The position numbers and the translations under genes were made by a program. The notes beneath the pieces were generated by a model that did not search any database, was not told where the DNA came from, and was given only the letters and a program-made list of their open reading frames with translations. A stretch of 64,000 bases of DNA from Vulcanisaeta distributa JCM 11216 (lineage in GTDB: Archaea > Thermoproteota > Thermoprotei > Thermoproteales > Thermocladiaceae). Location: positions 1 through 64,000 of the forward strand of contig NZ_BBBI01000008.1 of the NCBI RefSeq assembly GCF_001315985.1. Reading direction: 5' to 3'. Positions 1 to 64,000 of this stretch are shown in pieces; positions within the stretch are counted from its first letter, which is position 1; every line of letters begins with the position of its first letter.

Positions 1-213
1 CAATCTCTAGAATTCTACGTACAAACGCCACTCATTACGATATACATTAAGCCCTTCCTAGCAATACCCATAAACATGGCACTTGCTTTTTTGGTACTAT
101 TTCCATACATATTCATAATAATACTATTCGCATTGCTCATTGGTATATACTATGTTGATATTCGTAGAATTACCGCATCCTTTAAGAATTTGATTCGTAA
201 AGGTACGCATTAA
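1..213 (+). CDS. C-terminal fragment of a membrane protein (cut by window edge)
   Basis: The reading frame is open from base 1 to a TAA at 211-213, giving about 70 residues. A hydrophobic stretch of about 25 residues in the middle (…FLVLFPYIFIIILFALLIG…) reads as one or two membrane segments. It is followed by a basic cytoplasmic tail (residues near 'KNLIRKGTH'). The start lies outside the window, so family and length are unknown. It is followed 34 bases downstream by the gene at 248 on the same strand. A comparable order, secreted protein next to a multi-pass protein, recurs at 27163-28400. Confidence 0.6.
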   Translation, partial: QSLEFYVQTPLITIYIKPFLAIPINMALAFLVLFPYIFIIILFALLIGIYYVDIRRITASFKNLIRKGTH

Positions 214-247
214 CTATTAAATTAAACTCAATCTTTAGCCATAATAA

Positions 248-688
248 TTGAATGCTTACTTCATGGTTAATGGAAACATTTACAATAATCAATTACCACA
301 GGAATATGTCAATGGTTTGGATGCATACGCATTGGAACCTTTACCACCATCAACATACCTAGCAATAAGCTACCAAAACGCATACCAAACAGCATTCCAA
401 GCAGAAAGCCAAAGAGCATTAAATAATTATCAGGAAATAACATATCAAGGAATATTGAATAACCTTTATTCTGGATTTATTAATGGAACATTTGGATATA
501 AGGAGAACTATAATGGCTTAACAATTGAGATAGGTAATGGGGGGGCTCCATTAATTGAAGATATTACTAATTATCAAGACATCCCATATCTGTTTATTTC
601 TGTTGGATCCGGTGGAGGTTCGGGTTATATGTATTTAAACTGGATTATCGCAACTTTTGGAGTCCCTTACGAGTTAATAGTACCTTAG
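248..688 (+). CDS. Hypothetical protein, Asn/Tyr-rich, surface-protein-like composition
   Basis: The frame runs from a TTG at 248 (an in-frame TAA lies directly before it) to a TAA at 686-688; an ATG at 263 is the alternative start. The product is about 146 residues, rich in Tyr, Asn and Gly, with no basic region and no clear signal peptide. Composition resembles the secreted proteins elsewhere in the window, so it could be the C-terminal part of a secreted protein whose 5' end is broken. A G7 tract at 539-545 lies in frame and encodes Gly-Gly. Convergent with the gene ending at 698. No family recognised. Confidence 0.5.
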   Translation: MNAYFMVNGNIYNNQLPQEYVNGLDAYALEPLPPSTYLAISYQNAYQTAFQAESQRALNNYQEITYQGILNNLYSGFINGTFGYKENYNGLTIEIGNGGAPLIEDITNYQDIPYLFISVGSGGGSGYMYLNWIIATFGVPYELIVP

Positions 689-697
689 AAATAAAAA

Positions 698-1393
698 CTA
701 ACTATAGCTTGTGCCCAACCCATATATGACAAATTTTAGATTATAACCATAGCTGTCTATCAATCCATAAGGTATTATTGTCCCATTATTCATAATTATT
801 ATTTCTCCTCCAGAAAATGTCCCCCCCATATGTTGTAGGTTCATTGTTTCTTGTAGTATTGTTCCTACTCCTGGTTGATACCATAAGTCAGATGTTCCAG
901 ATACTGTTGCTGCCTCCTTGTATCCTACATCTAGTGCGTATGCTAGTTTTGTTAAGTCACTTGGATCACTTACAACTACTGTCCAGTATCCTGGATTAAT
1001 CTTATCTAATAGTATTGTGTTTCCCTGTACCGGTATTTGAATTACTCCCGTTGAATTACCAATAACTACCATGTAGCTCAATGGTATGAACTGTTGACCA
1101 TTGATTGTTGTTCCCATGTTTTGTTGATTGAAGGAGTTGATTACATTGATTGCTTGATACAGCGTGCTGCTGGATACATTGTACGTGCTAACCACGTGCA
1201 AATTACCCTGAGAATCATAGTAGAACAGCTCAAACAACCCATTACTGGGCATTAAAAACACGTACGGTGCGTTGATGCTTACGTACGTGATCGATGGTCT
1301 TGGAGTGAGTGGGTGGGTTAGGAGTAAGGTGGCCACCACGGCAGCAATGATTACGATTGCGACCGCAATGCCGATGATGACTGCCCTACCCAT
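698..1393 (-). CDS. Membrane-anchored extracellular protein, unknown family
   Basis: The 231-residue product starts with a short basic N-terminus and a strong transmembrane anchor (residues about 5-28, 'IIGIAVAIVIIAAVVATLLL'). A Ser/Thr/Asn-rich extracytoplasmic domain with several N-glycosylation sequons (NSS, NST, NGT) follows. This 'single anchor plus outer domain' design is shared by many genes in the window. A C7 tract at 821-827 (Gly-Gly) is in frame. The gene at 1441-1986 ends 47 bases upstream on the same strand, so they may be co-transcribed. Function unknown. Confidence 0.7.
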   Translation of the reverse strand: MGRAVIIGIAVAIVIIAAVVATLLLTHPLTPRPSITYVSINAPYVFLMPSNGLFELFYYDSQGNLHVVSTYNVSSSTLYQAINVINSFNQQNMGTTINGQQFIPLSYMVVIGNSTGVIQIPVQGNTILLDKINPGYWTVVVSDPSDLTKLAYALDVGYKEAATVSGTSDLWYQPGVGTILQETMNLQHMGGTFSGGEIIIMNNGTIIPYGLIDSYGYNLKFVIYGLGTSYS

Positions 1394-1440
1394 TGCCTAT
1401 TGCCTCTGTGTGGGTGAATTAAGCATTGCGCATTGGCGAG

Positions 1441-1986
1441 TCAAACAACCCTAACGCCTAGCTTGCTTAGGGCGTTGTTCACGTACTGACCAGCCAAGCA
1501 AGGCCTCGGTAGTTTCCAGAATGGCTTTCCTCTGCCTATTTCCTTGACCTCGATTATCCCGATCAGCGTTGGCGTTGTTGATACTGACGCTTGAATGTTC
1601 AGTACCGTGTCGGCTCTAATCAAGCCTTGACTAACGAGCCTGCGGTACATCCTGACTATGTTCGGAGCCTCGCCTAATCGCTCAATGATTAAGGCGTAGC
1701 CCGAGTCCACAAGGGTGATGAGTGATTCGGCGTTCTCCGGTGGCCAGATGAGGTTGTTGTCCCAGCAGAATTGGCGCCTTACCTTCCCCTTGATCAACAC
1801 GTCGCCTGGGTTTATTGGCATTTCCTGGGTGTCGAATGCCCTTGGTGTTGTTGAGGCGATTAGCAGTAGGTCCCTTGTGACCAAAGCCACCGAGCCAAGT
1901 CCAACCACCACCGAAGCCGGAGGCCTAAAACCATAGACAAACAAGTCCCTTTTCCTAACACGCCCAACCCTAAAAACAAGCATCAA
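1441..1986 (-). CDS. Hypothetical protein, soluble, about 180 residues
   Basis: No signal peptide or membrane segment is visible. The N-terminus is basic ('FRVGRVRKRDLFVYGFR') and the rest is mixed alpha/beta with one Cys near residue 75 and one near the C-terminus. Two adjacent ATG codons (1986 and 1983) can start it, and a TATA-like TTTAAAG lies just upstream around 2003-2009. It is transcribed divergently from the RHH-SWIM pair at 2468. I do not recognise the family. Base composition is more GC-rich than the surface-protein genes. Confidence 0.55.
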   Translation of the reverse strand: MMLVFRVGRVRKRDLFVYGFRPPASVVVGLGSVALVTRDLLLIASTTPRAFDTQEMPINPGDVLIKGKVRRQFCWDNNLIWPPENAESLITLVDSGYALIIERLGEAPNIVRMYRRLVSQGLIRADTVLNIQASVSTTPTLIGIIEVKEIGRGKPFWKLPRPCLAGQYVNNALSKLGVRVV

Positions 1987-2467
1987 AAATCAAAGCAACA
2001 AGCTTTAAAGGGGCTGGACCTAAGGAAGCAACAAACACGTGAAACAACAAACAGCAAACCCTAGGAGTGAGTGAGTAAGATCCAATTCATGCCGGGGACT
2101 TGCTGAACAAATTCCTCGGCATCCGAGGAACAATTCCCATTGAGTCCTTGGTGTTAATAGAACAAAAAGCAGTTCATGCTAGGGACTGCTGTCTCTTGTT
2201 TAATGGCTCTCTTGATTGCGGTCTTTCGTTGATGCATTGTTTGTGCTTCTCAACCGTGGGTCTCGGTTTACCATGTGGAATTGTCCATGGTGTTTTTGGT
2301 ATTGATCTTTCGGCTTGATTCTTCGAGTTGCATGGTCTCGGTTCTCCATGACACATGTTTGTGCTTCTCGAATGTGGTTTCCGTGGCTTTCGTGTTGCAC
2401 GTTTCGTGGTTTTATTCCACACGGCTTCGTGGCTTGGCTTTTAAGCCAATGCCTTTTTGCTCGTTGG
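1987..2467 (+). other. Non-coding stretch with small inverted repeats and a degenerate duplication
   Basis: No convincing gene. It holds a perfect 6-bp stem with a 3-base loop at 2117-2131 (CCTCGG/CCGAGG) and a 6-bp inverted repeat ACCATG/CATGGT at about 2271-2292. Two imperfect direct repeats are present: a 20-bp element beginning TTCATGC at about 2088 and again near 2175, and the word TTTGTGCTTCTC at about 2240 and about 2355. Short open frames on both strands here are compositional. It could hold a structured RNA or remnants of an earlier insertion. Confidence 0.4.
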
Positions 2468-2788
2468 ATGAGGTTTAGGAGTGTTAGGGTTAGGGAGGAT
2501 GTTTATGAGTTATTGACTAGGCTGTCCGAGGCTGGCAACACCTCGATTAGTGAGTTGATCCGCCAACTAATCACGGCTTACCTAGCCATAAACGAGATCA
2601 GGGAAATGCTAAGGCAATGCCTAAGCCAATCAGGCATCAGCGTCAACAATAGGGTCGTTAATACCGAGTCCATTAGGGACTCCATTAGGGAGGCTCCTAA
2701 GGAGTTAATTAACGAGCCTTTAATCAACCTCGAGGATAATCCGTGGGTCCAGATCATTAGGTCTAGGGTGGCTGGCAATGAAAATTGA
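2468..2788 (+). CDS. Ribbon-helix-helix (CopG/MetJ-like) DNA-binding protein
   Basis: The product is about 106 residues. Residues 1-45 form a typical RHH unit: a basic beta strand 'MRFRSVRVREDVYELL' followed by 'LSEAGNTSISELIRQLI', the two-helix part. A polar C-terminal tail follows. I start at the ATG at 2468 because the same start and strand sequence recur in a decayed copy at 16860-17267. The stop overlaps the ATG of the SWIM gene by 11 bases, so the two are translationally coupled. Expected role: dimeric repressor, possibly of its own operon. RHH family is clear, target is inferred. Confidence 0.8.
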   Translation: MRFRSVRVREDVYELLTRLSEAGNTSISELIRQLITAYLAINEIREMLRQCLSQSGISVNNRVVNTESIRDSIREAPKELINEPLINLEDNPWVQIIRSRVAGNEN

Positions 2789-3358
2789 GAAGGATATTGA
2801 GGGGTTGGCCATCGAGAGGTTGAGGTCTAAGTTTCCCGGTAAATCAAGCTCGTGGGTTAGGCGTGCCTTGAAACGCTTCGAGAGCGGCTCGGTTAGGCAG
2901 GTAAACGAGAATGCCTGGATAGTGAGTGGTGACCCAAGGCTTGGCGACAAGTACCCGAGCTACATTGTTCGCCTCAGGATGGGAAGTACTTCTGCTCGTG
3001 CTTCGAGACCAACTGGGGAGTGAGGAGGAGAAGCGAGGTGTGCACGCACATAGCCGCAGTCATACTACACAGGGAATACTCAAGGCTACTACAGCCGATT
3101 TATGCGGCGGTAATAACCATGGAATGCGAGGGGGACTACCACCTCGAGGTCACGGACAAGGAGGTCAAGGTGATTAAGCAAGTGAAGGCATTGAGCAACG
3201 ACGTCCTTAAACCAAGGTACAGGGTCACGTACATAATAACGAGCAATAACCCAAAGACGGTGAGGGTTAGGTACGCATGCGGTGATGAGGTTGATGAACA
3301 AGAGGTAACATTAAGCAAAACCATGAGGTACTTAATCGAGCTGCTATTGAGGGGTTAG
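2778..3358 (+). CDS. SWIM zinc-finger protein (frameshifted)
   Basis: Two frames belong together: 2778 to about 2978, then to TAG at 3356-3358. At about 2978-2982 one G is missing (AGGAT where AGGGAT restores the frame). The restored protein reads 'DGKYFCSCFETNW' then 'SEVCTHIAAVI', the CxC…CxH signature of a SWIM zinc finger. The total is about 193 residues: an N-terminal helical region, SWIM finger at about residues 65-100, and a C-terminal beta-rich domain. It overlaps the RHH gene upstream. A decayed paralogue of the finger and C-terminal domain sits at 36045-36369. SWIM domains bind DNA or proteins; the actual role here is unknown. Confidence 0.7.
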
Positions 3359-3457
3359 TGCGTCAAGGCACTTGGCAAGCACGCTTAGCCGAGGAAGCGA
3401 GGATCAAGACCGAAGCCTCCGAACAAAAACCAACACGCAGGAAGTAGGCAGTAATAC

Positions 3458-3732
3458 TCAACGTATCGCCGGGAGATGCGTGCTGCATTTTACCTCCCCC
3501 CCCACAGTCTTCCAAGGCATCTTGGGGGGGAGTGTCGTTACGAAGGCCCCCCTCCCACCCCCCCCTTGGCTGAACCACCCAAGCCTTCACGGCTTAAGCC
3601 TGTACTTGCCACCCTCACACCCCCCCTCCTAGCCAGTTCCTCTATGTTGGAAAGTACTGGCTTTAACAACCCAACAATCGTAAATGGCGAACAAAGCAGC
3701 GCCCCAGCCCAACCATTACGCAACCGCAACAC
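3458..3732 (-). pseudogene. Possible small decayed gene crossing five G/C tracts
   Basis: On the minus strand an open frame from about 3732 runs through tracts at 3620-3626, 3558-3565, 3547-3552, 3524-3530 and 3496-3503. If the 6-base tract at 3547-3552 is read as 7, the frame continues to a TGA at 3458-3460 and gives a polypeptide of about 92 residues with no stop. That is suggestive but not proof, because poly-G/C sequence is poor in stop codons. No family recognised. The whole interval 3359-3780 has no other supported gene. Confidence 0.2.
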
Positions 3733-3743
3733 TTTAATAATTA
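3731..3743 (+). promoter_or_regulatory. TATA-like box upstream of the tRNA-like 3' half
   Basis: ACTTTAATAATTA is an AT-rich element within GC-rich sequence. Archaeal transcription would start about 25 bases downstream, near 3760, leaving roughly 20 bases of leader before the tRNA-like sequence. No 5' tRNA half lies between the box and that sequence. Confidence 0.4.
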
Positions 3744-3780
3744 GGATGCCCAGGGGCTAACGCCCCACACAAGCCCTACT

Positions 3781-3820
3781 AGCGGGAGGTCCCGGGTTCA
3801 AATCCCGCCGGGGGGCACCA
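3781..3820 (+). tRNA. tRNA 3'-half-like sequence with encoded CCA; 5' half not found nearby
   Basis: Read backward from CCA (3818-3820): discriminator A, acceptor strand ending GGGGGGC, T-loop TTCAAAT (3797-3803) closed by GGG/CCC, variable region AGGTC, then GCGGG as anticodon-stem 3' strand and A38 at 3781. Two faults are visible: the 49-65 pair is C-C, and the acceptor strand is one base too long because of a G6 tract. No matching 5' half (GCCCCCG-type acceptor plus D-arm) precedes it; instead there is a TATA-like box and a short leader. Options: 3' half of a split (trans-spliced) tRNA as known in Caldivirga, an intron-bearing tRNA whose 5' exon I missed, or an integration-site remnant. 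Amino acid identity cannot be assigned. Confidence 0.45.
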
Positions 3821-4073
3821 CCATGGTGTTGGTTTTGTACGGTAAGTGGCGTTTATTCTTGTTTAGTTGAATAAACCTAGGTTTGGTTTTGTTAAGTCCT
3901 GTTTTTCATGTTTTCATTCCTTGAGCTGAGTGAGTTTCGTAGTGGGCTTTTACATACGGTATTGCTTTCTTAAATGGCTTAATTAATGCATAATTATCGC
4001 TCAGTATGGCTTCGTTTTGCTGTCACGTATTGCTCCTCTTAATTACGTGTTTCGATCCTGGTTCATCCTATTG

Positions 4074-5287
4074 TCATGAATAAAAGTAGTTATTGTGCGA
4101 TGGGGTGTGTCTGTTTAGTTTGTAGATGGTTTTTGTGACTATGATGCTAGTTATTATACCTATGATTATGGCCAGTAGTACCATGGTTATGAGTAGTAGG
4201 TAGTAATTGTTGCTGGTGAGTGCGGGGGGGTGTGTCTGGGTCTCGCCTAATATGGAGGTGGGCCCTAATGAGGTTGGTGATGCTGAGGGTAGTGTGCCAA
4301 TGATATAATTATTACTGGGGGGGCTTACGGCGATACAGGTGGGGGGGTAACCAGGGTTAACGTTTGTGGGGGGGATGGTATTAATCGTTGGGTAGTGCAT
4401 CAGTACGCAGGTATTATTGGCCATAGCACGACCTATTAATATTGGCCTTACGTATACCGTGATTATCACGGAATTATTGCCAGGTACCGCAACCTTTAAG
4501 CCGTAGATTATTAATAACTGGGGAACCGTTTTATTGACTAATGACTCAATCACCGTGACGTTAACTGGGTATCCATACGCATTGATTGTTTTATGGAATA
4601 CGCCCACCACCGTGGTGTTACTGCCAAGACTTACCTCGCCCTGGTAGTAGAGGATGTATGGTATTGAGGGTAACCTGCTTAGGTAAACCACACCGTCATT
4701 GACGCTGGTACATAAAGACCTTGGTAAAAACGGTGTATTGGGTATGTATTGGATCAATACCCATGGATCCGCGAGTATTACGGGAACTGCGCACAGAATG
4801 CCACCCCCCCGCACTAACTCACCGTTTGGTGCCTCAATACGCACCTCAACACTTGATACTGGGTACTCACTAATGGGCTTTAGCGTAATGTTTTCCCTAA
4901 CCCATGAGTACATGTACGATAAGCCCCCCTACTTAGGATAATTGATAACTCGTCTCCACTCACTTCCGTGTAGCCTAGGTTGATGTCTCTTGACCAGGTG
5001 GTAGCTACTACGTAGTAATTCATTGATTGATTTATTGAACGTAGTAACCAAGTCGCTATTGGAAGACCTGAACTGGCGTTGTAAATCAGTACCCCCCCAT
5101 CAATGCCGTTGTCCACCCCCCCAACTAGGTATACGGTCAACGTATCATTTCTTGGCAGTATTGCTGGGCCAATTATTACTTGGTTGTTTGTGTTCGGCTC
5201 CGTGTTGTTGAGATACGCTCCATGAACTACATAGGTCGTTAATATCATTAATGCCATTATTAATATCAATACCTGGGTCCTACTCAT
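4074..5287 (-). CDS. Surface protein with signal peptide and C-terminal membrane anchor (frameshifted at a C6 tract)
   Basis: The N-terminal frame (5287 down to about 4924) starts with a signal peptide ('LILIMALMILTTYVVHGA'). The C-terminal frame (4913 to 4074) ends in a strong membrane segment ('LLLITMVLLAIIIGIITSIIV') and a short basic tail. A tract of exactly six C at 4924-4929 separates them, and a seventh base joins them without a stop ('ILSRGG' then 'LSYMYSWVREN'). Total about 404 residues with many Asn-glycosylation sites. In-frame tracts of seven lie at 4224, 4317, 4341, 4368, 4804, 5092 and 5116. Divergent from the membrane winged-helix gene at 5386. Unknown family. Confidence 0.65.
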
Positions 5288-5385
5288 CAGGGCTACTTAA
5301 CATGGTGGGCTTATTTTTTCTAATCATTAGTACGTGATGTTCCAATACCTAGAACTTTAAGTACTTGGGAACGGCATTACCGCGA

Positions 5386-5841
5386 ATGCGCAATAGTGAC
5401 AAGGCAAACCTAAGTGAGACGGCTCTTAGGATATACCTACTACTGATTAGAGAGGGCAAGTCCATGAGCATTAGGGAGATACAGAGGGCTCTAGGATTAT
5501 CAAGCCCTGGGCAGGTTTACCATCACTTAGAGCGGTTGAGGGCTCTTGGCCTCGTTGTCAGGGACTCTGATGGCTATAGGGCTGTTAGGAGAAATGGGGG
5601 GGTTGTTGAGGGCGCAATAATTCTCTGGTCCAGCGTAATTCCAAAGTCAGCCTTCTACCTGGGGGGGTTCTCAGTAACCCTAACGATGGCCTACGTAGTC
5701 ACCGTAGTGCTAGGCTTAATGAGGCTTGACCCAATGGCTTTAATAGCCTTAGTCTCACTACTTACGTTCTCAATAATTGAGTTCAAGGAACAATTCACTA
5801 AACTAAGAAGACTACTTCGAAGCAGTGACGAGGTGTTTTAA
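5386..5841 (+). CDS. Winged-helix regulator with two C-terminal membrane segments
   Basis: Residues 1-70 form a winged helix: 'ETALRIYLLLIREGKSMSI' leads into 'REIQRALGLSSPGQVYHHL' (recognition helix) and a short wing. About 60 residues with two hydrophobic helices follow ('SAFYLGGFSVTLTMAYVVTV' and 'ALIALVSLLTFSIIEF') and a charged tail. I place the start at ATG 5386 because a TATA-like CTTTAAG lies about 27 bases upstream, as for leaderless archaeal mRNAs; TTG 5365 is an alternative. The gene is divergent from the surface protein at 4074-5287, which it may regulate. In-frame G7 tracts at 5596 and 5661. Confidence 0.7.
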   Translation: MRNSDKANLSETALRIYLLLIREGKSMSIREIQRALGLSSPGQVYHHLERLRALGLVVRDSDGYRAVRRNGGVVEGAIILWSSVIPKSAFYLGGFSVTLTMAYVVTVVLGLMRLDPMALIALVSLLTFSIIEFKEQFTKLRRLLRSSDEVF

Positions 5842-6899
5842 CGACCAGAATATTGCTTATTAATTGTTAGAAATAATCATGGGCACGATCTTGCCCTGAA
5901 CAGGCTAGATTGTTCATGGTACTGTCGGTAACAATCTTCGAGTAATGGCATTAATATTAATCCGTAGTATTTATGTAAAGCGACATATGATACGTATAAC
6001 GTACACATCAATGATTACTGAATAATGTAACATCATTAGGCTCAACCACTAATAGACCATTGATTGATTAGCCATCGCGTCATGCTACGTATTATCAAAT
6101 CTAACCTGGGTAGTGGTAATTACGAAATAAAAATAATAACAACAGCGAATTGTGAGGTCTCGCCCTGGTGATAATCTGCTAGGATTATCTCAGTAATTAT
6201 GACCATAATGTAGCCGTGCTGATAGGTTCGGGTTTAAGGATACTATAGCCATACCGTTTATAACGCTAATCCAGTGCATTATTTCGTGTCCTTTCTATAT
6301 ACGGCGTCGTAAACTCCCTAATCATCGAAAGTCTTTAAGACTAATGACACGTCTTCCTCGTTCTTTAGCAACAATACGAATTTCACCCTGGAGTTTTAAA
6401 TGGACGGTAACCCATTCATTATTGATAAGCGATAAATATATTACTCATAAATAAGTAACAAGATGCTCGATTACAGTAGTGCATAGGACCTGAGTGATGC
6501 GGCTTAAGTAATACCGTTTAGGTGCCAGTGGTAATTCCACAGAACTTTTATGAACATACATCCTCTTACGCCGCAGTCCTAGTATTCACAGGCTAATTGG
6601 ACGCTAGACTACGGCAATACTGTTAGTATGGCATGTAATTGCGTAGACATAGACTTAAGCGCATTAAAATAATAGGAGGAACATCGGCTAATAAATAACG
6701 AGCTTCAATTCCACTTAAAATTAAGATAATCGTCAACGTATTGCCTTACCCAATAATGGTCTCCTGCAGACTCATTACTTAATTACCGTAAATTACGGCT
6801 CGTTGCGTACCAACTCTTAGAACGAGGTTTATTAAAGCCTAGAAATAATTACCACTTAATTTAAGTAATTAATGGTGACTGCATACGAACAGAGGTGTA
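5842..6899. other. 1.06-kb stretch without a recognisable gene
   Basis: AT-rich sequence with stops in all six frames. I see no tRNA, CRISPR-type repeat, long inverted repeat or remnant with recognisable protein similarity. It contains no G/C tract of six or more, unlike the flanking genes. It may be decayed DNA or hold a small RNA that cannot be seen by eye. Confidence 0.5.
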
Positions 6900-7658
6900 A
6901 TGAAACCAGGGTGGTTAGTAGTGATTATAATAATTACCGCTGTTGTTATTTTCCTATCTATTAAGGTTGCCTATGAACTTTCTCATCCTCGTGTTTGCCT
7001 ATGCCCTGCCACATTTAGCGCGGATCTCGTTGTTTTTAATGGTGATGAACCCATACTCAATAAATCGCTTATTGCAGGTCCTCCATGCCTGTGCGCTGGC
7101 TTTCGCGGTTGGTCTCCACCAAGTGGTCTTCCATTTATAATTAGTTATCAGGTAATTAATGAGCAAAAGTGCGGTATGTTAACTAATACTACCGCGCCAC
7201 CCGGCATTATTAATTACACGTGCTACGTATTATTCGGTTATGGTAACTCCACAGGCTTCTTAATCCCAACGTAAACACTCACCTCACCAGGCGCAGTAAA
7301 TAGTGCCAAGGAATTGATCAGTGAGTTCCTGGTGTACAACGGCGCCAGCCTAGGTGAGGGGTTCAACGGGACTGTGAGGTTATTGATGGGGATACCCGCG
7401 GTAAGGGATTACATTGGCGGTGATAGGCTGGTTTTAATTAGTGAGGGTTTCATAACGAATACGACCAGTGTCGGGAATCACCTAGTTATTGATGTGATGG
7501 GCATTGAATATACGATGGGCGTGATTACGCGGAATGAAACGGTGATGGGAATAATATATGTAGAGTATGTCCCATTCGAGACGCAACAAGGGGGGGGTAT
7601 AATGATGATGCCATTAAAGATAGCGATAAGGTTAATGCCTAGTAAGTGTTGCGGGTAA
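6900..7658 (+). CDS. Membrane-anchored surface protein interrupted by an in-frame TAA
   Basis: The frame from ATG 6900 has an N-terminal anchor (residues about 5-25) and a Cys-rich segment ('CLCPATF', 'CLCAGF') and stops at TAA 7272-7274. The same frame then continues open to TAA at 7656-7658, ending 'PSKCCG'. The residues on either side of the stop read as one continuous Ser/Thr-rich chain, so TAA may be a single substitution of a Leu codon. Without the stop the protein would be about 252 residues. A G8 tract at 7590-7597 is in frame (Gly-Gly-Gly). A second start at 7314 is possible but would lack an export signal. Unknown family. Confidence 0.55.
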
Positions 7659-7795
7659 TAGGTAAGGTAAGGGTTTAAAATGCGTTGTTCATTAAAATCA
7701 CCATATTAGGTCAGAATCTCAATTGTTAAGCACTACATACATGAAACGCGCCAGCAACAAGGAAATGCGCGTTAGGCGTAAACTGTAGAACCAAT

Positions 7796-7842
7796 TCAAT
7801 TCTGCTCGGTTTACTTTTTCTGAACAGCCGGAGTTAGAAAAG
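7796..7842 (+). promoter_or_regulatory. Conserved upstream element, copy 1
   Basis: CAATTCTGCTCGGTTTACTT begins a block continuing as TTTCTGAACAGCCGGAGTTA and an A-rich tail. Close copies sit at 9702-9748 and 46787-46828. The A-rich end lies 30-40 bases before ATG 7872, where an archaeal TATA box is expected; the conserved part upstream could be BRE plus an activator site. Confidence 0.55.
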
Positions 7843-7871
7843 TTTGGTGGAGTAAAGAGAAGCTGGTGGTT

Positions 7872-9454
7872 ATGGGGGGGTTTGGGTTAAGGCTTTTGGT
7901 TGTGGCTTTGTCCGTGGTCGCCCTGGTTTTGGTGTTTGTGCTTGCACTGCACATTGTTAATGGGCCTAAGACAATTAATAGGGCGAGTCTCGGCACAGTT
8001 AATGGGCCGGCACCGATAGGCATAAACACGCCGATCTACGTAGTCGGACCAACAACACTCATTCAAGGACTGACTAGTATTGGCATTAATCAATCACTGA
8101 TCAGGCCCGTGGGCCTTAGTGAATTACCAAGCCTACCAAACAATAGCCTAGTCCTCATTGATTGGTCTGTGATTGGGCCTGGCCTCATAATCAATGGGGG
8201 TGGTTTGGTTCACGTGAATGTGAGCTCAACAAACTTCAAACTAATTAGGGAGTTGATTGGGCGTGGTGACTTCGTGGTAATCCACGGAAACTCCAGTGAT
8301 GTTCCGTTGATTGAGTACACACTGGCCCTGGCTTGGTCAAGGGCATACAACACGAGCATTGTGGCAATACCCATGCCAAAATACCCAAGCGCCTGAACTA
8401 CGTGGCGGCATTCGGCAACAACCACGCACTAGTGATTGGGCCGCACACACTAAGTGCGGCACTAAACATAGCAAGCAAGTTCTGGATACCAATGATAATG
8501 AAAATATCAACACCAGACCCAACTGGAGAGGACATATGTTTGGAATTAATACAAACATATAGTCTACCGCAAAATGAACCTGCTCTGGTCAATAATGCAT
8601 ATATAATTGCCTACGGCGAACAGGCCTATAGCGATTCATATGGTAGTTTTCAGGTCGACTTCTGTACGTCATGGTCGAGTATTGTTGATCAACAATATGG
8701 TAAGTTCTCAATAGGCTATGCCGAGCTCTACAACTTCATTGAGTACATACCAAATTCAGGCACGGAGATTGAGTACCTAAAGGCCTTTCAGGACGGTTAC
8801 GCGTCGTACATTGTTTATGAGTATGAGCTTGGCAAAGCCTCGCAGTTACCTGGAGACGTACAGTATATAGCTAGCACAGGCGGAGGTTATGAGCCAGGTT
8901 ACTGGACAGATCCTAATTATTCTCCACAGGAATTGCTATGCTCATCATCAACAACATACACTGTTAGTGTGACCACCGGTTTCTCCATCTCGCTCTCAGG
9001 GCCTTCCGCCGGAATAACAATTTCACAATCAACCTCCAGTGGTTATAACTGCCCATACTACACAATATTCCCGAGTGGTTCACCCAGCACAGCAACGCCG
9101 TTAGGATATGTCGCGGCTAATTCAACTTGGGTCTTCACACCGCAGAATGCGCAGGCAGCCACTGCAGAGCAGGCCTACGGAGTTGAGAGCAATGGGTTCA
9201 CGTATATGGGTCCGGCATATACTCCGTTGCCGACGGCATTCACAATACCGGCTGGTGCTCCGTAGTCGTTAATAGTACGTCGAGCTTTTGGCCTTGCTCT
9301 GAGGAGATCGTCTATGACATTGATTGGGATGTCTGGGTTAGCCCCCTATATGAGTACCACAGGTAGTGAGGTACCAGTTGTTTTAACCAGCAACAGCCAG
9401 GGCTTAAACATAAACAACGGCTTCTACCACACAACAAGCTGCTGGCTAGGATAA
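7872..9454 (+). CDS. Tandem surface-protein paralogue 1 of 3 (several frameshifts)
   Basis: N-terminal anchor (residues about 3-22) followed by a conserved domain with 'YVVGPTTLIQGL', 'GINQSLIRPV' and 'SLVLIDWSVI', shared with the next two genes. A second, Tyr/Ser/Gly-rich domain with paired Cys follows. Lesions: one C missing near 8393 (GCCTGAAC for GCCCTGAAC), a shift near 9264, and an extra C in the C5 tract 9342-9346. After these the frame matches the C-terminus of paralogue 2 ('GSEVPVVL…' against 'GSEVYFVL…') and stops at 9452-9454. Restored length is about 527 residues. GTG 7866 is an alternative start. The first domain resembles a Rossmann-like sensor fold, which is inference only. Probable cell-surface protein. 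Confidence 0.65.
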
Positions 9455-9701
9455 CCAAACCCAAAACCCAAGTCCTTAAAACTAACGTCCTTCCTCCCTT
9501 CAACCTCCCATCATAAATGACTTACCCACTAACAATCCACAATCACAACACCATAAACAACCCTACCTGAAACCCTATCCTCTCTAGGGATCACCAATAA
9601 ACTTCAAGAAGGCGATTGAGACCATGACCAATGCCCTAACGAGACAGGTAAAGGCACTACTCACCGGCTCGGTGAGCATGACGTAAAACCCCAGCCCCAC
9701 T
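9455..9701. other. Intergenic region with a perfect hairpin and a short coding-like remnant
   Basis: A 7-bp perfect stem with a 3-base loop (CTCACCG/CGGTGAG) lies at 9660-9676, just before the conserved element of the next gene. A frame ending in TAA near 9685 ('FKKAIETMTNALTRQ…') reads like the tail of a lost gene. The hairpin could terminate transcription or be an operator; no T-run follows it. Confidence 0.35.
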
Positions 9702-9748
9702 CAATTCTGCTCGACTCACTTTCTCTGAACACCCAAAGTTAAAAAAAG
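9702..9748 (+). promoter_or_regulatory. Conserved upstream element, copy 2
   Basis: CAATTCTGCTCGACTCACTT then TCTCTGAACACCCAAAGTTA and a run of A. It matches copy 1 (7796) and copy 3 (46787) with only a few differences, and its A-run ends 28 bases before ATG 9776. Confidence 0.6.
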
Positions 9749-9775
9749 TCAAAGTCCATATATTTATTACTCTTG

Positions 9776-11389
9776 ATGGGTGTGGGTTCCAGATTAGGGT
9801 TCTTGCTTGTTATTACGGTAATGATCCTCGCCCTTGCAGATGCATTACTTATTGCGGTACTTCTGAAGCCCTCGGTGATATCATCGGTGATCAATGACAT
9901 TAAGGGCGCAGTAAAGATTGTACTAAGTACCACCTACAAATTTGAATTAATGAGACAGGGTGTGGCTAAGCTATCGTCGACTAAGCCGCAGCCGCTTGCC
10001 CTACCCGTCACCGCCTATGTGGTTGGGTCCAGTCAGTTCATTAATGGGTTGGTGAGTGCCGGTGCTTCTGAGTCGATGATTAGGCCCATAACCCTTGGTG
10101 AATTGTCCTCGGTGCCTAATGACTCGATTATCATTATTGATTGGAATTACATCAACGAGACTATGCACACATCCCTAAGCCAATTAGCGAGGCAATTAGA
10201 GAACGTGATAGGTAGGGGTGACCTAGTAATCCTTTACACGGCAAGCCCAGGGTGGGTTTTACCGCTTGAGGATGCAATAGCCGTGGCGTGGGGAAACCAC
10301 TACCACAGCACTGTGATCGGTTACCCAGTCATGGCCGTAAACACATCAACATACATAACGGCCTTCGGAGGCAAAAACTACCTAGTAATAAGCCCAGTGC
10401 AGGTAAGCAATGAATACGCGGTAACATTGAATGGCTTAATAGGATATTGGATGCAGATCAGTGGTGTGTTGACGAATCAATCACAGTCATTGAGACTAGA
10501 CCCGACCTATTATGACCAAGATCTCTGCACTGAGATACTCAATACCATAGAGAGCCAAAACCTCAATGAGTGGTTGTTCATGACGGGACTATATAAAAGC
10601 CAGGTTGACTCATACACAGGTGATTATTATCTGTTTGATTACTGCATAACCGGTACTTATAAGCCCAGTGGAACTTTGGCCCCCCCAGGTATTCCAGTTT
10701 CATATCTTGGCTTTAACAACTTAGTGACAGGTAGTGGCGGTAGTGGTGGTAATTGGGCCTACTATAGGGTTGGGGTTAACATGACAACGGCGTACTACAT
10801 AGACCAGGAGAACGGCTATAACTCATACATGACGTGGACCGGGACCGATGATGAGCCGGGCAGCACTAGCTGTAGCTGGCTCAGTACTTCCGTGTTGCAG
10901 GTAATTGAACAAATAGGTTCAGAGATACTCCAGTTTATATACGACGCAGCATCGGCATCCGACCCGTCCAACCCAGTTTATTCACTAACGGCATCAGTAA
11001 CAACGATTAATAGCGCCCAGGGCACTAGCAACATTGTCTGGTCCATAGGTATTGAGAACCAGAATTGGTTCTGCACGCCAGAGCAGACCCAGGCTGATTA
11101 CGAGTACCCAGTGGGCTTCGGCGTGGTTAATTCACAGGGCTATTGGTACGTAAACCCAAGCACTGTGAACACGGCGGCATCGCCAGTATTATTCAGTGAA
11201 GGAAGTATATGTTTCCCATGGATTGATAATTATTACCTATGGGAATCATTTGGTAGCGAGGTTTATTTCGTGCTTCAATACAACCCAAGCGCGACATATA
11301 CCGTTAGCTTGCAACGCATGTATACCGTACCACTCGGCTTCTTCTATAACTACATGACTAGCTGGATAACAACCACATGCCCAGGCTAG
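9776..11389 (+). CDS. Tandem surface-protein paralogue 2 of 3 (intact)
   Basis: About 537 residues. Membrane anchor at about residues 5-28. Domain 1 carries 'YVVGSSQFINGLVSAGASES' and 'DSIIIIDWNYI', equivalent to motifs in paralogues 1 and 3. Domain 2 (from about residue 230) is Tyr/Ser/Thr/Gly-rich with paired cysteines and ends 'SWITTTCPG'. This is the only copy of the three without a frame break, so it gives the reference length. I choose ATG 9776 over TTG 9773 because of the promoter spacing. A C7 tract at 10680-10686 encodes Pro-Pro in frame. Likely exported and anchored by the N-terminus; ligand or partner unknown. Confidence 0.75.
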   Translation: MGVGSRLGFLLVITVMILALADALLIAVLLKPSVISSVINDIKGAVKIVLSTTYKFELMRQGVAKLSSTKPQPLALPVTAYVVGSSQFINGLVSAGASESMIRPITLGELSSVPNDSIIIIDWNYINETMHTSLSQLARQLENVIGRGDLVILYTASPGWVLPLEDAIAVAWGNHYHSTVIGYPVMAVNTSTYITAFGGKNYLVISPVQVSNEYAVTLNGLIGYWMQISGVLTNQSQSLRLDPTYYDQDLCTEILNTIESQNLNEWLFMTGLYKSQVDSYTGDYYLFDYCITGTYKPSGTLAPPGIPVSYLGFNNLVTGSGGSGGNWAYYRVGVNMTTAYYIDQENGYNSYMTWTGTDDEPGSTSCSWLSTSVLQVIEQIGSEILQFIYDAASASDPSNPVYSLTASVTTINSAQGTSNIVWSIGIENQNWFCTPEQTQADYEYPVGFGVVNSQGYWYVNPSTVNTAASPVLFSEGSICFPWIDNYYLWESFGSEVYFVLQYNPSATYTVSLQRMYTVPLGFFYNYMTSWITTTCPG

Positions 11390-11506
11390 TACCGTGTAGT
11401 TTCCATGAATTAGCTAAAACTCTCTAATTTCATGATTTTCCCTTCATGCCATGAATGTAATAAGGTTTTTATATTTTCATATAGAGTGGGGGGGGTTCGA
11501 TAAGTT

Positions 11507-13270
11507 ATGTACTTACGTAATTGGTCGATAATAGCCACGATCACCCTACTTATGGTTATCATTATTACTATTTACTTATTTTACCTAACTCATACCTTCA
11601 CCTTAACTATTACTGAGAGATTTACGAATCAAGCGGTGGCGACAAACATAATTAGTGAACAAGCGTTGATTAATATTGATGTGCCAATCTACGTTGTTGG
11701 TCCTTCAACGCTTGTTCAGGAGTTGATGGGATTAGGCATTAATCAATCACTGATCAAGCCCATAACCATTAGTGAATTACAAAACCTACCAAACAATAGC
11801 CTAGTAATCATTGATTGGTCTGTGATGAAGCCGCTGCTTTACTTAATTAATGGAACTGGAATTAATGCCACTAGTCCTGCCATTAATACCTTAGTGAACC
11901 TGCTTAAGCGCGGTGATTTGGTCTTGGTAAGCGTCAATAGGGGGGGTTCCTTACCTATTGCCGAGTTGGTCTTAACGTACTCTCTCGCCAGGACTGGCGA
12001 TGTTAAGGTTAGTGGTTTCACGAACGTTAATTCGTTTCCATACCCAATTAGTCAGTACCTAATTGCATACCCAGTAATGCCCATAACGATAAACTACACA
12101 TTAATCGCAGGCTTCGTTTATAGGCGTGGTGGAGTGATGGCATTGATAGTGGGCCCGTTGAGCATGCATGACATGCCTGGCCTAGTGATTGCATGGTTAA
12201 TGTCCACTGGTAGATACGGCATGGTTACAGCCCCATTAAGCATTTCGGACCCAGGTTACGAAAATACGGACCCCCTGCTACGCATCTTGGCTAAGCCTAT
12301 TAAACGCACCAAGTGATTCGGAGGTGTATACGAGAATGGTAAGTACATATTCATATGGGGTGCCCAAGCATTAGCCAGTGAGGTAACGCAGACCGTCATT
12401 ATGAATCATAACCTCGGCATCGCCGCTGTGCAGGACAATTACGGCGACACCTTCTACTATGACTCCTGCATTTTGATCCTTAACACCACGCAGTTTTACA
12501 CGGATACGCCACCGAACATACCCATTGAGTTAATGGGTGATGTTGCCTACGTGATGACCCCCCCATCCGGCGGTAATTCGCGAATTATTAATAATAGGGC
12601 ATTGCCTGGGCCTGGATTATTGTATAACTTAATCAGCGGCTTCGACCTATACACTAGTTATGAGGATTATGTAAAAGGCTTGACTAACTCATTCATCATA
12701 ACCACGAGCAGTGGGTACTCACCTACGCCGCAGTCATCATCTGGTTCACCATCCTTTGGGTTGAGTATAGATTATGAGACCGCCAGCATGTTTGTTGAGT
12801 ATACATTGCCATCAATAAGTGGAGCATCTGAGGGCATTAGCGTAAGTACTTACCCGTCTGCCTCAGCCTACGGGCTTGATGCGAATAACTATACATGGGA
12901 CTTTTACTACAGTTTCATTGGTCCTCTTGACCTATCAAGTGATGCCGACTTCATTAATGGTTTTATTGTCGGTGGTCCAGGTATGGTTGGGGGGGAGTTA
13001 GCCATGCCTAATTTCTCGCTTGGTAATACCTATTGGGTCTATGTACCATTCAACGCTGAGGTTGAGACACTATGTTGGGATGCTTGGGCCAACATGGGCT
13101 GGATGATGGGAGTCATGCCGGCATCATCAAGCATTATAGTGAGTCCAAATAATGTGAGCTTTTGGTTCTCGTCGCCACAGACAAATGCACCAAGTGGATC
13201 ATGGGTTAGTGGAACAGCAATTAACAACGCGCCCCTTTGCGGTTCAGTATCCTTGAGCGCATCAAGCTGA
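11507..13270 (+). CDS. Tandem surface-protein paralogue 3 of 3 (two compensating frameshifts)
   Basis: N-terminal anchor, then domain 1 with 'YVVGPSTLVQELMGLGINQS' and 'SLVIIDWSVMK', then a Cys-containing domain 2. The frame stops at TGA 12314-12316 and is open again in the same frame to 13270. The C5 tract at 12271-12275 read as four gives 'DPCYASWLSLLNAPSDS', which aligns with 'DPTGEDICLELIQT' of paralogue 1. A missing base near 12317 then returns to the original frame. So two opposite shifts, not a true nonsense codon, explain the stop. Restored length about 587 residues. Upstream is a G8 tract at 11478-11485 instead of the conserved element. Confidence 0.65.
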
Positions 13271-13318
13271 TTTAAGAAATTAAAAAGAAATAATTTTGGA
13301 TTTAACATAGGAACATTG

Positions 13319-14707
13319 ATGAGTAGTACTGAATCGCGACGACTTGTAGAGGACTACTATAAGGTATTCCCTGAGGAGATCACTATAGAGAATTTCAAAA
13401 GTATAAAGAACTTAACGTTAAAGCTCAGGCCGGGTATAAACCTGTTAGTTGGTCCCAATGGTTCAGGTAAGACGAATATTCTAGAGGCCATACACTTTTT
13501 CATGAGGGCATTGTCAAGGGATGAATTAATTAAAATACCCTACGCACCATACATACCCTATTATTGGGATCCGCAGGACCTATTCTATGCTAAAGACATT
13601 AGCAATTCACTAGGCTTTAAGCTAACTTTAAGAATAACCTGGGAGGAAGAGCACGATATATACTCAACACGTATAATCCTCTCCACGAAATTTACGTTAG
13701 CCGGCTCGAGAAATATAGAGTCTCAATGGTTTGAAATAAGTACGGATGGGTCAAGGATTGAGGTCATGGGGAATAGCCTACGTGTCTACTTAAAAGCTGA
13801 GTATGTCAAGTATTTAGAGGATTTATTAGAGGATTTAGAAGTAAGGCTTAATGATTTTAAGAAATATAATGATTATTTAGTTGGTGATTTTAGATTATTA
13901 AGTCATGGAATAGACGGAATAATGGAAATTCTTTATCCTTCTTTAGGTATAGGTGCTTCAAAAAATTACGGAAATCAGATCCTCATGATCCAACGCATAT
14001 TGATACCCGCTGTTAAAGGCGATATTCTATTAATACTTAAATGGAGCAGAACTAACATTGATGAGTATAAAGGCGTAAATACACCACTTTTCTCCGAAGT
14101 ATTTGATACGGTATTTTCTAAAGCAGTACTTCTAAAACACCCAGATGTAGGCGCCATTTCAGAACCTGTGCCAATACGTGGATTAGAAAGGATGGACGTT
14201 AGGGCTAGGAACTTAGTATCAATTTTATACTCACTTCGTGCTAATAAGCGCCTTGGAAAACTTGAGTGGGTACTTAGGGAATTATTCCCCCCCGAGGTGA
14301 GTATAGGCTTTAGAGACTTTGCAGGGAGGGTGGCTTTAACTATGCAGGAAAGAGGTTTAGAGCTTCCTCCGCCCAATATGCCCGATGGTCTCATTAAGGT
14401 GTTGGCTATAGCCACGGCGGTTGAGCTCGAGCCCTCTCTACTGCTTATTGATGAAATTGAGAACAGTCTGCACGCCAAGGCCTTAGAGGTGATCTTCAAC
14501 TTACTTAATAATCTGGAAGTACCTGTATTAGTCGCTACTCACTCGCCAATCCTCGTGGATTTAGTGGGCCCTGAGAGGACTATAATTGTTAATAAGGACC
14601 CAAACATTGGCACTACAGCGGAGCAAGTGAGTGATATTGAGAACCTCAGGAGTAGGCTTAAGGAACTCGGTGTCGCATTCAGCGATTACGTATTTTATGG
14701 GAGGTGA
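13319..14707 (+). CDS. RecF/OLD-type AAA ATPase
   Basis: About 462 residues. Walker A 'GPNGSGKT' at about residues 45-52 follows the family-typical N-terminus 'EITIENFKSIKNLTLKL'. Walker B 'LLLIDEIENSLH' lies near residue 380, with the H-switch region 'VLVATHSPILVDL' downstream and a helical insert between. This is the AAA_21/SMC-like group that includes OLD, RecF and many anti-phage ATPases. Its GTGA stop overlaps the start of a small TOPRIM-like gene, the usual two-gene arrangement for split OLD-like systems. The C7 tract 14287-14293 encodes Pro-Pro in frame. Defence role is inferred from architecture. Confidence 0.8.
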   Translation: MSSTESRRLVEDYYKVFPEEITIENFKSIKNLTLKLRPGINLLVGPNGSGKTNILEAIHFFMRALSRDELIKIPYAPYIPYYWDPQDLFYAKDISNSLGFKLTLRITWEEEHDIYSTRIILSTKFTLAGSRNIESQWFEISTDGSRIEVMGNSLRVYLKAEYVKYLEDLLEDLEVRLNDFKKYNDYLVGDFRLLSHGIDGIMEILYPSLGIGASKNYGNQILMIQRILIPAVKGDILLILKWSRTNIDEYKGVNTPLFSEVFDTVFSKAVLLKHPDVGAISEPVPIRGLERMDVRARNLVSILYSLRANKRLGKLEWVLRELFPPEVSIGFRDFAGRVALTMQERGLELPPPNMPDGLIKVLAIATAVELEPSLLLIDEIENSLHAKALEVIFNLLNNLEVPVLVATHSPILVDLVGPERTIIVNKDPNIGTTAEQVSDIENLRSRLKELGVAFSDYVFYGR

Positions 14708-15170
14708 ATTTATTGGTTAAGAGGTTGATGATTGTTGAGGATACGTACGGTGTTGATTTCCATAGGGAACTATTACGTAAGTTGGGGATTAATATGAACT
14801 TGGAAATAAGGAGGTTACCGACTGGTAAATGCAATAATGCACTTCGAAGGAAGGTATTGGCGAATGCATTGTCTGGCTCATCGATGGCGTTTAAGGCTAT
14901 CTTCGTGATCGATGAGGAGGGGGGGAAGGGCGTGAATAATGCTGTTAATGACGTGTTAATGCACATGAGGCTTGGCTCTGTATTGGGCTTGGTTTTGATA
15001 AGATTAAGTGTAGGAGGTCGCCAGAGGATGAGCTGAGACGTAATAAGGGCGATTATGAGAAGGAGTACTTGGCTGGTTGGGCCAGGGATGTTGATGTTGG
15101 AAAGTTAATGGGCGAGATGGATTTCAGGGATTATCTTAATGCCCTTAATTGGTTATTTAATGATCCGTAG
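14704..15170 (+). CDS. TOPRIM-like (DUF3226/DUF4276-type) partner of the ATPase (frameshifted)
   Basis: GTG start overlapping the ATPase stop by four bases. The first frame has 'RLMIVEDTYGVDFHRELLRK' and 'AIFVIDEEGG', an acidic-strand pattern typical of small TOPRIM-like proteins. It ends early at 15036. One missing base near 14985-15003 returns to a frame that runs 'KCRRSPEDELRRNKGDYEKE' to TAG at 15168-15170. Restored length is about 155 residues. The G7 tract 14919-14925 is in frame (Gly-Gly after the acidic residues). Would act as the nuclease or metal-binding subunit if the system is OLD-like; that is inference. Confidence 0.55.
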
Positions 15171-15225
15171 TTATGAATGTAGGTTTAATAAGGCTTTAAT
15201 ACTCCCTTAATGATTCAATAAGTTA

Positions 15226-15555
15226 ATGGCGATTAGGGAGAGCGACGTCATAGTCGTTACCTCACCCTACATCCCTGGGTATAGAATTGTTAAAGTATTA
15301 GGCGTCGCCCTGGGCATTACGGTCAGATCCAGGGGGGGTATTGGCGGTAGGTTTTTAGCGGGTCTCAGGGCTCTGGCTGGCGGCGAGATCAAGGAGTTCA
15401 CCGAGTTGGCTGAGCAGGCGAGGAGGCAAGCCATTGAGAGGATGATTCAGCATGCGAAGGAGCTCGGCGCTAATGCGGTTATTAGCTTTAGGCTTGATAG
15501 TAATGAGATCAGCGAGTTCATGGATGAGATCATAGCCTACGGCACAGCAGTCTAG
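15226..15555 (+). CDS. UPF0145 (YbjQ/DUF74) family protein
   Basis: 109 residues. The N-terminal strand 'VVTSPYIPGYRIVKVLGVAL' and the middle 'GLRALAGGEIKEFTEL' plus 'ELGANAVISFRLDS' are the characteristic blocks of UPF0145, a small pentameric beta/alpha protein of unknown function. The G7 tract 15332-15338 gives 'SRGGIGG', where the family typically has a single Gly before Ile-Gly-Gly, so this site carries one extra residue. It follows the ATPase pair by 55 bases on the same strand but is a common stand-alone gene. Confidence 0.85.
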   Translation: MAIRESDVIVVTSPYIPGYRIVKVLGVALGITVRSRGGIGGRFLAGLRALAGGEIKEFTELAEQARRQAIERMIQHAKELGANAVISFRLDSNEISEFMDEIIAYGTAV

Positions 15556-15821
15556 TAGAGCCTGAGCAGGGCGGTGAACGTGTGGTGATGGAGTGATTAA
15601 ATGTAAGCCCTGCACCATGCTTCTTAGCAATATATCCGTGGTTTCGTAATTCGTTAACGGTATTACACATCAATAATTAGCATCTAGGTGTTAACCCCCC
15701 CCGTAATCGCAGTATTATAAGGGAGTGCTACTCATGATTAGTACTGCGTAGGTTCATTCCTGAAGTCTAATTTGTATTTTCAATATCTAGGTTGAATCGC
15801 AGTAAGTATTGCATTGTGTAA

Positions 15822-16697
15822 TTAGCCGTTTCCCCCCCGGCTTCTTGCCATTGAGACTATCTCATTGAATTCGGTTGTATTGAAGTAATTTAACGTATAA
15901 TTCACAAGCTCGGTTTTACCCTGTATTATGTATAAGATCGTATTTCCACTTGGTAATGGCGTCACTAACATAGTCTCATTGATTACCCTGATCGCCGGTA
16001 AGCCGCTGGGCAGTAGGCATATTAGCTCACTCAGGTTAGTACTTGTGCGAAGCCTAAACCCACTTGTCATGCTTTGCACCCTAGTTATATTACTAATCAC
16101 TCTGAAGCAATGCACCTGCTGATCATGCCACTTAGTGGTATTTACATAATTAATGTATGATGTAATTGAGTAATTTATACTATACCCTTGTACAGCTGTG
16201 CTAAATGTAACATTACCTAGTAATTCATTGAATGGCAGATACGCCGGAAGCGCATTCAATGTTTCCAATGGTAGGCAGTTAATGCTGCCTGATTCATGCC
16301 CATCCACAACTACGTAGGCTGCCCCCCCACATAAACTACTTCCGTTTGTCCAATATGCAATTTCCTGCATGTTTATGCCAGGCGTACCAGGAAACAAACC
16401 CTCACACATGGTCCTTATCGTGTCAATGAAAGCCCTACTATTATTAACTGACCCAGCACCAAACTGTAGTATATCATTGCATTGAATTATTTGATTACCT
16501 GGACCTGACATTGTAAATTCTACATAGCTACTATTGTATATCGCCGTGAATGAACCATCACTCAATAACTTCCTGAAATTATTAACATAACTAATAGGTT
16601 GAGCGTACAGTGCAGATGAATTTAATATGATAATCACTACCGCTGCTGCAACAATTATTATTACCAGAGCAGTAATCATGAACGTACTCTTCATCAT
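15822..16697 (-). CDS. Membrane-anchored extracellular protein, unknown family
   Basis: About 291 residues. A single N-terminal anchor ('MITALVIIIVAAAVVIIIL') precedes a Ser/Asn-rich outer domain with six or more cysteines and many glycosylation sequons. I start at ATG 16697 because the TATA-like CTTAAATA lies about 25 bases upstream on this strand; GTG 16709 is possible. In-frame C7 tracts at 15832 and 16322. Fold unknown. Confidence 0.65.
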   Translation of the reverse strand: MMKSTFMITALVIIIVAAAVVIIILNSSALYAQPISYVNNFRKLLSDGSFTAIYNSSYVEFTMSGPGNQIIQCNDILQFGAGSVNNSRAFIDTIRTMCEGLFPGTPGINMQEIAYWTNGSSLCGGAAYVVVDGHESGSINCLPLETLNALPAYLPFNELLGNVTFSTAVQGYSINYSITSYINYVNTTKWHDQQVHCFRVISNITRVQSMTSGFRLRTSTNLSELICLLPSGLPAIRVINETMLVTPLPSGNTILYIIQGKTELVNYTLNYFNTTEFNEIVSMARSRGGNG

Positions 16698-16859
16698 CAA
16701 ACTAACCACTCATCAAATATTTAAGGTTTGTTATATACCGATATCTCTATCTCTTTTACTTTGTATTAAGCCATGACCAATAGTAGCACCATGACTATTC
16801 TGTTAACCTTATCACGATATCGCGTAACATTATTTTGTGACGCTACTCGTGTGAGCCAC

Positions 16860-17267
16860 GATTAAATGGGCAGACAATCACAGTCTCAATCTCTAGCAAT
16901 ACATAACATAATTCCTCAATGTCCTTCTCGATTTTCATTGCTAACCATCGCTGACTCAGGCCTGGTTATTTGGATACATGGATTATCTTCGAAACTCATT
17001 GAGTATTCGCCAATCGACTCCCTATATTGCTCCCTAATGGAGTCTCTAATGGACTCGGTTTTGGCTATGCTAGGGCTTACATTGGCATTGGTGCTGGTCT
17101 TATCGAGGCACTGCCTGAGCAATACTCTGACCTCATTGATTGTTAAATACGCAGTGATTAGTTAGCGAATCAACTCATTAATTGACGTGTTGCTCACCTC
17201 AGATAGCCTGGCCCCTGGCCGGCAGTTCATACACGTCCTCCCTAACCCTAACACTCCTAAACCTCAT
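16860..17267 (-). pseudogene. Decayed RHH-SWIM gene pair (copy of 2468-3358)
   Basis: From 17267 the minus strand reads 'MRFRSVRVREDVYEL', identical to the first 15 residues of the RHH protein at 2468. The copy then has a small insertion with frame change, an in-frame TAA where the intact copy has CAA (after 'NTSINELIR'), and continues to 'SFEDNPCIQI' and a stop at 16916. The start of the SWIM gene ('MKIEKDIEEL') overlaps as in the intact pair, then ends within about 70 bases. The nonsense change makes this real gene decay rather than a homopolymer error. Confidence 0.7.
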
Positions 17268-17530
17268 CCAATAAGTAGGAAGAGACCAAAACAGTTGATT
17301 CATAAGGACAAGGAGACTACGTTGAGGATACGAACAGTTGAAGTAAGCAATGAAACTATTAAAGCGTGAAAAACGCCCCCATGCAGCCCACAGCATAGCT
17401 ACTTAAATCAGGGCATAACGCAAAGGGAATTGACAAGGAGACACGGAGAAAACAACTACCGTTAATATTGCTAAAAGTGTTAGGGGGGGAGTGATTATTG
17501 CCATTTTTGAGTTTTTTGTTGCCATGCCCA

Positions 17531-18370
17531 TCACCAGTAGCGTGATATTATGTAGTCTGGTGCTGTGTTTTTCATGAATATTGTTAGGTTGTTCATGTTT
17601 ATAACCCTGGGTAGTCCCTGGGCCATGGCTATGTAGATTATTGGCTCCTCGGTTATGTACGTACCCTCCATGTAGAGCTGCTCCGCGGTTGGCGTTGCAT
17701 TCGGTTCGTGTGGTATAAACCCAATCCAGTCATTATTAACCATTAACCCAACCTCCTCACCCTCACTGCCCACGTTGCATGATGGTAGGATGTATGGTAT
17801 TGATGAGTATATGGCGACCTCTATCACGTCGCTTGGCGTGGCATTAATTGGTGGGAACTCAGCCACAAAGCCTGTGTGCACTACTGACCAATTCATAGCC
17901 CTGGCATACTGCCAGAAGGTTAGGGTCTTATTGCCGAGTGGGTATGTCGTGTTTACGATTGTGGCTATCGTCAGTGTTGGTGAGGCTGTGCTCGTGGCTA
18001 TTAAGGTGCCATTTAAGTAAACACCCATACCCATAACCATGCCAGGCTGTGACGGCCCCGGCAGTGAGTAGTTGATTACTGTGAGTGGTACATCAATGGG
18101 TATGTTTACGTAATTGATAATCATGTTTCCATGAACATGATAAACAAGCACAATGAGTGAGTTGCCTGGAATTACAACACCACCATTACACGCTAACCCA
18201 CCATAATAAATGAACTGAGGAACGGGAAGTGCGGGTAGATGCCTCGAAGAGCTTACACCAACAGACGCGTGGCTACGCCCAATAAGGACAAACTTAATAA
18301 CAAGGAAGGAAACAACCAAAGCCACCACAACCAACACAGCTGCCATTATCCACTTTATTCTTGGGCCCAT
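17531..18370 (-). CDS. Membrane-anchored surface protein, paralogue of 46855-47754
   Basis: About 279 residues. Anchor 'RIKWIMAAVLVVVALVVSFL' at the N-terminus. The outer domain contains 'PGNSLIVLVYHVHGNMIINY' and, near the end, 'NNLTIFMKNTAPDYI'; the gene at 46855 has 'PGNTTVVLVYHVHGNFTIND' and 'GIKPYMNNTAPIYI' in the same order. Two Cys pairs are shared. ATG 18370 aligns with the paralogue's start; ATG 18379 adds three residues. The conserved promoter element of the paralogue is not present here. Role unknown, presumably on the cell surface. Confidence 0.7.
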   Translation of the reverse strand: MGPRIKWIMAAVLVVVALVVSFLVIKFVLIGRSHASVGVSSSRHLPALPVPQFIYYGGLACNGGVVIPGNSLIVLVYHVHGNMIINYVNIPIDVPLTVINYSLPGPSQPGMVMGMGVYLNGTLIATSTASPTLTIATIVNTTYPLGNKTLTFWQYARAMNWSVVHTGFVAEFPPINATPSDVIEVAIYSSIPYILPSCNVGSEGEEVGLMVNNDWIGFIPHEPNATPTAEQLYMEGTYITEEPIIYIAMAQGLPRVINMNNLTIFMKNTAPDYIISRYW

Positions 18371-18569
18371 AATCCTCACATAAATTAATCAATGGCTTGT
18401 AGGTGCTAAACCGTGAAGGTAACCCTACCTGCCCGTTTCACTCATCTTAATACCCAAAGAAAGAAAAATCTGTGGATAAGAGGTTATGGCTTACTAACTA
18501 AAAGCTGGTATTCATTTCACGGTCGGGATGATTGGTTTAAAGGCAATCTATACTATTCGTAAGTTACCT

Positions 18570-19310
18570 TCACTTAACCTTTGTTATCGGTAGTTTCCCA
18601 TTCCTTAGATCATTTATCAATTGAACGACCTCGCTTATCGCCGCCTCCAGTATTGTCCTGCCCTTTTCCTGGCTCGCCCTTGATGGGTATCCCTGCACAG
18701 CCTTCGTATACTCCATTGCATAGGCCTCCTTCCCATACACCCTAAACCTCACCTCAACCCACTCATCAGCCGAGCCATCCCTGGGTATCCACTTGACCAG
18801 GTCTGGGTACGCTGCCCAGACCTCACTTGTCTCATCCTCGGCAGCATGGCCTTCCGGCGTTTCCAAAACCCTTTTCCTGGCTTCCTTGGCCAGGTCTATC
18901 CACCAGTTTATGATTATTATGACTAGGTTCGTCTCCTTGGCCGCGTCCTTAGCTGCCATGCTTAGGGCGTCCGTGTTTCCTCCATGCCCGTTAATGACGA
19001 CTAGGTACTTAATGCCGTTTCTGGCAACTTCCCTGAATATATCCCTATAAAGCATGTAGAGTGTCTCATTGCTTATGGATATTGTGCCGGGGGGGAACTT
19101 ATCGAGTACGTACGTATTCCCATACCAAACAGTGGGCAATAGGAGTGCGTTGGCCCTCTTGGCGGCTTCCTCGGCTATGTAGGTAGCCATTAACGCGTCA
19201 GTGCCCAGTGGTAAGTGCGGTCCGTGGGCCTCGACAATACCCGTCGGTAGTAAGGCCACTGTTTTATCCACCTTCTCGAACTCAGGCCAGGTGAGTTCCC
19301 ACCAACGCAT
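18570..19310 (-). CDS. Creatininase-family metal-dependent amidohydrolase
   Basis: 246 residues, usual family length. N-terminal metal site 'LPTGIVEAHGPHLPLGTD' (E27, H29, D38), 'VINGHGGNTDAL' near residue 107, and the C-terminal acidic 'HAAEDETSEVWAAYP' give the complete creatininase/MftE signature, hydrolysing cyclic amides or formamides with two metal ions. The G7 tract at 19089-19095 makes 'KFPPGTISI', where the family generally has a single Pro before Gly-Thr, so one residue appears added. Substrate unknown. Stands alone between a surface protein and the HEPN gene. Confidence 0.85.
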   Translation of the reverse strand: MRWWELTWPEFEKVDKTVALLPTGIVEAHGPHLPLGTDALMATYIAEEAAKRANALLLPTVWYGNTYVLDKFPPGTISISNETLYMLYRDIFREVARNGIKYLVVINGHGGNTDALSMAAKDAAKETNLVIIIINWWIDLAKEARKRVLETPEGHAAEDETSEVWAAYPDLVKWIPRDGSADEWVEVRFRVYGKEAYAMEYTKAVQGYPSRASQEKGRTILEAAISEVVQLINDLRNGKLPITKVK

Positions 19311-19352
19311 TAATCAGTGATTTGGCAATACCTTAAATGCAATACTCTGAGG

Positions 19353-19729
19353 TTAAGGGTCCCAGTACTGCCTAGCCATATCTCTAAGTGCCAGGGCTAG
19401 TTCGAGGACTCTCCTATAATCCCTCGACTTGAGTACCTTATTGACCACGTCGAGTCTAAGTTGGCGTAACCGTGAACCACCACGTTCCTAAAGCCCACTA
19501 GCGACTTAACTAGGGCCTCTTCCTCACCCGTCATTAAGCCCTTCTCCCTTAGCTTCTTGGCAATTCCTGAGTAGCCTTCGACTGCAATGCCCATGTTTGA
19601 TCATAATCGCTGGCACAGGTCAATGAAGGCCTGGGCCTGAACCTGGAGTGCGTGTATTGACGCCAGTTGGTCTCGCCAATTGTTTAGGTCATAGCCACGG
19701 TCAACTAATTCATCGAGCTTCCTAGTCAT
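19353..19729 (-). pseudogene. HEPN-domain toxin of the HEPN/MNT pair (broken)
   Basis: The chain 'QLASIHALQVQAQAFIDL' followed by 'GEEEALVKSLVGFRNVVVHG' is a HEPN domain with the RNase motif Rx4H ('RNVVVH'). Two lesions: an in-frame TGA at about 19602-19604 (after 'IDLCQRL') and a one-base shift near 19447, after which the C-terminus 'RVLELALALRDMARQYWDP' is in another frame and stops at 19353. It directly follows the MNT gene, the usual order of this toxin-antitoxin module. Start at ATG 19729 is my choice; TTG a little upstream is possible. Confidence 0.65.
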
Positions 19730-19764
19730 ATCCTCAATAATACTAAGCAACTTATTTAGGATCG

Positions 19765-20169
19765 CTATCTCATCACCAACGCCTTACCCGCATTAACCAC
19801 TAGGTCCAACTTCCTGGCATCAATTAAGAAGTCCTCACAAATAGAGACCCTCCTATGCATCCTCAGCCAAGCATCATCACCAGCCATGTACAGTATCACA
19901 CCATCACTAAAAACCTCATGAACCAGGTAACAATCAGTACCATCACCAATGGGCACTAGATCCACCTTATCCGTACCCAGGTAATCAAACAGGTCAAAGA
20001 GTAACCGTGAATACCTACCTAGGTCAAAGCCTCCCATGAACTCCACCGCAATATCAACGTCCTCACCAAAACCCCTCCTAACTATGGAACCAAAGAGAAC
20101 CGCATAGTAAATACCGTAGCTACCCCATGAAAACATCCTCAATCTACCAATCACCGATTTATCAAGCAT
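19765..20169 (-). CDS. MNT nucleotidyltransferase, antitoxin of HEPN/MNT pair
   Basis: The motif 'VLFGSIVRRGFGEDVDIAVE' is the GSx(10)DxD active site of minimal nucleotidyltransferases, which neutralise HEPN RNases by AMPylation. The longest frame starts at 20253, but a TATA-like ACTTTAAGTA around 20190-20205 lies inside it, so ATG 20169 ('MLDKSVIGRLRMF') is the better start, giving about 134 residues. The HEPN frame begins just downstream. Since the HEPN is broken, this antitoxin may be a leftover. Confidence 0.75.
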   Translation of the reverse strand: MLDKSVIGRLRMFSWGSYGIYYAVLFGSIVRRGFGEDVDIAVEFMGGFDLGRYSRLLFDLFDYLGTDKVDLVPIGDGTDCYLVHEVFSDGVILYMAGDDAWLRMHRRVSICEDFLIDARKLDLVVNAGKALVMR

Positions 20170-20311
20170 CAGGCCCAATCTAGAGATTACATACATACTT
20201 AAAGTATTTACGTTTACCCAATGTCTATAGGTTATTACTCGCTTACAGCCCAACCGTAAGATATCTCAGCGCAGCAATAGCCTTACTGATAATAGCATTA
20301 TTTTAAATCTC

Positions 20312-20737
20312 GTGAGTATAATGGGCATAGGCCTAGGCCTGATTATATATGCGCCAGTCATCGCCTACCTATATTACCTAACAACGCTCGCACCGAATAG
20401 GGTCTCCAATCTCAACGACGTAGACGCGCTAATACTCAGTGCGGAGCACGAATTAAATATTGCGAAGACTAGCACTTATCCAGTTGATAATTTAAGGAGG
20501 GCATTTAACTACGCAGTTAAGGCATTGGCAATTAGGGAGGGGGGGTTACCTGAGGTTCAGGATGCAGTGAGGATAGGTCATTGGACAGGTCAGTTAGTGA
20601 CGAGTGCTGTAATGCGGTTATCAGATAAACTACTGACAGTGAGGGAACTATGGCTAGTCCTAGACCAGGGTTCAGTAACAAACATTAATGAGACAATAGG
20701 TAAGGTTAAGGAATTACTCAGCAGCGCCCAACCATAG
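20312..20737 (+). CDS. Small membrane protein with helical cytoplasmic domain
   Basis: 141 residues: one N-terminal membrane helix ('GLGLIIYAPVIAYLYYLTT') and an all-helical domain ('VDALILSAEHELNIAKTSTY', 'NYAVKALAIREGG') reminiscent of TPR-like helical bundles. Start GTG 20312, or ATG 20321. The G7 tract 20539-20545 is in frame. Its 3' end overlaps the convergent gene at 20714 by 24 bases. Not recognised. Confidence 0.55.
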   Translation: MSIMGIGLGLIIYAPVIAYLYYLTTLAPNRVSNLNDVDALILSAEHELNIAKTSTYPVDNLRRAFNYAVKALAIREGGLPEVQDAVRIGHWTGQLVTSAVMRLSDKLLTVRELWLVLDQGSVTNINETIGKVKELLSSAQP

Positions 20738-21181
20738 CGCACAGTAGCGCTGGGCCATGAAATATAAATAGGGCAGGTAATTCAGGTAGTAACCACTACC
20801 ATTAATTACGATATTCATTGTCCAGTAATATTCGACGCCCATGTGGTTTCTATAATTAAGGAGTAGGTTTATACTTACCATGTCTATTCCGTAGTAATAG
20901 CCCATGGTATACATCTTCGTTAATGCGGATAGACCCACCATCACTGGTACGGGCGTGTTATTTAGGTATACACGCATTACCAGTGTTGGTGCTGTGGTGC
21001 TACTCACGTTGTAGTAATCTATGCGTGATCCCTCGCCCGTGATTGTCATGAATGGCTTCGGCTGGGCCTGTGTTTGGGCTAGGACTGCCAGGGCTATTGA
21101 GAGGAACGCTATTGATAGTATTGCCAAGGCGATTATGCGTGCCCTGCCTACCTGCCTGGGCATAGTGGTTACCCTAATCAT
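20714..21181 (-). CDS. Secreted/anchored protein, unknown family
   Basis: 155 residues. A basic start ('MPRQVGRARIIALAI') and a hydrophobic segment ending in Ala-rich 'AVLAQTQAQ' read as a signal peptide, with M7 (21163) a good alternative start. The short outer domain is Tyr/Asn-rich with one Cys. It begins 9 bases after the end of the metallo-hydrolase gene and may share its transcript. Function unknown. Confidence 0.6.
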   Translation of the reverse strand: MIRVTTMPRQVGRARIIALAILSIAFLSIALAVLAQTQAQPKPFMTITGEGSRIDYYNVSSTTAPTLVMRVYLNNTPVPVMVGLSALTKMYTMGYYYGIDMVSINLLLNYRNHMGVEYYWTMNIVINGSGYYLNYLPYLYFMAQRYCALWLGAAE

Positions 21182-21189
21182 GGGCTTTT

Positions 21190-21847
21190 TTACTTCGGCT
21201 TTTCATAACTAATGCACCCTGCCTCATTCGGGCAAGCCTCCATTGGAATTACTACGTTGCTGATCTTCTCCTCACCAATCGTGGTTGATGGCCCATGGCC
21301 TGGATAGACAATGAAGTTGTTGGGTAGTTCCCTGTATAGCCTGCACACGGAATCCCTGAGCCTATCCATGTCACCTCCAGGTAGGTCTGTCCTACCGAGC
21401 TACCAGCGAAGAGTGTGTCTCCCGTGATTACGAAGCCATCGCCAATTATCGATATTGAGCCCGGCGTATGCCTGGAGTGTGCATAACCCTTAAGTTAAGC
21501 GGTAATTGTGACCCCCCCTCATCAATGAACACGGGCTCCGGCAGTTCTGGCTTTGTGAATCCCCCCCACCTTGAGGCTAATTCATTAAATACCTCCTTCA
21601 ATTCCCAATCAAGCTTATGCACCACGAACGGAACGCCTAAGTGCTCGGTTAATTCCTTAACCGCACCCACATGATCAAAGTGTAGGTGCGTTGCAACTAC
21701 GGCTAAGGCCCTCCTACTGCCTAGGGCATTTAGTATGGTCTCAGCCTCATCCCCAGGGTCAATTATCACGCAAGAATCACCGTTGCATATAAGGTAGCAG
21801 TTGGTTTCAAGGGGGGGTCCAACGACTATTACCTCCACGGTGAGCAT
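21190..21847 (-). CDS. Glyoxalase-II-like metallo-beta-lactamase-fold hydrolase (two frameshifts)
   Basis: The first frame contains 'VVGPPLETNCYLI' and the zinc motif 'THLHFDH', then fails at about 21478 within 'HTPG', where one missing C breaks a repeated HTPGHTPG-type motif. A second lost base near 21408 precedes 'GRTDLPGGD', and the chain ends 'SYEKPK' at TAA 21190-21192. The restored protein is about 219 residues with HxHxDH and later ligands, as in hydroxyacylglutathione hydrolase-like enzymes that open thioesters. The G7 tract 21811-21817 yields 'VGPPLETN' where the family usually has one Pro. In-frame C7 tracts also at 21512 and 21561. Confidence 0.75.
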
Positions 21848-21878
21848 TAGGATCCCTGCCCTTGGCTTGACCTACCCA

Positions 21879-22432
21879 TTATTGACCACACCTCAATTGC
21901 GCAGGCGAGTATTGACAGTGACTGTATTGTAGCCCCCCCACGTAGTTTACGACCGACCTATTTACAAATGCCAATATCACGGCCACTATGATGAGCAAGG
22001 CACTTGCTAACCACATGTACCTCGATGCCCTATGCGTCGCAATGCTCATTAGCACTGCGTATACGCCGACCATGAGCACCAGGGCAATTATTAGGAAGGT
22101 CGCTGAGGCCATAAACTGCCTGGTGAATAGTAGGACTATGCCGATGATGATTGCGGCCACAAAAGCCGTAGGCACGTAACCCCCCTCTCAAGGCCGCCGC
22201 GTATGAGTACAATACCCAGGTAAGTGTATAGGCCCAGTATTAATGCCAGGGTTATAAGGGCCAGTATGGCTATGTTGCTGGGTATGTAGAGCATGAAGTA
22301 TGGCAGCGGTATGTCCGTGTATATGGTTAGGTAGCTAGTTATGAAAAGCCATAGCAATGACGCAAAATTCACGACAACAAAACCAACATAAAACCAAACA
22401 AGCCTATCAAGAGTCTTTGCGTCTATGCCCAT
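21879..22432 (-). CDS. Multi-pass membrane protein (frameshifted at a C6 tract)
   Basis: Two frames, 22432 down to 22180 and then to 21879, join if the C6 at 22180-22185 is read as seven ('GLERGG' then 'YVPTAFVAAIII'). The joined chain is about 184 residues with roughly five membrane helices and a short polar start 'MGIDAKTLDRLVWFYVGFVV'. Lies 31 bases upstream of the metallo-hydrolase start on the same strand. No family recognised. Confidence 0.6.
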
Positions 22433-22550
22433 ACTACCATATCCTCACTACGTATTTTAAATACCTTATGAACCGTGAATCCCCCCCGCCTTTTATTGAA
22501 CCGCTAAGTAATCCTTTAATAATCCACGCTATCCCCCCCGTGATTGAGTT

Positions 22551-23378
22551 ATGGACAGTAAACTACGCGGGTACTTGGCAATGATTGGCGTTTTAATTGT
22601 GTGGGGTTCCTCATACTCTATTTCCAAGGTGGCAATGCACTACATGTCGCCCTTCGTACTCACGATGTATAGGTTCGGCTTTGGTGGATTAGTACTACTC
22701 CTAATTGGCAGGGGGGGTTAACGATAAGTCGTAAGTACGTAATCAACGCATTACTCAATGGAGCTTTATTCGTGGTCTTTCTGAACCTAGCCATTGAGTA
22801 TAGCCTGAACCCAGCCCTGGTCTCGGTGCTTGTTTATACGCAGCCAATTTTTGTGCTAATACTATCAATAATACTATATGGCGAGAGACCAACAATGCTG
22901 CAGGTAATCGGCATCATACTAGCGTTCATCGGTTTATTAATAGCCGTTGGTGTCTATAATTTCGATATTGGTGATGCAATTGCAATCCTCGGTGGCTTCA
23001 TATGGGCTTTAGGCACCCATTACTACAGGAGAAACCTCGCTAAGGAGAATCTCATTAGGTTGAATGCGTCAATGGCGGTGATCTCAGCATTAATAGCCTC
23101 ACCAACGTTGCTCATTAATCCATACATGGCATTATCACTGGATGCCGTAGCGTGGGGGAATACTCGTGGCCCTAGTGGCTCAGGTAGCGGGGTTTCTACT
23201 GTGGTTCTTGGGTGTTAAGGACCTTGGTCCCATGACCGCTAGTTCAATTTCAATACTCGTACCTGCATCTGCATATTTATTCGCCCTATTAATACTTGGT
23301 AAGGCCCCCACGGAGATGGAGGTAATAGGCTCGGCAATAACACTCACCGGCGTCCTAATATCACAGTTAAGGGCCTGA
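22551..23378 (+). CDS. EamA-family (DMT superfamily) transporter (two frameshifts at G tracts)
   Basis: The N-terminus 'AMIGVLIVWGSSYSISKVAM' and the second-half 'YTQPIFVLILSIILYGERPT' are classic EamA repeats; the full chain would have ten membrane helices and about 275 residues. Frame breaks: G7 at 22711-22717, where 5 or 8 keeps the frame ('IGRG' then 'LTISRKYVIN'), and G5 at 23154-23158, where 4 keeps it ('AWGILVALVAQVAGFLLW'). The frame ends at TGA 23376-23378. Role: drug/metabolite export; substrate not predictable. Convergent with the pilin-like gene at 23385. Confidence 0.8.
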
Positions 23379-23384
23379 TGAATC

Positions 23385-23843
23385 TCATTGACCCTGTAGG
23401 TTCAGGGTTTCGTAAAGAACCTGCTGACCGTTTGTGAACACCGCCTCTGCTGTGTTTATACCGTAGATCCTCGAATCGCCGTTATAATTCACGGTGCAGT
23501 TTCCAACCCTCAACGCCGCGCCTACGTAATGCGTCCCATTACTAATTATGGTTAATAATGCCGAGCTCCCAGGCGGTATGGCGCATCTATTGCTTGACAC
23601 GAAGTCGACATTGTTGATTATGATGTATGCCAGTTCTACGTACTCCGTGCCTGAATTAATGATTATAAATGTCGCGTTATCCTGTGACATACTTGGGCCC
23701 TCAATCATTACCCTAACGCCAAATGACCTTGATGCATTGCCGGCGATCCCAAACACCCAAACTGCTATTGCTATGGTTAATGTTATTGCTACGGCCACGA
23801 GTATTATTATCGTTACTGTTTCACTCAACCCCCCCTCACTCAT
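23385..23843 (-). CDS. Archaeal pilin/archaellin-like protein
   Basis: 152 residues starting 'MSEGGLSETVTIIILVAVAI': a short polar leader, Gly-Leu-Ser processing region and long hydrophobic helix as in class III signal peptides cleaved by PibD/FlaK peptidase. The rest is a beta-rich domain with one Cys pair and sequons (NAT, NGT). No pilus assembly gene is adjacent, so it may be a stand-alone minor pilin or a FlaF/FlaG-like anchor. The C7 tract 23829-23835 gives the Gly-Gly of the leader. Confidence 0.65.
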   Translation of the reverse strand: MSEGGLSETVTIIILVAVAITLTIAIAVWVFGIAGNASRSFGVRVMIEGPSMSQDNATFIIINSGTEYVELAYIIINNVDFVSSNRCAIPPGSSALLTIISNGTHYVGAALRVGNCTVNYNGDSRIYGINTAEAVFTNGQQVLYETLNLQGQ

Positions 23844-23972
23844 CGTGGTTATTAAGTTTCAATTCCCCCCCTTAATAAACATTATTCTTAATAAAATTAA
23901 GTCACGATCAGCAGTAAAAACGTTAGTAAGGATATAGTCATGAAGAAACAACTTATACCAAGTTTAACCATG

Positions 23973-24163
23973 AATTACGAGTTGATATAAGCATTAAGGA
24001 CTTAACCGCGGTACTCGTTGCCATCGGCATGGTCCTAATACTAACGTTGATCGCTTTACTGAATATGCAGAGTGCACCATTTTCAACAGGTTCATGGACT
24101 AGTATTGTATTAACAATAAATTATTTAGTCAATGTTCGTGTTAGTTGCTTTGTTTGGATTTGA
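23973..24163 (+). other. Possible remnant of a small one-helix membrane protein; following 300 bases empty
   Basis: A frame without a usual start codon near its beginning reads 'DISIKDLTAVLVAIGMVLIL' followed by about 30 polar residues to TGA at about 24163. The only ATG (about 24029) falls inside the helix. It may be a gene truncated at its 5' end. From 24164 to 24461 I see nothing beyond a G7 tract at 24192-24198. Confidence 0.25.
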
Positions 24164-24461
24164 TGCATTGGTAGGGTTTTCACGTTTCAGTGGGGGGGCG
24201 TTTGGTGAACATTGATCTGGACCATGTCTCTGTGCGTGGCATACCCTTTACAACAATAACTTCAACGAACAAACCTCACCAGCGAGCTTATCCCTACCCA
24301 ACCACACAGCCTACGCAATAACCACGAAACCCACACCCAAAAATAACAACAAATAACCAGCACAAAACACCCAGCAGTTTCCTAAGCTCCGGAGTCAGGT
24401 AATGGGCTTTAAGAACCAATACACGAACCAGCTCTGCGGTGGTTAATACTCGTCTTACGCA

Positions 24462-24872
24462 TTATGTACGTGCAGGTGCAATACTACTCTCCATTAACCT
24501 GGTCATTACCTTCGACGTTAATTCGTACGTCACAGCTATGTTTGAGTTCAGAACCCTCAACTGATTACTTATGAAGTCGAGTCTGTCGACAACCTCCTTA
24601 CGTAGGTCATCGATCTTTCTACCTAATTCGTCAAATCTGACGTCAATTTTCTTACCCAACTCATCTATCTTATTGCCCAATCCATCAACCTTATTACCTA
24701 GTCCATCAATTTTCTTGCTCAATTCATCGAGCCTATTCATCATTGCGTACATGAGTACTAACTCTGCATCCTCCCTCGAGACTTCCTTCCTACTAATCCA
24801 ATTGGGTAATTGGGCAATAACGTAGTCCACACCCTTACTGAGGAGTAGGCTCATTAACTCACTTAGGTCCAT
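24462..24872 (-). CDS. Coiled-coil protein with heptad repeats
   Basis: 136 residues. Residues about 48-95 consist of repeated heptads of the type 'LDELSKKIDGLGNKVDGLGN' and 'KIDELGKKID', predicting a parallel coiled coil of about 50 residues. It is followed by a helical C-terminus. The N-terminus is also helical and has no signal peptide. Similar small proteins are annotated as hypothetical coiled-coil (DUF3782-like or phage-tail-fibre-like) in Thermoproteales; this is inference. Divergent from vapB at 24996. Confidence 0.65.
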   Translation of the reverse strand: MDLSELMSLLLSKGVDYVIAQLPNWISRKEVSREDAELVLMYAMMNRLDELSKKIDGLGNKVDGLGNKIDELGKKIDVRFDELGRKIDDLRKEVVDRLDFISNQLRVLNSNIAVTYELTSKVMTRLMESSIAPART

Positions 24873-24995
24873 ACTAATTAAATTGGCCTCAAGCCTTAAT
24901 TTAAGCCTTATTTTTAGGGCGTTTTTGAATAATGAATATATCTGCAGTATTTATTTACAGTAAGCCTTATAATTGTATTCGATTAATAGTTTACA

Positions 24996-25220
24996 ATGAG
25001 TGTAGTACTGTCTGTTAGGATACCCAGGTGGTTGAAGGAGGAGTTGGATAGGCTTGGTATTGACTACTCGAGGGAGATTAGGGAATTCCTTGAGAGGAGG
25101 GTTCGTGAGGAATTGGCGAAGAGGCTTGAGGCTAGGTATGAGGAGCTTTTGAGGGATTCACCGCTGATAAGGGGTAACCTTGCCGTAGAATTCATTAGGG
25201 AGGATAGGAATGCCAGGTAG
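24996..25220 (+). CDS. vapB: VapB-type antitoxin
   Basis: 74 residues. The N-terminal 'SVVLSVRIPRWLKEELDRLG' followed by 'DYSREIREFLERRVREELAK' is the CopG/RHH-like DNA-binding start of crenarchaeal VapB antitoxins; the tail 'DSPLIRGNLAVEFIREDRN' binds the toxin. The last 11 bases overlap the vapC start, typical translational coupling. Expected to repress its own promoter together with VapC. Confidence 0.85.
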   Translation: MSVVLSVRIPRWLKEELDRLGIDYSREIREFLERRVREELAKRLEARYEELLRDSPLIRGNLAVEFIREDRNAR

Positions 25221-25647
25221 GCAGATCGTATGTGATGCAAGCGTTATAGTTAAGTGGGTTATTAAGGAGGATTACAGTGACTATGCCGAGAGGATACGTA
25301 TTGACCATCTTAATGGTCGCATCACAGTCGCTATACCATCAATAGCCATCGCCGAAGTAGCCAGCGCCCTGAGGAAGTATTATCTACGTAAATTAATAAG
25401 TGAGGATTATATGAGGAGAGCCCTGGACTTATTGAGTAATAGTTTATTGCGTGTTTACGATGTTACGTGGGGCTCAGTAATTAGCGCGAGCGAGTTATCT
25501 ATTAAGTACGGCATTTCGATATACGATGCCATATACGTGGACCTAGCCATGAGACTTAACACAGTCATGTACACGGCTGATGATGTATTAGTGAAGTCGT
25601 TAGGTGTTAATCAATATATGAAGCACGTAATTGATTATGCCCCGTGA
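25210..25647 (+). CDS. vapC: VapC toxin, PIN-domain ribonuclease
   Basis: 145 residues. PIN acidic residues are all present: 'VCDASVIVKW' (D9), 'IAIAEVASAL' (E near 47), 'YDAIYVDLA' (D near 108) and 'TADDVLVKSL' (D near 127). The family cleaves RNA (often tRNA or rRNA) with Mg2+. Overlaps vapB by 11 bases. No lesion seen, so this toxin-antitoxin pair appears functional, unlike the HEPN/MNT pair at 19353. Confidence 0.9.
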   Translation: MPGRQIVCDASVIVKWVIKEDYSDYAERIRIDHLNGRITVAIPSIAIAEVASALRKYYLRKLISEDYMRRALDLLSNSLLRVYDVTWGSVISASELSIKYGISIYDAIYVDLAMRLNTVMYTADDVLVKSLGVNQYMKHVIDYAP

Positions 25648-25656
25648 CGTGGGCAT

Positions 25657-26300
25657 TTAGTAAAGTATTGTTGGGTCCTTCCTGAGCGAGGCTTCCCAGA
25701 ACATTATCTCGAAATTAACGCTGTCCTTAAATGCCCTCTCCATATCAGGTGTTATCTCATACTTATCCAGCGTCCTTAGGATGATCTCAACCCTAGACCA
25801 GTAATCGCTCGATACGTAGAACTCGGCCCATGCATTGAATATGGCGTTGCCAGTACCAACAACATACTTACCAATCTCGTGGTAACCCCCCCCATGCATG
25901 GCGCCCATGCCGCGAGGAACTGGGGCCAACCCAATGAGGCGTAGTAGTGTAGATGCCTAATGTATGCGTAATTAACCAGGTTGAACCCTGTATTATTAAC
26001 TTCCTCCTCTGTTATTGATAAGTCACGGAATAACCTCTCATGAACCTCCGCACCCCCCCTCTCCACATTGCTGAATACAGCCGTTAACACGTCGATGGCC
26101 TCATTAAGTGGGGCCTTGCTCGCAGCCTCAATCACGGCCTTCTGCATTTCCCTCACGTACTTCGTATCCTGAATTAGGTAATACCTAAAGACGTCCATTG
26201 GTAATGAGCCATTCCTTAGTCTCTCAACGAATTCATGCCTAGTATATTTATTCCATAAGTCACCCACCAATTCCCTGAGCTTCCCGTGGGTACTAACCAT
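25657..26300 (-). CDS. tenA: TenA/PqqC-like aminopyrimidine aminohydrolase (frameshifted at a C8 tract)
   Basis: The first frame carries 'TRHEFVERLRNGSLPMDVFR' and 'YYLIQDTKYVREMQ', hallmarks of TenA (thiaminase II fold, seven-helix bundle). It loses frame at the C8 tract 25886-25893; six or nine would keep it ('APCMGGYHEIGKYVVG'). The second frame ends 'MFWEASLRKDPTILY' with the conserved C-terminal acidic helix. Restored length about 213 residues. Role: salvage of thiamine pyrimidine. No other thiamine gene is near. Also in-frame C7 at 26053-26059. Confidence 0.75.
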
Positions 26301-26346
26301 ATGCTTAATTTCACAATTATCTAGTTATTAAATATTATTAACAAGT

Positions 26347-27078
26347 TTATCGAACATTAGGACTGCACCTGCTAAGTTCGTTAATGACATCGATTGGGTT
26401 CCTCTCAACAATCCTCTTCCTAACATACTTAACCCTTTCACCACTCCTCCTGTCAATGCCCTCAAGCTCAACTCTAGCCCTAACCAGGCATGTACCAAGG
26501 GATTCCCAGGTAAGCCTTGGACCACCCAAGGCCTTTATTACGTCACCTATATGCGGAGTACTCTCTGGCGGGACCACCCTACTCCTTTGGGCTATCTCAA
26601 CGTGGTAATTATTGAAGCCAACCCTAACGCGGTAAAGCATGTACTTGGCAACGTCACGGCAATTATCATTAAGTGGAATAACCCTGGCGTCAAAGTAGAG
26701 GACTCTACCGAGGGCGTTACTAATCACGGCTGATGCAAGGCCAGCCATTGAACTGATTAGCTTGTACTCACGCCCATTAAACGGCACATAACTAAGGAGG
26801 AAGACATTAATCTCATCGCTAATCACGAGTGCGTACTCGCCGGAGAAGGCCCTCATTAATTCAACGGCAGCCTTAATCAATGCCCTATGGACCCTCTCAT
26901 CCCTGGGCCAGTTAAAGTCCTTAAGCGCCTTGCCAAAGCCAGCCCCCCCATCAAGCCTAACGACTATTGGCGGCTTAACAACATTAGTAACTACCCTGGA
27001 GTCGAAATCCCTCTCCAACTCCACGGGATTAACATTAATCAATAGGTTAAGCACGTCAATGCCGTCCATTAAGCTCAC
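26347..27078 (-). CDS. Thg1-like protein (tRNA 3'-5' polymerase / tRNA-His guanylyltransferase family)
   Basis: 243 residues. 'PPIVVRLDGGAGFGKALKDF' corresponds to the first catalytic motif (usually RLDG followed by two residues and Phe), 'LVISDEINVFLL' to the second (SDE metal ligand), and 'YFDARVIPL' plus 'YRVRVGFNNYHVEIAQ' to the later motifs. The G7 at 26943-26949 inserts one Gly in the first motif compared with the family pattern. Enzymes of this family add nucleotides to tRNA 5' ends. Start at GTG 27078 or ATG 27069. Not frameshifted. Same strand as tenA, 46 bases upstream of it. Confidence 0.7.
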   Translation of the reverse strand: MSLMDGIDVLNLLINVNPVELERDFDSRVVTNVVKPPIVVRLDGGAGFGKALKDFNWPRDERVHRALIKAAVELMRAFSGEYALVISDEINVFLLSYVPFNGREYKLISSMAGLASAVISNALGRVLYFDARVIPLNDNCRDVAKYMLYRVRVGFNNYHVEIAQRSRVVPPESTPHIGDVIKALGGPRLTWESLGTCLVRARVELEGIDRRSGERVKYVRKRIVERNPIDVINELSRCSPNVR

Positions 27079-27162
27079 GGATTAATCAGGTAGAAGCCAT
27101 TTAAAAATAAGCCCATGAACAACCAACGTAAAGCAATTAATGTAACCAACGAAGCATTTTAA

Positions 27163-27836
27163 GTGAACACCCGAGCTAAAAAAGTCCAGCTACGCGCCAT
27201 ACTTAGTATGACCGGCATAGACTGGCTCAGGATAGACCCAGCCCAGTTAAAGGATAGGCTCTACACCTATGGTGCAATTGCTCTACTAATAGTCACGGCA
27301 TGGCTCGTAGGTATACACATATATCAACTAATAAACCCACTAACAATAACAATCGTGCTCGCAATGCAACCAGGAGGAAACAAATCGCAAACAACTATTG
27401 CGTACCAATGTGGATGGAGTTGGTCATCTCCATCAGCACCGCCAGGCGCTACCGTAGCGTTTGATGGTACGTGCGAATATGACTATACACTTGGTTTTGC
27501 CCAGTATTATTTTGAAGTTTATATATACGATCCATACGGACCACCAATTAACCCAGCACCATATGGTACTGTAACATTACCCGTAGAATATGGGTACTAA
27601 AACTGAAAGCGTGACTTTAAATTACATTTACTATAATGGGCAGTATGCATGGTATTGGGGGCACTGGCGAATTGAATTATTGGAATCCAGTAATTCCTAT
27701 CGGCGTTATAGCAGCATCAATAAGTGGTTACTGGACACCTAATGCATCATATACGTATGAGGGATGCGTCTATGCAGGACCAACATTCGGGATGAATCTT
27801 GGCTCACCAGGCTGTGCATATTTATCAGTGGGTTAA
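27163..27836 (+). CDS. Membrane-anchored surface protein (two frameshifts)
   Basis: The basic N-terminus (about 40 residues), a membrane helix ('YGAIALLIVTAWLVGIHIYQ') and an outer domain with one Cys pair stop at 27600. Removing one G at about 27590 ('EYGTKTESVTLNYIYYNG') and reading the G5 at 27657-27661 as four ('YAWYWGTGELNYWNP') carries the chain on to TAA at 27834-27836, ending 'GSPGCAYLSVG'. Restored length about 224 residues. Start GTG 27163. Followed 21 bases later by a multi-pass membrane protein, possibly a functional pair. Confidence 0.55.
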
Positions 27837-27857
27837 TACGGTGAACATAATGCGTAA

Positions 27858-28400
27858 ATGCATAATAATTTAAAACATGATTTCTTACTCATGGTGGGTA
27901 TTATGAACAAGAAACTTCTAATTAAATGCATCTACGCCGTCGTGATCACTCTCTTTCTAAACCCAATGCTATCTATTATTGGGTTATTTACATCATCACC
28001 GCAAGTATTATCGCTCACTATTGCCTTTACTATCATTTATTCGGTAATAACATTGATATTAATTCCATATTTATTTCACGATGTTGTGAGCAATTTCAAA
28101 GACTCTCTCATCTATACGGCACCGATATTTTTAGTATCGCTATTTAGCGTAACATTTCAAGGGACATACTTAGGCATAACTGCGGCTTACAATAATATAA
28201 ATGCGATAATGAGAGGTATGCTTGAAATAAATTCCTTCAACTTTAATACAATCATGCAGAATCTACAACTTGCATTGGCATCGCTCTACACAATGCCTCT
28301 TTCAGTAGCTTTATGGTTCCTAATGGCATATATAACAGATACATGGGCTAAACTCTATTTAAAGAAAAAGAAAATTCAATTACATACACATCACGAATAA
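27858..28400 (+). CDS. Multi-pass membrane protein
   Basis: About 180 residues with four to five hydrophobic helices and a Lys-rich tail ('KLYLKKKKIQLHTHHE'). ATG 27858 or ATG 27903 ('MNKKLLIKCIYAVVI') can start it; the second directly precedes a helix. AT-rich. It follows the surface protein gene at 27163. The truncated gene at the window start has a similar single late helix and basic tail. Family not recognised. Confidence 0.55.
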   Translation: MHNNLKHDFLLMVGIMNKKLLIKCIYAVVITLFLNPMLSIIGLFTSSPQVLSLTIAFTIIYSVITLILIPYLFHDVVSNFKDSLIYTAPIFLVSLFSVTFQGTYLGITAAYNNINAIMRGMLEINSFNFNTIMQNLQLALASLYTMPLSVALWFLMAYITDTWAKLYLKKKKIQLHTHHE

Positions 28401-28964
28401 AAGCTCAATCATAAATAAAAATATAAAAATTTATTATAAAAACATCCATAATTACCTAAAATTATTTAAACCATAATATACTTTTCAATACGACATATCT
28501 AATTGAGAGGGGGTGCACATAAGTTAACACTTAACCTAAGTAAAATAGTCACGAGATATCCTAATAGTATCACATATACGTGAACTATAAATTTAAGTGA
28601 CTTAAGTGACACCATAGCTTTATTAATTAAAGTAACGATTTAAGATCAGCATATTGGAATTAGTTAAGCTTTAATTAATGGTTATTCAACACCAGCAACA
28701 TTACTCATGAGGTATATGTCGGGTAAGATCGTTAGTAGCACCATTTTAAATGCATAGCACTTAAGCATGCATTAAGTTACGTAATTAAAAATTATTAACT
28801 AGGTTTTAGTGATCATAAATAGTAGGTGATGTTAAGCGGGGGGGACGGATCTGATGGGTGAGGACCCAAGACCTGCGCGCTGACGCATCTTCATTAAGTC
28901 CTTGCAGGTTGTATGTGCAAGGTTTTTAGTTGGGTATGGGAGTATACAATTTTGGCGTGGTAGT
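28401..28964. other. Intergenic region with a G7 tract and an inverted repeat before the HEPN-MNT gene
   Basis: Mostly AT-rich and empty to about 28830. A G7 tract at 28838-28844 and a perfect 7-bp inverted repeat with 9-base spacer (CCTTGCA/TGCAAGG) at 28900-28922 lie just before the HEPN-MNT start. The repeat could be an operator for autoregulation. Confidence 0.4.
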
Positions 28965-29814
28965 GTGATAATTAATGATAAATTAGCAATGGCTAGGAGT
29001 TATGTAAATATTCTAAGGTCGATTAGGGATAGAGTGAGGACTGTTGATGATTTAAGTAGGGATTTGGTGCTTAGGGGGGGTGCCGTTGAGCGTTACCTAC
29101 ACTTAGCCGTTGAATCCCTCATTGATGTGGGTATGAGGTTGTGCTCAATTCTCAATCTTAGTAAACCCGAGAGGTATAGGGATGTTGCAAGAATATTGGT
29201 GAGCGCCAATGTCCTTAGTTATGAAACTGGTAAGTTGTTTGAGTTATGGATTGGCTTTAGGAATGTGCTTGTCCACGGCTATGCCGTGAGAGATCCCGAG
29301 ATATTAATTGAGGCTTTAAGTGAGGTTGATGAGTTAGATAGGGTAATTAATGAGATTAGTAATTTCGTTAGGAATAGGTCAATAGATCCCGATAATAATC
29401 AATCTATTACCAGCGATAGAGGATTTATTAACATAATAATCAATAGGGCTAAGCAGGTATTGGAGAGATCTAGCTCTGTGTTATTCGCCTACGTATTTGG
29501 TTCATGGGTAATTGGTAGGGCGTTCCCAGGAAGTGACGTGGATATTGCCATATTCACTAGCGAGGAATTGAGTTGGAAGGAACTCATGGGCGTGGCAATG
29601 GACCTGGAGGACTCACTAGGATTGAAGATTGACCTTGTACATCTCAATAGGGCACCGTTGTTGCTGGCGTACGAGGTTATGAGCAAGGGCATCTTGATCC
29701 TGGGTAGATCCCGAAAGGAGGATTGACTTTGAGACTAGGATCGTTAAGGAGTTCCTGGACTTCAAGCCGAGACTCACTCAGTATTACAATACGGTGCTTA
29801 ATCCTTGGTCATAA
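28965..29814 (+). CDS. Single-chain HEPN-MNT fusion (C-terminal frameshift)
   Basis: Residues 1-130 form a HEPN domain ('GAVERYLHLAVESLIDVGMR' and the RNase motif 'FRNVLVHGY', R99 and H104). After a 35-residue linker comes an MNT nucleotidyltransferase with 'FGSWVIGRAFPGSDVDIAIF' (G179-S180, D191, D193). In the usual modules these are two genes; here one frame spans both. The frame ends at 29726, but a one-base shift in AGGAGGATTG at about 29719 continues as 'DFETRIVKEFLDFKPRLTQY' to TAA 29812-29814, the normal MNT C-terminus. Start GTG 28965 fits the usual HEPN beginning; ATG 28989 is second choice. The upstream frame back to 28902 is not HEPN-like. Confidence 0.8.
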
Positions 29815-30534
29815 TTAACGCGTTTAGCACCGCCCTACCGATCCTGAGCACGGTATCTCTCAACTCACTTGCCGTTAGGAACCTGCCTGCCCTACCCTCG
29901 GTCAGGTTATTACTCACTATAAGCACCGCTGCTGTCTTCACGTTCCTAATGAGACCTAGGAGAAATAGTATTGCGGTCTCCATCTCAACGCCCAGGAAAC
30001 CCCTCGAACCAAGTACGTTGACTAAATCCTCCTCCGCATAGAACGCATCGCTACTGTATACCGGACCAGTCCAGATCCTCACACCCGTCGATTCGAGACT
30101 CCTCACCAACTCACTCATTAGGTGGTAATCAGGTATTGCTGGGTAGCTATGAAACTGCCCAGGTACTGCGTGTATATTCCTCCGTAGTTGTATGCGGAGC
30201 CCGTGGGTACAACCACATCGCCAATGCCTATCTCCCTCCTAAGCGCCCCCCCTGCGGTTCCAAGGCGAACAATGAACCTGGCACCCATGCTTATCAACTC
30301 CTCAATCACTATGGCGGCCGATGGAGCTCCGATTCCATGGGTCGCCACAGTGATGTCAACACCATTGTACTTGCCTGTGTACGTTATTAACCCCCCCCTA
30401 TTCTCATTAACGAGCCTCGCACCAACGAGTAACTCACTTAATTGTCTCGCCCTCTCTGGGTCACCAACTATTACCACCCTCTCGGCAATATCCCCCCCAG
30501 GATTAACCCTTAGGTGTATTGGCGTGAAGGTCAC
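29798..30534 (-). CDS. Uridine/purine nucleoside phosphorylase (one frameshift)
   Basis: Contains 'IAERVVIVGDPERARQLSEL' (phosphate-binding start), 'THGIGAPSAAIVIEELI', 'RLGTAGGALRREIGIGDVVV' and 'GFLGVEMETAILFLLG' (ribose-binding Met-Glu), which define the PNP/UDP phosphorylase family. A one-base loss near 30150 splits it at 'GQFHSYPAIPDYHL'. Length about 245 residues, as usual. C7/C8 tracts at 30246, 30391 and 30492 are in frame and add a Gly in 'GTAGGALR' and 'NPGGDIAE' relative to the family. The start GTG overlaps the DUF711 stop by four bases. Role: nucleoside salvage. Confidence 0.85.
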
Positions 30535-31627
30535 CTCACCATGTCAAGTACTGGCGTCTTACCGAAGTCCCCAAGGTCGACCTCAGCCTCACTGCCTGGG
30601 TATGGGATTAACCTAAGCCCAATCGACCTGCGCTTAATACCAACTATCGTATGTAAATCATTGATTAAGCCTTAATGAGCGATAATTGGCTGCTTGGTAT
30701 TGGTACCATATCAACACCGGCTACGCAGGTCATCGTGTACTTAACAAGCTTGGAGAATATGACTAAGCCTTCCCTAGCCCTCGCCTTCAATTGCTCATCC
30801 TCAGCAAGCGGCAGCATTACCTCGTTAAATCCAGTCACCCTAAATTGATTGGATGCTTCCCAAATGGCCTTGTTCAATTTATAAATGGCACTTAACGTGC
30901 CAGGTCCACCGAACCTAATCCCATAAATCCTCTCAATGGCATCGACAACGGACTCCTCACCCCCCCAGGGTGATAGTGAGACGTCGATCCCCCCCAGGTA
31001 ATCAATGCCCAATTCACTTGCAATCTCCCTACCAATGTCCTCGGCGGTCTTAAATACCCTGGTAAGGTCATTACGTAGATTACGCTCATTACTTAACTCG
31101 CTTGGGTATAGTATCGATAGGGCTATGCCATGGTTATTGCCGAGGTTTATTGAGTCTGGGTAGTATGGCGTGAGTATTGCGTCGCCGATTAATGCGGCGA
31201 TCCTCCTGGACAAGGCCCATTGATTTAGCTCCACAAGTTTCTTAAGCACGTTTGTAAATAACTCGGTGTTGTACTCATTCAATTCCTTGAAATCACCAAC
31301 CCAAATACTCAGGTAACTCCCCCCCGACTCAATGAATGCATTAACCACCCTCTCTAGCTCGAACCTTGACTCCATGGCTATATTTAGCGATGCATGAATG
31401 TACCCAAGGTCAGCGCTTACCTTATTTATCGTTGTTGATAATTCCTCGAAGTCCCAGGACGGCTCAATGAAGGGTAGTGTGACCCTCCAGGTCCTTATCT
31501 CAATCCCTCTCCTACCACTAACGTTGCTTATTACATTACGTAGCTTAACCAATTCCTGCCTAAGCTCATCAGCATTAACCCTGCCATTCTCCACGGGGTA
31601 AAACAACGTAACTGCGCGGATAATCAT
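30531..31627 (-). CDS. DUF711 family protein (one frameshift near the C-terminus)
   Basis: About 365 residues. 'RAVTLFYPVENG' start, 'NLGNNHGIALSILYP', 'GGIDVSLSPWGGEESVVDAI' and 'CVAGVDMVPIPS' are DUF711 blocks (a pyruvate-formate-lyase-like barrel fold of unknown activity). The frame stops at 30665 but one missing G near 30668 continues as 'GLINDLHTIVGIKRRSIGLR' to TGA 30531-30533. C7 tracts at 30960, 30989 and 31319 each encode Gly-Gly in frame. Translationally coupled to the nucleoside phosphorylase by a GTGA overlap, which hints at a nucleoside-linked role. Confidence 0.75.
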
Positions 31628-31669
31628 TAACTCAGTAGTGGCTTATTCTCATTTAAGTATTGTCATTAA

Positions 31670-32595
31670 TTAGTAATAATATGTTAGGTAGTGATTGTGC
31701 TCGTTAATAAACGAACCCCCCCTTGCATACGCACTGCAGACACCCTTCAATGGGCACTTGTCGCACTGCGGCTTGTCCCTAATGCATACAGTCCTCCCAA
31801 ACTTCCATAGGAAGTCATCCAACGCTATTGGGTCCAGCTTACCAATCCTAATCACCGCGTCCCAGGCGTCACGGACTGCAACCTAAGTTCAACATCAAGC
31901 TCCCTACTAAAGTGCATATCACGTCTCATCAGCTCGAGAACCCAATCCTCAAGCCTTACGATGCCGAGCCTATAGGCAACCCTCGTAAGGTGATTATCAA
32001 TTGGTAGCTTAACTTCCTGCGGCTTAACCTTTAGTAACCCACGTAGCACCAGGAACTTAATCAATAGGTACGCTTTCTTCCTTACGGGGTCCTCATAGGC
32101 TGCCATATCGGATAACCTATCAATCAACTCCTCAACACCCGAGACATGGAAAAGCCTAATCGTTGTCCCATAATTCCTAAGCACGTAAGAACCCACATCC
32201 CTAAGCAGGTAAGCCCTAACACCATAATCCCAAACAGGTCCATAATCACCAACGAGCCAATCCCTAACCACCGCGGGATCAAGCCTCCTTAGGCTGGCTG
32301 GACTGAAGAAGGAACTATCCCTACTAAACATCTCCATACCCAACCTCCAAAGTAGGTCAGAACCCGTGAAAACCTCATCGCCAACCCGCCTCGTGAATTG
32401 CCGATCCCCAATATTCGTCCTATGGTCGATCGCCACCATAGCCAGGAAGTAATTGTACGTGGCCTCTATATCCGCATCCTTAGGCGGGTAAAACCTTGAA
32501 TCGAAGGCGTCGGACCTACGTAGGTCCAGCGATGCCAGTGCCTTGGCTACTTCGATAATTTTGTCCAAACTAAGTGTTGCGGGTATCCTAGCCAT
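31670..32595 (-). CDS. HhH-GPD/endonuclease-III-like Fe-S protein (one frameshift)
   Basis: The C-terminal 'DDFLWKFGRTVCIRDKPQCD' continuing 'KCPLKGVCSAYA' gives C-x6-C-x2-C-x5-C, the [4Fe-4S] loop of endonuclease III. The middle 'LPIDNHLTRVAYRLGI' resembles the conserved Asp region of HhH-GPD glycosylases. The N-terminal 150 residues are unusual ('DADIEATYNYFLAMVAIDHR'). A shift near 31858 joins the two frames at 'AWDAVIRIGKLDPIALDDFL'. About 310 residues, longer than Nth. Likely a DNA-repair or nucleic-acid-binding protein; activity uncertain. C7 tract 31716-31722 in frame. Confidence 0.6.
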
Positions 32596-32654
32596 AACTA
32601 ACTAGGTACTTTGGTGCTTATAATCCCTACGTAATTATGACAACCAATGAATAC

Positions 32655-32819
32655 CTAGTAGTACTTCCTAAACCCTAGCTGCGGTGCTACCTCCCTGAAG
32701 CACCTCCTGCATAGGTAAAGCCCGTACTTCCTAATGACTGCCTCGTGAGTACCACATCTTTGACACCTAATTACGGCCCTCCCATACTTACGCTCCTTGG
32801 GTGGCTTTATCTTCGCCAT
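32655..32819 (-). CDS. rps14: 30S ribosomal protein S14, zinc-binding type
   Basis: 54 residues starting '[20 protein letters not shown]' with '[20 protein letters not shown]' and '[16 protein letters not shown]'. The CxxC…CxxC zinc ribbon and the C-terminal 'LGFRKYY' are diagnostic of archaeal uS14, which binds the head of the 30S subunit. Complete and undamaged, with no G/C tract. Divergent from the dehydrogenase gene at 32900. Confidence 0.95.
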
Positions 32820-32899
32820 TCACGTTATCGGAAGAAAGCCCAGTTAAAAGTATTTTTGCCCGTGAAAAATTAAATAGTTAGCAATCTGCCTCAATTTGA

Positions 32900-33886
32900 A
32901 TGGCAACAACGATAGTCAGTACGGTGGAATTACCTGAAAAGGCTAGGGAACTGCTAAGGAGTTATAATGTCAACCTCTACGAACTACCGAAGTTGGGTAA
33001 GGAAGAACAATCAAGCGCATTATCCAGCGCCGAGATACTAATGTGCTGGTGCGGTAGGGAGTTTGACCTGACCAGCAATATTAAATCCATGCCCAGGCTA
33101 AGGGTGATACAGACGTTCTCAGCAGGTGTTGACCACCTACCATTCACAGCAATACCAAGCAATGTAGAGATCTACAGCAATGCGGGGGCTTACTCGGTGC
33201 CCGTTGCCGAGCATGCGTGGGCCATGATATTAACGCTCGCCAAGGGATTGCACAAGCCCGTACTAAATGCCAGGGAGTACCTAGGTAATGAATTAACGAG
33301 CCCGCGCAAGATCATTGAGTCAACACTACTCGTCCTCGGCACTGGCGGTATTGGTAGGGAGATTGCGAGGATTGGTAAGGAGGGGGGGTTCAGGACCTAC
33401 AATATCGGCATTAATAGAAGCGGTAGACCAGCCGAGTACTTCGATGAGGTTTATCCAACGAGTAAAATAATCGATGTACTGCCAAGAGCCGACATAGTGG
33501 CAATAGCGTTACCACTGAATAAGCATACGAGGGGGGGCTTAATCGGCGAGAGGGAGCTTAGGGCATTAAAGCGTGGCGCCATTGTTGTGAATGTCGGCCG
33601 CGGTGACGTGGTTAAGGAGGAGGACCTGTACAGGGTTCTTAAGGAGAGGCAGGACATTAGGTTTGGCACTGATGTTTGGTGGGTACATGATGGGCATGAG
33701 GAGATACCACCGAGGACGCCATTGACGGCATTACCTAATTTCCTGGGTACACCGCACATAGCTGGTGGGGGGGCTCAGAGGGAGATTGCTGAGTACGCGA
33801 TGATTAGGGCTGTGGAGAACGTAATTAAGTACCTTAGGGGGGGAGAGACGCCCATGAATAAGGTCAATAGAGACGATTACGTTTAG
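32900..33886 (+). CDS. D-2-hydroxyacid dehydrogenase, NAD(P)-dependent
   Basis: 328 residues. N-terminal substrate domain, then 'LVLGTGGIGREIARIGKE' (NAD-binding GxGxxG), 'RALKRGAIVVNVGRGDVV' (catalytic Arg region) and 'DVWWVHDGHEE' with 'FLGTPHIAGG' (catalytic Glu/His region). Family reaction: 2-keto acid to D-2-hydroxy acid, or glyoxylate/phosphoglycerate type. Four G7 tracts (33382, 33531, 33767, 33837) are in frame. At least 'KHTRGGLIGERE' and 'YLRGGETPMN' carry an extra Gly compared with the pattern I would expect. Leaderless start at ATG 32900. Confidence 0.85.
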   Translation: MATTIVSTVELPEKARELLRSYNVNLYELPKLGKEEQSSALSSAEILMCWCGREFDLTSNIKSMPRLRVIQTFSAGVDHLPFTAIPSNVEIYSNAGAYSVPVAEHAWAMILTLAKGLHKPVLNAREYLGNELTSPRKIIESTLLVLGTGGIGREIARIGKEGGFRTYNIGINRSGRPAEYFDEVYPTSKIIDVLPRADIVAIALPLNKHTRGGLIGERELRALKRGAIVVNVGRGDVVKEEDLYRVLKERQDIRFGTDVWWVHDGHEEIPPRTPLTALPNFLGTPHIAGGGAQREIAEYAMIRAVENVIKYLRGGETPMNKVNRDDYV

Positions 33887-34346
33887 ATCACGCCCATGAA
33901 ACAACACATCGCCTAGCCCTCACTTAGAAATTTCTAACCATGGCTATCAACACGGCATCACCGTAATACCTACTCCTCCCAATACTCACCATGATCAAAC
34001 ATCACGTTTAGGTAATTCCTAGGATAATACCTATTGGTGGTTTAGACCCCTGGACGCTCCTCGATAGGGAATTAATATTCATGGGTAAGGATGGGGGGGT
34101 GACTGCTAGGCGGCACTCTATTGATCAAATTGATTGAATAAGGCGGGCAGGAACCTGGCACCATCACCGCCAATATTAACATCCACGATGTACGGCCTAG
34201 AACTAACGAAGTAACCCTTAACAACGGCATAATCACCACCCACCACCTGAGCCCTAACAACATTACCACCCACAACAACCCTCATACCCCCCCAGCAAAT
34301 GGGCACAGACACCACTCATCGAATCCCAACCACTAACTCCACATAA
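33887..34346 (-). CDS. Small open frame (34118-34285) in an otherwise empty intergenic region
   Basis: From ATG 34285 to TGA at 34118-34120 a 55-residue chain reads 'MRVVVGGNVVRAQVVGGDYA', strand-rich with no membrane segment. It starts just after the C7 tract 34287-34293, so it may be the end of a longer damaged gene. The rest of 33887-34346 shows nothing apart from another G7 at 34093-34099. It is downstream of PaREP2b on the same strand. Confidence 0.3.
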
Positions 34347-36016
34347 TCAACCAGGATACGGGGGTTTTAAGCCCGTGGGCCCTTGGGCGGGGTCTTGGCA
34401 GTTTAAGTTCTTCATTGCCTTGGCTATTGACCAAGCCCTCTCGATATTACCCTCGCTCGTTGCTTCGTTAAGCATCCTCCTAAGCACTCCACAGACCTTA
34501 GCGGCAAGCTCCGGATACTTCTTTATTACGTCCATGCCCATGTAGACTGTGAACTTACCACCTCGTATGCTCAACTCTACGTCATAGCCAGTACTCTTAA
34601 GTCTTTCCTGAACCGCCACAGCAGCCTCATGGCTCTTACGCACAGTCTTCAACTCAACGTAGCCATCTTTAGTCACATGCACATTCATTGATATACCATC
34701 AATGACCTCAATTGATGACCTACCCAACGGCTTAACCCTCGCGTTAGCCAACTCGATTAAGCCCCCCCTAAGCTTATCCGCATCAGATAGTTGACTCAAC
34801 TCCTCAATCAAAGCCTTAATCAATGGGTTACTAAGCCACTTTCGGGTGAGGATGATGGCCTTTGAGGAGTAAATGCCGATTATCTTCGCTTTCAAGCACT
34901 TTCTATCACGTTCCTTGAACCCTAAACCACCCATCCTATCAACGACGCCTTTCCATAATCCATACTTCGAATAGCCAATTGTAAGACTAATGCCTTCCTC
35001 TCCCTTCTTGGCGATGATGCTGGCATCGCCGAGCACTGCAAATAGTAGGAACGTCGTGAATCCCTCATCGTCAAGCTTAGACGCCTCCTCGGCGATCTTG
35101 GTCTTACTCTCAGTTAAATCCTTGTAGTTCATTGCCGTTAGGTGCCACGTAATTTTTACATCACCATTATTTACGCCTAAGCCGTTTATGCACACGCGGT
35201 TCTCCCCCCCAGGCCATATCAACGGCCAAACCATGACCTGCCAAAGATGGTCAGTGGTCATTTCTGGATAGCCCTCCTTATGAATTGCCCCCCATCCGTG
35301 AGCATTAGGCCGTACTGCATTGGTCTCAAGACGCCATCACCGAAGAGCTTCGGCGTAACCACATCCACGCCACCGAGCTCAGTCAGCGATATAGTCACCG
35401 TCACGTCTCCTGACCTGACAACCCTCTCAACCTTAACCACCAGGTGCTTAGTGTATAGGTGCGCCATGAAGCTCCTATCCTCATTGAATGGGTCACCCCC
35501 CCTAATGATTATTGCCGCCTCACCACCCCCCCTTAACTTCTCAATCAACTCCACTAGCTCTGGCTTATACCTCCTCAGCCACTTCTCGCGTGCTCTCTCG
35601 GCCAACCTTAGCATTTTCCTACCAGCATTGATCATCGCTATACTTAGGTTGGCAATACCCTCGTCACTGACATCCTTGATTTTCTCCTCCATAGGCATCA
35701 ACCAATTTCTTAGAGCGTTGATGGCGTTGTCGAATGGCGTTGTTGATTCGTTTAGTAGCACGTTTCTGTGCTTCTCGACTCTATTCATGAACTCATTGAT
35801 CAGTTTCATTGTTTCTTCAACAACCCTTGGGTCGCTAACCTCCTCACCGCACTTCAATCTCCTCGAGCCCTTAATTCTCACACCCCAGCATATTCTTAGG
35901 CCGTTAAGAGCCATGGAGACATCCATGAATTTAACTCCCAACCAAACTAATAAATCACTATCAGGGAAGTACCGAACAGATTTAAGTAGGTGATTGAATG
36001 GAGTACCTTGGTCCAC
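34347..36016 (-). CDS. PaREP2b family protein (frameshifted at a C6 tract)
   Basis: The C-terminal 300 residues ('VKITWHLTAMNYKDL', 'TTFLLFAVLGDASI', 'RSSIEVIDGISMNVHVT', 'YMGMDVIKKYPELAAKVC') match what I know of PaREP2b, a multi-copy family first named in Pyrobaculum aerophilum. The upstream frame (36016-35258) ends at TGA; reading the C6 at 35288-35293 as seven joins them ('LTDGGAIHKEGYPEMTTDH') into one protein of about 556 residues. C7 tracts at 34762, 35204, 35506 and 35526 are in frame. Divergent from, and overlapping, a decayed SWIM gene. Function unknown; the family spreads by duplication. Confidence 0.8.
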
Positions 36017-36044
36017 GTTGAGAGGCTCGTGAAGGCTTAGGTAT

Positions 36045-36369
36045 GATGGACATTACCGCCCATGTCTCGAGACGAGTTGGGAAATTCACAGAAAGAGCGA
36101 GGTTTGCACCTACATAGCAGCCGTAATACCGTGAAGTATGACGGAGATTACCGCCTCGAGATCCTTGACAAGGATGTTAAGATCATCAAGCAAGTGAAGC
36201 TAATGAGCAGTGACGTTGTTAAGCCAAGGTACAGGATCACGTACGTAATAGTGAGCAATAGCCCAAAGACAAAAAAATAAGGTACGTCTGCGGTGATGAA
36301 ATAAACGAGCGAGAGATAGCCCTAAGCGAGGCAATGAGGTACATGGTCGAGTTATTAATAAGAAGTTAA
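36045..36369 (+). pseudogene. Decayed SWIM zinc-finger gene (copy of 2778-3358)
   Basis: One frame gives 'RPCLETSWEIHRKSEVCTYI', matching 'CSCFETNW…SEVCTHI' of the intact copy but with the first Cys and the His of the finger lost. Another frame gives 'DGDYRLEILDKDVKIIKQVK' and, after a further shift near 36278, 'RYVCGDEINEREIALSEAMR' to TAA 36367-36369, closely similar to the intact C-terminus. Multiple shifts plus loss of zinc ligands indicate true decay. No RHH partner remains upstream; PaREP2b begins there instead on the other strand. Confidence 0.65.
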
Positions 36370-36600
36370 TGTGTAAGTGCTATGGGATGTCCTCATCGTG
36401 GGTTTGAACCTATGATCAGAGGAAGCCCTCGCCGCACATGACTAGCCAGGGAGTCTTCCAGGCTGACAACCAACACCTCGTAATGCATGAAGAGTTTAGA
36501 CAGCGATACTTGAAATGGTTTACCTTATCAGTATTATGGGTGATGAGTTACGAGGGTTGGTTGAAAATACTTAATAATTTGTTTCTCTACCTTTGCATAT

Positions 36601-36885
36601 ATGGGTGAGTGTTGCCCTGGTGGCTCTATCTCCGCTGGGGATGCCACTAGGGTTGCCTATGACTATGTTTATAGCATGTATAGGGATCAGGCGTTTTGGA
36701 ATATGTATAGGTTAAGCCTAAAGGTTGTTAGGGCTTATAGGTATGGCTGTGTGTATAACGTAATAATCAACGTAACACTAACACCAATATCACTAGCCTT
36801 CGACAGGGGGGGAAATCCAGTAAGGAGGACCCATAGGGTTCAGGTCGACCCATGTACAGGGGGGGATATCATAAGTGTCACGTAG
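36601..36885 (+). CDS. Small hypothetical protein
   Basis: 94 residues with an ATG start and a Cys pair near the N-terminus ('MGECCPGG'). The body 'YRLSLKVVRAYRYGCVYNVI' and 'NVTLTPISLAFDRGG' looks like a small alpha/beta domain. No signal peptide. Two in-frame G7 tracts (36806, 36859) give Gly-Gly. A TATA-like element is plausible in the AT-rich upstream bases. Not recognised; the preceding 230 bases are empty. Confidence 0.5.
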   Translation: MGECCPGGSISAGDATRVAYDYVYSMYRDQAFWNMYRLSLKVVRAYRYGCVYNVIINVTLTPISLAFDRGGNPVRRTHRVQVDPCTGGDIISVT

Positions 36886-36914
36886 TGCACTTACGTAATG
36901 TCCTCATTCAAAAT

Positions 36915-37322
36915 CTAGTGCATTAGTGAGTTGATGATTATTAGTGCGACTGCTGTTATTAATGCACTTACGATGGTGTATGTCGTGAAAGTTAGGGCTT
37001 TGTTTGCGGCTTCAATAATCACGTAATCCGTTGATGTGGACCTTATAATAAGCAGTATGGCAATGATGATTACAAACCCAAGCACTATGCCCACTGTAAA
37101 ACCACCCCCCCGATGCCCATTGTATGACTTGAATTCATTAAAGGATGCCGCGGCTATGATTACGCCAATCACCACCGACAGCACCATTAGGAATACTGTC
37201 ACATTATGCACATACTCAATACTCATAAAATTACTTAATGAGAGTATTATAACGAATGCAATGAATAGGGTGAGTGGTATTGCGAAACCAATAACCATAC
37301 CCTGCCGCAAACTCGACACCAC
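36915..37322 (-). CDS. Four-helix membrane protein
   Basis: 135 residues with four hydrophobic segments ('GFAIPLTLFIAFVIILSL', 'VFLMVLSVVIGVIIAAAS', 'VGIVLGFVIIIAILLII', 'ALITAVALIIINSLM') and a short loop containing the C7 tract 37105-37111 (Gly-Gly). No family recognised. A small membrane frame at 37353-37502 lies immediately upstream on the same strand. Confidence 0.55.
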   Translation of the reverse strand: MVSSLRQGMVIGFAIPLTLFIAFVIILSLSNFMSIEYVHNVTVFLMVLSVVIGVIIAAASFNEFKSYNGHRGGGFTVGIVLGFVIIIAILLIIRSTSTDYVIIEAANKALTFTTYTIVSALITAVALIIINSLMH

Positions 37323-37352
37323 AATTACGTAATAGAAACCACCTAAATTAAC

Positions 37353-37502
37353 TTAACGGTGTTCACCCTTTTCATGCCTCTCATAATACTTATCTATACC
37401 CATGGCAATTAGTGTTAGGCCGGAGCCAATCATTGGACCAGCAATACTTGATAGATTAATTGACTGTGTTGGTGATGGTAATGCCGACAGCATCATGCCC
37501 AT
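37353..37502 (-). CDS. Small membrane frame, start uncertain
   Basis: From ATG 37502 to TAA 37353-37355 the frame reads 'MGMMLSALPSPTQSINLSSI' and a second hydrophobic stretch, ending in a charged tail 'YYERHEKGEHR'. The frame stays open further upstream (to about 37620) with another hydrophobic stretch but no usual start codon, and there it overlaps the plus-strand gene at 37599. Could be a damaged partner of the gene at 36915. Confidence 0.3.
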   Translation of the reverse strand: MGMMLSALPSPTQSINLSSIAGPMIGSGLTLIAMGIDKYYERHEKGEHR

Positions 37503-37598
37503 TGTTGTTGTTAATATGCCTATAGCAATAACCTCAAAACGACTATCAAGAACATTAAATGCACTACTTGATAGAATAAAGGTCGATAATGTAAAAGT

Positions 37599-38102
37599 AT
37601 GTTTAGGAAATGGGAAAGTAAGGTGTGTGGAGTATTGAGTGAGAAATTTTGTAGAGGGAGTGTGACTTCAGGGATATGGAAGAAGTTTAGAGATATAGTC
37701 TTTGCGGTTGTATTTTCATTCTTTGCAATAATACCTCAGGCTTTAGCAATTGGCGCGGTCTTTAGGTATTACTTAATGTATGTGCATCATATCGTAATTA
37801 CACTATTTACGTTCATATTCTTAGTTCTCCTCGCAATATGTGTACTTATTGCTGATATATTGTTAATAATTTTAATTCATTGCAGTATTCCCGGTCCTCA
37901 TTCATGGTTGATTCCTATTTTAGTGCTTCAATCGGTTTTTGCCGGTATCTTTATGGCTTACTTCCTGCCCTTCTTAATAATAGATTACTCATTTTCATAT
38001 ACATTTAACGAGTTCTTGACTTACCTTTGTATGAGCTCACCAGTAATGATAATGACCTTCTCTCAAGCTATAATGTACTATAAGATAAGAATTAAAGTTT
38101 AA
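37599..38102 (+). CDS. Multi-pass membrane protein
   Basis: 167 residues. After a basic, Cys-containing N-terminus ('MFRKWESKVCGVLSEKFC') there are four hydrophobic helices ('IVFAVVFSFFAIIPQALAIG', 'ITLFTFIFLVLLAICVLI' and two more). No tract lesion. AT-rich, like its neighbours. Not recognised. Confidence 0.55.
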   Translation: MFRKWESKVCGVLSEKFCRGSVTSGIWKKFRDIVFAVVFSFFAIIPQALAIGAVFRYYLMYVHHIVITLFTFIFLVLLAICVLIADILLIILIHCSIPGPHSWLIPILVLQSVFAGIFMAYFLPFLIIDYSFSYTFNEFLTYLCMSSPVMIMTFSQAIMYYKIRIKV

Positions 38103-38272
38103 AGAACTAAAAGTTATTATGTTAAGTTATATTAAGTATTTGATGATGAGAGTATGAAACCTTTAAGGCCCTGTACATTTCCGTACTTAGCTACATCATC
38201 TTCCTTACCTAACCTTCACCTTTCTCTTAACCTCATTAATTATCATTATGTAAAGTATTTTAAGTACTATTT

Positions 38273-38862
38273 ATGGCATTACCTGTGCAACGGTCTGACT
38301 TAATTACGTACTTACCTAAGGATGTTGTTTATCACGATGGTTCAACCGCAACCCTATCTCTTGATTATGTTTTAACTGAGGGGGGGAATTTAAGGCTGTA
38401 CGTACCTCCGGGTAAGATGGAGGATGTAGTAGGGGGGGCTTTAAGGAATGCTGGCTTTAAGGACGCTATACTACGGATTCCTAAGGGTGAGAGGTACTCC
38501 CTCTCGCTAAGGCTCGGTGATGCATGGGACTTCACGTTAGAATTTATGAGGATGGCTTTATAGACTGTCATTTTGAGGTTAGTAGAGAATACCTTGAGCA
38601 TCTAACCCATAGGTCGGTCCCATGCATTTACGAAGTATTCATGCTTTATAGAACTGTATACGATAAGTTATACGTATTCGATAATGCGGCTAAGAAGTGG
38701 ATAGTAAGAATAGAAAGTAATTATAAAATCAGATTACCACCACCATCTACATCAACGGAGTGGAAACCAATTGTTGTTATGGGACTCACTATGGTAGCAT
38801 TAATACTATTGTTAAACTACGCACTATCACGACCTGAAAGAGAAAAAGACCAAGCTATATAG
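38273..38862 (+). CDS. Hypothetical protein with C-terminal membrane helix (frameshifted)
   Basis: The first frame (38273-38563) contains 'LRLYVPPGKMEDVVGGALRN' and ends shortly after 'GDAW'. One missing G near 38528 (GGG where GGGG would keep the frame) leads into 'LHVRIYEDGFIDCHFEVS', a charged segment, then a membrane helix ('VVMGLTMVALILLLNYAL') and the stop at 38860-38862. Restored length about 197 residues. The soluble part faces the cytoplasm if the tail helix is the only anchor. In-frame G7 tracts at 38380 and 38432. Confidence 0.5.
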
Positions 38863-38979
38863 GGCATTAAATAATACCTACACGGAAAAATATTAATTGT
38901 TATAGTAATACCAGAATAATAACAGATTAATGCATAAAATAAGTTTAAGTATAAGTATACTGTTCGATTTTTGACCAAT

Positions 38980-39360
38980 ATGCTAAGTTCATCAATGATG
39001 AGTTTAATGGATGCCTTATTGATTTCACTCTATGCATTGCTGGGCATTAATGCGTTTTCCACACCACGCTATGTACATGAAGCCAAACAAGTGCTTGAAT
39101 CCTTAGAAAAAGCATTATTAATTTCCCTCATTTTCTTTTTAAATATTTATCTGATTTACAATATTACTATTACTAACATTAATATATTCATTACAGAAAT
39201 ATTGAGGGAGGTGCTTATAAATTTCTTTGGCATTTCAACCTATTATCTTTTTGCAAATATAAGTCGGTGTGGACGAATGGGGGGGCGATGTAGTTTAGCA
39301 AGCATTATGAAGTATCTCATGTTCATGATTTTAATTATGACTCTCATTATCTATCTATGA
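38980..39360 (+). CDS. Three-helix membrane protein
   Basis: About 126 residues from ATG 38980 (TTG 38971 possible; a TATA-like TTTAAGTATAAG lies at about 38944). Helices: 'LMDALLISLYALLGIN', 'ALLISLIFFLNIYLIYNITI', and the C-terminal 'YLMFMILIMTLIIYL'. The loop 'SRCGRMGGRCSLAS' contains the G7 tract 39279-39285. Not recognised. The next 270 bases hold no gene apart from a C7 tract at 39615. Confidence 0.5.
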   Translation: MLSSSMMSLMDALLISLYALLGINAFSTPRYVHEAKQVLESLEKALLISLIFFLNIYLIYNITITNINIFITEILREVLINFFGISTYYLFANISRCGRMGGRCSLASIMKYLMFMILIMTLIIYL

Positions 39361-39629
39361 ATTAAACCTAAACCATGGCAGCTTACAACGAGACCCTAAT
39401 TTCTAAAAACCCGAAACTCATTAAACGAGGTTAGGAAGCCTTAGCTCACACGGCAATAAGGAAGCACAGAAAACCAAAACAATAAATCAAACATGAATAA
39501 AAACACCTAAACCCAGGCGCAATGAGATAAAAACCAAAGAGAGCAAGTAAAAATCCTATTAAATTTATTAATTTCGCCCAATCAACTAGTAAGTTTTAGA
39601 TCATTGCTATTCCACCCCCCCAGAAGCCA

Positions 39630-39782
39630 TTAGACAAGGCCTACATAGAAGCCCTCCTTCTCGAGTTCCTCACGGACCTTGTCCGGGAAGTCTATTGGCT
39701 TTATGAGGGGTTCCCTGGAGAACACCCTAAGCATTGCATTTAGTATGTCATTGTTATGTGGGTATGGCTTCTTCTTAACCAT
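39630..39782 (-). CDS. Small conserved-looking protein, 50 residues
   Basis: From ATG 39782 to TAA 39630-39632: 'MVKKKPYPHNNDILNAMLRV', 'FSREPLIKPIDFPDKVREEL', 'EKEGFYVGLV'. Dense charged/hydrophobic alternation and a clean start suggest a real small gene. A TATA-like AATTTAAGG lies about 35 bases upstream. No recognised family; possibly a small regulator or ribosome-associated protein. Confidence 0.55.
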   Translation of the reverse strand: MVKKKPYPHNNDILNAMLRVFSREPLIKPIDFPDKVREELEKEGFYVGLV

Positions 39783-39808
39783 TATTAGCAAGGACTCTAA
39801 TGATACCC

Positions 39809-41209
39809 TTAAATTAGTAATTTCCTATAAAATTCGTGGTCATAGATTATGTAATAAATAAATAGTGGTAGGTAGATCATTGGTATTACATTTACGTAAT
39901 TAATCGATGATTCTGTAGATGATCCACTGCGTTCATTGATTAGCCTTATCGCCGTTCTATTAATCATGAACGATACTTTTACGTATGCCATCTTATAGTT
40001 TGTTATGAAGTAATTGCTGTGAGCCTTGACTATAGCTACTATGGTTATGTTTATTGGGAATACATAGTCATAATTACTGAACATGCAGGTGAGTAGGAAG
40101 CCATTTGGCACTGGTGTGTGGGGACCTGCCGATAATGCGGGTATGTACGTCCACGAAACCTCATCCGCCTTAATAACGGTCTTCACTGCCGTGCCCCCCC
40201 GATAAGTAACCTGTGACTCAGAGCCAAGTGGGTTTGGTGGTATTGTCGGTATTTCGTACGGTATGGAATATATGGTCTTACCCGTGCTCGTGGGTGCCAC
40301 GGTTATTAGATCTAAGCAGGAATTGGTGCCGATGCTTACCTTGATGTAGTAGGGTGGAAGATACACCATTACATAACCAAGTATGAGTATGGAGTTGGGT
40401 ACATACGTCTGATTGGTAATGCCGATATCCACCAGTGAGTAATTAAGTAACGCCATGTACTCCATGGGATGCTTACCACTGAGGACTAAGCCGGTCACTG
40501 GGTCTAGCCCGCCGTACTGTGGGTTTAATGATGCGGATAATAACGATGATAGCGTCACCAGGGCTAATAATGATAGCGCTATTGACCAGGCGATTATCCT
40601 TATTACGTGTATCCTCGTAAAGTTAACGAATTTACTATCCACCATGCTTATGTTTGGCGTGAGCCAGGCGATGAGGAGTAGTATGTACGATATTATCATT
40701 ATTAAGGCACCAACAATGGCTATGTATAGTATTGCGCCTATCATTAGTGCAATACCTGCATACCTATGTAACCTACTTAACCCATTAATCGCATGGTATA
40801 TGTAGTACGAGAACGCAATTATCAACGGCCACACAGCGACTATTAATGCGTATACTAACGCCGCTTGATTAAATGGGTACCTAAGCCATAATGCATGCTC
40901 GGTGATAAGTATGTAATTACGGAGTATGAACTCACGGTAACCTTAACAATGCCATAAAGCCCAAGTATTATAGCGGTAGTGGCGTAATTAAACGCAATAA
41001 TGACTACCATGATTATCAATGCGATCTTAGCATTATTAAAAACGACCCATTAATCCAAGCTCCTTGAAGAGATATAGCAACATCACTAAACCAAGCACTG
41101 TGAATACTTCGTGACCTACGAACTTAATTGAGCCTATTATCAGTAGGATTGAGGATAGGGCGCCGAGTAGCCTTGTATTAGTGATTGATTGAGATCGTTC
41201 ATTACTCAT
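39809..41209 (-). CDS. DUF996-like membrane protein with extracellular C-terminal part (frameshifted)
   Basis: From ATG 41209 the chain 'NTRLLGALSSILLIIGSIKF' and 'VFTVLGLVMLLYLFKELG' resembles DUF996 and stops at 41036-41038. One base off, the frame continues 'NNAKIALIIMVVIIAFNYAT', and after another shift near 40925 'EHALWLRYPFNQAALVYALI' into the long frame ending at 39809. That last part holds further helices and, from about 40480, a Ser/Thr-rich outer domain of about 200 residues plus a final helix ('IPMIYLPLFIYYIIYDHEF'). It may be two genes fused in one frame; 'MVDSKFVNF' (about 40646) could start the second. In-frame C7 at 40194. Confidence 0.45.
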
Positions 41210-41250
41210 TATTGATAAATAGCATTAATCTAATTATATCTTTTGCTCTG

Positions 41251-42498
41251 TCATAGTTTGTCCTGCTCATAATTTTTAAGAAGGAATGCCCTCGTTAACT
41301 CCTTACCGAGGTACATGGCGTGTGAGTAGTTAGTGAAGTGATTACTATTCTTGAGCGTGTTATATGCCTCCTCAAGTGATTTAAACGAGAATCTCCTATG
41401 TAGTGAGTTCGTGATTGGCAACCTATGCTCAACAACCACGGACTCGCCCTCCCTCATAACCAGGAAGTTACCCCTCGGGTCCTCAACGAACTCACTGAAT
41501 ACATTGGCGTTTCTCCTCACGAACTCCTCAGCCCTACCCAGGTCTTTGGTGTATATCCTAGCTGAGAATGGCATTACGGCTATGGAACCCACGCTATACC
41601 AGGCGTTGAACTCCCTGTTCAGGGTCTCGACGACTTTCTTCGCAAGAGACCACCACCTATATAACTGCCTGCACCAGTCATTGAGCACGTCCACACTCCT
41701 CAAATAAACCACTTGATTGTAATAGTCACCACTTATAACACCCTGAACCAGGTAATCACCCCCGTAATAAACAGCATTGACCGAGTACGGATTAATCCTC
41801 AACTCCCTGACTATGGCATCAACCACCTCGGCAGGAGGCTCAAAACCCCTAAGCCCAGTCTCGCTAAGTCTCCTGAATGGGTGTGGCTTACCCATCGAGT
41901 CTATGACCACAAGCGGCGTTATCAACTCCCTATAATCACCCTTATCAAAGCCGTAATTTAGTACCAAGTCAACGAGCTTAACCCAGGACCTGTAGGTGTC
42001 CCTCTCATAAATAAAGCCGCCAACCAGCGGCAGAACCCAACCACCGTCATGCTCATTTTCACGAACCTCCACATTCATTAATGGTCTAACGGGCTTGCGC
42101 CCAGGCCTGTAGTTCTCATGGACGACCTTTATCAATAAGTCGGCATTACGCGCCTTAAATGCCTCCCTAAGGTCTATCACCCTCACCGTAGACCTAACAC
42201 CATCAGCAATATCCCTGTCCACGAGCAAGACATCCAACACGCCATCCCTAAAGAACCTAATCAGTAAATCACCAACACCATTATAGTCAAGGCCAAAGAC
42301 TATCAGTGTGTCGACCCAGTTAAATCTTGATAGGGTGGCTACCATGTAGTTAATACCTATCGGTGTGTATAGATTACCGATTATACCCACGAGTTTAATC
42401 GAATCACCAAGCAGCCTCTTCACCTGATCAATACCACTCCATAAAGTCACAATGGCTATGTTGGAATCCTCATTAATCACCTCATAATTAAACCTCAC
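41251..42498 (-). CDS. DUF4346 / archaeal thymidylate-synthase-like protein
   Basis: 415 residues, intact. The N-terminal 'GIIGNLYTPIGINYMVATLS' and 'DTLIVFGLDYNGVGDLL' resemble the first domain of the methanogen-type thymidylate synthase/MtrA-like family. The C-terminal 'EDPRGNFLVMREGES' and 'TNYSHAMYLGKELTRAFLLK' plus 'NYEQDKL' match DUF4346 as I recall it. It may modify pyrimidine nucleotides or C1-carrier compounds. Its place next to the pyrimidine genes fits, but the spacing (M50 gene in between) does not prove an operon. No G/C tract interrupts it. Confidence 0.55.
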   Translation of the reverse strand: MRFNYEVINEDSNIAIVTLWSGIDQVKRLLGDSIKLVGIIGNLYTPIGINYMVATLSRFNWVDTLIVFGLDYNGVGDLLIRFFRDGVLDVLLVDRDIADGVRSTVRVIDLREAFKARNADLLIKVVHENYRPGRKPVRPLMNVEVRENEHDGGWVLPLVGGFIYERDTYRSWVKLVDLVLNYGFDKGDYRELITPLVVIDSMGKPHPFRRLSETGLRGFEPPAEVVDAIVRELRINPYSVNAVYYGGDYLVQGVISGDYYNQVVYLRSVDVLNDWCRQLYRWWSLAKKVVETLNREFNAWYSVGSIAVMPFSARIYTKDLGRAEEFVRRNANVFSEFVEDPRGNFLVMREGESVVVEHRLPITNSLHRRFSFKSLEEAYNTLKNSNHFTNYSHAMYLGKELTRAFLLKNYEQDKL

Positions 42499-42541
42499 AA
42501 CTTCCGTAGCAATGGGCCAGTTATAATACTTGCCATCATAA

Positions 42542-43187
42542 CTAAGGGAGAATGCTGGGTATTAAGCTCGGTATTAACAATGCAATAGATATTATGAACA
42601 TTAAGGCCCAAACCCTAACGTCACCTCTAAACACCCTAAATCCATCAAGCACTATACCGGGCAGGGCCAGCGGTAACAGGTTGAAAAAGCCCAGCCATGC
42701 ATTGATCGCGTATATGAGGCCGGCATAGTAGGAGAATGGGCCAGGTAGTAATAATGATAGGGGTAGGAAGACCACGGCAAACACAATGTTCGTAGCAGGG
42801 CCCGCAAGCGCTATCCTTAACTCATCATTTCTCGTGGGGGGGTAGCCCCCAAACCTTTGGACCAATCACCGTGGCACCGGGTGTGGCTATTATGAAGTGG
42901 AGGAAGGATGTTGCCAGGGCAAGTAGAAGCCCAATCCACCAGGCCTTGAAATACGCTATGTAACCCAACCTCCTCGCCACCTCCCTATGCATCAGCTCAT
43001 GGCCGAGGAAGCCAGTCAATACTGCAATAAATGTGGCCATTAAGCCGCCAACGCTAAGTAATGTGCTGAAGAGGTTTGCGAAGGCTATTGTCATGATAAT
43101 TAAGGCAATCACGATATCCCTAACCTCATGCCTATACGGCCTAAACGGCACTCCATAACCACCACCCCAATAATTAATGTTCATCAA
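42542..43187 (-). CDS. M50-family (site-2-type) membrane metalloprotease (frameshifted)
   Basis: 'FLGHELMHREVARRLGY' carries the HExxH zinc motif inside a membrane helix, and 'LLPLALPGIVLDGFRVFRG' carries the second conserved Asp motif. The frame breaks at C5 42846-42850, where four would give 'GPKVWGYPPTRNDELRIAL'. The nearby C7 tract 42836-42842 encodes Pro-Pro. Restored chain about 214 residues with about six helices, matching short archaeal S2P homologues. Role: intramembrane cleavage of regulators. Lies between DUF4346 and pyrD on the same strand. Confidence 0.75.
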
Positions 43188-43208
43188 GACGTGGTGATTA
43201 GATAATTA

Positions 43209-44184
43209 TTAAAGCCTTTCACTCAGACCCATCAATACCTCTTTAAACAACCTATTAAACACGAAGGGGGGGCCCTCGTACGCGAATGCCGTAACCACAC
43301 CAACCATGTTCGCACCACTCCTCATTAAATCAATCACCTGCCATCCATGGAAGACACCGCCAAGCCCAATGACCGGGTTCCCAAAGCCCCCCCACCTCCT
43401 AACCTTGATGATCAACGACTTAACAATTGGGTAGATCGGGTAGCCGCTTAATCCGCCATAACCAACGGAAATCCCAGGCTCCTTAGTTGGCAGGGTATTG
43501 GCTATTGTTAATCCAAACCCACGCTTACCAGCCATGTTCACAACCCACCTGTAAAACTCAATATCAACCCCCCCAAGGGGCAGTTTTATGAATAACGTAC
43601 CTGGAAATGCCTCGACACCCCTAAGCAATTCACCTAGATACTCCCTATCCGATATCCATGAGCCACGGTAAGTAGGGCTACTAATATTTAACTCCACGGC
43701 ATCCACGCCATAACCCCTCAAATTATTAAGCATGTACATAAACTCACCGATTGAGAACCCCCGCCAAGCTGACAATTACGTAAGTACCGAGTCTACGCAG
43801 TCCATTGAGAATACTCGGTAATCGACTTATGAAGTCTATGAAGCCCCTTGATGGTAAACCCATGGCATTAACCATGGCCTTTAAACCAGGGTACTTAACG
43901 ATGCGTGGTTTTGGATTACCAAGACGCGGCTTAAGCGTGATTGAGCCAATGGTTATGAAGCCAATACCCGCTGATGTGATCCGTGACGCCAGAAATCCAT
44001 CCTTATCAATCCCCCCCGCGCCAAGTCCCAGTGGATTCTTAAGGAGCCTGCCGTTAACTTCGATTGGCATCTCAATGCCACGGCTGCGGTAATTAACAAT
44101 ACCACTCCTAATGAGTGCATGCGATGTCTCGTAGGTGAACTCAGGAGGTAGGTAATTAATTAGTTTGAGTACCTGGGTTAACAC
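43209..44184 (-). CDS. pyrD: Dihydroorotate dehydrogenase (frameshifted at a C5 tract)
   Basis: First frame: 'NPLGLGAGGIDKDGFLASRI' (FMN/orotate site) and 'PKPRIVKYPGLKAMVNAMGL'. Second frame: 'VDAVELNISSP', 'NTLPTKEPGISVGYGGLSGY' and 'PVIGLGGVFHGWQVIDLMRS'. They join if the C5 at 43758-43762 is read as four ('VSLAGFSIGEFMYML'). Restored length about 325 residues. Family-1/2 sites usually read GAGFDK or GAGIDK, so the C7 at 44011-44017 seems to add a Gly. Catalyses dihydroorotate to orotate. Start overlaps pyrE by 29 bases. Confidence 0.85.
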
Positions 44185-44785
44185 GCGTGCTCACCAGGTA
44201 ATTAATTATTGAATTACGTAACTCATCACTGATTAACCCATTCTTGACGAGAATGTCGATCATCTCCGTAATCCGAAGTAGGGCAACAGCGTTAACGCCC
44301 TCCCTCCTAATTGCATCAAGCCCGCCCTGCTCCCTATCAATGAAGGCCGCCGCCACAACCACATCACCACCGTGACTCCTAACAACCCTAATAGCCCTAA
44401 TTATCGAGCCTCCCGTGGTCACCACGTCATCGATTACGGCAACCCTCATACCCTGCCTCAAATCGCCCTCGACAAGCCTCGCCATACCATGCTCCTTAGC
44501 CTCCTTCCTAACGTAGATAATGCCCTTACCAAGCTCATAAGCAACCATTGAGGCCCAGGGTATACCCGCCGTCTCTATGCCCGCCACAACATCGATGTTG
44601 AAGCCCGATAGTAAATCGGCCATAGACCTAACCAACTGCCTATAAATGCTTGGGTGGGTTATTGCGAGCCTTAAGTCAATATAGAGTGGGCTCTCAATAC
44701 CGCTGGTTAATTTGAACCGCCCAAACTTGATTGCGCCTATCCTGTAAAGACTTATTGCCAATTCATCGCCTGGCATCGCCATCAC
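44156..44785 (-). CDS. pyrE: Orotate phosphoribosyltransferase
   Basis: 209 residues, complete. '[20 protein letters not shown]' is the N-terminal OPRT block, '[20 protein letters not shown]' the flexible-loop region with '[14 protein letters not shown]', and '[18 protein letters not shown]' the PRPP-binding motif. Converts orotate plus PRPP to OMP. Its start overlaps the pyrI stop by four bases and its end overlaps pyrD, so it sits in a tight operon. No G/C tract of six or more, and no lesion. Confidence 0.95.
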
Positions 44786-45264
44786 GTCAGTCCAAAGTAC
44801 TTCTCAATGTCGTTGAGTTCATGTATTGTGCCGCAGTAATCACATATGAGCTTTAGCGGTTCCCTAGACAGTACCCGGAACCTACTCCTTACGGGCTCCC
44901 TTTGTTGATTCGTTACGCACCTCGGGTTCTTACACTTGAGCAATCCCTCAATAACGTCCGGTATCGCCACCTTGAACTTGCTGACTACCTCGTAATCCCT
45001 TATTATATTCACGGTGGCCGTTGGCGCGACGAGAGCCACTAGATTAAGCTCATCCTTAGTTAATTCCCTGCCCTCGATCTTAACGATATCCTTAGTGCCC
45101 AGCTTCCTACTCTCCACATTCATAACCAACGCCACCCTAAACCCCCCCTCACGACCACTTATGCCCAGTAACCGAAGCACCAAAAGTGCCCTACCGGCTG
45201 GTATGTGGTCGATCACCACGCCATCCCTAATCTTACTAATTATCAACTCCCTCTTACTACTCAC
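44782..45264 (-). CDS. pyrI: Aspartate carbamoyltransferase regulatory chain
   Basis: 160 residues. N-terminal nucleotide-binding domain ('[20 protein letters not shown]', '[20 protein letters not shown]') and the C-terminal zinc site with paired cysteines: 'CKNPRC' and 'CDYC' (C-x4-C…C-x2-C). Binds PyrB and gives allosteric control by nucleotides. The C7 tract 45142-45148 gives 'REGGFRVAL' where I expect a single Gly in this family. Overlaps pyrB and pyrE by four bases each. Confidence 0.95.
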
Positions 45265-46190
45265 GGCCTATCACCCGCAAGCACGAGCTTCAGCAATGCC
45301 ATGCGCAGGGGAACACCTAGGCTGGCTTGTTTGAAGTACCTGGCCTGCGGCATGTTGTCGACGGCGAAGTCAACCTCATCAACCCTTGGCAGTGGGTGAA
45401 GTATTATTAGGCTTGGTTTACCCCCCCTCTCGATCAACTTGGGCGTTACCTTGTAGGCGCCTTTAACCTTCTCGTACTCCATTGGGTCAGGGAACCTCTC
45501 CCTCTGTATCCTGACGACGTAAAGCACGTCCAAGTCATTAATCACGCCGTATGGGTCATCAGTCCAGTCATACTTCATACCCCTCGAATTCATGAACTCA
45601 ACAAGCTCCTGCCTGGGCCTGAGTAGTTCTGGCGATATCAAGTGAAGCTTAACCCTGTAGTAGGACAGGGCCTGGACCAGGGAGTTGACGACCCTCGCAT
45701 ACCTAAGGTCGCCGAGTATCCCGATGGATAGGCCATCAATCACCTTAAACTCCCGCCAAATCGTGTACAGATCAAGCATTGCCTGGGTTGGGTGGTTCTG
45801 GGAACCATCACCGGCATTAATCACTGGTGACTCCGCAACCTCAGCCGCGAACTTAGCAGCGCCCTCAAGGCTATGCCTAATCACTATGGCGTTTGCGTAA
45901 GAATCAAGCATCCTAATCGTGTCAGCAAGGTTCTCGCCCTTAGCCATTGACGTAGCCTCAGTACCGCTGAAGCCAATTACTCTACCACCAAGCCTAAGCA
46001 TGGCGGTCTCAAAGCTAAGCCTAGTCCTGGTGCTCGGCTCGAAGAAGGCCAGGGCGAGGACCTTATCACTGAGGATATCAAGCCTGGACTTGGCATACCT
46101 CTCCATGTTAAGAGCCTCAGAAAACAAAACCTCAAAATCCTCCCTACCGAAATCCAGCACGCTTATTACATCCTGATTAAACCAAGCCAT
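45261..46190 (-). CDS. pyrB: Aspartate carbamoyltransferase catalytic chain
   Basis: 309 residues. '[17 protein letters not shown]' (carbamoyl-phosphate site), '[20 protein letters not shown]' and '[16 protein letters not shown]' are the diagnostic motifs. First committed step of pyrimidine synthesis, in complex with PyrI. The start ATG 46190 is preceded by an AT-rich TATA region, so pyrB-pyrI-pyrE-pyrD likely form one leaderless transcript. The C7 tract 45421-45427 encodes Gly-Gly before the '[12 protein letters not shown]' strand, one more than expected. Confidence 0.95.
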
Positions 46191-46197
46191 GTCTAAT

Positions 46198-46230
46198 TTT
46201 TATATTTTAATTTAAATTAAACTTTCGTTC
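46198..46230 (-). promoter_or_regulatory. Promoter of the pyr operon
   Basis: On the minus strand TTTAAATTAAAATATAAA lies about 15-35 bases before ATG 46190, preceded by a purine-rich CGAAAG that can serve as BRE. The spacing fits a leaderless or near-leaderless pyrB mRNA. Confidence 0.5.
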
Positions 46231-46786
46231 TAAAAACAAATAAATATATAATGCATCTCGTGCATTTATGTACTATAAGAAATAGAAATCAACTATGATT
46301 ATTCATTCACGGAATAAAATAATACTAAGGATACGCAATTCTTCTGCCTGGTCCCTCTGTAGGTGTCCTGGGCAAACCATCGTATATTCTAATTATTCCT
46401 TATTCCCTTTACTTTATCATCCTCAATTTGATAGAGAGCTTCATAAAGTTTGGGCACGACCCTAACCCTAGGGCCCAGGCATACACCTTTTTACTTGGTC
46501 TATAAACACCGTAGTGAACCTCAATTACCTTCGGCATACTTACCTCCTCACCCACAGCTCTCCTCGTCTCTTTTTGTTTGATCCTTAACCCTCCTTGGTT
46601 AGGGGGCCTTCTTTTTGCCTTTCCTCGTCATTCCTACTCATCTGACTTACTTAACCTCGGGCAGATCTCCGCAGGCCTTATGGAACCATTATGCGGTCCT
46701 CGACCCATGCGTCCTCAATCATTAACTATCGCACTAAGCCAACATACGTTGGTAAGGTGTATTAACGAGGAATTTTCAACCCCCCC
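46231..46786 (-). other. Intergenic region with a decayed small gene
   Basis: From ATG 46537 the minus strand reads 'MPKVIEVHYGVYRPSKKVYA' and, after a one-base shift near 46475, 'VVPKLYEALYQIEDDKVKGI' to a stop at about 46396. This looks like the remains of a small protein of about 50 residues of unknown family. The rest is empty apart from a C7 tract at 46780-46786 just before the conserved promoter element. Confidence 0.35.
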
Positions 46787-46828
46787 ACTCGACTCACTTT
46801 CTCTGAACACTCAAAGTAAAAAAAAGCT
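46787..46828 (+). promoter_or_regulatory. Conserved upstream element, copy 3
   Basis: ACTCGACTCACTTTCTCTGA followed by ACACTCAAAG and an eight-A run. Nearly identical over about 40 bases to 9702-9748, although the downstream genes belong to different families. The A-run ends about 30 bases before ATG 46855. Confidence 0.6.
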
Positions 46829-46854
46829 CTGTGAAATAGATGATTTTGATAATT

Positions 46855-47754
46855 ATGAGCCTAAGAATAAAGTGGATAATAGCGGCTGTGGTAATCGTTG
46901 TTGCTGTTATAGTTTCTTTATTTGCTAGTAGGCTCATTATGGGGGGGCCCATTATGAATCATACTACTAAGCTTCCTCCTACACTGGTACCGCATTCGAT
47001 TATTTATGGTAGTGTTGCTTGTAATGATTCTTATAATGTTCTTGTTCCTGGCAACACGACGGTAGTCCTCGTTTATCACGTTCACGGTAATTTTACCATT
47101 AATGACGTATCCCTAGTCATCGACTTTCCACTAAGTATCATCAATGAGACTCTGTCAGTGGCATTTAAATTGCCGAATCCAGAGAATGCCATGTGGCTTG
47201 GCATTTACGTAAATGGCAAGTTAACGGCCTTTGATAATCAATCTGACCCAATCATTGCGTTGATTAACGCAATTGACCAGCCTTACCCATATGTCTATTA
47301 CAATACAACAACGAAGACTTATGAAAGCGCACCAGGCAAGTTAACGACATTTTGGCAGTTCGTCAAGGCTGAGAACATACCAGCAATATACACGGACTTC
47401 AACGTCGAATTTTCGGCCATCCACGTCAAGTCAGGTGATACAATCGTGATAGTTCTATACTCGGCAGTACCTTACGCATTACCTGTGTGCGGCATAACCA
47501 GCGAAGCAGAGGAGGTTCAGTCAATGGTTAGGAATAACTTAATTGGCTTCTCGCCGCCAAGCCCAAATGCGGTACCGACAGTCCAGCAGTTGGTTGGAGC
47601 TGGTCAGTACATAACTGAGGTACCCACGATATACCTAATGAGCAAGCCGCCAGTCGCCAGAAACCCGGAGACAATAGGCATAAGTGGTATAAAGCCATAC
47701 ATGAACAACACAGCACCAATATATATAATGGCATATTCCGGGTTTGGCGGGTGA
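46855..47754 (+). CDS. Membrane-anchored surface protein, paralogue of 17531-18370
   Basis: About 299 residues. Start ATG 46855 ('MSLRIKWIIAAVVIVVAVIV') matches the paralogue's 'MGPRIKWIMAAVLVVVALVV' and fits the promoter spacing; ATG 46840 adds five residues. Outer domain with 'PGNTTVVLVYHVHGNFTIND', 'TFWQFVKAEN' and the ending 'MNNTAPIYIMAYSGFGG'. Two Cys pairs and several sequons. The G7 tract 46941-46947 is in frame. The stop overlaps the next gene by four bases, so the pair at 46855 and 47754 is co-translated. Confidence 0.7.
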   Translation: MSLRIKWIIAAVVIVVAVIVSLFASRLIMGGPIMNHTTKLPPTLVPHSIIYGSVACNDSYNVLVPGNTTVVLVYHVHGNFTINDVSLVIDFPLSIINETLSVAFKLPNPENAMWLGIYVNGKLTAFDNQSDPIIALINAIDQPYPYVYYNTTTKTYESAPGKLTTFWQFVKAENIPAIYTDFNVEFSAIHVKSGDTIVIVLYSAVPYALPVCGITSEAEEVQSMVRNNLIGFSPPSPNAVPTVQQLVGAGQYITEVPTIYLMSKPPVARNPETIGISGIKPYMNNTAPIYIMAYSGFGG

Positions 47755-48623
47755 TGAGTATGATAGCGAGAAAATCAGAGATAACCACTATACTCACTTT
47801 AACGCTTTTTATGATATTAACTATAGTAACGGCATCTACTAAAGTAGTTGTGGCATGTACATCACCAATTGGTGGATGCAATTACGAAGTTACCACAAAC
47901 GGAGTAACGCCAAGCTATGTTGGAGCTTACGCAGAAATAACAAACACAATGACCGTACAATCCTATACATCATCAACAACGAATTGGATAACGTTACAGT
48001 ATAACCCAGACACGTACATGGTATTTTATAATCCATTTGATGGAAGTACAGGGAAGTGGGTTCAGGGAACCATTGCCTTCTACGTAGCCACGAATCCGCC
48101 AGGTAATGCTAATAGTTGGGGGTATGGATATTTCTTGGTACAAGTGTATAATGTATCTTCTAACTATTATGAGTGGGAAAATTATCTCTATATAACTATT
48201 AATGGTCAGTATTACATACCGTGGCCACTTATTTCTGGTGCTTGGTGGTATATTACGTATAATGTTGGTAATAATGGTTTAATTTCCTCAATCTCCGCGG
48301 GATTATACATACCAAACAAGGGAGGATGGGTTGGAAGTATTTCTGTTCCATCTCAGCATACAAATCGTTGGTACAGGTCTAATGTTGTTTGGGCCGGTGC
48401 CAATAGTGGTTCTGTGACTTTTAATTCTGGTGGTTCTGGCACGTTTTATTACTGCTCTAATTTACCACTTTATCAAGGTCCGTTGGCCCAGAACACTGCT
48501 GAGAACTCTAATGTGCAGTATACGCAGATATACACAGTGCCGATAAATCCATACCCATACCCACCTTCATCACCATGGACTTGTATAAGCTACGAGGAGG
48601 TATACCAAGGCTTCCAGACGTAG
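47754..48623 (+). CDS. Secreted protein, jelly-roll-like composition, unknown family
   Basis: About 289 residues. The signal peptide 'TILTLTLFMILTIVTAST' is followed by mature 'CTSPIGGCNYEVTTNGVTPS'. The mature part is Trp/Tyr/Asn/Ser-rich and strand-rich ('YEWENYLYITINGQYYIPW', 'SGGSGTFYYCSNLPLYQG'), suggesting a beta sandwich such as a carbohydrate-binding or peptidase-A4-like fold; that is inference. No C-terminal anchor. Coupled to the upstream surface-protein gene by the TGATG overlap (start GTG 47751 or ATG 47754). Contains no G/C tract of six or more. Confidence 0.65.
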   Translation: MSMIARKSEITTILTLTLFMILTIVTASTKVVVACTSPIGGCNYEVTTNGVTPSYVGAYAEITNTMTVQSYTSSTTNWITLQYNPDTYMVFYNPFDGSTGKWVQGTIAFYVATNPPGNANSWGYGYFLVQVYNVSSNYYEWENYLYITINGQYYIPWPLISGAWWYITYNVGNNGLISSISAGLYIPNKGGWVGSISVPSQHTNRWYRSNVVWAGANSGSVTFNSGGSGTFYYCSNLPLYQGPLAQNTAENSNVQYTQIYTVPINPYPYPPSSPWTCISYEEVYQGFQT

Positions 48624-48757
48624 TTTGATTCCGCGATTAAGAGTCCTCAATCCAAAATCACCACCCTCTTTCTCCTTCCCTCCTCCAACCTTCATTCTCG
48701 TCAAACGCTAACAGCTGATTTGATAGAGACTTCTTCGAAAAGGTGAGTGGAATACCG

Positions 48758-51059
48758 CTATGGACCTATTACCTTAATGGTGAATTTACCACCATGCATA
48801 ACCCTAATAGTGTTGCTTGATATCATTTCATACCTACAGTCACTGCATTGAACCTCTCTGGGTGTAATTGGTGAATCAATTAATAATTCGTACTGCCCAT
48901 TCCCAATGGGCTTACCTGGGCCTTCGTAATTAATCACGAGCTCCTTACCCTTCATTAATACACTCACGTTCTTAACCAACCCATGTATTGTCAATATATT
49001 GCTAGCCGTAACTCCACGCCTCAGTAAATCCACGGGCATGCCCCTGAGTAGTATTGGTGCTTCAAACAAATCATTTATTATTAAGTCCCTGATTAGCATT
49101 ATGAAGTCCGCTGCAGCCCAGCCATGCGGTGCATCGCCCTGCCCACCCCCCTCTCGGTTATTATTGATATTCCCTCAGCCCAGCCGTAGGTTGGTGATGC
49201 GTGATTAACAATCCATGTTAAGTACTTACCCACCCGCTCCCTATCACCAAGTATCGCCCAGGAATGCGCTAGGTTCATCGTTAGGTAACTACCGTAAGTA
49301 CCCCCCCACTGGTGGTATTCACTAGACCACCATTTAGCCCATACAACTCCTCAGTGACCTCAAGCGTTCTCCTGACCAATGGGTTATCGAGTGGTAATGC
49401 CATTGTTGGCCACACAACCGCTATGACCCTAGTCATCGCCGAATCAGCAACCCTCTCTGGCGCAGGCACTATGTACTCAACGCCGAGCCTCGCCCTAACA
49501 ACATTTATCGAATTAATTAATACATCCACGAACTCCCTATGCAACTTCTCAACCCACTCATAATCCTCATGACCCGCATCCCTAAGCACCCTGCCCCCCC
49601 AACTCCCTCAACCCGGCTATGGCCCACATATCATCCCAGTAATGGTGGTCCATGGGCCCCCCCGTGTCCTCGGCAGACCAGGACGGCGGTAACAAACCTC
49701 TTATCGACTCATCGCCAGTAACCTCCCTATTCGTCTCCAACCACTCAACCCCACGCCTAATCACTGGGTACCACCTCCTCAATGCATCGTAATCCCTCGT
49801 TAACTGTACATACTTGCTCACGGCCCATAAGACCTGCCCATTGGCGTCATACTCCTTCACTTCGAAATCCACTGCCTTGAAATAACCGCTTACGTCAACC
49901 CTCCTTAACAGTTCCTCAACAACGGCCTTGCCCATGTCCGTTAGGTTAGACATTGTGAGGGCCGTGGCCATGTATGAACCATCCCTTATCCAGAAGAGGT
50001 GGTATATCAATGGACCCGGCGTTATCTTACCCCCATCCCAAAGCATTACCAGGTTTGCGGTTGATTGACGGAGAATATCGCCAATGACGCTACCGTTTAT
50101 TGATACTGAGAACGACCTCCCATTTATTGAGTCCCAATTACGTAATTCCGCAACCACATCATCATCACTGACCGCCTTGACTAAGGTCCTATTGTGTGGG
50201 GGTATTCCTGAGTGGGTCCATCGGGGCCTTAACCCTGAGTCTCCACTCATTACTCTCATTAATAATGGCATTAAAACCAAGGGCTGCGTGAGCCCAGCCT
50301 AATTCGTCATTGGTGTAAAGCTCGCTGTTAAGCCTACCAAGGGCTGCATCCTCACTCGCATCCTTATTTGCATCGTATGAACCAAATTGCGTTGGTTCCT
50401 TATCTGTGGTTAAGGCTAATTCGCCATTAATCGTTATGAACCACCCATCGCCCTCGACGCCCGCGCTCCTCACCTCGACCATGTGATCGACATTGTACGG
50501 CCTAGTCACCAAATAAATAATGTAATTGCCCGGTAAACCAGTTATTCCAAGGTCAATAATTAGCACATCAACCCCCCCAGACCTACTGGCTACCGTTGAC
50601 CTCGTAACAACCCTCATAAGGCCAAGGTCCCATTCATTGATTATTATTGGATAACCAGGTCTCTCGAGGTATTGCCTAAACGATCCATGCAAACCCGGCA
50701 TGTAAAGCCTTGATCCGTCGTAGATCCACACCTCGAATGCAACGTTTTTACGGACCATAAAGAGCATTGCCGGGTCTATCACGGCCTCATTAACACCCTG
50801 AACACTACCAACCATGCCCCAATCCTTAAAGTGAATATTCCTAAACGGCATTAACTGGGCGGGTTCAAAGCCCCCTGCCGGTAGGCTCTAATTGCTGTCT
50901 CAGCCATCTTGGCCAGGCCCAATTAGGTCTCCTGTAGTATAGGCCCATTATGAACATGGAACTGCCGAAGCTGTTTAAGGCGGACTTGATGAACTCATCA
51001 ACATCCCTACCCCCCCACATTTTGGCTGCATGTTCAAACCGTTTACTGACGTGGCTCAT
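48758..51059 (-). CDS. Large (alpha/alpha)6-type glycoside hydrolase, GH15-like (multiple frameshifts)
   Basis: Five frame pieces follow each other: start 'MSHVSKRFEHAAKMWGG', then 'MRVVTRSTVASRSGGVDVLI', 'YHLFWIRDGSYMATALTMSN', 'SAEDTGGPMDHHYWDDMWAI', 'APERVADSAMTRVIAVVWPT' and the C-terminal beta domain. 'WIRDGSYMATAL' and 'HYWDDMWAI' recall glucoamylase/trehalase-type (alpha/alpha)6 barrels. Breaks: C5 50871-50875 (four restores), near 50215, C7 49594-49600 (six restores), around 49301, and C6 49146-49151 (seven restores 'ERG' then 'GQGDAPHGWAAADFIML'). Restored length about 765 residues. No signal peptide, so cytoplasmic glycan breakdown. Next to a sugar-type ABC ATPase. Confidence 0.65.
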
Positions 51060-51229
51060 TCTGCTTCTTGAAGCATTAATTTAGGGCATTTTAATAAATT
51101 CCCCCCCAATTAGAACCTTGCGTATTGTGAATCAATACGATTTTACTCTGCATAATAATTAAACTGGTTATACCCAACCTATTGGAAAAATTTATTTTTG
51201 CTAAATAATTCAGTGCTCACTGTAGAGTC

Positions 51230-52337
51230 ATGGTGAGGGTTTACCTTCATGAAGTTACGAAGATATTTGGAAAGAACGTAGTGGCACTAAATAAGGTGGA
51301 GCTTGAGGTAAGGTCTGGAGAGTTCATGGTTGTAATGGGGGGGCCGTCAGGTCATGGAAAGACAACGTTACTCAGAATCGTGGCAGGCCTTGAGGAACCA
51401 ACTGAGGGCGAGGTATGGATAGGTGATACGCTCGTTGCATCACCGAGAAAGGGCATATTCATACCGCCAAGGGATAGGAACGTGGGTATGGTATTCCAAA
51501 ACTGGGCCCTTTATCCGCACATGAAGGTCTTCGACAACATAGCCTTCCCATTAAGGATTAAGAGACTTCCAAAGAATGAGATCGAGAAAAGGGTTAGGGA
51601 AATAGCTGAGGTCCTTGGTATAGCTGAAACACTAGATAGGTACCCGAGGCAGTTATCAGGTGGTCAGCAGCAGAGGGTGGCAATCGCAAGGGCGTTGGTT
51701 AAGGAGCCCCCAGGTGCTCCTCATGGATGAACCATTCAGTAACCTTGACGCCAGGATCAGGGTCATGGCAAGGGCATTCGTTAAGGATATCCAGAGGAAA
51801 CTTGGGATAACCACAATACTCGTGACCCACGACCCAGCCGATGCATTGACCCTGGCAGATAGGATCACAGTACTTAGGAGGGGCTCCATTCAACAGATCG
51901 GTCTTCCCAACGAGATTTATGATAAACCAGTAAACGTGTTCGTGGCAAACTTCATAGGTGATATAAACCTATTTAATGGCTTAATCATTGGTAAAGGCAA
52001 CAAGGTCTATTTCGATGGTGGTGATGTGAAGATTCAATTACCACCTAGTATAAACGTGCAAGGTAACGAAGACGTGATTCTCGGTATAAGGCCCGAGGAT
52101 GTGGTTCTGTCTAAGGAAGTCATTAATAATAATGACTTAACCTATGTTGGTAAGGGCATTGTTGAAATATCGGAATTCGCTGGCGGTAAATTCAACGTGA
52201 TGGTTAAGCTACAAAGTACTGAGGTTAAGGTTGTCTCATCAACCAGCTTTGGACTTGGGGAACCCGTACACATGTACTTCAATATACATAAGATAAAGAT
52301 ATTCGATAAGCAAACGGAGAAGTTACTATACGGATAG
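51230..52337 (+). CDS. MalK/UgpC-type ABC transporter ATPase (frameshifted at a C5 tract)
   Basis: Walker A 'GGPSGHGKTTLLRIVAGLEE', Q-loop 'VGMVFQNWALYPHMKVFDNI', signature 'LSGGQQQRVAIARALVKEP', Walker B 'LLMDEPFSNLDARI' and H-loop 'ILVTHDPADALTLADRITVL', then a TOBE/MOBE domain ('LGIRPEDVVLS'). The C5 at 51707-51711 breaks the frame between signature and Walker B; four restores 'EPQVLLMDEP'. Restored length about 369 residues, typical for CUT1 sugar importers. The G7 51337-51343 adds a Gly before Walker A. Permease genes are not in the window. Confidence 0.85.
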
Positions 52338-52386
52338 AGACCCTGTTAAAATTTTAATACTTTAGTGAACCAACGTATTGACCTAG

Positions 52387-53706
52387 ATGGCGTATAAGGT
52401 CAAGGACGTATCTCTCGCCGAGAAGGGACGCTTACTCATTGATTGGGCCGAGAGACACATGCCAGTTTTAATGAAGATTAGGGAGAGATTCATTAAGGAT
52501 AAACCGCTTGAGGGCGTTAAAATATCGGCTAGCCTACACGTGACTAAGGAAACCGCAGTTTTGGTCCGGACACTAGTCGCTGGCGGGGCCACAGTAACCC
52601 TAGTGCCCTCAAACCCACTATCCACGCAGGATGAAGTCGCAGCCGCACTTGCTGAGGAGGGCGTACACGTGTATGCATGGAAGGGCATGAATGAGAGGGA
52701 GTACTATAACGCGATTGGTTTTGCCATTTCCCAGGAACCGGTCGTTACCATGGACGACGGTGCCGACCTAACCGTAACACTGCATAAGCTTGCCCTTGGT
52801 GTTAAGAGCAGTGAGACGAACTACGCATTGGAGACAGCTGGTGACAGGGACTTCGCTAAATTAATAAGTGGTGTTTACGGCGGTACTGAGGAGACGACAA
52901 CCGGCGTCATTAGGCTGAGGGCAATGGCGAAGGAGGGAACGCTCAGATACCCAATAATCGCCGTTAACGACTCATACACCAAGTACCTATTTGATAATAG
53001 GTATGGAACTGGGCAATCAACATGGGACGGGATACTTAGGGCCACGAATATACTAGTCGCGGGAAAGATAGTCGTTGTCGCCGGTTATGGTTGGGTTGGC
53101 CGTGGAATAGCCATGAGGGCTAAGGGCCTTGGTGCGCGTAGGGTAATAGTCACCGAGGTAAACCCTGTAAGGGCGCTTGAAGCTGTCTTTGATGGATTCG
53201 AGGTCATGCCGATGAGCGAGGCCGCGGAGGTCGGTGACATATTCATAACGGCCACTGGCGACATAAACGCAATAACCCTGGACCACATACTCAAGATGAG
53301 GGATGGGGCTGTCCTGGCCAATGCAGGTCACTTCAATGTGGAGATTGACGTGGCGGGCCTCGAGAGGGTTGCGGCTGAGAAGAGGAGGATTAGGGATTAC
53401 GTGGTTGAGTATAGGTTACCAAACGGTAAGAGGGTCTACCTACTTGCTGAGGGTAGGCTCGTTAACCTAGTGGCCGCTGAGGGCCATCCGAGCGAGGTCA
53501 TGGACATGTCCTTCAGCAACCAAGCACTTGCCGCCGAGTACATAGTAAGGAATAGGGGTAAGTTACAACTCGGTGTTCATAAGCTACCTGATGAACTCGA
53601 CATGGAGGTTGCAAGGCTTAAGCTTGAGACCATGGGCATAAGGATTGACCAACTGACCGAGGAACAGAGACGTTACATAACCAGTTGGGGGGGTCTTGGC
53701 ACTTAA
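52387..53706 (+). CDS. ahcY: S-adenosylhomocysteinase
   Basis: 439 residues, unbroken. '[20 protein letters not shown]' N-terminal, '[20 protein letters not shown]' substrate region, '[20 protein letters not shown]' NAD site and '[20 protein letters not shown]' near the end identify SAHH, which splits S-adenosylhomocysteine into adenosine and homocysteine. Leaderless ATG 52387, with an AT-rich TTAAAATTTTAATACTTTA about 25-40 bases upstream. The G7 tract 53687-53693 encodes the Gly-Gly of the C-terminal 'SWGGLGT'. Stands alone after the ABC ATPase. Confidence 0.95.
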
Positions 53707-53765
53707 TCATTATCGCTACCAAGGAAAATCTTTTAGAGTAGTAAATTCTGTAGTATAAAACTACT

Positions 53766-54571
53766 ATGGTAATGCCATTAATGCTCATCTGGATAATAAC
53801 GCTATATAGTAATGGTACATCGGTTGTGAACTTAAACACAACCTTAGTCGGCGAGTTCGTGACGCTGCAATTACCCGTTCAGCCTCAATCATACGTTATG
53901 GTCCTTGTCAATGGCTCAGCAACGGCATACATGATAAACGGTACATCAATAATAATACCTGTACTGGGAACCGCCAATGTGTCGGTAGAATACGTACCAA
54001 AGGTATTCGTAAAGAACAACTTCGTTGGGATAAACGTTAGTAACTCCACGGTAGAGATTATTGTCCCAAGCAATATACTAATTGCAAACATGACACTATC
54101 AATAATCAACATGAACATGACGAATAACGAATTAATAATAACTGCTAGGGGGGGACCTGGCGAGTTTCTATACACCATAATGCCGACACCAATATCGACA
54201 CCGCCAAAGCACGCGCCAATAGTAACAACTCATTTGTATAATTACGGAATCATCATAGCGATCATCATAGCAATTATAGCGATTTCATCCATATTCTATG
54301 CACTAATGAGAAAACGTGAAGGGGGGGAGAGGGGGGGGAGGTCGTGTCCACGGCTGCCTTGAATCTTAACGAATACGAAAAGGCCATACTGAATTATTTG
54401 AGGTCCAGGGGGGGTGGTTCTGCCTTTGAGATCGATATCTCCAAGGATCTTGGCATACCGAGGACGACCGTGTGGAGGAGCGTCAGGAGACTTGAGGGCC
54501 TAGGCCTTGTTAAGATCACTAAGGTTGAGGGTAAGAACATGGTTATGTTAATCAAGGATTCACAATACTAA
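53766..54571 (+). CDS. Membrane-anchored protein with cytoplasmic winged-helix domain (frameshifted at a G8 tract)
   Basis: The first frame (53766-54362) has an N-terminal signal-like stretch, a strand-rich outer domain with many sequons and a membrane helix ('YGIIIAIIIAIIAISSIFYA'). The second frame (GTG 54344 to 54571) is a winged helix ('NEYEKAILNYLRSRGG', 'DLGIPRTTVWRSVRRLEGLG'). They overlap, and the G8 tract 54331-54338 sits at the junction: six or nine would fuse them into one protein of about 268 residues, the outer-sensor-to-inner-HTH layout known for archaeal membrane regulators. G7 tracts at 54148, 54321 and 54408 are in frame. Confidence 0.65.
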
Positions 54572-54962
54572 TTAACCTGGCAATTTCAAGGAATGAAGAG
54601 ACGATTTCCTTAATGAAGCCATTGTCGATTCCTTGAGTGGTCTCACTGAATTCGTTAATCCACGATGTAAATCCCTTAATGAGCAGGGCTGCTGCCGTAG
54701 TTAATGATAGCGTTAGGCTTGATAAATCTCCATCACTCACCGCATTCCTTAATAAATCAGTGGGATTGTCATTCACTGGCTCGTTGCTCATTAACTTAAT
54801 TAGACCAAGGCTTACGCAGTAAAGTGCGTGGAGCTTTGACGCCCGCCTTAGCGTATCCCCGGTTAATTCCGTAGATTCGGACACGGTGTACATGAACTCC
54901 TCATGCAGCAGCTCCGCGGTTGATAATACATAGTCCCTATTACCGGCCTTGAATGCCGCCAT
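54552..54962 (-). CDS. Small all-helical protein, unknown family
   Basis: 136 residues with no signal or membrane segment; the pattern 'AELLHEEFMYTVSESTELTG' and 'LRRASKLHALYCVSLGLIKL' predicts a helical bundle. HEPN-like folds have similar composition but the RNase motif is absent. Overlaps the end of the winged-helix gene by 20 bases (convergent). Not recognised. Confidence 0.5.
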   Translation of the reverse strand: MAAFKAGNRDYVLSTAELLHEEFMYTVSESTELTGDTLRRASKLHALYCVSLGLIKLMSNEPVNDNPTDLLRNAVSDGDLSSLTLSLTTAAALLIKGFTSWINEFSETTQGIDNGFIKEIVSSFLEIARLISIVNP

Positions 54963-55079
54963 TAAGGCATTAACAATATCATTAATTTTAATTCCCTAAT
55001 TAACTCATTCATTGTGGTCATTAAAAATAATCCTCATTGGCAGTAAATAAAAATTAAGGCGCTCTAATAATTGGCTGGG

Positions 55080-55316
55080 ATGGAAAAGCTTGAGGATAAG
55101 ATAAGGGCGTACATAATTAGGTATATGGACCCAAGCAGGTTTGGAGGTAGGGTTATTCTTATTCACGGTAACGATACTAGGGAATTCCCAGATATAAGTA
55201 AGGCAAGGGCTGTAGCCTTCTCCATGCCCGGAATATCGATAATAATCGCTGTACCTAGGAAGGAAGAGGCCGATGAAGCATTCATAAGATTCATAATGCT
55301 CAATAAGGAGACTTAG
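55080..55316 (+). CDS. Small conserved-looking protein
   Basis: 78 residues from ATG 55080 (TTG 55071 possible): 'MEKLEDKIRAYIIRYMDPSR', strand 'GGRVILIHGNDTREFPD', 'ISKARAVAFSMPGISIIIAV' and an acidic C-terminal helix. Alternating strands and helices suggest a compact cytosolic domain. It precedes sucC by about 60 bases on the same strand but has its own upstream AT-rich region. Family unknown. Confidence 0.5.
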   Translation: MEKLEDKIRAYIIRYMDPSRFGGRVILIHGNDTREFPDISKARAVAFSMPGISIIIAVPRKEEADEAFIRFIMLNKET

Positions 55317-55378
55317 TAGTCCTTAATCACTTTATATAGTGCAAATACTTAAATTAAGGTTAGTTTGCGTAAATTAGC

Positions 55379-56515
55379 GTGAGGCTCCTCGAATACAAAG
55401 GCAAGGAGTTGCTGAATAGGTATGGCGTTAAGATACCCAGGGGGGGCGCCATAGTCAAGAGTCTCGACGACATTAAGGTACTCAACACCCTTAAGTTCCC
55501 ATTGTTTGCAAAGTCCCAAGTACCCTTTGCAGGTAGGGCCAAGATGGGCCTAGTGAGGAGGGTCGACACCATTAAGGATGCGGAGAACGCGGCCAGGGAT
55601 TACTTGGGTAAGGTTATTCAGGACTACCCGATTAGGAAGGTGCTGTTTGAGGAGGGGGGGTTAACGTGGCCAAGGAACTTTACGTATCCATAACCCTGGA
55701 CAGGGAGAACAGGGGGGGTTACCTAATGCTGGCGTCCACGGAGGGCGGCATCGATATAGAGGAAGTCGCGAAGAAAAGCCCTGAGAAGATAATTAGGCTT
55801 TACATAGATGATTACGAGGGACTAAGGGACTACATGATCAGGGGGAGTAGCCCAAAAACTCGGCCTAGAGGGATCTGCGGCGCAGGACTTCGTGACCGTG
55901 GCCAAGGCCATGTATAGGGTATTCACCGAATACGATGCAGAGCTTGTGGAGATAAACCCACTGGCGCTCACAACCGATGGCCAGTTAATAGCCCTTGATG
56001 TTAAGGTCATGATAGATGACAACTCACTGTTTAGGCATCCAGACATCAGTGTTGAGGATAGTGATTACACAATGGAGGAGCTCGAGGCCAGGAAGTACGG
56101 ACTACACTACGTGGAGTTGACGGGCTATGTGGGGGGGATCATGGCCAACGGCGCGGGCCTGACGATGGCGACCATGGATTTAGTCAAGGAGTATGGTCAT
56201 GAGCCGGCCGATTTCCTCGACGTTGGCGGCGGTGCAAGTAAGGATTCGGTTAAGGAGGGATTGAAAATGCTATTAACTGATGATAGGATAAAGGCTGTTT
56301 TAATAAACATATTCGGTGGAATAACGAGGTGCGACGAGGTTGCCAGGGGCGTTGTTGAGGCACTGAATGAAGTCAAGACCAATAAGCCAATCTTCATTAG
56401 GCTAAAGGGCACTAATGAGGAGGAGGGCAGGAAGATACTGGCTGAGGTAGGACTTAAAACCTATGAGACTGCGGAGGAGGCAATGGAGGCGTTATCAAAG
56501 GCTATAAAGAGGTGA
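55379..56515 (+). CDS. sucC: Succinyl-CoA synthetase (ADP-forming) beta subunit (two frameshifts)
   Basis: ATP-grasp beginning '[20 protein letters not shown]' and '[20 protein letters not shown]'; later '[20 protein letters not shown]', '[20 protein letters not shown]' and '[20 protein letters not shown]'. Breaks: G7 55654-55660 (five restores '[10 protein letters not shown]') and G5 55841-55845 (four restores '[18 protein letters not shown]'). Together they add three bases, so the gene returns to its first frame. Length about 378 residues, normal. G7 tracts 55440, 55712 and 56131 encode Gly-Gly where I expect one Gly. Start GTG 55379 follows a CTTTATATA box. Overlaps sucD by four bases. Confidence 0.9.
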
Positions 56516-57408
56516 TGGGCATGGCAATACTCGTTAATGAGAACACGAAGGTCCTGGTCCAGGGAATAACGGGTAGGGAGGGATCAAGGCATACGGAGTA
56601 TATGCTTCAATACGGTACAAAGGTGGTGGCTGGAGTCACGCCGGGTAGGGGTGGTCAGACCGTTCATGGCGTACCTGTATTCGATACAGTCGAGGAGGCA
56701 CTTAGGAAGTTCCCTGACATAAATACGTCAATAATCTTCGTGCCAGCCCAATTTGCGGCTGACTCGGTATACGAAGCAATCGATGCAGGCATCAAGCTAA
56801 TAGTAATAATCACAGAGCATATACCAATACACGACGCCCTAAGGTTCGTGAACTACGCAAAGAGGAAGGGCGTGACCATAATAGGCCCCCCCAACTGCCC
56901 AGGAGTTGTAAGCCCACTGAGGTCTAAGGTCGGCATATTACCAAACCACATATACACCAAGTCGGGGGGGCCGGTCGGTATTGTGTCCAGGAGTGGAACA
57001 TTAACCTACGAAATATCTTACCACCTAACCCAGGCAGGGATTGGGCAGTCAACGGTCGTGGGCATTGGCGGTGACCCAATAATCGGCACAGACACACTCG
57101 AGGTAGTGAAGATGTTTGAGGAGGACCCAGAGACGAAGTACATAGTGGTCATCGGCGAGATAGGCGGGACAATGGAGGAGAGATTGGCTAAGTACATAGG
57201 GTCTGGGAAGGTCACGAAACCCGTGGTGGCCTACATATCGGGCAGGACAGCACCGCCAGGTAAGAGGATGGGGGGGCATGCTGGAGCCATTGTTAGCATG
57301 GGAATGGGCTCCTACGAAAGCAAGGTTAAGGCATTCCAAGAGGTTAATGTGCCCGTGGCCAGAACACCCACCGAGGTTGTTAAACTAATCAAGCAGTACA
57401 TACGTTAA
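56512..57408 (+). CDS. sucD: Succinyl-CoA synthetase alpha subunit
   Basis: 298 residues, unbroken. CoA-binding '[19 protein letters not shown]', '[18 protein letters not shown]', and the catalytic-His region '[15 protein letters not shown]'. Forms the heterotetramer with SucC in the TCA cycle. Three tracts of seven give '[11 protein letters not shown]', '[15 protein letters not shown]' and '[13 protein letters not shown]', whereas the family pattern as I know it is IGPNCPG, one Gly before PVG, and KRMGHAGA. Each tract thus adds one residue close to the active site. ATG 56521 is an alternative start. Confidence 0.95.
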
Positions 57409-57436
57409 AATCATAATAAACAAACTTCAATAAAAA

Positions 57437-58042
57437 TCATGCTGAATCACTATTATTTACGTGAAGATCAATATAATCATTAAGGAGGATCTTAACTAGG
57501 CCCTCATTAATTATCGTACTAATCAACTCGAGGTAAGCATCGGCAGGCGTCACGGACTTGATCGTAACACCAAGAGACCTACTAATACTCCTAATATTAC
57601 TGGTGCACTCCTGAAGCATTGGGCACTCGGGCAAGCCCTCGGTGACTCCTTACCATTAATAATCACAAGACCAGCCCTCTGATCAACAATTGCCCCCCTT
57701 ATCATTGAGAACCTCGAGAACCGCATAATCACCGAACTCCCTAACCCTATAAACAAGGAATATTGTAGCGGCCAGGTAATAACCACCATCCTTCCTAACC
57801 AACCAACCACGCCTAATGAGGGCGTTTAAGTACCTGAAGACCTTGGCCCTGGGCATGTTCAACCTCCTAATAAGCTCCGTAGGACTAGCCACACCAAAGG
57901 CAATGAGCTTGAGGAGCTTAGCCCTATCAAGCTGAACACCAAAGTCAAAGTTATACTCACTAAGTATGCGAATACCACCACTAATGACGCTGGGGGGGAA
58001 CTTGGGAACCCTAATACCAACCCTAACCTTAATACTCATCAA
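57437..58042 (-). CDS. Winged-helix regulator with C-terminal Cys motif (frameshifts)
   Basis: N-terminal 100 residues: 'RAKLLKLIAFGVASPTELIR' and 'RLNMPRAKVFRYLNALIRRG' form a winged helix. The frame fails at C6 57693-57698 (five restores 'NDKGAIVDQRAGLVIING'). A lost base near 57640 then leads to 'PECPMLQECTSNIRSISRSL' and an ending 'DYIDLHVNNSDSA'. Restored length about 200 residues. The CPxxxxxC motif could bind metal or respond to redox. In-frame G7 at 57992. Convergent with sucD; target unknown. Confidence 0.6.
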
Positions 58043-58101
58043 TAGAAGAAGGCAAAACCAAAGTATTAACCATTACCCCCAGGTATAAATCAAGGCACTG
58101 A

Positions 58102-58689
58102 TTATGCCGATGATTCGGCCGTGGCGGTAGCACCGCCAGACTGCTCAATAACCTTATCAAGCTCCTCGAGCCTCTTCTTGATCTCATCCTTGGGAAGGGC
58201 TATCTTCAGTAACTTACCATCCTTAATCTCATACTTAATAACCCTCTCAGACTCATCAAAGACGTACTCAGGGGGCCTAGCCATGTCCTCGGGCTTGAAC
58301 TTAACTTCATCAAAGTCAACATAGGCGATGTCATGAATAGGCGTGGGGATCAAGGCACCGACTGGGCACGCATCAACACAGAAGTGGCACAGTATGCACT
58401 CGGTATACCTAATACCTGGGTAGAACTTACCATTGGGAGCCCTATACATTTGGATGGCATTCACGGGACAGGCCCAGGCACACTGGAAACAGCTTATGCA
58501 CTTCTTAATATCCAGCATTATCCAACCCCCCCTAAACCTCTCAGGAACCCACCTGACCTCGCGTGGGTACTGTATCGTGAGTCTATTTGGCTCCACGACC
58601 TCCTTAAACCCCGTGATTAATGCCTTCGCGTGGTAAATAATGTCTTCGGCAAGGGTTCCCCCCCTTGGTTGTTTTATCTTTATGACCAC
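58102..58689 (-). CDS. nuoI: NuoI-like 2x[4Fe-4S] ferredoxin subunit
   Basis: 195 residues. 'CISCFQCAWACPVNAIQM' and 'CILCHFCVDACPVGALIP' are two CxxCxxCxxxCP clusters; the preceding 'TIQYPREVRWVPERFRGG' matches the NuoI region before the first cluster. A charged, Glu-rich tail of about 80 residues follows. Normally part of the complex-I-like NADH/F420 dehydrogenase, but no other nuo gene is adjacent, so it is an orphan here. In-frame C7 tracts at 58526 (after 'RFRG') and 58658 (start region 'KQPRGG'). Confidence 0.8.
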   Translation of the reverse strand: MVIKIKQPRGGTLAEDIIYHAKALITGFKEVVEPNRLTIQYPREVRWVPERFRGGWIMLDIKKCISCFQCAWACPVNAIQMYRAPNGKFYPGIRYTECILCHFCVDACPVGALIPTPIHDIAYVDFDEVKFKPEDMARPPEYVFDESERVIKYEIKDGKLLKIALPKDEIKKRLEELDKVIEQSGGATATAESSA

Positions 58690-58882
58690 GTTGCCTTATT
58701 ACGCCCTTAAGTATTTTAAGCTTTATGGTGAATCCTATTATATAGACCCTGACTATTACAGTGCGCTAATGAATTATGATTATTTTTAATTACCATGAAG
58801 AAATTAATTAAAATATCTCGGTAGAACTTAAATAATATACTAAAAACTAATGGTTTTTATTTTTAAGTTTATAATTCATGCC

Positions 58883-60224
58883 TTAGCCCGTCGATACATT
58901 GATTACTATTTGTGTTGAGTTAACAATACAGATGTATGGCGTTATCTGAACTATGTCAATTGGCCTACCCTCGAGCAGTAAATCCACCCACTTATACACG
59001 GGCAGTCCACAAATGCTGAAGGTGTAGAAGGCATTGGGTGGCAGTAGGACTGGGTATACTAGTACCATGTGCGCATAGCCAATGGGTAGGTACCTAAAGA
59101 AGTTATTCGGAGCGAATTGCCTCAGCACTCCGGTGTAGTAAAGTAGGACTTGTTGATACTCACTGGGTGTGTAGCCTAGGAATAGGGTGCCCATGACTAG
59201 GTCCTCCTGCATTTCATAAAGTGCGAACGTGGCGTTCTTACCAATTGTTTGAAACTCATACTCAAGGCCAAGTAATGGTTCGCCCGTCTCATTAATAATT
59301 TCGCGTGCACCAGGAGGCGCTAATTCAAGGTAGCCCCCAGCTCTGTTCTGTGGTTTGGAAGGTGAAGTGTGGGTTGATTGTTGATGTGAGGCCAGGCCCT
59401 GAGTCATCAATTACAATCAAGTGTGAATCATTGAATATCTGTATTGCGTAGTATGACAGCAGTATTGTACCTACGCCACCGGCACTAGACCCTGCAAGGA
59501 CCACCTGCTTCCAGGGTCCCTGGCTGCCGCCCACCTCATCGCCATTATTGCATCGACAAAACCAACGTGGTAAGTCGTCACGCAATCCATCATGCCGTTA
59601 ATGCCAATGCCGCAGTACTCCATGACCCTATCCCCAGAGAACACATCGCCTGTGTCGTATGGTATGAACACGTATGTCCAGTTCCTAAAGGGATTTAATG
59701 GGTTGCTCCTGTTGAATATTCCTGTATATGCGAAGAGGTCGACCCAGATGTTTGGGTATGTGGCGTTCATGGTTAATACGGTACTGACACCAAGCACCGG
59801 GTACCAACAGGTGTAGTAGTCTGTGCATGCACCACCGGGTTCCAGGAAGACGAGGAGTTTGTCCTCAGTGCCCCTACTCACGAGTATGTAAGTCCTACTA
59901 CCATTACCAGCTGGCTGGGTATGGGAGCCAAATCAAGGTCCACTGGGTTCCCTGGCTTGGGTAATTGATGGGTAGGCTACTCAGGCTTGGCATGCCGGCT
60001 AATGACGCATTGAATGGGTTTGCATAGTATGGTATTAGGATTATCCTAAGATCTGTTGTGCAGTTGAGAGGCATGTAGTTGCATTCGTAGGGGGGGGTTA
60101 TGGTTAAGGATTGGAGCGTGTAGATTGATTGAAGTGCGTGGGCGCCATGGGCTTGAGCAATTATTATCATTATTGCTAGTATTGATAACACAGTGAGAGC
60201 CCTATAGATTCTGTAGTACATCAT
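58883..60224 (-). CDS. Secreted pectinacetylesterase/Notum-like hydrolase (several frameshifts)
   Basis: Signal peptide 'RALTVLSILAIMIIIAQAHG', then 'LLVFLEPGGACTDYYTCWYP' and 'YVFIPYDTGDVFSGDRVMEY', the entry motifs of PAE esterases, and 'VLAGSSAGGVGTILLSYYAI' with the nucleophile Ser. Frame pieces: 60224-59904, 59881-59471, then about 59560-59340, then to 58883. Joins: near 59905, near 59575 (one lost base), and C5 59334-59338, where four restores 'TTEQSWGYLELAPPGA'. Restored length about 446 residues. Should remove acetyl or acyl groups from polysaccharide or protein outside the cell. A G8 tract at 60090-60097 is in frame. Confidence 0.7.
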
Positions 60225-60438
60225 AAGTGTTAATTCACGCTTTGTCTTTTAAACTTTATCTATATTTATCCTAAATAGTAGGTAATTAATAAAAGATCTA
60301 TTCCTCATGGGTAAATATTATTGCCTAGCAATCCATATCAAAGTCACTAGAGTGCATGTTAACGTGGTTATCGAAATAACTACATAAATTATGTATATAG
60401 GCTAGGCAATAAGCATGCCGTGAATAAACGCCGATCAA

Positions 60439-61062
60439 TTATGCAAGCTCAATGCTCTCAACAGGTCTTGCCACAGCCCTATATACATTATTAACCCTCT
60501 CAATACCAATATAATGTAATTTCGCTAGCGCTGTATTAATTAGTCCGTGTATGTAGCCCTCTGTGAAGGCTGTGTTGAGTTCTTCGTCGAATGGGTTTGT
60601 AAATTCGATCCTTATCTCACCTCTCGTTATCTCCATGTTTTTGTATATTAATCTATTGTATGCCGTGGCTGTGTATAGGTAGGTTTCTATTGTTGTTATT
60701 GGGTCTCCAATCGGTATATCCGTAACTACGGCCTTTGCGTATTCATAGCCGAGTCTGTAGAGCATTCTTTCTACTTCTTTGGTACCCATCTGTTGTAATA
60801 CTGCCTTGAGCGACATGAGGAAATGTCTTTGTGAGAATGCGAGTGGTGTTATTGATCCGTTGAGTACCTCCAGCGGTTCTACGTCCCTGACCGTGCTCAG
60901 GTCATGTATTATCTCATTTATGTGATCCTCTATGTTTATCATTAGGGTGTATGAGTTTCCGATTATGTTCCTTATGTTAATGCCATGTTTTAGTAATAAT
61001 GCCGCTATTTCATTAAGTATTCCGGGCCTGTCCCTGATCACCTTTATTAATAGCCAAGGCAT
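60439..61062 (-). CDS. ACT-domain protein with V4R-like C-terminal domain
   Basis: 207 residues. Residues 1-70: 'LLIKVIRDRPGILNEIAALL' and 'KHGINIRNIIGNSYTLMINI', an ACT domain that binds amino acids or small ligands. The C-terminal part ('RMLYRLGYEYAKAVVTDI', 'EIRIEFTNPFDEELNTAFTE') resembles the 4VR/heme-NO-like fold of archaeal regulators; that is less certain. No G/C tract and no lesion. No HTH visible, so it may act through a partner. Confidence 0.6.
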   Translation of the reverse strand: MPWLLIKVIRDRPGILNEIAALLLKHGINIRNIIGNSYTLMINIEDHINEIIHDLSTVRDVEPLEVLNGSITPLAFSQRHFLMSLKAVLQQMGTKEVERMLYRLGYEYAKAVVTDIPIGDPITTIETYLYTATAYNRLIYKNMEITRGEIRIEFTNPFDEELNTAFTEGYIHGLINTALAKLHYIGIERVNNVYRAVARPVESIELA

Positions 61063-61233
61063 TATTTCTACTTGTTATCTTCCTAGATATAAACCTTAGT
61101 ATAATATTATTAAAAATACCTACACATGCATTAGCCAACGTTATTTATTATTTATACTTTTAACCGGGCGTTATTATTATCAAAAGTAAAAGGGAAGAGA
61201 GCACACCAGCCCCCCCACGCTGTGTGGGTCCTA

Positions 61234-62652
61234 CTACCCAATGCATATGTAATCCCAGTATGCCTGCCCCTGGGATTGAGGAGTATTTGGCAGGTATATT
61301 CCGAAGCCCACGTATTGGTAATCCGTATTACCACCAACGTAATTAGCCACATTAAGTGAGTAGCCAGTCCACGCGCCCGTGGGTATTTGACCCCCAAAAA
61401 TGTTGTATAATTTATAATATTGATTGCCTCCACTTGACACCGTCAGGCTCTCCACCGCACTATCTATATTACCTACGGCCGAGGAGCTGGGGGGGCTTTG
61501 CGTCCCCACTTGCCAGTAGACGACTACTGCGTAGTGGTTGTTCGTTATCACGAAGAAGAAGGGTATGGCGCCTGTGGTGAATTGTTCAGGGTATACATAG
61601 ACCGATGCGTCTGGGTAATTACCAACCTTAATACTCATCAGGTGGAATACGTTGTAGTAGTACATGATTGTGTACCCATTTGGTGGTGTAGCTGTTGCCA
61701 TGGCATAGGTGTATATTGGGTTGGGAAGACCATCTATCATGCTATTCTGAAGCGCCTCATCGCCGTAACTAAGCCCTAGACCAGCTCTAGGATAAACATA
61801 GCTCTGTAGCCAGTTTGTTGTTGCGTTTCCTATGTACCCGAACGCCATGTTCTGGCACGTGGTTGGTAATGATGATGTGGTTGTGGATGTTGGTGATTGC
61901 TGCACGCTTATTTGTACCGTGGGTACGGTCTCCGTATAATTATTCACAAGTACTGTCACTGGTATTGATATGGTTCCAGTACTCGTTATACTGACCGGGA
62001 TTGATATTGCCGCTACACCGCTTGGCGGCATTATTGTGCTATTGACCATGGTATTCCCATTCACGTTTGCCATTACCGTGGCGTTCACCCACCCTGTGGA
62101 ATTATTCGTAAGTAAAACAATGACATTAACGGTACTTGACACCCCCCTGATAAACGATGGATGGCGCTATTACACTGACCTCTATTGGTCCTCTGTAGAG
62201 GTTTATGCCCGGCGTTAAGCCGCGCTCGTTGGTACTAGCACCACTAGGTTACCCACCCCCCCTCCATTTACTAACGTGCTCGGTACCGTTACGTACACCA
62301 CGCCATCATTAATCACGTAACTGCAGTACTGCATGTACTGTACACCGCCTATGTCATACTTACATATGGCCTCTGCATTACTAAGTGGCGCAGCGCCGCT
62401 TAGCTTCATGGTGATTACGTAATTACCACCCACAGTATTGAAGCCGTTCAATGAGGCACTCACCTCGGTACCTCTAAGGGATTGCAATGACTCTTTCTCC
62501 TCAGCCACGTACTTACTGAAGCCGTTGAGTACGGAGTAGATTACGGCAAGTGATACAATGATTATCATGATTATTATGGCCATTACGTAAAGCTCCCCCC
62601 CCAAGCCCCCCCTACTGCCCAAGCCCCCCCTCCTCGGCCGTGAACCCATCAC
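61234..62652 (-). CDS. Pilin-type leader followed by a long secreted domain (two frameshifts)
   Basis: Start 'MGSRPRRGGLGSRGGLGGEL' then the helix 'YVMAIIIMIIIVSLAVIYSV': a basic, Gly-rich leader and hydrophobic segment typical of class III signal peptides. The frame stops at 62215, but one missing base near 62230 continues 'LTPGINLYRGPIEVSV'. Reading C6 62142-62147 as five or eight then continues 'SSTVNVIVLLTNNSTGWVN' to the stop at 61234. Restored length about 472 residues, far larger than the neighbouring pilins, so likely an adhesin tip or pilus-anchored protein. Three tracts (62595-62602, 62606-62612, 62624-62630) lie in the leader. C7 tracts also at 61489 and 62256. Confidence 0.55.
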
Positions 62653-63064
62653 AGGAGACCACCTTAACCAAGTAATTAGTATTATATGGGATATTTAAGT
62701 TTGAGTAATTGAGCATAAGCACCTGGCCAGGGCCCAGCCTAGCCAGTGGGTTCGTTATGCAGTTGCTTGCCACGGCCACTTGGTACGCAGTCGATTCATT
62801 AAGTATGTACACGCCGGATATCCCGCATTGCTTGTCACCGTAATTGTATAGGGCTATGCTTATTGATGTTATTGAGGAGCCCGTGGTGTTAAATGCCGTG
62901 CTCATTATCGAGAACTCGCAGGAACTACTAAACATATTCGCAAGTGAGTAACCGAGGGATTCCAAGTAACCGTAGAAGTACCCGAAGATCAATAGGCTCA
63001 GGGCCACGGCTATGACCAGCAGTATTGTTGCGCCCACGACCTCACTAATGCCGAGGGAGGCCAT
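62612..63064 (-). CDS. Type IV pilin-like protein
   Basis: 150 residues. N-terminus 'MASLGISEVVGATILLVIAV' has Gly-Ile-Ser/Glu then a long helix, as in archaeal pilins; the outer domain has two Cys pairs ('SSSCEFSIMSTAF', 'GDKQCGISGVYI'). The end ('GFTAEEGGLGQ') overlaps the start of the next gene by 41 bases within shared G/C tracts, so translation is coupled. Second of the pilin set in this operon. Confidence 0.7.
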   Translation of the reverse strand: MASLGISEVVGATILLVIAVALSLLIFGYFYGYLESLGYSLANMFSSSCEFSIMSTAFNTTGSSITSISIALYNYGDKQCGISGVYILNESTAYQVAVASNCITNPLARLGPGQVLMLNYSNLNIPYNTNYLVKVVSCDGFTAEEGGLGQ

Positions 63065-63118
63065 GGGAGATCACTTATGGCGTGATTTTGATTTAAAGTG
63101 CTTAATGTATTCACTTGA

Positions 63119-63610
63119 CTATGATGATGCCACCACGGATGTCGTGTACTTAGTGCCTTCTGACGTGACAAATAGTAATTCATAAGTTGTTCCAGAACTT
63201 ATGCTGCATCCTGTTGTTGAGGTTATTGTTACCTCCCTCGTTGTTCCAGGGCTTATTTGAACGGGGGTAAATCCTGTTGAGTTTACCAATTCACATATCA
63301 AACCGCCATTTGTCGAATTTAATAGGTAAATGCCCGTTATTGTTACTGTTACTGAGCCTGTGTTTTGGACGTAGGCCGTTAATCCACTAGTTGCTGATAG
63401 GCTTGCTGCGACTACCTGGAATTGTTCTGGTGTTGCCATTGAGCTTACCTTACTTGTTGTTGCGGATAAGTACCCACTGAACCACATGTAGAGTAGTACT
63501 GCAGCTACCACGGTAATGACTATCAACAGTATGGCTGCGACGATTGGCTCTATACCCACGCTCTTCCTATTATTTCTATTTCTGGCCATCAATTCCCTAT
63601 TTATTTTCAA
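63119..63610 (-). CDS. Type IV pilin/archaellin-like major pilin
   Basis: 163 residues. 'NRNNRKSVGIEPIVAAILLI' continues 'VITVVAAVLLYMWFSGY': basic leader, cleavage after Gly in SVG|IEP, Glu at +2 and the N-terminal assembly helix. The outer domain is Thr/Ser-rich ('TITSTTGCSISSGTTYELL') with one Cys pair. Probably the main filament subunit. Follows the TadC-like gene and precedes two more pilin-type genes on the same strand. No tract lesion. Confidence 0.8.
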   Translation of the reverse strand: MKINRELMARNRNNRKSVGIEPIVAAILLIVITVVAAVLLYMWFSGYLSATTSKVSSMATPEQFQVVAASLSATSGLTAYVQNTGSVTVTITGIYLLNSTNGGLICELVNSTGFTPVQISPGTTREVTITSTTGCSISSGTTYELLFVTSEGTKYTTSVVASS

Positions 63611-63658
63611 TCTTTTATAAATCTTTCTCTTAATTATGGTTATACGTTTACTTAAGTT

Positions 63659-64000
63659 TCATGTCATGCCTAGGTATATTGTTAAGTACATTATGTAATT
63701 CATCAATGTGAGTGTTATTATCAATATGGACGCATGCAGCAAGCCAACAATTGATCTTCCATAGACGATCCTCCCAACTATCACGCCGGCAATTATGGAT
63801 TGGATTACACCGCTCATTACTATTATTGATGAGAATAGCTGGGTGTCGATGGTGGATATTGTTGGCGCTGTGATTGTGCCCGTCGATGTGGTTATCGTTA
63901 TCCTGCTTATGCTCGGCATCATTAGGTAGATAATTATTCCAGCGAGTACTATGTATATTGCCATGACCACGTAAATCAGGGCTAGGTAGGGCTTAACCTG
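63659..64000 (-). CDS. TadC/PilC-like pilus assembly membrane protein, C-terminal part (cut by window edge)
   Basis: The frame is open from the window end, beginning 'QVKPYLALIYVVMAIYIVLA'. It then has 'IQSIIAGVIVGRIVYGRSIV' and 'LLHASILIITLTLMNYIMYL', the closing helices and Gly-rich loop of archaeal T2SSF (TadC/FlaJ) proteins, the inner-membrane platform for type IV pili. The ATPase gene would be expected further upstream, outside the window. The downstream pilin genes make this the 3' end of a pilus operon. Confidence 0.7.
   Translation of the reverse strand, partial: QVKPYLALIYVVMAIYIVLAGIIIYLMMPSISRITITTSTGTITAPTISTIDTQLFSSIIVMSGVIQSIIAGVIVGRIVYGRSIVGLLHASILIITLTLMNYIMYLTIYLGMT

Follow-up and report, generated by a model that had tools for sequence, protein, structure and literature searches.

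Homopolymer tracts in sucC and sucD

The window, which is the whole stretch of 64,000 bases analysed here, covers bases 1-64000 of contig C8 of genome G000 (2,422,819 bases in 65 contigs, completeness 67.75%). It carries the genes of both succinyl-CoA synthetase subunits, sucC and sucD, whose products belong by Pfam to the same family as the ordinary enzyme and whose relatives have the ordinary motifs. The open reading frames (ORFs) and the G or C tracts of these genes are listed below, with the lengths of the same tracts in other genomes, mainly the draft G002 and the single-contig genome G007.

55379..55693, + strand: sucC (succinyl-CoA synthetase beta), first ORF fragment; Pfam ATP-grasp_2 (PF08442), E 3.1e-10
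55440..55446, + strand: G7 tract under PRGGAIV; four bases in both G002 and G007
55654..55660, + strand: G7 tract, +2, frame-shifting; five in G002
55666..55917, + strand: middle fragment of sucC, read in a different frame; matches PF08442 over profile positions 104-160 (E 6.9e-18)
55712..55718, + strand: G7 tract under ENRGGYL; four bases in both G002 and G007
55841..55845, + strand: G5 tract, +1, frame-shifting; four in G002 and G007
55892..56515, + strand: sucC, last ORF fragment; Pfam Ligase_CoA (PF00549), E 7e-28
56131..56137, + strand: G7 tract under GYVGGIM; four bases in both G002 and G007
56512..57408, + strand: sucD (succinyl-CoA synthetase alpha); Pfam CoA_binding (PF02629) and Ligase_CoA (PF00549)
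56886..56892, + strand: C7 tract under IGPPNCPG; four in G002
56964..56970, + strand: G7 tract under KSGGPVG; four in G002
57270..57276, + strand: G7 tract under KRMGGHAGA; also seven in G008, four in G007 and three in G002

The first-pass annotation had reported one extra Gly or Pro in conserved motifs of SucC, SucD and several other proteins of the window. Its coordinates and motifs are accurate, and all 12 of the motifs that it quoted sit over seven-base runs of G or C. Their single-residue forms are all present in the compared stretch of G002, and 10 of the 12 are present in that of G007, where GTAGALR and PGDIAE gave no match. When SucC and SucD were aligned with five relatives, all six doubled motifs fell on tracts that are four bases long in G002, G007 or both; in G002 the tract under KRMGGHAGA is three long and is followed by a different base. 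Two runs of four in these genes, at 56346 and 56648, have the same length in G002, which is 97% identical over sucCD and has none of the window's expansions there.

The annotation also took the changes to be neutral to the reading frame. This holds for sucD, the frame of which is open, with three extra residues in the alignment with relatives. It does not hold for sucC, which is spread over three ORFs because of the +2 tract at 55654 and the +1 tract at 55841. The first sucC ORF (55379..55693) ends early behind the +2 tract, and the frame is restored after the +1 tract in the middle fragment (55666..55917). The SucC and SucD proteins of the window differ from ordinary succinyl-CoA synthetase only in residues that we take to be overcalled and in the two frame shifts of sucC.

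The SucD motifs matched in a pattern search were single in 17 of the 19 loci read, from a set of 20; they were doubled in G000 (three motifs) and in G008 (one of three, KRMGGHAGA). Among the 80 named loci scanned with SucD-type patterns, the only doubled form was in L042, which is the record of G008. Sharing by descent, expected of a real adaptive insertion, was not found for the doubled SucD motifs.

Run lengths in the window and in its relatives

The G/C runs of the window do not become steadily rarer with length. Runs of three, four, five, six, seven and eight bases number 1221, 74, 26, 8, 99 and 10, respectively, unlike the A/T runs, the counts of which fall smoothly. In 40 trials of a first-order Markov simulation fitted to the window, runs of seven averaged 7 per trial and never exceeded 14. 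If anything, such a model tends to over-predict these runs, judging by G007, where we found none in 60 kb and a model of the same kind expects about 6.

We compared run lengths one by one between the window and G002 over about 34 kb. In this comparison, in those with G007 and in those of the ribosomal RNA (rRNA) genes and of G030, aligned pieces had to span at least 150 columns at 80% identity or more, and a run was counted only if both flanking bases matched and the aligned partner contained no other base; all others were dropped. The 79 G/C runs that are four long in G002 are four, five, six and seven long in the window in 29, 7, 1 and 42 cases. The four runs of five in G002 are five (1), seven (1) or eight (2) long, and its single run of six is eight long. 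Runs of three are almost untouched, with 530 of 539 still three and the rest seven (three runs), two (four runs) or one (two runs). Altogether 53 of the 84 G/C runs of at least four are altered, which agrees with a threshold in homopolymer length; the three runs of three that read seven are a counterpoint to it. The single-contig genome G007 gives the same picture, as its 44 runs of four are four, five, six and seven long in the window in 15, 3, 1 and 25 cases. The suggestion of the annotation that runs of four had become seven, to be checked against close relatives, is thus supported in both genomes (42 of 79 runs and 25 of 44 runs). In the control comparison of G002 with G007, 40 of 41 G/C runs of four stay four.

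The A/T runs of at least four are unchanged in 82 of 85 cases relative to G002, with three shorter by one base and none longer (67 of 68 runs of four and 15 of 16 runs of five keep their length), and A/T runs of three are longer in the window in only 2 of 375 cases.

The indel tally, made on pieces of at least 88% identity, contains 64 insertions in G/C runs of at least four relative to G002, of which 8 are +1, 6 are +2, 47 are +3 and 3 are +4, and no deletions in such runs. Expansion is even between strands, as the 31 unchanged runs of four comprise 16 of C and 15 of G and the 46 expanded ones 25 of C and 21 of G. No flank rule was apparent when the flanking bases of these 31 unchanged and 46 expanded runs were tabulated informally. 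Outside runs of four, the window has 32 insertions of one base and 7 of two relative to G002, and 26 and 11 deletions of these sizes (30,618 columns). Some of these small indels outside G/C tracts may be errors in either draft, and others may be real changes in non-coding DNA.

Ribosomal RNA genes and other assemblies

Coding genes and RNA genes are both affected, the latter in the G000 16S, the G008 23S and the G030 16S region. Within the window, Rfam profiles at the gathering threshold gave no match. ARAGORN predicted no tRNA in the window, in seven stretches of G000 or in three stretches of G002, and one in five stretches of G008, which is not decisive. One 16S gene was found in G000, cut by the end of contig C19, and was compared in part together with some upstream sequence. 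Here the 27 G/C runs that are four long in G002 are four, five, seven and eight long in 9, 3, 13 and 2 cases, and the 8 runs of five are six, seven and eight long in 1, 3 and 4 cases. Seven or eight bases replace four in 15 of 28 runs relative to G007, 15 of 27 relative to G003 and 14 of 25 relative to G010, and many of the extra bases fall within stretches that are otherwise identical to G007. In a 23S stretch of G008, the 45 runs that are four long in G002 are three, four, five, seven and eight long in 1, 11, 6, 26 and 1 cases. In the 16S region of G030, the 32 runs that are four long in G031 are three, four, six and seven long in 1, 12, 1 and 18 cases. Since rRNA has no reading frame, the +3 seen there means that +3 does not reflect selection for frame, and a ribosomal RNA with that many insertions would be very unlikely to work. 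We found no 23S gene in G000 and, with the search that was used for G000, no 16S gene in G008. In these two cases and at the truncated 16S gene of G000, rRNA miscalls may have disrupted either the assembly or the search.

Counted over whole genomes and both strands, G000 has 4803 G runs of exactly seven, G008 has 3857 and G030 has 7958, and none of the other 78 of the 81 genomes of the class exceeds 310; the single-contig genomes G007, G003 and G010 have 2, 4 and 5. Runs of seven and of six were compared in the 45 genomes of the order, and the other 36 genomes of the class were counted for sevens alone. Among the 45, sevens outnumber sixes in G000, G008 and G030 only. G008 is Vulcanisaeta distributa JCM 11217 (NZ_BBBJ01000001.1, 100% identity over 3,894 bases). 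G030 belongs to another genus of the same family, and its excess of G/C sevens is found in bulk DNA too. G002 (JCM 16159, BBDN01) and G004 (JCM 14467, BBDM01), which are also JCM drafts, have no G/C excess. The completeness of G008 and G030 is 67 and 47, next to 67.75 for G000; genomes of equally low completeness do not have the effect (G002 with 63, G006 with 54, G024 with 67, and others), so completeness is no marker for it.

The window and G008 share 56 G/C runs that are at least four long in G008, and the 44 with a length of four or seven in each genome were tested for association. Both genomes have seven in 19 cases and both have four in 7; in 10 cases the window has four where G008 has seven, and in 8 it is the other way round. 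Expanded tracts are not significantly associated between the two in this weak test (n = 44, odds ratio 1.66, Fisher p = 0.52).

Origin of the extra bases

The doubled Gly and Pro residues are almost certainly translated homopolymer overcalls, an assembly artefact with no biological meaning. The length shift is limited to G/C runs of at least four, is present in rRNA and in proteins, and is restricted to three of the 81 genomes, all of them drafts of low completeness. True G/C runs of at least four would often have been reported in the assembly as seven or eight bases, and runs of up to three and A/T runs would have been read correctly almost always.

A real, frame-neutral expansion of G/C tracts in the lineage, which would have added one residue to many active-site motifs, could account for +3 as the commonest change (47 of the 64 insertions), with many proteins left in frame, and the weak association test leaves room for some sharing with G008 at an odds ratio of 1.66. 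However, rRNA is affected at a similar rate and with the same +3, the 64 insertions also include 14 of +1 or +2 and 3 of +4, sucC is broken by frame shifts, G002 lacks the expansions over the nearly identical sucCD, and the excess is seen in no examined relative except the drafts G008 and G030. We rejected this explanation because of the rRNA insertions and the frame-shifting tracts and regard it as extremely improbable; the annotation had called real expansions in so many active-site motifs remarkable, and the rRNA, the broken sucC and the lack of an excess in nearly all relatives speak against them. Phase-variable or slipping tracts, of mixed lengths in the population with one length reported by the assembly, have no more credibility. 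They resemble the window in that the lengths of G or C runs vary inside genes, and the two peaks at four and seven within one class of tracts would suit them. The changes in the window are nevertheless spread over thousands of sites genome-wide (about 4,800 runs of seven in G000), include rRNA and follow no gene class that we could see, although phase-variable tracts are expected to be restricted to certain genes. There is also no strand bias and no apparent flank rule, A/T runs of equal length are unaffected, and runs of four are short for slippage.

Given the overcalling explanation, the error probably entered the drafts through an Ion Torrent PGM step. PGM runs in which homopolymer length calling was miscalibrated for the G and C flows could have inflated these runs, and a consensus by majority would then have picked either the right or the inflated length, which would give the peaks at four and seven. 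A recalibration step of the PGM base-caller probably starts at runs of four, and a faulty homopolymer calibration of the G and C flows would fit the observed pattern. An artefact of other origin, for example from consensus building, polishing or a different platform, seems to us rather unlikely, and base-specific run-length errors, which fit flow-by-flow chemistry, count against it. So does the documented use of the PGM for the draft of V. souniana (BBBK01; Kato et al. 2023, PMC9872577), the prefix of which neighbours that of G008 (BBBJ01); because of this neighbourhood, the PGM is a likely source of G008 and a plausible one of G000. On the other side, the platform of G008 is deduced from the neighbouring accession, and that of G000 and G030 is presumed. 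A +3 shift is also unlike the usual PGM error as described in the available part of Bragg et al. (2013, PMC3623719). The window resembles the error described in that part in having homopolymer indels with misjudged run length, and differs from it in its sharp onset at four, its restriction to G/C and its typical +3. The same part of the study reports that under-calling dominates in longer homopolymers and that the A or T flows are error-prone, and the window is opposite in being dominated by over-calling (64 insertions and no deletions in G/C runs of at least four relative to G002). Searches of the literature on PGM, JCM drafts, homopolymers and base-caller recalibration gave no account of such an error among the matches listed.

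A base-specific overcall with a threshold, which turns G/C runs of at least four into seven or eight and leaves threes nearly untouched, is likely to be a distinct error mode of a batch of drafts, three of which were seen here. If so, reference databases would contain thousands of false residues and corrupted rRNA genes from such assemblies, and the completeness scores of these assemblies have probably been lowered by the overcalls. Comparing the number of G/C sevens with that of sixes offers a cheap check for affected assemblies. The analysis removes a false biological claim and flags G000, G008 and G030 as assemblies with unreliable proteins, rRNA genes and completeness values. It leaves the knowledge of succinyl-CoA synthetase unchanged and is of use as a quality check only.

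The two other JCM drafts have a pattern of their own in A/T runs. Runs of at least seven number 15 in 140 kb of G002 and 28 in 140 kb of G004; of the single-contig relatives, G010 and G003 each have one in 60 kb, and G007 has none in 80 kb. A/T runs of six are scarce in the drafts, with 6 in G002 and 8 in G004 compared with 13, 9 and 11 in G010, G003 and G007, and one A/T run that is six long in the window has seven bases in G002. The long A/T runs of G002 and G004 are possibly a similar miscall, and the pattern hints at a base-specific setting that differed between runs.
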